Source: Spirogloea muscicola (Eukaryota; Streptophyta; Zygnematophyceae; Spirogloeales; Spirogloeaceae). From it: a DNA stretch of 42,389 nt. The stretch covers positions 1-42,389 of the forward strand of contig WELB01000190.1 in assembly GCA_009602725.1 (NCBI GenBank), written 5' to 3'. Each line of letters opens with the position of its first letter. Positions within the stretch are counted from its first letter, which is position 1. Shown here piece by piece: positions 1 through 42,389 of this stretch. The notes beneath the pieces are model-generated. The model searched no databases, was not told where the DNA came from, and saw only the letters and a list, made by a program, of their open reading frames with translations. Made by a program: the position numbers and the translations under genes.

Positions 1-793
1 GCGGCTGGTGCTACCTGCGCAGTCGCGCTGCGGGCGGCCCTCGCGCGCGCTCATATCTCACCTGCGGGATGATTACATCCTGCCGCGGAGCAACCCAGGC
101 ACGGGCTCAGGCCGCCACCGATACCGGGCAAGCCGGCTGCCAGCGGCCATCCTGGACGCACGGGCGCAAGCTGCTGAGCGGGCCATTGAGACGTGGGAGC
201 AGGGCGAGGCACCACCCGGCGGCAGTGGCGACGAGGAGCTCCCATTGTGGTGCATTGTCGTTGTCAACCGCACGTCGACGTCACGCCGGCTCGTCGACTT
301 TGATGTACTCCTGAGAGAGTTAGCCAAGATCATTTCTCCCCACCGCATCGAGGTTCGCTTCAAAGCTCCTGTCCAGCGTACAGACTAAGTCCACTCCTTC
401 TATAAGTTGTAATTAGATTGGGCTTCGTTCGTTCAGTACCTTCAAGATCAGTCATGGAGTGCTTCAGTCGTTTTGCTGGCTCTGCAGGTCTTTCACGATG
501 GGTTCACACCGGTGGAGCATGCGTGGCGTTTGTTTGGGCGGGCGAGGCTCCTCCTGGGCGTCCACGGCTCCGCGCTGACCAACATGCTCTACCTCCCGCC
601 CACCGCTGCTGTCCTGGAGCTCCGACCGCGTGGGTACAACAACGGCGTCTTCCGCTTCCTTGCCGCAATCTGCCAGCTTGACTACCTTCTGCTCTACGGT
701 GATGGCAATAAGACCACACCGCTCACCATCAGCTTGTCGGAAGTTGTGAATGTGGTGAAGAGCTTGCAACCGCGCTTTGAAGATGGGACTTGA
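1..793 (+). CDS. GT61-type glycosyltransferase, 3' part (partial)
   Basis: This is the 3' end of a gene that enters from the left edge. Two exons are visible: up to 370 (open from base 2) and 488-793, joined in phase 0 by a GT-AG intron, with the stop at 791-793. The first exon carries VVNRTSTSRRLVDF and the second carries LLLGVHGSALTNMLYLPP, followed by VLELRP. These are the arginine-containing strand and the G-x-H-G-x-x-L-T-N segment typical of the GT61/DUF563 family, which includes plant xylan xylosyl- and arabinosyltransferases and EOGT-like enzymes. Members are usually Golgi or ER type II membrane proteins that modify glycans. The N-terminal anchor is outside the window, so the donor sugar and location cannot be judged. 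Family call good; substrate unknown. Confidence 0.8.
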
Positions 794-1087
794 AGGTCGC
801 TTGCCCCCTTGTTCGATTCGATCGACCCAGTCAATGCAATCGAATGTGGGCACCTCTTCAGTGCACGTGCTTGCGAGGTTCTCATCTGGGGCGAAAGAGC
901 TTGCGCTGCTTTGCTTGGCCCTCCACAAGCTGCACACTCTGAGACCCAAGCACCCAAGCTGGCCGAGAGGCAATTGCACCTGGCCTTCCCTTGGCCCAAG
1001 ACTATGGGAGGAGAGAACAGGCAACGGCTAATGGCGAAGAACTGGAAAGAGCACCATCGTGCATGATGGGCAGTAACACGCGAGGGC
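794..1087. other. Intergenic, convergent gene ends
   Basis: This lies between the convergent 3' ends of the glycosyltransferase (+) and the RCC1-repeat gene (-). It presumably holds both 3' UTRs. I see no further gene, repeat or RNA in it. Confidence 0.4.
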
Positions 1088-4000
1088 TCAGAGCGTATGC
1101 ATCTTCCTTAGGAGGTCTTCCAGCTCCGGAGGCAGAAGCCCTGAGCCAGTCCAGCCCAGCATCGGATTCATTGGTGTGCTCAAAGAGAATCCAGGTTGCT
1201 GGAAGCTTGCTGGAGATCTATCCAAGGCTGAGCCAGTGGTGAGCGGCGTAGCCGAGGGTGAGGTCTTGGAAGGGGGAGGAGGTACGGTCGGCAACGGCTC
1301 TGGAGTCAGGGCGGAAGTGGTGGCCCGGGGGAGGTGGTCGGCCAGGTGCCTTTGGCAGAGCACGCGCACCTTGCGATCCAGAATCTCATCATCCACCTGC
1401 CGCGCCATGTTCTGGTAGAATGCCTAGCAAAAACAGATGTGGATGCTTATTGCGATGATAAGGTGGTTGTGCAAGTACAGAATTGTTGATATATACTGCA
1501 TGATTGGGAGACTGCAGACATCAGGCATAAGGACGGATTGACTTTACCATGCATCAGCAATAATGAGCCACGGGGATTAGTCTAAGTCACCTGTGTGATC
1601 TCAATCGAGGCATGTTCATTCACTATCAATCATGTTTGCTGCATCAAGTTGCAATGCTGACCTGCAGCTTGGCGAGGTCCACTACAGAAGCAGCTCGCAA
1701 GCTCCTGGCCCAGTCTTCGAGCAGAGCAGGGCCTCCGTCCACTAGTTTGCTAAAGAGTGCTGATGACGAGGCGCCAGAAAGGTGGAGGGCAGCAATCAGG
1801 TTTTCATTCTTCAAACGAAATTTGCAAGCCATGCTATCCTCCTACTTTGCAGTCATCTGGACCCTGACAAGCAGATCCTGGAACCTTGCATGCTGCGATC
1901 CAAGGCAAGCTTTGCTGATCTCGGGTAGGAGGAAGAAATTGTCATCTAGCTACCGCTCAGACAGCCAAGGGAGCTCACCAGCCTGCATGGTCGCAAGCTG
2001 GCGCTGCTGCATGCTGAGATGCGAGCTGAGCTCTTCCAGCTCACGAGTCAGAGCAGCCACTGTCTTCTCCAGCCGCCCAGCATCTGCAGCCTGCACTCTC
2101 CCATACTGTCAGAGTGCATCAGTGAAGTCTTTTTGGATACACTGCAATACAGAGCAACATCTGGCCTGCTCTTTGCAACCTTGGTATTCCCAGGCTAGAG
2201 CCGATGTAGGGACTGTAACTTGCTAGTGTGGCAAAGCGAGTTCGTTATGCTCAACGCACTTGCCAGTGAGGCATTGCAGGAGCACTCTGTGCACACCAGA
2301 GTCTGCAGTGGCAGTCAGTACCTGTGCAGTGGGCGCGCTCTCTGGAGTCACCTCGTTCTGGACTGCCTCAGAAAAGTTTCTGAAAAAGTAATAAACAGAA
2401 GAGGATGAATTAATAGTGATGTGGTAGGCAGAATTCTTGTCAAGGTTACTGCTACAATAATTGTGACAACATTAAATCAAGTCAGGTCATTGCATCGACC
2501 TTGACAACAGCTATGCTTAGCCCATGTGACAGCTGCCTTCCAGTGTTGCAGCTTGTCAAGCTCAACAGTTGCCGTGCCATGCTGGTCAAACGTTAAGGAA
2601 AGCACCGATGCGTACAGGCAGCTTGCACCCGGTGGTGGCGGCCATGCCACGCGCTGCGGGAGATAGCTGTCTACGCAGGTCCCATTCCCCAGCTCGCCGC
2701 TCTGATTTCGGCCCCAGGCTAACAACGTCCTTCCCTGCAGCGTATACATGATGCAAGACATTGAACATACACTGTCTGTCTAAGTTGTTCAGTAAGTCAC
2801 ACAAGCCCTACTCTCAGTCACCTGATGGCTTCTGCAGAACGATGTCGTTTTGCTGAGGTAATTGCAAGAATGGCTGTGGACGTTTGAGGCTGCCAGATAC
2901 TCCTTCAAGTGCAGGGCTAGGCTTTCATCCAAAAGCTAGAGATCTCACCTCATCACAAACAGCCACAGTGTGCGCAGCGCCGCAGGTGATGCTCTGCACG
3001 GGCCCACAGTCATACGGCAATGGCACGCGGATCGGCACGAATGCCGGCCCGGCATCGGCCCCCGGAGGCCCCAAGTCCGGGCAGAGGCCTAGGCCACCTG
3101 CCATGCCCCAGGCAAAGACGGCGCCGCCGCCCACCACAACGCAGGAGTGGAAGAGACCGCAAGCCACAGCAGCAATTGATTCCTCCCTTGGCAGGCCTTG
3201 CACTTGCGTCGGCTGCGCTTGGCTGCACTCATAAGGTATCGAGGAGAAAGAGACTGTCACAGTAATGATGAAGCACCTCGTAAGTCTGCCGCTACTTCTA
3301 ATTTTATTGTGTGTTCACACGCACTGACACCCACACTTGCTAATCTGAGTCTTACCTTGCAGATGTTCCCAAGCCCAGCTGACCATCTGAGCCAAGGCCG
3401 AAGGTCCAGCACACAGAGCCCAGCGAGCTCCCTGCTGGCTGGGCCGCCGAGGCGTCCGGAGTACTGGGACCTGCGAGCAGGGTGTCTGCGGAGCTCTTGG
3501 CAGGGCCGGTCACCACCACGCTGTGAAAGGCGCCGCAAGCAAAGGTCACGACCTGGCCAACAGCAGGCGTGCACAGCTCCAACACACAATGGGGTATGCT
3601 CCGGAATGCAGTATCGCCCAAGCCCAGCTGGCCATGCTGGTTCGAGCCCCACGCATAGAGCTCCGCGGGCATTGCGCCATGCTTTCCATCTGTCAAACTG
3701 AGGTCAGCAGGGACCGCACAGCTGCGGAGGACCGCAATTGTGGCCAGCACGTGCTCGCTTCCACAAGCCACGGCCAGGACGGTAGTGCTGAGCGGAAGCC
3801 AGAGCCTCTTAGGGACCGTGAGTATCTGGAGCTCCTTGACTATCAGTGTCTTCTCCACACCATCGACAAGCTGTCTGCTGGCATCGGTGCGTGACAACAG
3901 TGCCTCTTGGTTGTCACAGGAAGTTGCTGTTTGCTCCCTGGTGCCGGCTCGACTGCTGTCCTCGGCTGCACTCTCTGCCTCCACGCCCGTGCGCTGACAG

Positions 4001-5375
4001 TGCAGGCTTCCCAAGGGTGGAGCATGGACAGGAGCAGGGCAGCGGCCCCATAACCAGAGGCCGCCATCAGCGTCGATGGCCGCGGACATCATACCTCCCG
4101 CCGCCACGGCCGCAATGTGCACGTCCTGGCCCGCCTCTGTAAATTGGACGGGTTTGGGTATGGAGTACGGCGAGTCCTGCTCGCCGCGCCCGAGCTGTCC
4201 ATCTGCACGACACCTACATCAAGGATTGACTCGCGAATGCAAACATGCCTGGCAGTTGATGAAACCTATCCTCGAATAAGTGCAGTGCAGACCTGACAAT
4301 CTAACTCAGAGCCAGGCTGTTCGATCATAGTACTATCTTGGCAAAAGGTGACCATGTTGCCTGATTTGAAACTGCACATATGCAGCTTATTTGAGCAGTG
4401 ATTGCCTGAGCAGCATGTCATTATCCAGTACTCCCAGACTGCAGGATACAGGCATCATAGCCCCAAGTCCACACCGTGCCTCGCCCTGCAAAGCGCGCCA
4501 GCAGAGGTCCTGGATTTATAGCAGTCAGACTGTCACACTGACACGCGCTGCCGCAAGTAGGTTACCAGTCGGTGATATGGAGCACAACGCTTGGAAAGGT
4601 AGCCTTTGGTTGAGATACAGCTGATGCTGGTCTCACCTATAATTGCAAAGGACAAGTGCTGTGGGTTGACAAAGGCTATGCAATCGCTGGTGTTCGTAGG
4701 GTGGCTGCTTGCCTGTCAGAGCGAGGCCGTGATATGCGCCTGCGGCCGCAGCGACGACGCACTCCTCCTCTGCAGCTTCCAGCCCTGCATTCAGAGCTCA
4801 GCGCGCCAGCCGCTGTCGCTGATTGTAGCAAGCCGGTGATGTTCAGGCCTTGCGAGCTACGTGCACAGGTCCCTCTGCTGGCTCAATCGCCGTTGCAGCT
4901 TTGAGGTTGTTGCCCGAGTGTTCACGAACCTTACAAACCTCACTGTAGCGTCAGGACCCGTATACATAGTTGGTGTGGAACTACGCACCTAATGGCAGTG
5001 GACTGACGGCAGGCGGCCGGCTGTCTGGCACTGAACTCCGTAGGCCGACTTGCAGCGGGAGCGCCGCGTCCTCCAAGACGCCCGTGCCGAGGCGACCAAA
5101 GCCGCCGCGGCCCCAGGCGGCCAGGCGGCCCTCATCTGCGGCCATCACGGGAGACGTGTGCCAGACCCGCTCGCCGCTTCTCGTCATCGCACATCCGAGG
5201 GCCAGCTCGAGGCCGCCAGCCGAAATGGCAGTTCACAGGCAAGCGGCGGCGGCCAGCGGCCGCGAAGGTGCCGCCAGGCCTTTGAGGAGCACTGATCAGC
5301 GCGGCGGAGCATCGTCTCACCTGTCACGACGAGCGTGTGCGCCTCGCCCGCGGCGGCGCAGCGCACGGCGGCCAT
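1088..5375 (-). CDS. RCC1-repeat protein with C-terminal coiled coil
   Basis: RCC1 repeats build a seven-bladed propeller used in guanine-nucleotide exchange or as a protein-binding platform. Exons (low..high, minus strand): 5321-5375 (start, MAAVRCAAAGEAHTLVVT), about 5037-5135, 4713-4769, 4432-4485, 3356-4202, 2949-3222, about 2600-2734, 2322-2379, 1979-2105, probably one near 1860-1910, 1662-1833 and 1088-1411. Repeat signatures include AAWGRGGFGRLGTG, VWTWGYD, WLWGRC, AWGSNQHGQLGLGD, FGLGSDGQLGLGT, FAWGMAGGLGL and AWGRNQSGELGNG. The exon at 1979-2105 is a heptad-like coiled coil (RLEKTVAALTRELEELSSHL). The last exon reads NMARQVDDEILDRK, then a Pro/Ser/Thr-rich stretch, and ends LLPPELEDLLRKMHTL. 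The large 3356-4202 exon has a roughly 90-residue insert between blades. The intron after 4713 looks GC-AG. The family is sure; the function of this member is not known. Boundaries near 2600, 1900 and 5037 are uncertain. Confidence 0.8.
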
Positions 5376-5431
5376 GGCGCCGCCGGACGCCGCCGCGAGT
5401 GCGACGGCGGTGCAGGCCGGCGGGAAGTGCG

Positions 5432-5439
5432 TGTATATT
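5432..5439 (-). promoter_or_regulatory. Possible TATA-like box of RCC1-repeat gene
   Basis: TAATATAC on the minus strand, about 60 bases upstream of the chosen ATG at 5375. An in-frame open stretch continues upstream to 5534, so the box is only meaningful if 5375 is the true start. Weak evidence. Confidence 0.25.
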
Positions 5440-5523
5440 AAGAGATGGGGAGGCCATGTGTGGCCAAGTACAAAGGCAAGCACATTGGACAAATGTACGT
5501 CACCTGCTGCTAAGCTGATCCGC

Positions 5524-6270
5524 TCAGTAACCACGAGTCAGCACATAGAGGTCGCTAGCTGACGCTCGAATACCGGACGGCAATTGACTAGCTCTTGTGC
5601 CAGCAGCTAAGGCTCGACCAGCTTTCTGATGCAGAGCATACGCCTGAGCTCGTTGCAGACAGGTTGACACTCGACGTCGCAGAAATGACAGATAGGCTGC
5701 CGGCATACCCATCTGGGCTGGGAGCATATCCTCGCGTCGTGCATATCCCAGACTCGCTATGTTCTCGAGTAGGGTATGGAAGCGAGGACCCAAGCAGCCG
5801 AAAGTGTCGATTGCGGCCGGGAGGAGGTGGTCACTGCGGGGGTAGTCTGAGTAGTGTCGGAGCTTTTTCTGCTCAGCACCTCCCACTGCGTGGCCAGCAA
5901 TGTGTGTGGAAGCGGAACTCTTGTATGCCTCAGTCACCACCACATCAACCAAAGCTCGTGGGCCTCCGCCAGGTTGTACACCCACAATGTCCAGGGTGCG
6001 ACGGTGATGGCCTCCCTGGGAATCCGTGGTGATGGGCATTACATTGCTCACTTCAACGATGGCGCGGTAGCCGGCGTCGCGCATCAAGCCCGCCAGGGCG
6101 TCCCGTAGGAGATTGTGGACGCCCACCACCTCAGGGCCTGTGGGACACCGCAGCATGTGGGTGGCTAGGTCTCCGCCCTCCGTACGGAAGCCACACTCAC
6201 ACTGAGTTACTCCAATCAGGCAGGTCGAGGGCAGGCCCAGGCGGGAAGGGTGCTGCACGGCTGCCTGCAA
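5524..6270 (-). mobile_element. Non-LTR retrotransposon 3' fragment (zinc finger plus endonuclease-like domain)
   Basis: This is an open frame of about 248 codons with no proper start; an in-frame stop lies immediately upstream at its 5' edge. It begins with a Cys-His cluster (CECGF, then HMLRC), followed by a segment resembling the restriction-like endonuclease domain that ends some non-LTR elements: RRTLDIVG, then ALVDVVVTEAY, then AEQKKLRHYSDYP and FGCLGPRFHTLL. The C terminus reads FLRRRVSTCLQRAQAYALHQ, then AGRALA. No reverse transcriptase precedes it, so this is a 5'-truncated insertion, as expected from target-primed reverse transcription. Related C-terminal pieces occur at 31995, 35590, 36591 and 37985. 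It lies between the RCC1-repeat gene and the inositol synthase gene. The exact clade is not determined. Confidence 0.7.
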
Positions 6271-6913
6271 CTATCAGGAGAAGAACGCGGCTGCTGATAT
6301 ACACACAGCTGCTGTTAGAGCCAGCCAGGTGCATACAGATGGTGTTCATTGATATATATTGGGGAGCTCCAGGCTAGGCAGAGCCAGGGCGCTCCTAGTA
6401 CTCCAGTGTCAGCAGTGGGAGAGCTGCTGTACGTCTGCACTGGGAGCTGACGTGCGATTGATCGAGTGCACCGACAAAGGCTTGGATACTGCCATTGCAT
6501 AAACAATTTGGCAGACCTGTAATGTGTTCTACTAAGAATCTGAACAAGCTTCAAGTGCTTACAAAGTCCTCGGATTGCGACTCGCAGATCACCATTCTGC
6601 ACGGGCTGCCAAGCAAAAAGCAGCACTCTGTAACACTAAGAATCTAAGCAATGTACCTAGAGCTGGGAGGTCGTGCACGGGGAGTGCATCTAGCTGCAAG
6701 TGCACAGGACTCCACAAATTGGTCTAATGTGCTGGACTTGGCGCAGGCCTAACGGAGTCTGTACCAGATCAAGCCTGGCCAAGGTGCCACTACTCTCAAT
6801 CCACTATGTCTAGCTCGGAGGCCCAAGTAATGGGTGGGCGTCGTGCACTTTCTCTGGCCTAAAGATTTGTCAGCAGATCAGCTCTATGTCACAAGATAAG
6901 CCCGTCCCGCATG
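6271..6913. other. Intergenic, no gene seen
   Basis: Upstream of the retrotransposon fragment and downstream of the inositol synthase stop. Short open frames occur but none shows a recognisable domain or sensible splicing. Part must be the synthase 3' UTR. Confidence 0.35.
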
Positions 6914-9877
<2,964 letters not shown>

Positions 9878-10058
9878 GGCAGCCAGAACCGCCGGCTGGG
9901 AGCCCGCGCGCCTTCCACCGCCGCTCCTCTTCTCTTAAGCCGCAGGCGCACGGCGCTCGTCTCGATGCCGCAGCGGGCTGCGCCGCGAGAAGTGGCTGCG
10001 CCCGTCGCTCGTGAGCTGCGCTCAGGCCACCCTTTAGCGGTCCCCGAGTACCGCCGCG

Positions 10059-10090
<32 letters not shown>

Positions 10091-10930
10091 TGCTGCGGCT
10101 CAGAAGAGCTCGCTCGCAGCCGCCGTCGCCGCCCGCAGCGCCGCAGAGAGCGCCGCGAACGCCGCGCGGGTGACGGAATGGGGGCACGGCGCGGCCGGCG
10201 GCCTGGCCTGGTCCTGTGGAGCTTTGAGGCGGGCTGGCGGGCGGGAAGCTGCGGGCATGCAGGTGCCGTGGCCCATGGGAGCGCCAACAATAAACGATAC
10301 GACTATTATTGGACGGGTAAATACACATCGCCACGGATGCAGTAGGGTTGAGCTTGGAGATGCGAAGGCCCGGAACACCTCCCGTCCTCCGCTTTGCGGA
10401 AGCGCCTTGAGACACAGCCACGGTCACATCACAGTCATGAGCCCGGAGTTCGTTCCTGGGCCGAACTATTCCGGCACTGCTGGAACTCTGACATATCTCA
10501 GATTAGCGAGCCACCACGCGGCAAAACTTCAAAGTGGCTTTACTATCACAGCCCCAGTAAATGCATGCACGCCAAATGGCGCCGGCCGCAGCGGTCGAGA
10601 CGAGGCAAAACTGACGGCGGCGCGCGCGGGAGGCCCGCCTGACGTGGTACTCACAGAGACGCGGCCGGCTCCCTCCGTACCAGGCTACAACCAGCCGCCC
10701 CACTAAGATTCTGTCATAATGACTAGTCTTACCTCCGTAGCCCAGGTACTGGAAGCTACCATGAGGCCCGTCGCTTTGCCCGCATTCTCAGGATATCTAC
10801 TGTTCATTCTTCCTCGCTTTCCATTCCTCTCCTCTTCATTTCATATATTCGGCTAGCCAGAGGTTCGCCCTCTACTGGGAGAGTATCTTCTCCCTGGCTG
10901 GCTCTCGGAAAAGAGTAACACAAGGGCTGA
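9878..10930. other. GC-rich 5' region of MIPS, no gene seen
   Basis: Upstream of the synthase ATG. The first 350 bases are very GC-rich and hold a CCG tract (10061-10090). The rest becomes more balanced, with a pyrimidine-rich stretch near 10800-10850. Long open frames here are by-products of the GC-rich repeats. It probably contains the synthase promoter and 5' UTR. Confidence 0.4.
10061..10090. repeat. CCG trinucleotide tract
   Basis: About ten perfect CCG units on the plus strand (CGG on the gene's own strand), roughly 185 bases upstream of the MIPS start, so likely in its 5' UTR or promoter. Confidence 0.9.
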
Positions 10931-11017
10931 GTGGTAAATTTCAAATGAAGGGTCTTGGGCCCTTGGAGTACTTTGGGGGGTAATCAAATGAAGCGAGATA
11001 GAAGCAGAAGACCAAGA

Positions 11018-11313
11018 CTAGCGACACCGGCACTGGCATTGGCCACTAGCCGCGCCTCCGCCGCGGCCATGGCGGCCATGGCGGTCATGGCATTGCAGCG
11101 CCCGGCGCTGGCGCCGCCAATGTCGCTGCCGCGAAAATTCAAGTGAATTGCCATGCCGGCAGCAACGGCAGCAGCGGCGGCGGCGGCCGTGCAGACGCAT
11201 GGCGCATCGGGCGTGGCAGAGGCGCAGCTGGAGGCTCGACCACTGGAAGGCCGGCGAGCCGAAGGCCCGGCCGAGTGGCCAACGCCAGTGCCGGCGTCGC
11301 CAGCCTCGGCCTG
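11018..11313. repeat. Inverted repeat with about 45-base arms
   Basis: The segment at about 11018-11062 (centred on GACACCGGCACTGGCATTGG) recurs in reverse complement at about 11268-11313 with a few mismatches. As a result the same peptide, VANASAGVASLGL, can be read on the minus strand from the left arm and on the plus strand from the right arm. The spacer is about 205 bases and contains GCC/GGC runs. Confidence 0.7.
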
Positions 11314-11458
11314 GCAGTGAGGCGCGGCCCAGCCACTCTGGCCCCACTGCCGCGCACCTGGAGTCACTGAGCGGCGGCTTCTCAGGCGCCAGCTCCGGGG
11401 CTCGCCGCGCTTGTCCACTGCCAGCTCTGAGGAGGGCACTCCGCGGCCCCTAGAACCT

Positions 11459-11513
11459 CAAGCCTAAACCCTAGTCCTAAACCCTTAACCGTAAACCCTT
11501 AAACTAAAACTTA
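11459..11513. repeat. Degenerate telomere-like repeats
   Basis: Several variants of CCCTAAA in a row (for example CCTAAACCCTAG, CCTAAACCCTTAA and GTAAACCCTTAAA). This resembles a decayed interstitial array of the plant-type telomere repeat. Confidence 0.7.
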
Positions 11514-12429
11514 AGCCGACATCCCTTGGAGGACTGTGGCGACTGCGGCGCGGGTGGCACTGGCCACTCGCTCCTGCCGAGACGCCACTGCCACCACCAC
11601 CGTCGCCGCTGCTGCCGCACTCGTTAGCGTCCTCCGCAGCCATTCTGAGGCCGTCGCTAGAGGTGCTGGGACGAGCCCACAAGGGCTGACAGGCGCTCTC
11701 GTACGTCACGCGCGACGGGCTCCGAGGGAGGCCGGATGCAACGGCGGCAGAGACAGCGGGCGAGCCGCGGCCCGACAGTGTGCAGTCGGGGCTGTCCCCC
11801 TGAGACCTCCTCGACGCATCCAGCAAGCGCCGGCCTGGCCTCCGGCAGCCGCAGCGGCGGCCCACCCACCACGCAGTGCATCGCCGCCAGGGAGCGACAG
11901 AGAGCCCATTACAGCATATGTGCGCACGCTGCAGAAGATTGTGTCAATCGGCACAGCGATTGACACCGCGTATGTGCTTGAGGAGACCCATCCGTCCCAT
12001 CCGTTGTGTCCGTCAGCTGCAGCACCAGATGAAGGGCTTGCTACAGGAACAAAGCGGCAGGGACTCCAACGCAAGGCCACCGAAATCGCCAGAAATGCTG
12101 GGGGCTCCTGCAGGCGGTGACGCAACGGTGTCGTCAGGCCCAGGGCCTGCACCTCCGACGACTTCTGCGGCAGCAAGAGGTATGAGATTGACAACATAGG
12201 CGGACAGGGTTAGGAAAGGTAACTTGCGGTTGACGTTGGCCCTCCTGGTTGAAGGCATGACGCCTGTTGTACCTATAGTCCACGGGAACAACTTCTCGAC
12301 CTGGGTTCAAGGCCATGTGGGCGTAGAGATTCAGCGGTCGGTGTTGACGGTCAATGCACGTCTGCAGCATCTGCGCAGGTGCAGCATTGGTCTAGTGTGC
12401 CCCGCGTCGGTCTGCCAGAGAGCCCAAGA

Positions 12430-13160
12430 ACCAGCAACGAAGACTGTGTACAGTCCCAACATGTCGCAAACCGTGTTGATGGCAAATCTGGCCTTGGGGT
12501 GATTTTCTCGCGTGTCCACCATGATGTCCATGATATCCATGATCCATGATGTCCATGATGTATCCAACGTCCTTGGTCTGCCTCGCTTGTACTGCATGTA
12601 GGAACTTCATGATCGGCTTAGAGAGAGCCGTCTCAGGGTGACTAGATCCTCTACCTAAGCCAATCTGGCTAAATCCCTGAAACGGAAGCCAGCTGTGACC
12701 AGGTCTACACTAGGCAAGCGGTTCAGCGCTGGGCTGTTAGCTGCCTCTTGTATATTTTGTGGGGAAACCCTGCCAAGCATCATTTGGACATATTAAAAAA
12801 CGAGTACCCATTGTTACTTACTGGTTCTACATTCCTCCAGTGGGACTGGTTGTTCCCACAGGATATACGAGAGGCAGCTAACACCCCAGCGCTGAACCGC
12901 TTGCCTAGTGTGGTCCTGGTCACAGCTGGCTTCCATTTCAGCATTTTAGCCAGATTGGCTTAGGTAGAGGATTTAGTCTCACTGAGACGGCTCTCTCTTA
13001 GCCATTCATGTAGTTCCTACGGGCAGTACAAGCGAGGCAGACCAAGGACGCTGGCTTATTGTGGAGAACGTGGAGCCGCGAGAACCTCACTCCAAGGCCA
13101 GATTTAAATGTCAACACGGTCTGCGATGTGTTGGGACCTTACACAGTCATGGGTGCTGCA
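12430..13160. repeat. Large foldback: arms of about 320 bases, 80-base loop
   Basis: The left arm (about 12430-12771) is the imperfect reverse complement of the right arm (about 12851-13160). Matching blocks, read in the right-arm direction, include GAGGCAGCTAACA, GCGCTGAACCGCTTGCCTAG, GTCACAGCTGGCTTCC, TTTAGCCAGATTGGCTTAGG, GAGACGGCTCTCTCT and GCGAGGCAGACCAAGGACG. The left arm carries an extra ATGGACATC/ATGGATATC microsatellite (12515-12560). This may be a foldback transposon or two head-to-head copies of a repeat. The transcript of either strand would form a long hairpin. Confidence 0.85.
12515..12560. repeat. CATGATGTC-type microsatellite
   Basis: Short tandem units of TGATGTCCA and TGATATCCA interrupt the left arm of the foldback and are missing from the right arm. 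Confidence 0.75.
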
Positions 13161-13309
13161 TTCTTAGCTTCAGTATTGGGTTTGTCAAAGTACATACGTT
13201 CAATCTAGGATAGGTTTGGTATGCAAGACTGCAGCCCTATCTCAATTCTACAGGATGTATAACAAACTGTGAGCAAGGAACAGGGACCCACAAGAGGGAT
13301 CACGACAGA

Positions 13310-13700
13310 CAACAGATGGCACAGGTGCCTTACAAGAAGGCAGTGGGATCTTATATGTACAGGTCAACCCTGTCTAAGGTTATCCTCCATTAGCTTATAT
13401 CCTGTATAACGTTATCAGATTCTGGCAGACTGAGTACAGGCCTATATCTAATATAGGATATTATTTCATCTCATTCCATTATATCCTGTTTATCGTTATA
13501 CAAACCTCCCCAACCGACCATATTACCTCAGACAGGGTTGACTGGTATGTAGCTGTTGCAGATATAGCAGCAGCAGTGGGAGTGGTTGCTCAATTTGTAC
13601 AATGTCCTGGTTGAGAACATTGGCAAGCTGTGAAGAGGATCATGAGATACTTGCATGGAAGCAAGACGGAAGAAGCTAAATGTCTGCAGTCCCACTCCCT
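13310..13700 (+). mobile_element. Ty1/copia polymerase fragment, disrupted
   Basis: On the plus strand the sequence reads QQMAQVPYKKAVGSYMY (13310-13360), then after an insertion VAVADIAAAVGVVAQFV (13548-13598), then, past a stop, EHWQAVKRIMRYLHGS (about 13614-13660). This is the C-terminal end of the copia reverse transcriptase, normally a PYREAVGSLMYL-type motif followed by RPDI, AVG and HW-AVKRILRYLKGT. It is a dead remnant with a stop codon and a nested element (13363-13542). No LTRs are seen nearby. Confidence 0.75.
13363..13542. mobile_element. MITE-like element, 180 bp, nested in copia fragment
   Basis: The ends are inverted repeats: GTCAACCCTGTCTAAGGT at the left and the complement of GTCAACCCTGTCTGAGGT at the right. 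The interior is AT-rich (TATATCCTGTATAACG, and a similar TATATCCTGTTTATCG) with no coding capacity. TATGTA occurs just outside both ends and may be part of a target duplication. It splits the copia reading frame, so it inserted later. Confidence 0.75.
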
Positions 13701-14376
13701 TTGTCCCACTCCTAATTCAATAGCTGCTCTTGAACCACCATTCCTGCCTCCAACCCTCCACCTCGTAAACAGATGCTGCTCAGTCACAGCACTGGCATCC
13801 GCAGCTTGCACTGACAAGCACGACAGCGATCCATGAACACTGCCCTTGGCTGTCGCACTCGCGCTGGCTGCTCTTGTGACCAGCGCTTGACTCGCATGGA
13901 GGTGATCACCCCAGGCCTTGCATCTTGAGGCAAAAGCTGCCCCAAGGGACTCTCCCAACAGCCGGCTTTTCTCCTCTGCTTTGCTCGTTCCAGACCGATC
14001 CATTCCAGGTCCATCAACCTTATGAGTGGCTTGCTACCTTTTCAAACACAAGTAGCCTAAGAAGATTACGTTCGCTCATCTGCTCCAGCTGAGGTGCAGA
14101 GCCATTTTACCACCAACTAAGCCATTGACTGTATGATCAGGAATAGGGTTTGACATCTTAGTCAACAAAGATGAACCACAAGTCTGCCCGATCTGAATGC
14201 TCCACCCACTTTCACGCAAACAGCAATCTGGAGGAGCCCATGTAAGCAGTGTCTGAAGCTTCTACAGCCCGCAGTGCACAGGTGGATCAGAGCGACCTTG
14301 ATGGCAACTGCTGTACCCCGCCAATCGCACAAGACAGTCGGAGAACACATAACAGCAACACAGAACTTGCAGCGGC
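13701..14376. other. Intergenic, no gene seen
   Basis: Between the copia fragment and the end of the long-chain-base kinase gene. Open frames have no recognisable domain. The right end should contain the kinase 3' UTR. Confidence 0.35.
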
Positions 14377-17300
14377 TCAGCTTGAGCAGAATACTGCTGC
14401 AACGCCCTGATTGACAGTGACCTGCAGCGGCACTGAGTACTCCATCAAGTCGCGCAGGTGGGGCGCCAGGCCCTCCCCCCGCGCCACAACTTCGCCGTCA
14501 ACAGAGATGTACCCTCCGTGCACATTGCTCCCCAGCCTGTTGCCTGGCAGGAATTTAGCCTCACGAATCTGGAACAGAGAACATAACAGATATGACTACA
14601 TGATACGGAATGGTTGCACATGGTGCAACTTGTCATCAAGAGCAGCAGTGTCCAACTTGGAGCAGCTCCAGACAATCAGGACAATGTGGCAATAAAGAAA
14701 AGTAACTGCTGACTCACCTTGAAATACTGCACAAATTTGGACTTCACATGGTCTCCTGCCTCAATCTTCAAGAAAAGACTAAGCAGCTGTAGCCTGCTAC
14801 AGTCTTGAACAACCAATACATCAAGGCACCCATCTGACAACTGCAAACAATCAAAAGTGATACGTCATCTGTATGGGACTCAGAGAAATCTCCCTGCATA
14901 CACTTGATTTGCTACGAACATGTCATTTCATCACATACTAATGACTTCAAAGTAGGCTGCTCCAGCTTGGCTATGCAGCCAGAAGTCAGCAACTGGTTGC
15001 TCTGCACAGTAGTGAGTGTGCGGACCTCTGCATTAGGAGCTGCTCGCATGTCTGTTGCTGCCCACTGTGTGTTCTGCAACCAGACTAGGACAAAAGTGCC
15101 GCCTATGGTCTTCCACTGGCCGCCCTCTTCTGCTGCGAGACTTGTGTCCGTGTCCAGACCAAGACTTCGAGCTGAATCAGATCGAAACGGATCGTTATCT
15201 CCTGCCAGCAGGCTCTCCCGTAGCACACCTGCCAAGGCCCTAGTACAGAAGCCCTCAGGCTCAATGGTGTTGTGTCTGATGAAGGACGTCATGTACAGCT
15301 GCAAATGTGAAGCTGCATAGGATCCGACTGAAAGGAAGATGCAATGCGGACCTTGGCTTGAGGGCATGTCAACTCGTACTTCTTCTGTTGCACGTGCATC
15401 TTCAGCTGGAATATAAGTAAAGGTACCACGGTATCGCCTGAGAAACAGGATTCGGATGATAGCTTGAAACGTCAGGCGGAAGCCCCCCATCCATCGGTAC
15501 TTCTCAGACTCCACATCAACATCACTCGTCAAACCTGCAGCATCCTCATTAAAGTCAATATTATCTCGTTAAGCTTTGTCAGACGACTCCAGGAGCAATG
15601 AAACTCACAGCCTCTGTGAAACCCTTACTGAGACTCTTTTCATCCGAGATTGCTTGCGAGCTTAAGGCAGCCCACAACATACCCCACGTGATATTGAGAA
15701 TACTCCGAAAGTTGATGTCCCCTTGAGAAATAGTGGCCACATCCATAGTTCTTGTATTGCCTGTTGTAAGAATGATATGCTGCAAGGGCTCAGTGACAAA
15801 GCGGTTGTCTGCACTTCCAAGAGGTCTTTGTCAAGTGAATTGCTAACAGCTAACGAAGTTTGTTACATGGCTGCTGAGACAGTATGGCTGTTGAGATCTA
15901 GCAGGTAGCGTGCATAAAAGCTTCTAGGAATTGCTAGGAAGCACTTACCCCTTATCATCAGGAGCGCAGCATTGCCTGGTGTGCACTGCTCATCACTTAA
16001 GTGACAGGCAGACTTAGCCAAGCCGTTGCCGGAACCTGCCCACAGCATGCCCCATGTTGGAGGACTGGCACAAGCTCAGAGCTCAGGTCTCAGAACTCAG
16101 AGCTCAGAACTCAAGAGCTTAGAACCATCAGCAAGAAAGATCATTTCACTTCTGCCTGCCATTAGACATGCAAACGAATGTACATTGTAGTAGGAAATCT
16201 AATATTGCAGAGCACCGCAGACGCACAGGCCAGCACAAGATTTGCACAGCAGCAAAATTGCGAAAGTTCAGGTAACGAGTACAAGTGCCTCGATCTGATG
16301 GTTCTAAGCTTGTGATGCCAGGGAGTTCGGCCTTGCCTGCAGGAATGTGCCCAATGGGAATCTTGATTGCCCTTTCCCAGTCACCTCTTTGAAGCAGACC
16401 ATTGACAACCTGCACCTCCAGTATCACAGGTTCTTCTTACGTATCCAGATTCTCGACAGTGGCATATACTGCAGCAATGATGAAAGTCTGAACAGCAGTG
16501 GGGTACTCCCGAACTAACATGCCCATATAGTCAATTCAGCTCTCCAGTAAGAGAAATATGCCCCAGTTATAATGTCATACGGACCTCCACCGGAATGCCA
16601 TCGCCACTGACGCACACAATCCCGTCATAAGCCTCTACCTCAAGCTCTTCTGCCAGCTCCTTGGCATGCCGGTGGTACTGCGTCTCTGCATATCAAGCAT
16701 ATTGCTGGTCAGTGAGCCCCCAGGTAAGACCTCACGGAGTAGAAGTAGGATGTGCGAAAGATAGGCCACAGACACCTGCACTTTTGCAATACCTGGGGGC
16801 CTTTCGACTATCTAACCTTTTGCAAGTACTACTTACCTGATCTAAAGTAAGATGGCTGGTGATGATACTTAAGAAAGGTGTAGCCATCTCACAAGGCAAG
16901 CAATCATGCCAAGGTAAGTGCTTAGGGGAGATGCCATGCCTTGTATAGTGTAGTCGATATTGGCAGCTTGGAAGAGTGGCTCCACATCCTTCTTGAAGAT
17001 TTGTTTCGCCTTGCCCTGACCACCCTTTGGGTTCAGTATCACATACAAGCGCTTTGGACGCCCTGACGCAGTGTAACAGAAGGATATCTGTCAGACCTAT
17101 GACTTCCTGTCCTATGGTCATGACGTACACAACTCTGCATATGCGGATATATAAGCTAAGTATCTGCAGCACAGTATGTGTCAGCTCAAGGCAAGCTAAT
17201 GGGTCGTATAGTGACTGCATGAAGGCCTGTATGACCAAAATATTAGCTGCAATCGTCGTTGTGATTTACCACAGTATCTCAACCAATGCAGCGGGATTAC

Positions 17301-17891
17301 CTCACAGAGTTACTGCAGTGAGCCTGTGCCTACAACGACTTTCTGCAACTGTCGTCTGCAATCAAAACAAGGCTGAGTGACTCACCAAAGCGTTCGAAAA
17401 CGCTCTCTACTTGGGCGCAGAAGTCAGCGGCGGCCGCGGCACTGTCAAACTCGAGCACGAGATCCCGGCGTACTCGCCTCTGCCCGCCAAAGCAGCCCCG
17501 CCTCTCCAGCCGGAACAGCGCCAAGCTCAAGGACGCCTCCTCGACCTTGAACCCCAGGGCGTCCTCCTGCTCCATCTCCACGGCCAAGGAGCCAGCTGCA
17601 TGAGCTGAGGCTTGAACCATCGTCTCAAGACTCGCAGCAGCGCAAGCCAGCGGAGCCTTTCGTAGCGCTGAAGCACGTCGCCGAGGCATCGTCCCGGATG
17701 CAGTTTGCTTCTTCCCGATCGGCGTCGCCGACCAGGCAGAGGCGGCAGCGCCGTGATCAGCGCACCTGCAGGCTGATCTCGGCGGGCGGCCGCCGGCCGC
17801 CGCTGAGCCGCAGGACGCCACGCGGGCCGAGCGTGGCCGTCGCGGGCTCGCCGTCGGCGCGCACGTCCGCCGTCGCGCCCGCGGCTTCCAT
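14377..17891 (-). CDS. SPHK: Sphingoid long-chain-base (sphingosine) kinase
   Basis: The enzyme phosphorylates sphingosine-type long-chain bases with ATP, making the 1-phosphate signal or committing it to breakdown. Exons (low..high): 17766-17891, 17386-17566, 16940-17062, 16585-16685, 16337-16409, 15949-16035, 15683-15760, 15026-15534, 14718-14840 and 14377-14568. Phases are consistent and total 1593 nt, 530 residues. The diacylglycerol-kinase-type catalytic domain is clear: RPKRLYVILNPKGGQGKA (nucleotide loop), VCVSGDGIPVEVVNGLL (catalytic Asp in SGDG), PAGSGNGLAKS, MDVATISQGD, LTSDVDVESEKYRWMG and, in the C-terminal domain, FVLVWLQNTQWAATD, LSDGCLDVLVV and NVHGGYISVDGEV. The introns after 16940 and 16337 start with GC. 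The exon 2 acceptor (17566) was chosen by phase and is the least certain. The long exon 15026-15534 may hide an intron. Divergent from the NT5C3-type gene, start to start about 280 bases. Confidence 0.93.
16070..16125. repeat. Short CAGAGCTCAGAACT-type repeat in kinase intron
   Basis: Alternating AGAGCTCAG and AGAACTCAG units lie within the intron between kinase exons 16337-16409 and 15949-16035. Confidence 0.7.
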
Positions 17892-18173
17892 GGCCCCCGG
17901 CTAGTCTTCCGGGCGCTCCCGCAGGCCGGGAGACCCCCGGAGAGTCCGGGAGAGGCGGCCGGCGCGAGTCAGGCCTTGGCCGCCGCCGCCGGAGGCCGCA
18001 GGTCCCGCGGCCGAGCCGCCGCCGCCCAATGCGGCGGCGGCGGCGGCGGCGGCGGCGAGGAGAAGAACGTGGCCGAGAAGCTGAGGGAGAAGTGGACTGG
18101 CAGCGACGCCACTTAACTGCGGACACAAACGGCAGCCACCGCCGTCAGCGCTCGCCGTGACCGGCCGGGGATC
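17892..18173. promoter_or_regulatory. Compact divergent intergenic region (kinase / nucleotidase)
   Basis: About 280 bases separate the ATG of the kinase (minus) from the probable ATG of the nucleotidase (plus). It is strongly GC-rich with a CGG tract at 18031-18057 and no obvious TATA box. Both 5' UTRs and a shared promoter should lie here. Confidence 0.45.
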
Positions 18174-21100
18174 ATGGCCTTGCCGCCCCCGCCGCCGCCG
18201 TCGCGCCTCGCGCGCGCCGCCGCCGCCGNNNNNNNNNNNNNNNNNNNNNNNNNNNNNNNNNNNNNNNNNNNNNNNNNNNNNNNNNNCGGCGGCGGCGCGG
18301 CGGCCCGGCGGCGTGGTCGTCGGCGACCCCGCGGCGCTGGAGCGCAAGAAGGCGGCCTTCCGGCGCGCCGGCGTCGCCAAGCTGCAGGCGGGTCTGGGTC
18401 AGCATGGGTCAGGGTCACCGGGCATGCTAGTTAGTACATGCAACATGGTTAAGGCGTCACACCCCGTCACAGACATCACTCCGCCGTTGAGCCTAAACCC
18501 CTGAAATCCTAACCCCTAATCCTGAACCCCAAAACCTAAACCCTTAAACCCTGACTCTGAACCGTATGACCAAACCCCTAGATCTTAGCCTTGACTCTAA
18601 ACCTTATGACCAAACCCATTATCTTGAACCTCTAGATCCTAAGCCTTGAATCCTAAAACCCCAAACGAGCGCTGGACGAGCGGAGGCAGCAGCAGCTGGC
18701 TGGTCCACCAGTCACGCCGTGGTGCTGCTGGACTGGAGCGGCCGCGTGCCCACTAAGCGCCCACTGAGAGCCCACCGCGAGCCGCGCTTGCCAGGTGATT
18801 GCGGACTTCGACATGACGCTGACCAAGTTCATGGTCGGCGGCCGGCGCGGCCAGAGTGAGTCCTTGCGAACCCATGTCTCCTTCTCAGGCAGCCCAAATA
18901 GCTGCTTGAGCACCGGGACGGGCTCATGACAGCCTCTACGAGGTAACGATAGCTGACTCTGTGTACAATTGTGTCCCACTGGGTGTGATCCATATATGTC
19001 ATAGTCTTGTGGTACTCAGTTGCCAGCTTGAGTGCACGCTGCAGCATCTGAGCTCAGAGCGCAGGCTGCACACTCTGCACTGGTCCTGCTTTGGCCGTTG
19101 ATAAGCTGCCCAAGAGCCGCCCTGTAGTTGCTTCTCCGAGGGAACTCAGCCGCGGGCGCGTTGCCGCTGTCTTGCCAGGCAGCCATGCCCTGGTCGACCA
19201 GGGCGATGCGCGCTACAACGACCGGCGGCGCGAGCTGAACGAGAAGTACTACCCCATGGAGGTCGACCCTGCCATCCCGTTCGCCGAGAAGTTCCAGCTC
19301 ATGGACGAGTGGTGAGCTCTGCACCAGCAAGCCTTCCACCAGCGAGCCCTTATCGCAGACCATAGCGGAGAGTAGCTAAGCAGTACAACCGACCAGAATC
19401 TGTAACCAATCTATTGAGTCTGTTCAGAGCAGCCCCACTTTATTGCCCGTTCTAGACCAGAAAGTACAGGAGTCAGAGGTCAGGGCAAGTACACGAGTCA
19501 GAGGTCAGGGCAGTTTTAGAGCTAAGAGGAATCAATTAGGATTAGAGATTTGCTTTGGGTTTCTTGGGCTCACGGTCTGCTCTGCGCCTGGCCTTCGGAG
19601 GCTGTAGGTGGTCGGCCTGCCACGCAGTGCTTCTCGAGGGCGGCCTGACACGGGCGGCCATTGCGCGCTCCGTGGCCGGCGGCAACATTGCATTCCGGGA
19701 CGACTGTGTCGCCCTCTTTGAGGCCCTTGCGGTACTGACTACTTCGACCACTGTTCAGTGGAGCTTTTGCTCCTTGCAAGCTGACTCAAGCTTTTTAATT
19801 AGTCAAGTTTGTCAAGCAGTAATAGTTGTTCCATGTGGCTAATTAGGTACACAAACTCTCCACCTTAGCCAGTTGTGTCTGGAGCTTAGGGTCGCCAGCA
19901 GTCACACGTTTAGCGCTCATTTGCACCTGACAGTAATGTTCACTCTCAACCCCCAAACTTGCGGCTGCTTCAGGCATGGGATGTGCCGCTGCTCATCTTC
20001 TCAGCTGGGCTCGCCGACGTCATCGAAGAGGTGCGCCTCAGGCTTCAGTCTCTTTGGGATTAGGGAGATGGATTTTCAGATTAAGGGCTTCAGTGTTCAT
20101 TGTGAGCAGCATATACTCTGCAGCTCCTTCCTGGACAACAAATTTGCACTGCTGCTAGCAGCACTGGCGTGCAGAAGTTTCTGCTTTGGCTGCCTGGGCA
20201 TGCTGCTCTAGGGTCTTTCCTCATGAGTGTACATACAAAGCGGCGCCGCAGGTGGTGCGGCAGAAGTTGCACCGCTCCTTCCCCAATATCCGCGTAGTCT
20301 CGAACCGCATGGTCTTTGATGACGCTGGCAACTTGACCACCTTCAGAGGTCCGTAAGAAGCGGCAGCCGACCTTGATGCAAGCTGCTGCATTTCAGCCGC
20401 TCAATAGTGTCCACAGGGAATTGGCAAATTGTCAAGCTTGACGGGACTAATTTAAGGAGCAGTAATCACATCTTGGTGCACTCAATTCTCGCATGCACCA
20501 GAAGTAATTTCAGATGACATGCCGTAGCTTGAGTCTAATGAATTTCCGAAGCTCTGAGAGATGATACCTGATGTTAAGGATGAGGCTTGTTGACTTGCAG
20601 GGCGGATCATTCACGTGCTCAACAAGAACGAGCACGCGCTTGAGCTCGCAGCGCCACTCCCTGGCGAGGAAGGAGACAGCTGTGCTGATGGCACGGGGAC
20701 CCACATTGACGACACAGGCACTGCCATTGTCAAGGGGCGGACTAATGTCCTGCTCCTTGGGGACCACCTTGGCGACCTGGGCATGTCCAATGGCGTGCAA
20801 TATGAGAACCGCATCACAGTTGGCTTCCTGTAAGCTCAACCTTCACGCCCCTACATTCTCTTGCCATCAAGCACGTCAATGTACAAACCCATGATCCTAA
20901 CTAAGGTAGCCAGAGTACTAGCAGGCCATATATAGCCAGAGAGTTGCAGGTTCTGTACGTGTGCCAGGCATCATTACAGCAGCTAAACAAGAACATGCTT
21001 AAATCTGCTTGTGCTTTTGCCAGCGCTGTCATATGTCTCTGCCAGCACTGCTGCTGTGGACTCAAGCAGGGGCCAATTTGTCTCCTTTGATGCAGGAATG

Positions 21101-21477
21101 ACAATGTCAACAAGTGGTTCGACACCTATGTCGCCTCCTTTGACATTGTCATCCTGGTATTGTATACGTCATTGGCAATGCCCCAGCTCAATCGTGCCTT
21201 TGTACTGCAATCTTGCTTTGTGGGCTGGCCCCAGCAAAGTCTCTGCAGCTGCAAATCATTGGCCGACTTAGTCCTGAATGTACAACAAGCCTGTGTGCCT
21301 CAAATGAGTGAGCCCTCATGCGCTGCTTTGGAAGGGACTGAGGGTTTAAGGAAGGGCTCAAGCTGCACAGGGCGACACTGTGCTCAACCCTGACCATAGG
21401 ATGCATGCTTGCAGGATGACGGCCCCATGACCACAGTCAACGAACTCCTGGCGGATGTATTCCGAATCGCCAGCTGA
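18174..21477 (+). CDS. NT5C3: Pyrimidine 5'-nucleotidase, NT5C3 (UMPH-1) family, HAD fold
   Basis: Enzymes of this family dephosphorylate pyrimidine 5'-monophosphates (and, in some members, 7-methyl-GMP) in the cytosol. Exons: 18174-18386 (contains the gap), 18795-18855, 19179-19311, 19608-19731, 19974-20030, 20252-20348, 20601-20829, 21096-21156 and 21415-21477. Exons 2-9 add to 825 nt in consistent phase. HAD motif I is VIADFDMTLTKF. Then come SSHALVD, YYPMEVDPAIPFAEK, WWSACHAVL, motif II VPLLIFSAGLADVIEE, NKNEHAL, and the motif IV region VLLLGDHLGDLGM. The end is DDGPMTTVNELL. The first exon is Ala/Pro-rich (MALPPPPPPSRLARAAAA) and continues past the gap as VVVGDPAALERKKAAF. The ATG at 18174 is a guess because the gap length, and so the frame, is unknown. 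Intron 1 appears GC-AG (CTGCAG then GCGGGT) and is full of telomere-like DNA. Confidence 0.92.
18229..18286. other. Assembly gap (58 N)
   Basis: A run of 58 N inside the first exon of the NT5C3-type gene. CCG repeats lie on the left and CGG repeats on the right, so the unresolved sequence is probably a GC-rich trinucleotide run able to fold. The gap length may be arbitrary. Confidence 0.95.
18484..18665. repeat. Degenerate telomere-like array in intron 1 of NT5C3-type gene
   Basis: About 180 bases of CCCTAAA variants (CCTAAACCCCTG, CCTAACCCCTAA, CCTAAACCCTTAAACCCTGA). The second half is a diverged tandem of about 50-60 bases built around ATGACCAAACCC, CTAGATC and AGCCTTGA. It lies wholly within the 408-base first intron. 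Confidence 0.8.
19468..19513. repeat. Short direct repeat in intron
   Basis: GAGTCAGAGGTCAGGGCA occurs twice, about 30 bases apart, within the intron between exons 19179-19311 and 19608-19731 of the NT5C3-type gene. Confidence 0.85.
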
Positions 21478-21681
21478 TTACTGCCATATACTCACGGCCG
21501 TTACATCATCTGCTCCTTTTATCCTTTCCACCCCTTGCAACTCATATGTTAAGCGTGAATTCTTAGCATTGTCCCATGTCTGCACCCTCCACTCATCTAT
21601 TCTTTCAAGATATTCATTCCATTCATTTCCTTCCAAGAATTCATTAACAACTTGCTGTACAGCTAAGTTGTTAGGAGCCAC
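21478..21681 (-). CDS. Small open frame of unknown status, antisense and abutting the NT5C3-type gene
   Basis: A 67-codon frame (MAPNNLAVQQVVNEFLEG and so on, rich in Glu, Trp and Asn). Its TAA at 21478-21480 begins the base after the nucleotidase TGA ends. It is richer in AT than the surrounding exons and matches no family I recognise. The open frame continues upstream with ILVAPNN. It may be chance within the nucleotidase 3' UTR or a piece of a transposon. Low confidence as a gene. Confidence 0.2.
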   Translation of the reverse strand: MAPNNLAVQQVVNEFLEGNEWNEYLERIDEWRVQTWDNAKNSRLTYELQGVERIKGADDVTAVSIWQ

Positions 21682-21699
21682 GAGGATCCTTTCCTAGCC

Positions 21700-22187
21700 T
21701 TTTCGGCTTCACTATCTTTCGTGATCAACAACTTCAAACCATCAAAAGTGTGCTCTTGACAGTGATGCAACTGATTGCTATGCTGCACAAGCAGTGTTTG
21801 TGGTGTAGAAGCTCATAGCCGATGAGACCTTAACACACTGCTGCATCTACTTGCAAGCTTACAAATAAGACAGGATAGTCATCTTCAGACTATGAAGTAA
21901 GACCAGCACAACAAGAAGATTCTTGCAGGACTCCATGAATCAAATGGGGGGTGTCAAAGGCCCACAATACAGTGCCAGATGCTTTGTATCATTGAAGTGG
22001 CAGTGTAGCAAGGCATGCGCGTTATTTCCGTAGTCATTCAGATGCAATGTGAAGCTTCCCTCCCAACTAGAGCAAGGAAACTAGCACCAAAATTTTAGAA
22101 AGCCACACATGCAACTAGGCTAGAAAGACTGGCTCCTGAAGAGCACCAAGCAGGCCAGGTGCACGAGAAGCCTACGCCTGGACTAAG
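21700..22187. other. Convergent 3' intergenic, no gene seen
   Basis: Between the nucleotidase 3' end (+) and the decarboxylase stop (-). More AT-rich than the exons, with no domain-bearing frame. It presumably holds both 3' UTRs. Confidence 0.4.
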
Positions 22188-25100
22188 CTAAGGCAGGTCA
22201 TATGCATCCTCGTCCTCCTCGCTGCTGCTGCCAGCATGGTACGCAGATAGCCCCACCGCATGCGATGAATCTGAGGAGTTTGCATCGTCGCTCAGCCTTG
22301 CGCAGCGGTCATCATCATCATCTGTTGTGACCTCGCCGTCTGACTCGAACGTTTCTGCTGCCTCATCATCACTTGCCTCCTCCTCTGAGTAGACATATAG
22401 GGTGCGTATGTTGGCCGTGTCGAAGCCGTTAAAGCTCGACCCAGCGGCCTTCGTATATGCACCCATTCGAGGAAACACAAGCCAGTCGCCGCACTCAAGC
22501 TGCGGCAACCACACATCGCGTAGCACAGTGTCGAGGCCGTCGCATGTTGGCCCGAATATGGTGGACTTGATCTTGGGAGCAGGTGCAGCCGAGAGCACGG
22601 CAGCACACTGCAGGGGCCTGACTGTGAGCTCTGCATGGTCGTATAACAGGCAGTTCATTGAGCCGTATATGCCGTCGTTGATCCAGTACTCGGCAGAGCG
22701 AGCATGGGACCTGCCCCGCATGCGGCGGCCAAAAACTTGTGTTGCCAAAGTGACCGGTGCCTCTGCAAAGAAGCGACCTGGCTCTGCAATCACCTGCGAA
22801 GGCCAGAGAACGTGCTTTGTCAACAAATCAGGTAAGTGCTGAGAAAGCAAGCAAATCAAATGTCAAGAGACATTTCAACACATATACAAAGATACTGTAT
22901 ACAAACATTGCTGGCTTGCTCACCTTGACACCCATATCCTCGGGGAAGAACTTCTCAAGTGCTTCGTTTATTGCGGCGGCCGCGTTCTCAAAGCTTGCTC
23001 CATGGCCGCCAGCTGAGGTGAAGCCTCCGCCAATGTCCAGAATGGTCATCTTGGGAAGGCCCATGCTCTCCGCCATATCAAAGATGTCCTTGGCAGCAGC
23101 GATGGCGTCAAAGTACGAGCGACCATCAGATGCTCCCGAGCCGACATGGAAGGCGACCCCAGCAACATGCAGGCCGAGCGAGGCTGCCGCAGTGAGGAGC
23201 CCCTGGCATTCATCCAAGTCCGCCCCGTACTTTGTCCCCAGGGGACAGCGTGCATTCAGGTCGTCAGCCCGCAGGCGCAGCACAACGCGGGCGTCGGGGT
23301 AGATCTTCTTCAGCTTGTAGAGCTCGTCCTCGCTGTCAAATGTTGTCAGGCGTATGCCCCTGTCCCGAGCCTCCTCAATGTGGGAGGGGAGCTTGCAGGG
23401 GTTGGCGTAGATGATGTTGCCCTGCTGTACACCCAAAGCCATCACAGCTGCCATCTCTGCCTTGCTGGCGACATCAAAACCGGCACCCAGCGATGCTAAG
23501 ACGGCCAGGAGCGTAGCGTCCTGGTTGCACTTGACAGCGTAAAAGGGCTGCACGCGCGGCAGGGCCTCCTGCCACTGGTGATACAGGCGGACCAGCAGGC
23601 CAATGTCCAGCACGTAGAATGCATCCTCAGACTGGGTTGATTTCACGACGGCTCGAATGTACGAGTCCATGTCAGTCACGGTTGAGCCAATCGCATCAAA
23701 CTTAGCTTTACCTGCGAAGGTTACAAGACCACAAATGACGAGGTAAGTGTGGCCCAATGAGAAGTCAAAAGGCGGCATGCCAGACTGAGGCACGTAAACA
23801 AGAGAAGAGCGAATGACCACAACGAGTCTGTCACATGGGGAATGTGGACTGCATACTGCTTACACACGAAGTAGAAAAAAAAGGCTGACTGCATGGCGTA
23901 TAACTGTGTAACAAGGTAATATGATAACGAAATGCTCAAATAACAAGCAGGAGATATGAAGTCTAGCGCAAAGCTCAAAAGAAGCAGCGGCTTCATAACC
24001 ACCTATGCACAACACAGCATATCCCATGGACTTACCAAACGGCGCAGTAGGCTGTGGCGATGGCTTCATAGACAGTGGCTCTAGGAGGGCCAAGGACAGT
24101 GGCACACACTCTTGCCCTGCTTCCACTGACTTGCGCAGCTTGAAATTGTGGAAAACCAAGGCACTTCCACAAGGTAGATCTTGCCGGCTAGTCCCATCAC
24201 AAACATACGGCTCAGGGACAGGAACAGCTTTGGCCCAAGAGTCACCCTTGACTGTGGTACTGGAAAGGCCAGTGGCATGCAAGGCCACCGAGAAGCAGCC
24301 CGGCTTGAAAGTTTCAGCCACCTGCTTGACAAGTTCTCCCAGCTGCACATTCTCCGCATCGTACCCCTGGGTCTCGAAGCTAGCATAGCTGAAGGCTTCC
24401 TCGGGCGTGATGTGGATGGTTGAGTGAGACGCCTGCTCGATTGAGTTCATGGAGTACCCGCAGGGCTCGAAGCAGTAATCATTGATGTCTGATAGTGGGA
24501 GCAGGTCCCTAATCCCCGAGGCCTTGGTGAGTGCCGCCGGAGAGTCATAGCCTGCACCCTGGTAAAATTGGCTGGCCACTTTGCGGTCCAGCTTGGTCAT
24601 GCACATCTCCAAGGTGTACAGGGGCTTGCACGCTGCCGCCTGCTCAGCGCTGACCTCATAAACATGCCAGTTGGGAAACTGAAGTGTGTTTCCAAGCACA
24701 TATGATTGACCACCAGACCCCAAGTGGCCGAAGTGCTCCTCCAGCACCTTCACCTCCTCTGCAAAATTGCCTCCATGTGGCTGAGCCTCGGGAAAGTGGA
24801 AGGAGCCACGAGTATACTTGCATCGCATGGGCGCCATGCCCAAGTCCGCCGCACTCTCCAGCAGCAATGGGATGCTCTGCAGAAGCCGTGTGGTGCCGCA
24901 GGTCTTGACAATGACCCGCTGAGGGTAGATGAAGAGGCTGGACTCAGAAAGGACATACGAGTCCATGAGCTTGTTGGAGAGCTGCGAGACGATGGTGCAC
25001 TCAGCAGCCGCGAGGAAGCCATCGATGGCCGCGCGGGACAGCGCCCGCAGGCCGGCCTTGTTGTTGTTGCTCAAGAAGGGCGCAGGAGAAAACTCCACTT

Positions 25101-25197
25101 CCAACCGCTTCTCAAAGCCCTCAAAGCCGAAACAGGGTAGCGAGCATGGCGCATAAGCAGCGCCCCCCTCCACGTCCTGCTGTGGAAGGATCCCCAT
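22188..25197 (-). CDS. SAMDC-ODC: Bifunctional S-adenosylmethionine decarboxylase - ornithine decarboxylase (predicted fusion)
   Basis: AdoMetDC makes the aminopropyl donor for spermidine and spermine; ODC makes putrescine. Exons (low..high): 24036-25197, 22924-23711 and 22188-22793, total 2556 nt, 851 residues. The first exon encodes a whole plant-type AdoMet[14 protein letters not shown] with the two Glu (26, 29), SESSLFIY with the self-cleavage Ser (86), VIVKTCGTT with Cys 100, and [18 protein letters not shown]. It is intronless, as in land plants. It does not stop; it ends TAPF-G at a GT donor in phase 1. The next exon begins in the matching phase ([10 protein letters not shown]) and is [11 protein letters not shown] (pyridoxal-phosphate Lys), [25 protein letters not shown] (catalytic Cys) and FNGF. 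The C terminus is a Ser/Asp/Glu-rich tail. If the 324-base intron is retained, AdoMetDC reads about 59 further codons to a stop at 23860. A separate ODC starting near MDSYIRAV remains possible. uORFs lie upstream. Confidence 0.88.
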
Positions 25198-25297
25198 GTC
25201 TGGGGCAGCAAATGGAGGACCCCACAGGTGTGGGTGGGGGGGCGCCTAGGTATGCCCTCGGCACGTGAGCAAGAAGTTATACACCACTAGCTCGATA

Positions 25298-25833
25298 TCA
25301 GGATGGCTTGCGGACGCACTGCATAGTGAATGAAAACACGTTATAGTAAGAATATGACCAAGGCTCTGTCACTCAGCTTCTCCTGACTATGATTGCTCAG
25401 ACAAAAGCATCATGCGACAACACCACCCAGGCGTGCACAATAGCTTGTCAACTTGCAACAGTGGCAAGTCTTCACACTGACTCAAGAGCAAGAATATCAT
25501 GCAACGACATCAGATGCTAAAGTACAACGACATCAAATACTAAGTACGACCACTCCTAGGTGAGACACCTACAACAGCTGCTTCTCATGCTTCTCAACCA
25601 TCTCTTATCCATCTCTTATAACTGCTTATGCAGCAGCTAGTCATTTATATCAGCATACTCGAACAACATACATGCACAGGGGTGTAAGGACAGCTTACGT
25701 TGCTGTAAGCAGCCGATCGGAAGATGTCTACTCCTCCGTCAGGGCGAACGTCCTCAATGACGTACCCAAGAGGCAGCTCGTACTGCATGGGACTACTGCT
25801 ACTAGAGTCGTTCTCGCTTGACGCTGACTCCAT
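25298..25833 (-). CDS. Conserved small uORF of AdoMetDC (polyamine-responsive), split by an intron
   Basis: A 51-residue peptide in two exons: 25699-25833 and 25298-25318, joined in phase 0 by a GT-AG intron (25319-25698). It contains PLGYVIEDVRPDGG, then FRSAAYSN, and after the intron CVRKPS and stop. This closely matches the small uORF found in land-plant AdoMetDC leaders, which has a Ser-rich N terminus, PLGYSIEDVRP, FRSAAYSN and a KPS end. In plants this peptide stalls or limits ribosomes when spermidine or spermine is high and so lowers AdoMetDC synthesis. Here its stop is 100 bases before the main ATG at 25197, with no other ATG in between, so reinitiation would go to the AdoMetDC start. 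Confidence 0.93.
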
Positions 25834-25841
25834 TATGTCAT
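25833..25841 (-). promoter_or_regulatory. Tiny uORF overlapping the small uORF by one base
   Basis: ATG-ACA-TAA. The last A of TAA is the first A of the small-uORF ATG (TAATGG). Land-plant AdoMetDC leaders have the same layout: a two- or three-codon uORF overlapping the small uORF by one nucleotide. There it captures ribosomes at low polyamine and bypasses the repressive small uORF. Confidence 0.85.
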
Positions 25842-26507
25842 TCAGCTCCTGTTGTCGAAGAGCATCAACCGGGCAAGATAGTCAGAGAGCATGACAAGGC
25901 CACTTTCAGAGGTCGACATGCGCCAGTGTCTGGTCAAACAACAAGGACTCAAGCATGTTCAACAATATCAAGGTACATGATAAGGAGAGGCCACAAAAAC
26001 AACACACACATGACGCGCAACTGCTCAAGCTGAGGGTTCGTGAAACGGCCAAAAGTAGGTGGTGTATCTAATCACAATGACGAATATGACGGTCTGACGC
26101 TGTTGTAACCAGGCTGATGAATAGCAAAGACGTCCTAAAGAAAGGCTCTACGCATGCTGCTAAAAATGGTGACTTAACATATCCTGCAACTTAGCCTATA
26201 AGCAGAAAACTGCTCCTGGCACCCACTAGCACAGCAACTTGACGGCACAGTGAGCAATAGCAGCGCACAGCGACTAGGTGTGCACATAGAGTCAAGAACT
26301 ACGGAAGCGAAGCGGCAGTATCATCCCGCCCTCAGACAGTCCTCGACTCCCGTACGTCGAAAACACACAGACGCCGAACAGCCGGCAGAGCAGCGGGTTG
26401 CATGACTCACTTGGGCACGAGGGGGTTGGTTCCTCAACGTCTGCTGCAGCGGCAACGAAGGGTGCGAGGCAGGAGACGCGGTGCGGGCCGGCGGCGACGA
26501 GGGCGGA

Positions 26508-26508
<1 letters not shown>

Positions 26509-26540
<32 letters not shown>
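26509..26540. repeat. CGG trinucleotide tract
   Basis: About ten CGG units on the plus strand (CCG in the sense of the decarboxylase gene), about 670 bases upstream of its tiny uORF. Confidence 0.9.
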
Positions 26541-26541
<1 letters not shown>

Positions 26542-27116
26542 CGGCGGTCGATTTAAATGGGAGTGGGCAGTGCGGAAAAGCCTGGCCGGCAAGCGAGCGC
26601 GCGAGTCATCGGCGGGGCGGAGCCGTCGCGCGGCGTCGCACAGCGTCGCACGGCGGCGGGTCGCACGGCAGCTCGTCGTACGCGGCCGCCGCGGGCGCCG
26701 CGTGGCGGCGGCCCACACCCCCTTCCCGTCCAAGGAAGCGGCTGGAAAAAGCGCACCCCGCCGCCCGCAGCCCCCTTTCCCGCCGTCCGATGCATCGTAT
26801 CGACGACGAAGAACCCCGACGACATAGCACCCGTTGATGGTTACCAACTAGCGGCCAGTAAGGGGCCCTCCCCCCCCGCTTCTCACACGTGCTTCCTCGC
26901 CGTCCGATGCCGGCATCCGACGGGTCAGACCGCGAGGCCGTCTGGATTGACGCCCAGTCTTGCGGCCAGGAAGCTGTCCTGGGGGAGCCCACGTGGCCGC
27001 CTGGGAGGGAGGGCGGCGCTCAGGTAGCGGCCGAGGCCCGCCCGCTAACTTGTGCCGCTAAGTTGTTGCTAAAGCCGCCCCCGACAAGATAGCTAGCTTC
27101 ACGGCAGCTTGCGAGT

Positions 27117-27172
27117 GCCGTCGCCGCCGTCGCCGCCGTCGCCGCCGCCGCCGCCGCAGCCGCCGCCGCCAA
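27117..27172. repeat. CCG/TCG repeat tract
   Basis: Units of GCCGTC and GCC just 5' of the ANKZF1-type ATG at 27194, so within its 5' UTR. Confidence 0.85.
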
Positions 27173-27193
27173 GCGCTGCTCCGGTGGCCGGCT

Positions 27194-30100
27194 ATGGCGG
27201 CCGAGCCGCCGGCGCGGCCGCTGGCGCCGGGCCCAGACAGCATCTTCCGCCTCCCCGCGGGGTTCTTCAACGGCGCGGATCTCTGGCGGAACGAGCAGGC
27301 ATCGCCATCGCCGCCTGCAGCGCCGTCGGGAGAGGAAGTAGCGGCGCCTCCTCCGGCGCCGCCGCCCGAGGACGTCGCCGCCGCGGGCTTCGCCACCGCC
27401 GTCGGCGGCGGCTCCGAGGAAGCCCCGCCGTCTGCGCAGCGGCTGACCTGCCACGCCTGCGGGGCAGCCTTCGCCGCCGCCGCGGAGCAGCGCGCGCACT
27501 TCCGCACCGATTGGCACCGCCTCAACGTGAGCTGCCCTTGGCCTCACCGCGCCGCCATTCTTGGTGTCACTGCGCCCGCCAGCCCTGTGCCGCTGGCCGG
27601 TTGCCAGAGACGCCCTCTAGAACCGAAGCTGTGGGGTTTGGTCGGTCACACTGTCCCTGTCAAAGGTGGCAGATCGCTCAGCTCAGTGTCATCGAAAGAG
27701 AGGCCCCTCATGACCTCATTGCAGTCCACTAGTCGCTGGTGACAGCAATTGTGTCAAGACATGCTTCACACGGAGATCCTCAGCTGGCGATGTTCCTCAA
27801 CTAAACTTGGTGCCAAACTGAAGCAGAGTACTACTACTAAGAACCAGGGAGCATAGAGCAGGGAGAGGCTTGATGCTTCACGCTCTAGGCTTTGGCGTGA
27901 TCGATTTCTGGCCTTCTGATCTGTGCAATTTGCTAGTAAAGAGTCAGGGCTTTGAGGGTTTAGGTTAACTTTAGGCTTTGGCTTATTGTCGTTTCCGGCG
28001 CTGCTGCACTTGATGCAGGTCAAGCGCCGGCTGGCGCAGAAGCGGCCTCTGTCAGAGGACGAGTTCGAGGAGCTCGTCTCACACGCTGCGGCAAAGCGGC
28101 CAGCAGGTTTGGACAACAGCGACGTCTCCAGCATCTCGGGCTCGGAAGACGAGCTGTCAGGCGACGAGGCCCAAGACGGCATGGGCGTGGCGCCCACCAG
28201 CTCCAAGAAGCCGCACGTCTTCTTCGTGCTGCGCAACTCCGGACAGCCCTTTGCTATCTCTCGTGTCTTGCTCGCGGGTGAGCGTGGCCAGTTGTGCTAG
28301 ACTGCAGCTCTGACCTGCGAGCATCTGTATTACTTTCGAGCCTGCTGTCTGAGCTAGAGTCTCATTACCTCAAAGTAGACTCTGGTTCCTGGCCTCCAAT
28401 CGTGCATACGAACCCTTACTTCGGTCTTATTTGATGTGATGCTTTTTGATGCCAGTCATCTTTCGCTCACTCCAATACAAGTCCAGTTTCAGTTGATGTT
28501 CTGCTCATTCCGAGTGCTCAACAAGCCTGTAGATTCCTTCAATGCCCGTATATACTCCTCGTCCAGTGCATTGGTTCTTTTGAAGTGACCAGCCGCATGG
28601 TGCGCAGGGCCCAAGGAGGATGTGACGGAGGAGGAAATGCTGAAGAGGTTGCGCTTGCTCACGGACAGCACGAAAGCTGGTGGGAATGCAAGCGGCCGCC
28701 TTTGGACTGTGCTTCTATCTACCGGTGGTCACTTCGCAGCCGTCGTCATGGACCCTGCTGGCGGTGGAGTGGTTGCGCATCAGACATTCCACCGGTTCGT
28801 GCTCGGCCACAATGACACCACGCCAGGTCACTGCGGTGGTAGCCTAGGTGAGGGCCTGCATGTGCAACATCTCTTCAGCACAAAGACGTGGGAAAGTCTT
28901 GGTATGGGCATTGTGGTTTGTTGACTTAAGAAGCACACTTCTGAATTTGAGCAACTGGCATAGATAGTAATGGTTCAGGGTTGTGGCGTAACGTGCTTTG
29001 TCTTACTCAGCACTCTCAGTTCTAGTGGGTCAGCAGAGTATGGGGGTTGAGTTTTCTGAGGTCACACACTTTTATTCTGAAGACTGTTGTCTTACCGTTC
29101 CAATTGTGTTGGACTTGAAGTATCATTATTGAGAATATTGATCAACTCCGACTTCATGCATCTATTAAGGTCTGCATGCTTTGCAGCGGCAGGTACATTT
29201 AGTCTCTGCTGCATGTTTAAGTGAGGTCCCTGGTGGAGCTAATCCCCTACAGCCTGTCCAGCGCTGCAAAGGAGGTTCTCTTATACTGTCAGAGCAGTCA
29301 TGAGGAGTGCCCTTTGCTATTGATGTCTCTATCAGATACGTTGTGCGAGCAAAGGCTGGAGGTCGACAATCAGCCAAGGACGCCATGGGGAAATCCATCA
29401 AGTCAGCAGGATCTTCCTTGCGTCGCTACAATGAAGCTGCTCTGGAGAAGGTTGTTTATTTTCCCATCTCTAGATACTTCTCACAACCAGGAATACTTCC
29501 TTCAGACGATTGGAACAGTCAAAGGCAGCTTCTTGACCTCACACTGTATCACTGTGTATTACACTGAATCTCTTTGTTGTCGTGCCATGGCACGTTCTCA
29601 TTTGGACCCAAGATTTGTGCTTTTCGATCTTGTGCAAGCCAGGGTAGCTATTGTCTTACTATTATGTTAACTTGTTACATACTAACAAACTTCTACTCAC
29701 CGCTGCCTCTTTGACAGGAAATACTGGAACTCTTGGACTCGTGGCAGGCACACTTGACTGCATCGATGCTCATCTTCGTGCACGCTCCCTCGTCCAATGC
29801 CCGCGTGCTCTTCGGTGGCGATAGGCCGCCACTGGCCAAAGCTGACCCGCGCCTGAGGCCCGTGCCGTTCACTGTCCGGAGGCCCACCTTGAAGGAGGCC
29901 AAGAGGGTCGCAGAGGCCCTCGCTAGGGTGGAGTACGACGTGGACGGCCTGGCAGCTCTTGACAGAGAGAGGCATAGCGCTGATGCTTACGCCAGGGCTG
30001 CTCTTGCCGGGAGGGCGGAGCAGCTAAAGCAAGCGCTGCGCAAATCGAGAGTGCGGGACCAGGGCCAGGCTGTCAATGCAGCGGCTCCTTCCACTGCTGC

Positions 30101-31656
30101 GGTAGAGGAGGCCGTGACTGCAGAGGAGGCTTCGCCTCTCCACCGAGCAGCTGCAGAAGGTCAGTGCTGAAGCTTGGGAGTCACTTAGAGGTCCAGTTAA
30201 GGTCAGTTCTTCCTGCAATTATCACATCTAGTCCTGCTAGGAGCTCCACTGACGTGCCATCAGCTGCTTTGGGCTGCTTGCAGGAGACGAGGTCCTTGTT
30301 GGCTCGCTTTTGGAGGAGGGAGCAGACCCTACTGTGCATGACGCTCGAGGCAGGACGCCGTATGTGGTTGCTAGGGAGAAGGCTGTGAGGAATGTGTTCC
30401 GAAGGTTCATGGCCGCCAATGAGGGCAAGTGGGACTGGCATGCTGCCGAAATTCCGAGCCCGTTGACTGAGGAGCAGGAGGCTGCACAGGCTGCAAAAAA
30501 GGTTAGGATTATCAGGTTGCTAGAAGCTGATAAGCTAGCAAGCAACCAATTAACGGCTTTGGGCTGTCAATGGCAGGTGCTGGCCCTGACAGATCTTGTA
30601 TCCTTGTTGAGTCTTGTTCGTCTGGCTACAGGTATTGATGAGACAGCCTACCGTTGCATCCTGTCCTCTTTATGCAGGCGGAGAAGGATGCCAAGAGGAG
30701 GGCAAAAGAGAAGGAGCGCAAGAAGGAGAGGCAAGCACACGAGAAGGCCTGCAAGGTGAGACTGCCAATCTGACTGCGGTTGTGGTTGTAAGCACAGCTG
30801 GCAGACGTTTCGGATTCTGACTTCTTTTGCAGGCGTGTGTAAGTCAAGATCGCATCTGCTCTCTTTATCATTCTGTTGATTTGACTCCTGGCTTTGCTCT
30901 TCAAGACTAACTCTGACCCCATGCATTAAGTACTGCTGGCCTTGGGGCCAGCAATGGTGCTGGACCCTGTGGAGGATGGCCCTTAAAGGCAGCCTACTCT
31001 GTGCCAGATAATGTCTTCATGGCATGCTGACACACAATTGTTACCAAAACTTGAATTATGCTTTGGGTGCAGGCAGCTGCTGCTGAGGCTGCTGCCAGGG
31101 AGGAAGTACAGCATGGGAAGGCAAAGACAGTGGCGAGCAAAGAAGACATAGCTAAGGTGGGGGGCATGCCTGGAAATTCTTGACTGAGTTGCAAGAATGC
31201 TATAGCTTGCTAGCAAGCGTATCAGAGTGATCATTGTGGGCTCATGGGCTCCCTGCAAGCGTGGAAAGTTGTTGTGCTTCTGAGCTACTCTTGCTCACTC
31301 AGCGCTAATTGTCTTTGCGCATCGGTTTGCTAAACAAGCAGGCTATGGATGAGGCAAAAAGGCGCGAAAGAGACATGAGAGCCGCAGCCGCCGAGAGGAG
31401 GCTGTCTGCGCTCGAGCTGCCCTCTGGTCAGCCGTCTGGCAGTGGCCACACCAGCCAAGCACCGGCAGCAGCAGGCGGGCCGGACTCTGCGCCAGAGAGG
31501 AGCGATAGCTCACATCAGCTCAGCGGCGGGGGCGAAGTCTGTGATTGTTGTAGTGCGTCAATGGTCGGCAGGACTCCATTTCACAGGCTGCAGTATAAGT
31601 ATTGCAGCACCACATGCGTCCGAGTGCACAGATTGGCACTGGAAGAGGGCACGTGA
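27194..31656 (+). CDS. VMS1: ANKZF1/Vms1-type peptidyl-tRNA hydrolase (ribosome quality control)
   Basis: Vms1/ANKZF1 releases stalled nascent chains from 60S-bound tRNA and works with Cdc48/p97 in ribosome-associated and mitochondrial quality control. Exons: 27194-27526, 28019-28277, 28608-28794, 29336-29450, 29718-30159, 30284-30501, 30678-30755, 31073-31156 and 31342-31656. All introns are GT-AG and total 2031 nt, 676 residues. In order: a C2H2 finger (LTCHACGAAF then HFRTDWHRLN); the VLRF1 release-factor-like domain (FVLRNSGQPFAISRVLL, LLSTGGHFAAVVMD, TFHRYVVRAKAGGRQSAKD with the Gln of the catalytic loop, SAGSSLRRYNEAALEK); an ankyrin unit (SPLHRAAAEGDEVLVGSLLE, GADPTVHDARGRTPY); a charged coiled coil; a VCP-interacting motif (RAAAAERRLSAL); and a C-terminal Cys cluster (CDCCSAS, then YCSTTCVRVHR). 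A possible 6-base microexon lies at 30833-30838. Confidence 0.95.
27943..27980. repeat. Short telomere-like stretch in ANKZF1-type intron 1
   Basis: TTTGAGGGTTTAGG followed by TTTAGGC resembles the TTTAGGG repeat in the opposite orientation to the array at 18484. It lies just before the exon 2 acceptor. Confidence 0.45.
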
Positions 31657-31994
31657 TTGTTGGCTCAGGAAGCGATGATTCTGGCAGAGGCTTACCAATT
31701 TGTGACTCACACTCTGGTACAGGCAAGTGTAAGCAACATAGTCATGAAGGCCTTCAGAGGGGAGTGGCAAGCAGTCTCATTCGGCTGCTCTGTTGGCTCT
31801 CCTCTAGATACCACCATATTGTTGATGGCCCAGATATCGATGCGTCTTGGTGGTTACCCAGTGATTGCATCTTGGTGTGTGCCCAGGGTTATTCATCATT
31901 CTTATCCGTCGCCTGGCACTGCATGTTGATGCCCGCCGACGTAGTCGGGCGGGTAGCTTAGGCCATTCTAGCGTCCTGCAAGCCATAGTTGCAT

Positions 31995-32110
31995 GCTTTA
32001 GAATGCGGTTATCGTTGAGTCTGCAGCGCTCTCAGACGCTCGCAATCCACCAGCGTGCTGGTCGTGCATTAGCCCAGGCTAATGGCTTCCGTGGGGGTGG
32101 TTTGGCTCCT
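31995..32110 (+). mobile_element. Non-LTR retrotransposon C-terminal fragment
   Basis: Translation gives CFRMRLSLSLQRSQTLAIHQ, then RAGRALAQANGFRGGGLAP. It aligns with the end of the 5524-6270 element (RRRVSTCLQRAQAYALHQ, AGRALA) and more closely with the copy at 35590-35760 (RMRLSISLQR, RAGRALTAACGFR). Severely truncated. Confidence 0.6.
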
Positions 32111-32208
32111 CAGTATAGCTTGTGTCAGATATGCATGTGCTCACTCGGGGATATTAGTGTCCCCCTTAGCCAGCTCATAACCCACTTAAAATGACATTTG
32201 AAAGGCTA

Positions 32209-32254
32209 GAATTGGCCTCCCTTTCAATTTCATGCCATCGCGCGCCTTCTCTCT
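32209..32254 (+). repeat. Dispersed repeat, copy 1
   Basis: GGCCTCCCTTTCAATTTCAT followed by CGCGCGCCTTCTCTCT matches the segment at 37022-37067 on the same strand with few differences. Both copies lie near non-LTR fragments. Confidence 0.65.
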
Positions 32255-33104
32255 ATCTGCCCGACCTAGAGAAGACATACATCAGACAAGGAAACCAATC
32301 TCTTGGACTGTCAACCTGGACAGGAAGTCGCAGACAAGGAGATCACAGACTTACAGCCTCTTGCATGTCCAAGATGAGCTTGCCTGCAACTGCTGCACTC
32401 GTACGGGTCAGATTGTCAAGATCTGCAGATTTAGAGAGGGCAAACGGAGGTTGTGTTGTTGTCATCGTCCTTTTGCAGTATAACATCCACCTGAGTAGCA
32501 AACAACCAGCTAGTCTGGAGCTTGTTAACCATCTAAACTACCAAACCCTGGCTCAGCCTAAAACCTGGCCACTCAGACGGTGCCTCTGTTTAGATGGCTG
32601 AGCAAGCGAGTAACAATCTGACTTGTCTTCAGAAGCAAGAAGTTGATGGCCAATACGGTGCACCCAGGAAGCGAATGCGAAAAGCCAGTGCAAACCAAGG
32701 TCCTGAATGCACTATCCGAGGGCAAAAAAAGGCTTGTGCTACATCGATTTGGCAGTGCTAGTCCATCAGCTGATTGAAGTGGTTGATGAGTCTGGCCATG
32801 AGAGCAGTATATATGTCAAATGCTGGCTACAGCATAACAAAAAATGAAAGTCCTGTGCTGTGGTGGCTGAAAGGGGCCATCTTCTCAAAGCATCATGAAT
32901 ACAAGGCACGAGAAGCCTTGCATACTGTGCTCCTAAAAGCTGTGCGGGTCAGTTGAAGTTTTGCACAGGCAAGGAATGGAAGTGGAACGCGGGACTCCAA
33001 AACACGAGCACAAAAAGAGAATAACTTGCGAAGCTGGCTGGTATTGTTGCTGAAACATCGTCTTCAGCATGCTTCAGAAGAGGTCAGTCCTTTGATGTAG
33101 CAGA

Positions 33105-35206
33105 TCAGAGCTGCGCCTCGACGACAGAGTAAGGAATGAACTCGTCCTCAATTCGATCAATGGCCGGTATCAAAGAGCGCCTCAGTACGTCCGGCACACC
33201 ATACTGGTCGCGTGCCACCTGCAGCCCACAAGACTTCCAGTGCTCAGTAGTTTGCATATTGGACCAGCATTGACTGCAGCAACATTTGCCCTCAGCACCA
33301 ACTGCGAGATTCCTTGGTCCATGTGTTGTTGAGAAGGCCAGGGGCAGTCCGAACAAGTCACCTCAACCTAACTGTGAAGTAGCACAGTGGTTGCTCAATG
33401 TCAATGCACAAATGCACAAATGCACAAATATGCAGCCTGCATAGCCGGCAACTTTCCAGTGGAGTGGACCTACCAGGATTTCGTCATCAAGATAGGAGAC
33501 GAGCACCCCTCGCGAGAAGAAATTGTCTGCCCAAAGTCAAGCAGCTGTCAGCCTCAGCCATCTAGCTACAGCGCAAGCACCCTAGACCCTAAACCCACAA
33601 CTAAGGACGTGACAACCTCTGAAACAAGCTTTGTCTGGAATGAATAGGTTATGGATGCGATGATTATGCTGCACCATATGCGATGATGAAGTTTGTCGCC
33701 ACACAAGAGCTAGAGGTCTGGCCAGACAGAGGTCTGTAAGAGAGTTTGCAACGCACTCAGTGGCAACCGGACACCTCGGGACAGTGACTCCCGGACCGAT
33801 GGCGGGAGCTGCTGCGCAGCGGAGTAGAGCTGGTCGTAGAGGCCCTTGAGGCCTGCAGGGATGTCCGCCTGTCTGACGTTTGGTGATGACAAAAGGCCCT
33901 CGACATACTCCTCCTTCAGCCTGCGATGCTCACAACACTCATACCTTGAGTGGCATGTCATCATGCCATGTATGGCAGATGGCCTAGACATCTGAAACTG
34001 CACAGCAGTCCTCGTGAGTAGCGAATGCTTTGGAAGTGAGTCGCATCGCTATAATCGCGGAGCTGTCATGGTGCTGCCAAGGTTCACGTCAGCAACAGTC
34101 TAACGGCTTTTCAAGCTGATGCGGGCGCTTGGTGGGAAGTGCTCACTTCAGCGGGCCTTTGACAGTAAGCCTGGTCGTCAGGGTGAAGGTTGCTTCCACC
34201 TGCGTAATGAAAGTGGTCTTGCTCACCCTCTGAAGACTTCTGTCTGTGTAGCAGGCACTCAACCATGTCGTACGACCAGGACATGCAGCTCTGAGACTGC
34301 CGCTCTCGAGATGCAAAGTTGAGCTCGAGAGCGGAGCTCACCGAGTCAAAGAACTTGAGCGCGGCCGTGGCCTTGGTGCCGCCGCCCAAAATCTCCAAGG
34401 TGAGGCTGTCGATCTTCGCCAGCGGCGAGGGGAATCGCCTGCAGACCAGCCAGCCACCAATACATGGGCACCATCACTGAGGTCTGCTGTCGTCAAAGGG
34501 GGTCATTAGCTGACAATTGACGAGATAACTCCTCTGCACAAAGCAATCTGTGGGCCAACGCAAGGTGGACTTGCTCCTAACCCCTAGACGATAGGGACTC
34601 TCAGCAATATGATGTCTCGCTTGTAGTCAATCAGATAGAGCACCAGACGATGAATTCGGGGATTGAGACGTCAAATCTGGTTGTCGCAGCAGTCTGGAGG
34701 TGGGCTTAGAGGGCAGCGGCAGCTGTCTGGAGGAGAATGCGGGCCGCGCGCACGCCGGGGCTGGTGGCCCCGGCCCACTGGAAGTCCCACAGGCCCTCCA
34801 GCAGCGGCGACCTGCGCCGGAGCTCAGGGATCAGCCGCGGCGCGCCCACATTCACCAGCGCTAAGGAGAAAGCCAGTCCCGGGATGAGGCGGCGGAGAAT
34901 TGGACAGCGGCGGCAGCGGCGCGGCAGCGGCGGCGTCCTTACGTGGTGGGGCGGGGCGTGGGGTTGAGGCGCTCGAGGGCGAGGATCTTCTCGGCGACCA
35001 CCAGGCGGCCGGCGTCGGTGCCGCGGCCCGCCGCCAGCGACTCCACGCCGCCGGCGTCCTGGATCTGCGATGGCGGCGGCGGGACAGCAGCGGCGACGGC
35101 GCGGAGGCGTCGGGCGGACGTTGTGGCGTGCGGGGCTCCGCTGGCGGCCGCCGCAGCCTCATCGCCAGAGGCCCGGCGGAGGGTTTAGGAATATGGGCCA
35201 GCAGGC

Positions 35207-35237
<31 letters not shown>

Positions 35238-35346
35238 GCGCTCACGGCGAGGAGGAGGCCCTCCTTGGCGGCCACGCGCTCCATCTCCTTCGCGAACAGC
35301 GCGGTGCTCGCCTGGCCGCCACCGCTGCCGCTGCCGTCGCCGGGCC
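33105..35346 (-). CDS. Plastid-lipid-associated protein (PAP/fibrillin family), 5' end missing
   Basis: Fibrillins coat plastoglobules or sit at thylakoids and bind small lipids. Exons (low..high): 35246-35346 (cut by an N), 34943-35064, about 34728-34811, 34342-34438, 34147-34199, 33757-33920, 33474-33526 and 33105-33218. Family features: FAKEMERVAAKEGLLLA, LERLNPTPRPTTSPLLEG with LWDFQWAG, RFPSPLAKIDSLTLEILGGG, FTLTTRLTVKGPLKLKEEY with VEGLL, and RGVLVSYLDDEIL continuing VARDQYGVPDVLRR. The protein ends DEFIPYSVVEAQL. The start codon and any transit peptide are missing: at 35347 a single N separates the gene from transposon-like DNA. The junction after 34728 fits only a GA-AG intron in phase; the other introns are GT-AG. 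The subfamily is not determined. Confidence 0.82.
33404..33430. repeat. AATGCACA short tandem repeat
   Basis: Three to four units of ATGCACAA within the intron between fibrillin exons 33474-33526 and 33105-33218. Confidence 0.8.
35204..35240. repeat. CGG trinucleotide tract in fibrillin intron 1
   Basis: About twelve CGG-type units, ending just downstream (in gene sense) of the donor site of the first visible fibrillin exon. Confidence 0.9.
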
Positions 35347-35347
35347 N
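35347..35347. other. Single ambiguous base at a suspected join
   Basis: One N exactly where fibrillin coding sequence gives way to repeat DNA that begins CCCAAAAAAGAATGAAC. It is either a low-quality base at a true insertion point or a collapsed assembly join. Confidence 0.9.
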
Positions 35348-35433
35348 CCCAAAAAAGAATGAACAGAGTACGAGAAGGGGGCCAGGGGAAGCGCTAAGGA
35401 AAACAAGCACACAAACAAACAAAGCAGAAAGAC
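35348..35433 (+). repeat. Dispersed repeat, inverted partner at 37709-37800
   Basis: CCCAAAAAAGAATGAACAGA, continuing GTACGAGAAG and, after a variable part, ACAAGCACACAA, matches the reverse complement of 37709-37800. The two copies face each other about 2.3 kb apart and may be ends of one element or two insertions. Confidence 0.75.
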
Positions 35434-35467
35434 GTGGCTCTCTCAATGGGGGCAAGGGCTGCGAAAA

Positions 35468-36002
35468 GCCAGCCCGAAAAGAATTGACAAAGGTTCGAAG
35501 GGGCCATATGACGGAGGGGCCTAAAGCGCTATGTCAGAACGGGAGGAGGGTGGACCACTCAGTAGCTACGAGTGAGGAGCCTCAAACCCGACAGACCAGC
35601 TGCCGGAGAACAATCCCATTGACGAAAGCCACAGGCTGCAGTGAGAGCACGGCCAGCACGCAGATGCAAGGCGTGGGCCATGGACCGCTGGAGAGAAGCC
35701 CCCCGCTGGAGGGAGATTGATAGACGCATGCGATAGACTTGGGCCGACCAGCCAGCGGCGTTGAAGTCAGCCGGCTCACCTCGCCTGCGCCACACAGCGC
35801 GGCGCGCAAGCCTGGCTAGCAGGTCGAGCCAAGGGCCGGATGGGCAAAAAGCAAGATACTAATTGCAAAAGAAGGGAGCTCTTTATGGAAGTGAGCTCTT
35901 CCCAAAGGGGGGCGGGGGCGCTAAAAAGCCAGCCCATAATGAATAAGGTCCACAGGAAGGAATGGCTCGCCCAAGAGAAGAGGCCAGCCCAAAAGAAATG
36001 GA
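35468..36002 (+). repeat. Recurring GCCAGCCCAAAAGAATG motif
   Basis: A motif of about 20 bases, GCCAGCCC(A/G)AAAAGAATTGA, appears at 35468, 35928 and 35983 on the plus strand. It also occurs in reverse at 36813-36830 and 37789-37806. It may mark copies of one repeat family or a protein-binding site within it. Confidence 0.6.
35590..35760 (-). mobile_element. Non-LTR retrotransposon C-terminal fragment
   Basis: The minus-strand translation gives RMRLSISLQRGASLQRSMAH, then ALHLRAGRALTAACGFRQW. It is related to 31995-32110 (plus) and to the 5524-6270 element. Truncated on both sides. Confidence 0.6.
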
Positions 36003-36590
36003 CAATAATGTAAAGAGCATGCTGGGTAGAAAAACTACACAGCTAGACACGATATGTCGCCGAGGGAAGCTCAGTACCCACGTACCCAAAGGGCCGAAAC
36101 GTCCTAAACCACACAGCTATGCAGGAGACCACAGCGGAGGGGATCTTAGTAACCCCCAATCAGCAGCTGCAATTCGCAATAACTCGCAGCCGAGAAAGAG
36201 GCACCCCGACAAGAGCCAGAAGTAGCAGCCAAAGCGCGGCCTGCCTGCAAATTGCACTTGCTTAAGCCTGGTAACAATGTAAGGAAACGTTTTGAGCTGG
36301 CCGTTCACAGTCGCCTTCTCAAAGAGAGCTTCGATCCTCTGCTTCCAGCTTGCCAACGTCGTCCAAGGGGCTTTTTGTGGATGTAGTGGCTGGACTTATT
36401 GACCTGAGCGCAGAGCTGTGTTCCGATGGCGGCACAGCGAGCAGGCTGACTTCAATGTCCCTGGCTCGGTAGCGCAGGTGAGTAATGTGCGCCACTCCAC
36501 TTCTACCATAGTTCATGGCCCACACCTTGCATTTGCAAGCTGCATCTGTAAGCTGGCCGTGCTCTAGCTCCCGCTCTGGCTGTTGGCAAG
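36003..36590. other. Repeat-like DNA, no gene recognised
   Basis: An 87-codon open frame (35962-36225, plus; MARPREEASPKEMDNN) is basic and low in hydrophobics and could be a gag-like remnant, but no motif supports this. The rest has no recognisable coding content. Confidence 0.3.
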
Positions 36591-36770
36591 GGGGATGCTA
36601 TTCAGTCTGGAAGAGCTTACTTCTTGGCCGGCAAGGAGCGCAAATGTGCGGACTACCCTGCCGTTGCTGCTGCGAAGGGCCCAGTAACTTTTAAGACCGG
36701 CTATGCCGTGAAGGTGGCCGAACAGAAGAAGTTGCACTAGTACAAGGACCACCCGGCGGGTGATACCGCC
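36591..36770 (+). mobile_element. Non-LTR retrotransposon endonuclease-like domain fragment
   Basis: Reads GDAIQSGRAYFLAGKE, AAAKGPVTFKTGYAVK and VAEQKKLH, then a stop and YKDHP. The segment GYAVKVAEQKKLH plus YKDHP aligns with GHAVGGAEQKKLRHYSDYP in the 5524-6270 element. A decayed fragment with an internal stop. Confidence 0.55.
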
Positions 36771-37021
36771 TGGCCCGCGCCCGCGCGCCCCGCGCGCCTT
36801 CTCTTGGGCTGTCCATTCCTTTGGGCTGGCCTTTCCTCAACCTCCTCTAGCAGCTCCACAAGCGGTACCGGTCGAGTCGACATGGCCCCCGTCAGCACGG
36901 CTCCCCCCGCTCTGTGGCACCTCCGGCCCTCCTAGAATAGGGCGTCTTTTCATGTAGCCACATTCTTTGCGCTGCATTCTTTGCACTTTCTGCATTTTCT
37001 GCCTGAACAATGTAATGGCTT

Positions 37022-37067
37022 GACTTGGCCTCGCTTTAATTTCATGTGCACCGCGCGCCTTCTCTCT
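37022..37067 (+). repeat. Dispersed repeat, copy 2
   Basis: GGCCTCGCTTTAATTTCATG followed by CGCGCGCCTTCTCTCT matches 32209-32254. A shorter related CGCGCGCCTTCTCT occurs near 36790. Confidence 0.65.
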
Positions 37068-37112
37068 GTGATCAAGTTACATGGCTGGAATGTCAATGCA
37101 GCAGTAATGTAT

Positions 37113-37228
37113 TGACAGGTGCCTGGAGACTAGACACCTCATCCGGCTGATAAGTGAATTGACTGTCAGTGCCGCAGGAAGGGCTTGACAGATGCCTGGA
37201 GACGGACACTTCACCAGGCTGGGAAGCG
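37113..37228 (+). repeat. Diverged tandem duplication, period about 72 bases
   Basis: TTGACAGGTGCCTGGAGAC with GACACCTCATCCGGCTG recurs as TTGACAGATGCCTGGAGAC with GACACTTCACCAGGCTG about 72 bases later. Confidence 0.75.
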
Positions 37229-37708
37229 TGGATTCAACCTGGAGCTGAGAGCGGCGCAACCCGAAGTCGTGACGCGCGAGACAGCATGATGCTGGCGCTA
37301 GAACGGCGACGGGAGGCGGCAGCGCTGCAGACTGCCTTGACGGCGCGTTGTTAGCCGTATGTTGACGGGAACGTAGACGGCTCACGATAGCCTGGGGTAA
37401 GTGACCGTCAGCTGCTAGTGACGGGGGGGACCGTCAGTATGTCAGTGGTTGCTGATGGATGGGTAGATTGTCGGTAGTAGCCCGTTGATAGCCGTCGACA
37501 GCGTGGACGGGTCGTGAACGCTAGACTGGGTGCCAGTTATCCCACCCGGGCCCTTGTGGCCGGGCTCGCAGTCTGTTGGGCTGCGTGCTGGCCGAGCCCT
37601 TGCTGCTGCCTCTGGCTCTGGCCAGGGGACATACTTCCAGGAGCATAGCCTCTCCGACCTGCGCCTGCTTAGCAGGGGTTACTGAGTGGTTAGTAGCTGC
37701 TTTGTTTT

Positions 37709-37800
37709 TTCTTGTGTGCTTGTCATTTCTGCTGCTTCGCCTTAGGGCTTCGCCTGGCTTCCCCCCCCCTCTTCTTGTACTCTGTTCATTCTTTTTTGGG
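37709..37800 (-). repeat. Dispersed repeat, inverted partner of 35348-35433
   Basis: On the minus strand it reads CCCAAAAAAGAATGAACAGA, then GTACAAGAAG, a purine-rich run and ACAAGCACACAAG. It is preceded by GCCAG, which the 35348 copy lacks because it starts at the N. Confidence 0.75.
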
Positions 37801-37984
37801 CTGGCTGTTCCAGCCCATATTCTCAATGGGCGAGCCCTTCTTCTATATAGGGGGCACCCGAGATGGGAGAGGGGTTGAGTTCGTCACCCAACCTCGGACC
37901 CCTGGACCCTTACCCCTGCAGTAACCGTTGCTGATTTTAACCGTTGCAGCCCCATTCCAATGCCTCCCCGCTTTTCCTTGCGCC

Positions 37985-38112
37985 GCCGGCAGCCCGAGCT
38001 TGGCGATCCACAGCATACTTTACACTCTCCGTCGTTTGTCAGCCTGTTCGCAGCGAGCTCGGGCTCATGCTTTGCACCAGAAGGCTGGTCGAGCCTTAGC
38101 TGGCGCTGAATC
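37985..38112 (+). mobile_element. Non-LTR retrotransposon C-terminal fragment
   Basis: Reads LRRLSACSQRARAHALHQ, then KAGRALAGA. At DNA level GCTGGTCGAGCCTTAGCTG is identical to the 5524-6270 element, so this copy is closer to it than those at 31995 and 35590. Confidence 0.65.
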
Positions 38113-38963
38113 TTCAACATCTCGGGCCGCCCTTTCTGGCCATTGCTCGAATAAGCTTCTCCTTCTCCTGTCTTCCTCACTCAAGACACCTATTCCCTCA
38201 CACGCAAAGAGCCGTGCAGACTTCACGGACCCTCCAGAACCACTGTCCATCTTCGGGCCTCCTGTTGGATGATTTACCAGGGACATTAATGCCACCTTGA
38301 TTCGATATATCTTGACCCTTGATCATTGGTGCTTCCACCTGTGCTGCCACTGCTGCGCACCCAACAGAGCTGCCATGCTCACGGCTGCTCGCAACACTCG
38401 AGGAGGCCACCTAAGCTTGTCCACACAGGCTTGCCCTCTGACCCACAACACATGCTGCCAGACAGTCGCTTTGCTCCTCAGGCACTTGGCCTGTTCACCC
38501 AGGGGGTGCTCAGCGAGGGCAGCAAGCACTGGTTGAGGTAGTGCTTGCCAAGAAGCACGCGTCACTTACAAAAATTTGCAGCGTTCAGCTGGCCAGTGCA
38601 ATCCAACCTTCTATCGGCTCTCCACGGTACGACCAGGACAGGAAGTTCTGACACTCCCATCTTTCCTGTGTTTTAGTCATACCATAAGTCACCACGGATG
38701 CTAACAGCTGCAGAATATGTACAAGGGTTGCAAAACTACTGCTGCAGTGTGCACCAGCTGTAGCATAGCGGCTCACTGTCGTCAGCTTCAAGCAGCATTG
38801 TCACGCCATACTTACCGTTGGCCGTTGACCAGTCGTGCCCAAAGCTCAGATGCGCAACATTGCAACAACCGCACTGGCTCTAGTACACAGCAGTCACTTT
38901 CGCACAGTCAGCACTGGAACTGCAAGGTTGCAGCCTGCCCAGCAGTCTGCAGTCTGTGGAGGA
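38113..38963. other. Intergenic, no gene seen
   Basis: Downstream of the RFC4 stop. Open frames are short and without domains. The right end should carry the RFC4 3' UTR. Confidence 0.35.
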
Positions 38964-41642
38964 TCACTTGTAGGCGCTCTTCTGAGGCATGCCGCCGAGT
39001 GCCCGCATGGTGGTGCTTGCAACGTTCAGCAGCTGCAGGTACTCGTCCCCGCCGTCTATCAAGCACTGCAGTATTGCCAAACGGCTGGGCTGATCATTGT
39101 GCCCAAGACGCTCTCGTATACGCTGTTGTTTACGTACCAAACGAGCCATTGCAGCGAGGGCATGGATTGAGCATATTCGAAGCAAAGAGCCAACACCTTG
39201 TCGGCAATTGCCATGCATTCGCAAATCTGCGCCTTCTGCTCGTCCGTCACATCTTCGGCCAGGACGACCTTGGCGTGCAGCTGCAGGTCCAACATTGAAT
39301 GCCATCTCTGAGAGATGTGGACTTATTAGAAACATATTGTGAGGATAAGAATGTGGCAATTTGGCCAGCAGGTGCTCAAGTCCGCCATGAGCTGCAGAGA
39401 TCACCAACCTGTGAAATGATCTGCGCGACCGGGTAGCCATCTGCCACGATGTCTGTGACGCTTGCTTGCGCCTTGTCAAAAGCACCGCCGCGGCAGACTT
39501 CAAAAAGCTCGTTGATGACACTCTCTGGTACAACCTGTGGCAACAGTAAATAGCGTGGATATTGGGCTTTCCACGAGCAAAAGCGATCACGAACTTCTAA
39601 CAGTCGCTGAAAACGTGCTAATAGTGCAATATAGCGCCTGATCCTTGCGCAGTCACAGTAAGGGGAAATTGATGACCGGAATAGGCCGAGCTCTTACAAT
39701 TGATACACTCATGATGTTGTCGCTGGAAATGTGGGAGCCGTACAGCCTGGCAGCGCTCTGCCCACACACCATGCCGGTACCGTCAATCCAATTACAAAGA
39801 GTAGGGGTAAACATTCTGGCGGTCACTCCGTACACGTGCTGCAGATCTGACCTGAAGGGTCGTGATGGCCCGGCGCAGATCCCCATCTGAGATTCTTCCA
39901 AGAGTAGAGAGCGTCTGCGCAGAGGTACAAACAAGCAGGTCAAATGCAAGACAAGGCGACATTGGCCTCAACATGGGAACTTGCATTGGAGCATAATTGT
40001 CGTCAAACCTGATCATTCTCACCGCAGAGCACCTAGAGCTGGCCTGTGGGCTATGCTCACATGCTGTGTGGCAGCCTTTGATTTTGTCCCTTGCTAGAAG
40101 AGTTTGAGGACAGCATGCATACATTCTGACCGAGCACCAATCCCTCCTCCTGGCAGATGTACGTGATGCGCTTGGACATCACATCCTCAATCAGTGGCTT
40201 AAAGCGGTACTTGGCGCACCTCGAGGCTAGCGGCTCAATGATCCTGCGCCGCAGGAAAAACCAGGTGTGCATAATCAGCTATTGGCAGCACACGGGAAAG
40301 TGATGTGCAGCCTGGTGAAGGAGCTTTCCAGGGAGGCTTGTACGCACTGATGCGTACCGGCTGACATAGTTGCAAATGAAGCAGAAGCGCGTGATCTTCG
40401 AATGCGTCTCCATCGTCCTCCGCAAAGCATTCTGGCAGAGTACCACTGCCTTACTGATGAATAGCATGCCTAACTAGCCACCATGAGAAGGGTACTGTCC
40501 TGCTATAGATGTTTCTTTGAAACTGGCACTGAGCTCAGGAGGGGCAAGACTGCGTGCACACCTGTGCATCTTCCGTCATTGAGTCTGCCTCGTCAAGGAT
40601 TATTATCTTGAAGGGAGGACAAGGGTAGCCACTGAAACACCAAGAAAAAGAGCAATCAGCAGCCAGCCACAGCTTCTAAATCAAATCAACAGACCAATGG
40701 CTACAATTCTAGTCAGGACCTGCATTCCTTGCTGTTAACACTGGACATGTCTTGCCAAGCCATTGAGTCAGCTACTTTAGATCAGATGGAAGGTGTTCTG
40801 AAGTACCTGACGCCCTGGCCGACAGCTATTCCTGCGAAGTCCTTGATTTTGGTTCGAACCACGTTGATGCCTCGGTCATCACTAGCATTCAGCTCCAGAA
40901 CTCTAGTCTTATACAGGACCGGCCTGCAATGCAACCCAGTTGGGATCAAGACCTCGTCTCTGCTAAGCACCTTCGATGCTTGTAAGCTTGTCTCAAGTTC
41001 AGGGGAGTACGTGGACGCACCCGAACAGTTGCCTAGCTATGGCCAGGGCCGTAGACGTCTTTCCTGTTCCAGGAGGCCCGTAGAAGAGCAGGTGCGGCAG
41101 CTGCAGGGCCAGCACGGTTTGTTGCGCTTCAGTCAGCTGGACGCAATCTCATCAGTACCCTTGCTTGACGCAGCTTTTACGTCTATAACAGGCAAGACGT
41201 GGTTACATAATCTCACATGGGGTAGGGTGAGGGTAATCTGAGCAGGGCTTCCTCTGTCCACAGCAGGATTCGAGAAGCCGTAACGTTGATTGATGGATCA
41301 ACATATTAAGCCAAGCGCATGTAATAGCTGAAGCCACAACCATGCTGCCAGCCCAGCCTTTTGGCAAGCATTGAGCGTCGGCGACTCACGTTGCCGGTTT
41401 TGAGGGCGTTCTCGAGCGTGCGAACTACCTCCTCCTGGTACGCGACCTCCGAGACCTGCTTCGGCCGGCTGTGCACGAGAGACCAATACATCAGGCATCG
41501 CCATATGTGATGGCCACCGTCTGCGCGCTTCAAGGCTGAACTGCTGACAGCAGCAGCTGAGGTCTGGGCCGTCATTAAGGCAGCAAGCTCACTATTTCTC
41601 GACCCACGGCTGCGTGCCGCCAGCGGCAGCCACGGGCGCCAT
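38964..41642 (-). CDS. RFC4: Replication factor C subunit 4 (clamp-loader small subunit)
   Basis: This is one of four small AAA+ subunits of the RFC clamp loader, which opens and loads PCNA at primer-template junctions in the nucleus. Twelve exons (low..high): 41593-41642, 41390-41468, 41021-41100, 40807-40923, 40562-40631, 40358-40431, 40123-40243, 39852-39914, 39707-39757, 39409-39534, 39197-39307 and 38964-39065. All introns are GT-AG and the phase is intact, giving 1044 nt and 347 residues, the usual size. Motifs: [25 protein letters not shown], Walker [28 protein letters not shown], Walker [11 protein letters not shown], sensor 1 region FICNYVSR, the SRC motif [17 protein letters not shown], and sensor 2 region [18 protein letters not shown]. 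The C-terminal collar helix ends [18 protein letters not shown] and [15 protein letters not shown] fit the RFC4 (yeast Rfc2) branch better than RFC2, RFC3 or RFC5. Confidence 0.95.
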
Positions 41643-41913
41643 GGCCGCCGCGCGTGGACGGCGGGCAGGCAGACGGCGAGGGCCGACGGCCGGCTTTGCT
41701 TCACGCGATCACGCCGCTCTCGACGGCAGCCGCCTGCGCTGGCGCGGCGCGCATGGAGCCGCGACGAGGCCAAGGCTGCACGGGCTCCTCATTTCCCACT
41801 CGCAAGGAGCTCCGCTATACCAATGTAATGGTCGATGACAGATTCTCTGCCGGGCAGGCGGGCAGCGGCGGTGAGGGCAAGCGGCGCCGCATTTTCCTGC
41901 AGCTGGCAGAGCG

Positions 41914-41950
<37 letters not shown>

Positions 41951-42389
41951 GTTTGGAGGCGCCACTTCCCGCCGAAGGTGGGGAGAGAGGCTCGAGCGCC
42001 TCCTCTGCGGGACGCCGGCGGGCAGCCGGCCGGCGCTGCCGTCGTTACTGGGCTCTTCGCCGGCGGCGAACGGCACGAAGGCCTTCAGAAGCCGCTCCCG
42101 TGCCACTCAAGGCTCGCAGAGGACTCTCCAACGGAGACGCAACGGCGACAGGTTTGCTCGCCCTTTCGCCGTCCCCGGTCCGTCCCGTCGCCCCCCCTCC
42201 CTCCTCTCCCTCCCTCCCCGCTTGCACCACGTAGCTGTTACCGGCGCCTCCCCATTTCCCGAGTCGGCCAGCTATAACGTCCCCCCCGCACCCGCCCAGG
42301 CTTCCCCCGTATCTCGCGCCGCGAGCCCCGCCGCACTCTGCGGCGCGCCGCCCGGCGCCGCCGCCGCTGTCGCCGTCGCTGTCGCCGCC
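41643..42389. other. GC-rich region upstream of RFC4, no gene recognised
   Basis: It contains the RFC4 promoter and a CGG tract (41915-41949), then C/T-rich runs near 42180-42230. The last 60 bases are GCC/GTC repeats at the window edge. Open frames are Arg/Ala/Pro-rich repeat translations. A plus-strand gene could begin beyond the edge. Confidence 0.35.
41915..41949. repeat. CGG trinucleotide tract
   Basis: About eleven CGG units, about 275 bases upstream of the RFC4 ATG. Confidence 0.9.

Follow-up and report, generated by a model that had tools for sequence, protein, structure and literature searches.

The window analyzed here, positions 1 to 42,389 of contig WELB01000190.1 of Spirogloea muscicola, encodes on its minus strand a single 851-aa protein in which AdoMetDC is joined to ornithine decarboxylase (ODC) across three coding exons (Table 1). 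The AdoMetDC exon ends with CCG TTT G at 24036, the acceptor of the following intron (...CTTCGCAG) has its last base at 23712, and the next exon opens with GT AAA GCT AAG at 23711; the spliced codons at the join, TTT-GGT-AAA, are stop-free. The original prediction that a stop-free AdoMetDC frame reaches a phase-1 GT donor and is followed by an acceptor in the matching ODC phase is correct at every coordinate, and the in-frame AdoMetDC-ODC fusion in a green-lineage organism is confirmed. That prediction did not include the third exon, with which the ODC frame is completed. Scanning of the window yielded no tRNA and no Rfam family.

Table 1. Features of the AdoMetDC-ODC gene and its leader in the window
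Feature	Positions	Strand	Remarks
Tiny upstream ORF	25833..25841	-	ATG ACA TAA
Small uORF, exon 1	25699..25833	-	45 codons of the 51-aa AdoMetDC leader peptide
Intron within the small uORF	25319..25698	-	GTAAGC...TGCAG
Small uORF, exon 2	25298..25318	-	CVRKPS and stop
Spacer, small-uORF stop to main ATG	25198..25297	-	100 nt, ATG-free
CDS exon A: AdoMetDC half and start of linker	24036..25197	-	main ATG at 25197; ends in phase 1
PF01536 domain, residues 24-353	24139..25128	-	within exon A
Predicted proenzyme cleavage site E85/S86, Ser86 codon	24940..24942	-	within exon A
Intron at the AdoMetDC/ODC join	23712..24035	-	GTAAGT...CGCAG; 324 bases
CDS exon B: remainder of linker and ODC N-terminal PLP-binding domain	22924..23711	-	K448, H576, GGGF 615
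In-frame ATG, residue 402	23668..23670	-	exon B, before the ODC domain
Second coding intron, inside the ODC domain	22794..22923	-	GTGAGC...CGCAG
CDS exon C: ODC C-terminal part and acidic C-terminal tail	22188..22793	-	E654, D702, C734, D735; stop TAG

The N-terminal half of the protein matches PF01536 (E = 4e-100, 335.6 bits, profile positions 3-343 of 343) and is followed by PF02784 (E = 2e-74, residues 427-660) and PF00278 (E = 5e-19, residues 662-761), the domain order that the original prediction gave for Plasmodium. A second copy of the gene, C10 (P0001), scores 309 bits against TIGR00535, with a cut-off of 233; a full-length domain match above a curated cut-off identifies the AdoMetDC half as a eukaryotic proenzyme. 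The processing site is LSE/SS, and all six residues equivalent to human E8, E11, S68, C82, S229 and H243, the self-cleavage motif and catalytic positions, are present in the window copy. The ODC half combines both domains of the eukaryotic-type enzyme with the complete catalytic set (K448 to D735 in Table 1), equivalent to mouse K69, H197, E274, D332, C360 and D361. The key residues of both enzymes are in place as predicted, and the fusion would probably have both activities. The calculated mass of the precursor is 91.9 kDa, and the predicted cleavage would yield products of 9.1 and 82.8 kDa.

The main ORF is preceded by a pair of tiny and small uORFs (25841-25298), absent from the original prediction. 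The pair is found upstream of all three copies of the gene in the genome, in each case with a one-base overlap between the tiny-uORF stop and the small-uORF start (as defined in PMC5745906) and a spacer of 100 nt. The spliced small-uORF peptide matches PF08132 over its full length (1-51 of 51, E = 7e-25); the genome contains three PF08132 loci, each located 5' of a fusion, and annotation has also merged the leader into three further fusion models (P0032, P0035, and P0045). The same layout is described for Arabidopsis SAMDC1 and 2, with the tiny/small overlap, introns within the uORFs, and polyamine-dependent uORF translation (PMC5745906). A further report states, in a passage that does not specify the organism, that the AdoMetDC uORF peptide disturbs termination in a polyamine-dependent manner (PMC2075485). 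The uORF pair is most likely the regulatory point of the gene and, by analogy, a single polyamine-sensing switch probably controls both enzymes.

The three copies in the Spirogloea genome are about 85% identical and all contain the phase-1 join. The dN/dS values across the copies are 0.069-0.118 for the AdoMetDC half and 0.048-0.060 for the ODC half. The join is not due to chance: the other two copies, C10 and C141, retain the three exons, splice positions, and phase of the window copy, and the public gene model SM000010S04380 (s10:1240998-1244014), which is identical to our model of C10, is fused as well. A genome search detected no AdoMetDC or ODC loci besides the three fusions. NCBIfam scanning of the exon pieces of locus C96 was not discriminating because true ODCs also fit the lysA model best, so that this model cannot separate ODC from diaminopimelate decarboxylase; therefore, the exon pieces were compared with solved structures. 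The comparison covered four of the six PF02784 exon matches that remained, drawn from all three loci concerned (C96, C20, and C153) and excluding one C20 piece and a C153 piece interrupted by a stop; these four fit best to plant chloroplast diaminopimelate decarboxylase, and no ODC chain was found among their solved-structure matches. Agmatine-deiminase-like exons, which could belong to an arginine route, were observed at C46 and C47. A search for antizyme produced no matches, and neither did its controls. No viral carriage of the fusion was seen when viral_contigs were scanned at the protein level and phage records were searched at the DNA level.

The search of relatives for the same join, proposed along with the original prediction, showed that the join is widespread, with at least 119 fused rows. 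Among the matches listed, 119 of the 120 relatives, including P0001 from the Spirogloea genome itself, carry AdoMetDC followed by ODC, and the reverse order was not found in any of the 122 two-domain rows. The fused rows come from eleven named chlorophyte genera and one record beginning "Nep," from the streptophyte algae Klebsormidium, Closterium, and Mesotaenium, likewise from Chlorokybus and Mesostigma (the rows of Mesotaenium, Chlorokybus, and Mesostigma being named through what we take to be their JGI codes), and from the land plants Marchantia, Riccia, Calypogeia, Selaginella, Adiantum, and Ceratopteris. The proposal that this organism made its own fusion fails because 119 of the 120 listed relatives, from chlorophytes to ferns, share it; an arrangement unique to Spirogloea is refuted by this distribution and can be discounted almost entirely. 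The accompanying statement that the two enzymes of land plants come from separate genes is incorrect for the listed liverworts, Selaginella, and ferns, which have the fusion; the seed-plant rows of the ODC-only listing do consist of ODC alone. Some public records named for a single enzyme hold both halves, for example, P0007 (Marchantia) and P0012 (Klebsormidium). Literature searches in an open-licence library brought up no description of a green AdoMetDC-ODC fusion. The fusion is not universal in the green lineage; in a review table, Chlamydomonas, Volvox, and Bathycoccus each have ODC and SAMDC under separate accessions (PMC6356823). In our reading, the fusion is ancestral to green plants.

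The locus could also be viewed as two adjacent, separately transcribed genes, with AdoMetDC polyadenylated or read through in the 324-base intron, ODC driven by its own promoter, and the in-frame join being coincidental or a minor isoform. Indeed, the AdoMetDC frame enters the intron and stops there, giving a 445-aa AdoMetDC-only ORF, and a separate ODC product is conceivable because the in-frame ATG at residue 402, found in all three genome copies, precedes the ODC domain in exon B. However, the read-through tails vary between the copies, both in length and in sequence, whereas the splice positions and phase are constant, only 9 of the 60 fused proteins in the alignment have methionine in the residue-402 column, and the public model of C10 is fused. 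Moreover, spliced fused mRNAs exist in relatives, as the name or source of 17 of the 120 listed rows marks them as transcript assemblies (TRINITY, MMETSP, c_g_i). We accordingly consider separate transcription very improbable. A misjoining of two genes was rejected, given the shared splicing of the copies, the fused C10 model, and the fused transcripts of relatives.

The trypanosome prozyme activates its partner, and by the same token, the ODC half could be a non-catalytic regulator of AdoMetDC. The Mesostigma fusion P0097, in which the ODC cysteine (mouse C360) is replaced by glycine and whose JGI code is shared by a stand-alone ODC (P0171), would fit such a role. This possibility is hardly credible for the Spirogloea gene: 117 of 120 sequences (the window copy plus 116 of the 119 listed fused relatives) have all six ODC core residues, and no ODC locus apart from the fusions was detected in the Spirogloea genome. 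In the same 120 sequences, the AdoMetDC core is intact in 103, the misses being mostly N-terminal gaps.

Phylogenetic trees were built from a set that we selected, consisting of the window sequence, 42 of the 119 fused rows, 32 of the 117 ODC-only rows, and three outgroups. P0103, an ODC-ODC tandem, was dropped from the trees and the fusion counts, L032 from both ODC trees, and L031 from the second of these. The only non-green eukaryotic rows were one ODC (7odc) and one AdoMetDC (1msv), and the potato alpha chain was the only stand-alone AdoMetDC placed. By domain order and in both trees, the window protein groups with green AdoMetDC-ODC fusions; in the AdoMetDC tree, it is placed among streptophytes without resolution, nearest to Mesotaenium and other fused rows. 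In the ODC tree, the seed-plant ODCs fall within a separate stand-alone clade, which, when the long outgroup is omitted, is sister to the streptophyte fusions (98/98); the main split is the same whether or not the long bacterial row L031 is included. The stand-alone ODCs of seed plants, Sphagnum, and Huperzia-type lycophytes have the same domains and residues as the ODC half of the window protein, to which the listed rows are 47-60% identical, but are unfused. In the AdoMetDC tree, potato is nested within the fern fusions (99/93). Because seed-plant ODC belongs to the stand-alone clade and potato AdoMetDC lies inside the fern fusions, the sequences suggest a loss of the ODC half of the fused gene in seed plants. 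The ODC trees require 9-10 changes between the fused and stand-alone states; incomplete gene models may account for several of the stand-alone rows. Fission is favored rather than established because a tree in which the stand-alone clade splits before the fusion is not rejected by the AU test (p = 0.266).

Repeated independent fusion across green lineages and Plasmodium, favored by the usefulness of 1:1 supply, would account for the scatter of stand-alone ODCs over the tree and for the Plasmodium fusion in one reading frame (PMC5004602). We regard this scenario as improbable. The fused ODCs of chlorophytes, Mesostigma/Chlorokybus, and streptophytes all fall on the green side of the ODC tree (100/100 against two outgroup rows), a weak test because other eukaryotes are unsampled; AdoMetDC comes first in all 119 fused rows listed; and the AdoMetDC tree, albeit with an unresolved backbone, repeats the embryophyte and Mesostigma/Chlorokybus groups of the ODC tree and also, except for row P0117, both of its trebouxiophyte groups.

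Taken as a whole, the gene very probably encodes one bifunctional AdoMetDC-ODC polypeptide inherited from an ancestral green-plant fusion. It would be expressed as a single spliced mRNA with the tiny uORF overlapping the 51-codon leader uORF and one main ORF downstream. On the mechanism described for AdoMetDC leaders, at high polyamine levels, the small-uORF peptide would interfere with its own termination and the main ORF would be read less, whereas at low levels it would be read. Because ODC is fused downstream of the leader-controlled AdoMetDC, one switch would jointly move the synthesis of putrescine and of the aminopropyl donor at 1:1. Self-cleavage at E85/S86 would then release a beta chain of 9 kDa and an alpha-ODC chain of 83 kDa, with Ser86 of the latter converted to the pyruvoyl cofactor. 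ODC is active as a dimer, and two alpha-ODC units would pair through it. The fusion most likely originated on the green-plant stem and would have descended vertically thereafter; a stand-alone ODC paralogue would have arisen in streptophytes, and seed plants would have retained that copy while the fused gene shed its ODC half.

Arabidopsis has lost ODC. We lean slightly toward a broader scenario in which the ancestral green-plant pathway consisted of a single gene with one uORF switch and one polypeptide making both putrescine and decarboxylated AdoMet; seed-plant AdoMetDC would be its truncated remnant, decoupled after an older stand-alone ODC took over, and ODC would then have become dispensable, for example, in Arabidopsis. 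The starting point for plant polyamine biology would shift: the two separate control points of seed plants would fall together in a single gene across many green algae and in liverworts, Selaginella, and ferns, with both enzymes apparently under one uORF switch where the leader is seen. The decoupling in seed plants and the ODC loss in Arabidopsis become testable evolutionary questions, for example, in Marchantia, and a second, non-parasite case becomes available for asking what benefit AdoMetDC-ODC fusion confers.

The Arabidopsis SAMDC main ORFs encode AdoMetDC alone. A bifunctional AdoMetDC/ODC of Plasmodium was reportedly described by Muller in 2000; in that protein, of about 1,400 aa with parasite inserts, AdoMetDC also comes first. 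The window fusion has about 73 residues between the AdoMetDC and ODC Pfam domains and differs from the Plasmodium fusion, in which both enzymes likewise share one open reading frame (PMC5004602), in its plant-type AdoMetDC and plant leader uORFs. As described for plant SAMDC genes of CPuORF group 3, the gene has a PF08132 leader, the one-base tiny/small overlap, a uORF intron, and the AdoMetDC domain in one coding exon (PMC5745906, PMC2075485); unlike the Arabidopsis main ORFs, described as intron-free (PMC5745906), it runs via an intron into ODC. Polyamine-pathway fusions with AdoMetDC are also reported from bacteria and diatoms (PMC12803844, PMC6356823), but there the partner is an aminopropyltransferase and the steps are consecutive, in contrast to the two supply branches joined here; the bacterial fusions contain class 1b AdoMetDC (PMC12803844). 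A search aimed at Plasmodium returned three rows, none labelled Plasmodium: P0240 and P0242 are fused, and P0241 combines AdoMetDC with unrelated domains.

We identified the gene joining S-adenosylmethionine decarboxylase (AdoMetDC) to ornithine decarboxylase (ODC) as a spliced model that translates into 851 aa without internal stops. Pfam places the AdoMetDC domain at residues 24-353 and two ODC domains at residues 427-660 and 662-761, and the exon model confirmed the phase-1 intron at the AdoMetDC/ODC join stated in the original prediction. Beyond the ODC domain, residues 771-851 form an acidic, serine-rich C-terminal tail (25 D/E per 81 residues) that is common to all three copies in the genome and, by eye, is also present in several streptophyte fusions; this tail is perhaps a degradation signal.

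Features of the window around the AdoMetDC-ODC gene and elsewhere
Feature	Position	Strand	Remarks
Fusion gene	25197-22188	-	3 coding exons, one reading frame
Coding exons	25197-24036, 23711-22924, 22793-22188	-	GT-AG introns, joined in frame
C-terminal tail	22188-22433	-	
Tiny upstream ORF (uORF), ATG ACA TAA	25841-25833	-	last base is first base of small uORF
Small uORF, intron-split	25699-25833 + 25298-25318	-	51 aa, full-length match to AdoMetDC leader family
Divergent ORF	27194-27742	+	C2H2-like zinc-finger stretch
Exon with RCC1 repeats	3355-4218	-	PF00415, E 4e-24

With the whole fused protein as query, 572 proteins were found at E <=1e-3 among 8000 candidates scored; the 120 listed matches, including one from the same genome (P0001), were analyzed as relatives. 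The original prediction held that this organism had made the fusion itself, which was not borne out: AdoMetDC precedes ODC in 119 of the 120 listed matches, from chlorophytes to ferns, and the proposed search of related algae recovered the same fusion in many chlorophytes and streptophyte algae. The exception, P0103 (an ENA record), is an 853-aa tandem protein with two ODC units, and the reverse domain order occurs in none of the 122 two-domain rows retrieved. Chlorophytes named among the listed fusions include Micractinium, Trebouxia, Elliptochloris, Bryopsis, Nannochloris, Myrmecia, Cymbomonas, Tetraselmis, Coccomyxa, Auxenochlorella, Apatococcus, and an MMETSP record starting “Nep” (presumably Nephroselmis). 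The streptophyte algae include Klebsormidium and Closterium as well as three JGI codes, Mesen1, Chlat1, and Mesvir1, which we take to be Mesotaenium, Chlorokybus, and Mesostigma, respectively, and the land plants include Marchantia, Riccia, Calypogeia, Selaginella, Adiantum, and Ceratopteris. By name or source, 17 of the 120 listed rows derive from assembled transcripts, which shows that relatives produce fused mRNAs. The fusion is thus older and broader than originally supposed.

Among 120 sequences checked (the window and 119 fused rows), 117 retain all six core residues of ODC and 103 all six of AdoMetDC, where the misses are mostly N-terminal gaps. The fusion is real and, judged by its conservation, functional. 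In the fused protein P0097 (Mesvir1), the ODC active-site cysteine is gone (GPSGDG in place of GPTCDG); the stand-alone ODC P0171, with the same code, retains it and branches with P0097. If both are from Mesostigma, as we assume, the fused ODC half in this alga is possibly losing catalysis.

Public records already contain fused proteins, and their enzyme names, where given among the listed matches, cover one half only: the Marchantia fusion is named “S-adenosylmethionine decarboxylase” and that of Klebsormidium “Ornithine decarboxylase-like.” Three fusions from Trebouxia and Cymbomonas (P0044, P0057, and P0075, the last with a partial name) are labeled “Mitochondrial 2-oxoadipate and 2-oxoglutarate transporter,” which looks like an annotation error that has propagated. 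In the titles, abstract openings, and selected passages of open-licence PMC literature, we found the AdoMetDC-ODC fusion described only for Plasmodium (PMC5004602; PMC4816425) and no description of a green one; an earlier account may exist in subscription journals. A review table lists a single accession, XP_003057072.1, for both ODC and SAMDC (AdoMetDC) of Micromonas pusilla, on which we found no remark in the sections of the review that were covered. In the same table, ODC and SAMDC have separate accessions in two red algae and in Chlamydomonas, Volvox, and Bathycoccus, whereas Chlorella variabilis has no SAMDC entry (PMC6356823).

A genome-wide domain search of the assembly (153 Mb, 471 contigs) detected AdoMetDC at three loci and strong ODC matches at three, and the two sets coincide in the window (contig C190) and on contigs C10 and C141. 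Exon boundaries and phase are identical in all three copies, and P0001 (EukProt SM000010S04380, s10:1240998:1244014) has the same protein sequence as our model of the C10 copy, with coordinates equal to the base. Identity between copies is ~85% in the longest aligned blocks and mostly 76-85% in shorter flanking blocks; pairwise dN/dS is 0.069-0.118 for AdoMetDC, 0.048-0.060 for ODC, and 0.27-0.75 for the linker. A copy number of three fits the reported genome triplication of Spirogloea muscicola (PMC7994812), a species that NCBI taxonomy assigns to Zygnematophyceae. Between these homeologous copies, dS in the AdoMetDC domain (24036-25197) is 0.17-0.25, about half that in the ODC domain (22188-23711; 0.40-0.41), which gene conversion or silent-site constraint could explain.

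Six further exon matches to PF02784, the N-terminal PLP-binding domain of ODC, form three loci on contigs C153, C20, and C96. Compared with solved structures, four pieces, at least one per locus, best matched plant chloroplast diaminopimelate decarboxylase (E 9e-24 to 5e-28), and none matched an ODC chain. A Sphagnum stand-alone ODC as genome query matched only six exons, two per fusion gene, and no further locus. The fusion is thus the only detected source of both AdoMetDC and ODC in this genome, within an exon-by-exon search that could miss a gene with short exons. Agmatine-deiminase-like exons (C46:268732-269969 and C47:320667-322376, contigs of assembly G000) suggest part of an arginine route to putrescine.

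The ODC tree comprises 78 rows (43 fused, 32 stand-alone, and 3 outgroup), and its green rows fall into three groups, namely, chlorophytes, Mesostigma/Chlorokybus, and other streptophytes. The last consists of two sister sets, a stand-alone clade (Klebsormidium, one Closterium row, Sphagnum, Huperzia-type lycophytes, gymnosperms, angiosperms, and further rows) and a mainly fused clade (21 fused and 4 stand-alone) with the window, other zygnematophytes, liverworts, Selaginella, and ferns. Support for the branch that joins these two sets is 93/97 when a long bacterial row is included and 98/98 when that row is left out; an earlier split of the stand-alone clade, before the fusion, was not rejected by the AU test (p 0.266). 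The ODC trees require 9-10 changes of fused/stand-alone state, and some of the stand-alone entries may be truncated gene models. The AdoMetDC tree, with 45 rows, has an unresolved backbone, and potato AdoMetDC is nested in it among fern fusions (99/93). Each tree includes one sequence from non-green eukaryotes. The simplest joint reading of the two trees is that the ancestor of green plants already had the fusion, that a stand-alone ODC paralogue was present at the latest in the streptophyte ancestor shared by Klebsormidium and land plants, and that seed plants retained this paralogue while the fused gene was truncated to AdoMetDC. Under either rooting, the fusion would go back at least to the split between chlorophytes and streptophytes, barring repeated origin.

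The fusion also sits under a putative upstream switch, absent from the original prediction. In all three copies the tiny uORF is retained (with ACC in place of ACA in one of them), as are its overlap by one base with the small uORF, the intron of the latter, and an ATG-free spacer of 100 nt, and a genome search for the AdoMetDC leader peptide (PF08132) yielded three matches, one ahead of each fusion. In the fused models P0032, P0035, and P0045 of other species, annotation has joined the leader onto the protein, so leader and fusion occur together outside this organism too. Arabidopsis SAMDC1 and 2 have the same tiny/small overlap and introns in the uORFs, whose translation is polyamine-dependent (PMC5745906); the leader has been reported as far as Ulva and Chlamydomonas, and polyamine-dependent interference with uORF termination has been reported for AdoMetDC (PMC2075485).

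A single transcript under a single switch would yield the two enzymes at 1:1. Initiation at 25197 would fall when polyamine is high, and with it the supply of putrescine as well as decarboxylated AdoMet. Once translated, the AdoMetDC portion would self-cleave at E85|S86, leaving ODC on an alpha chain of predicted 82.8 kDa. ODC, for which solved chains are available, works as a dimer, and the fusion would presumably dimerize through its ODC half. A separate ODC product is conceivable from an in-frame ATG at residue 402, shared by only 9 of 60 aligned fused proteins.

Elsewhere in the window, the frame at 27062-27739 had no Pfam matches. The ORF overlapping it carries the stretch CHACGAAF...HFRTDWH and is reminiscent of ANKZF1/VMS1 proteins.
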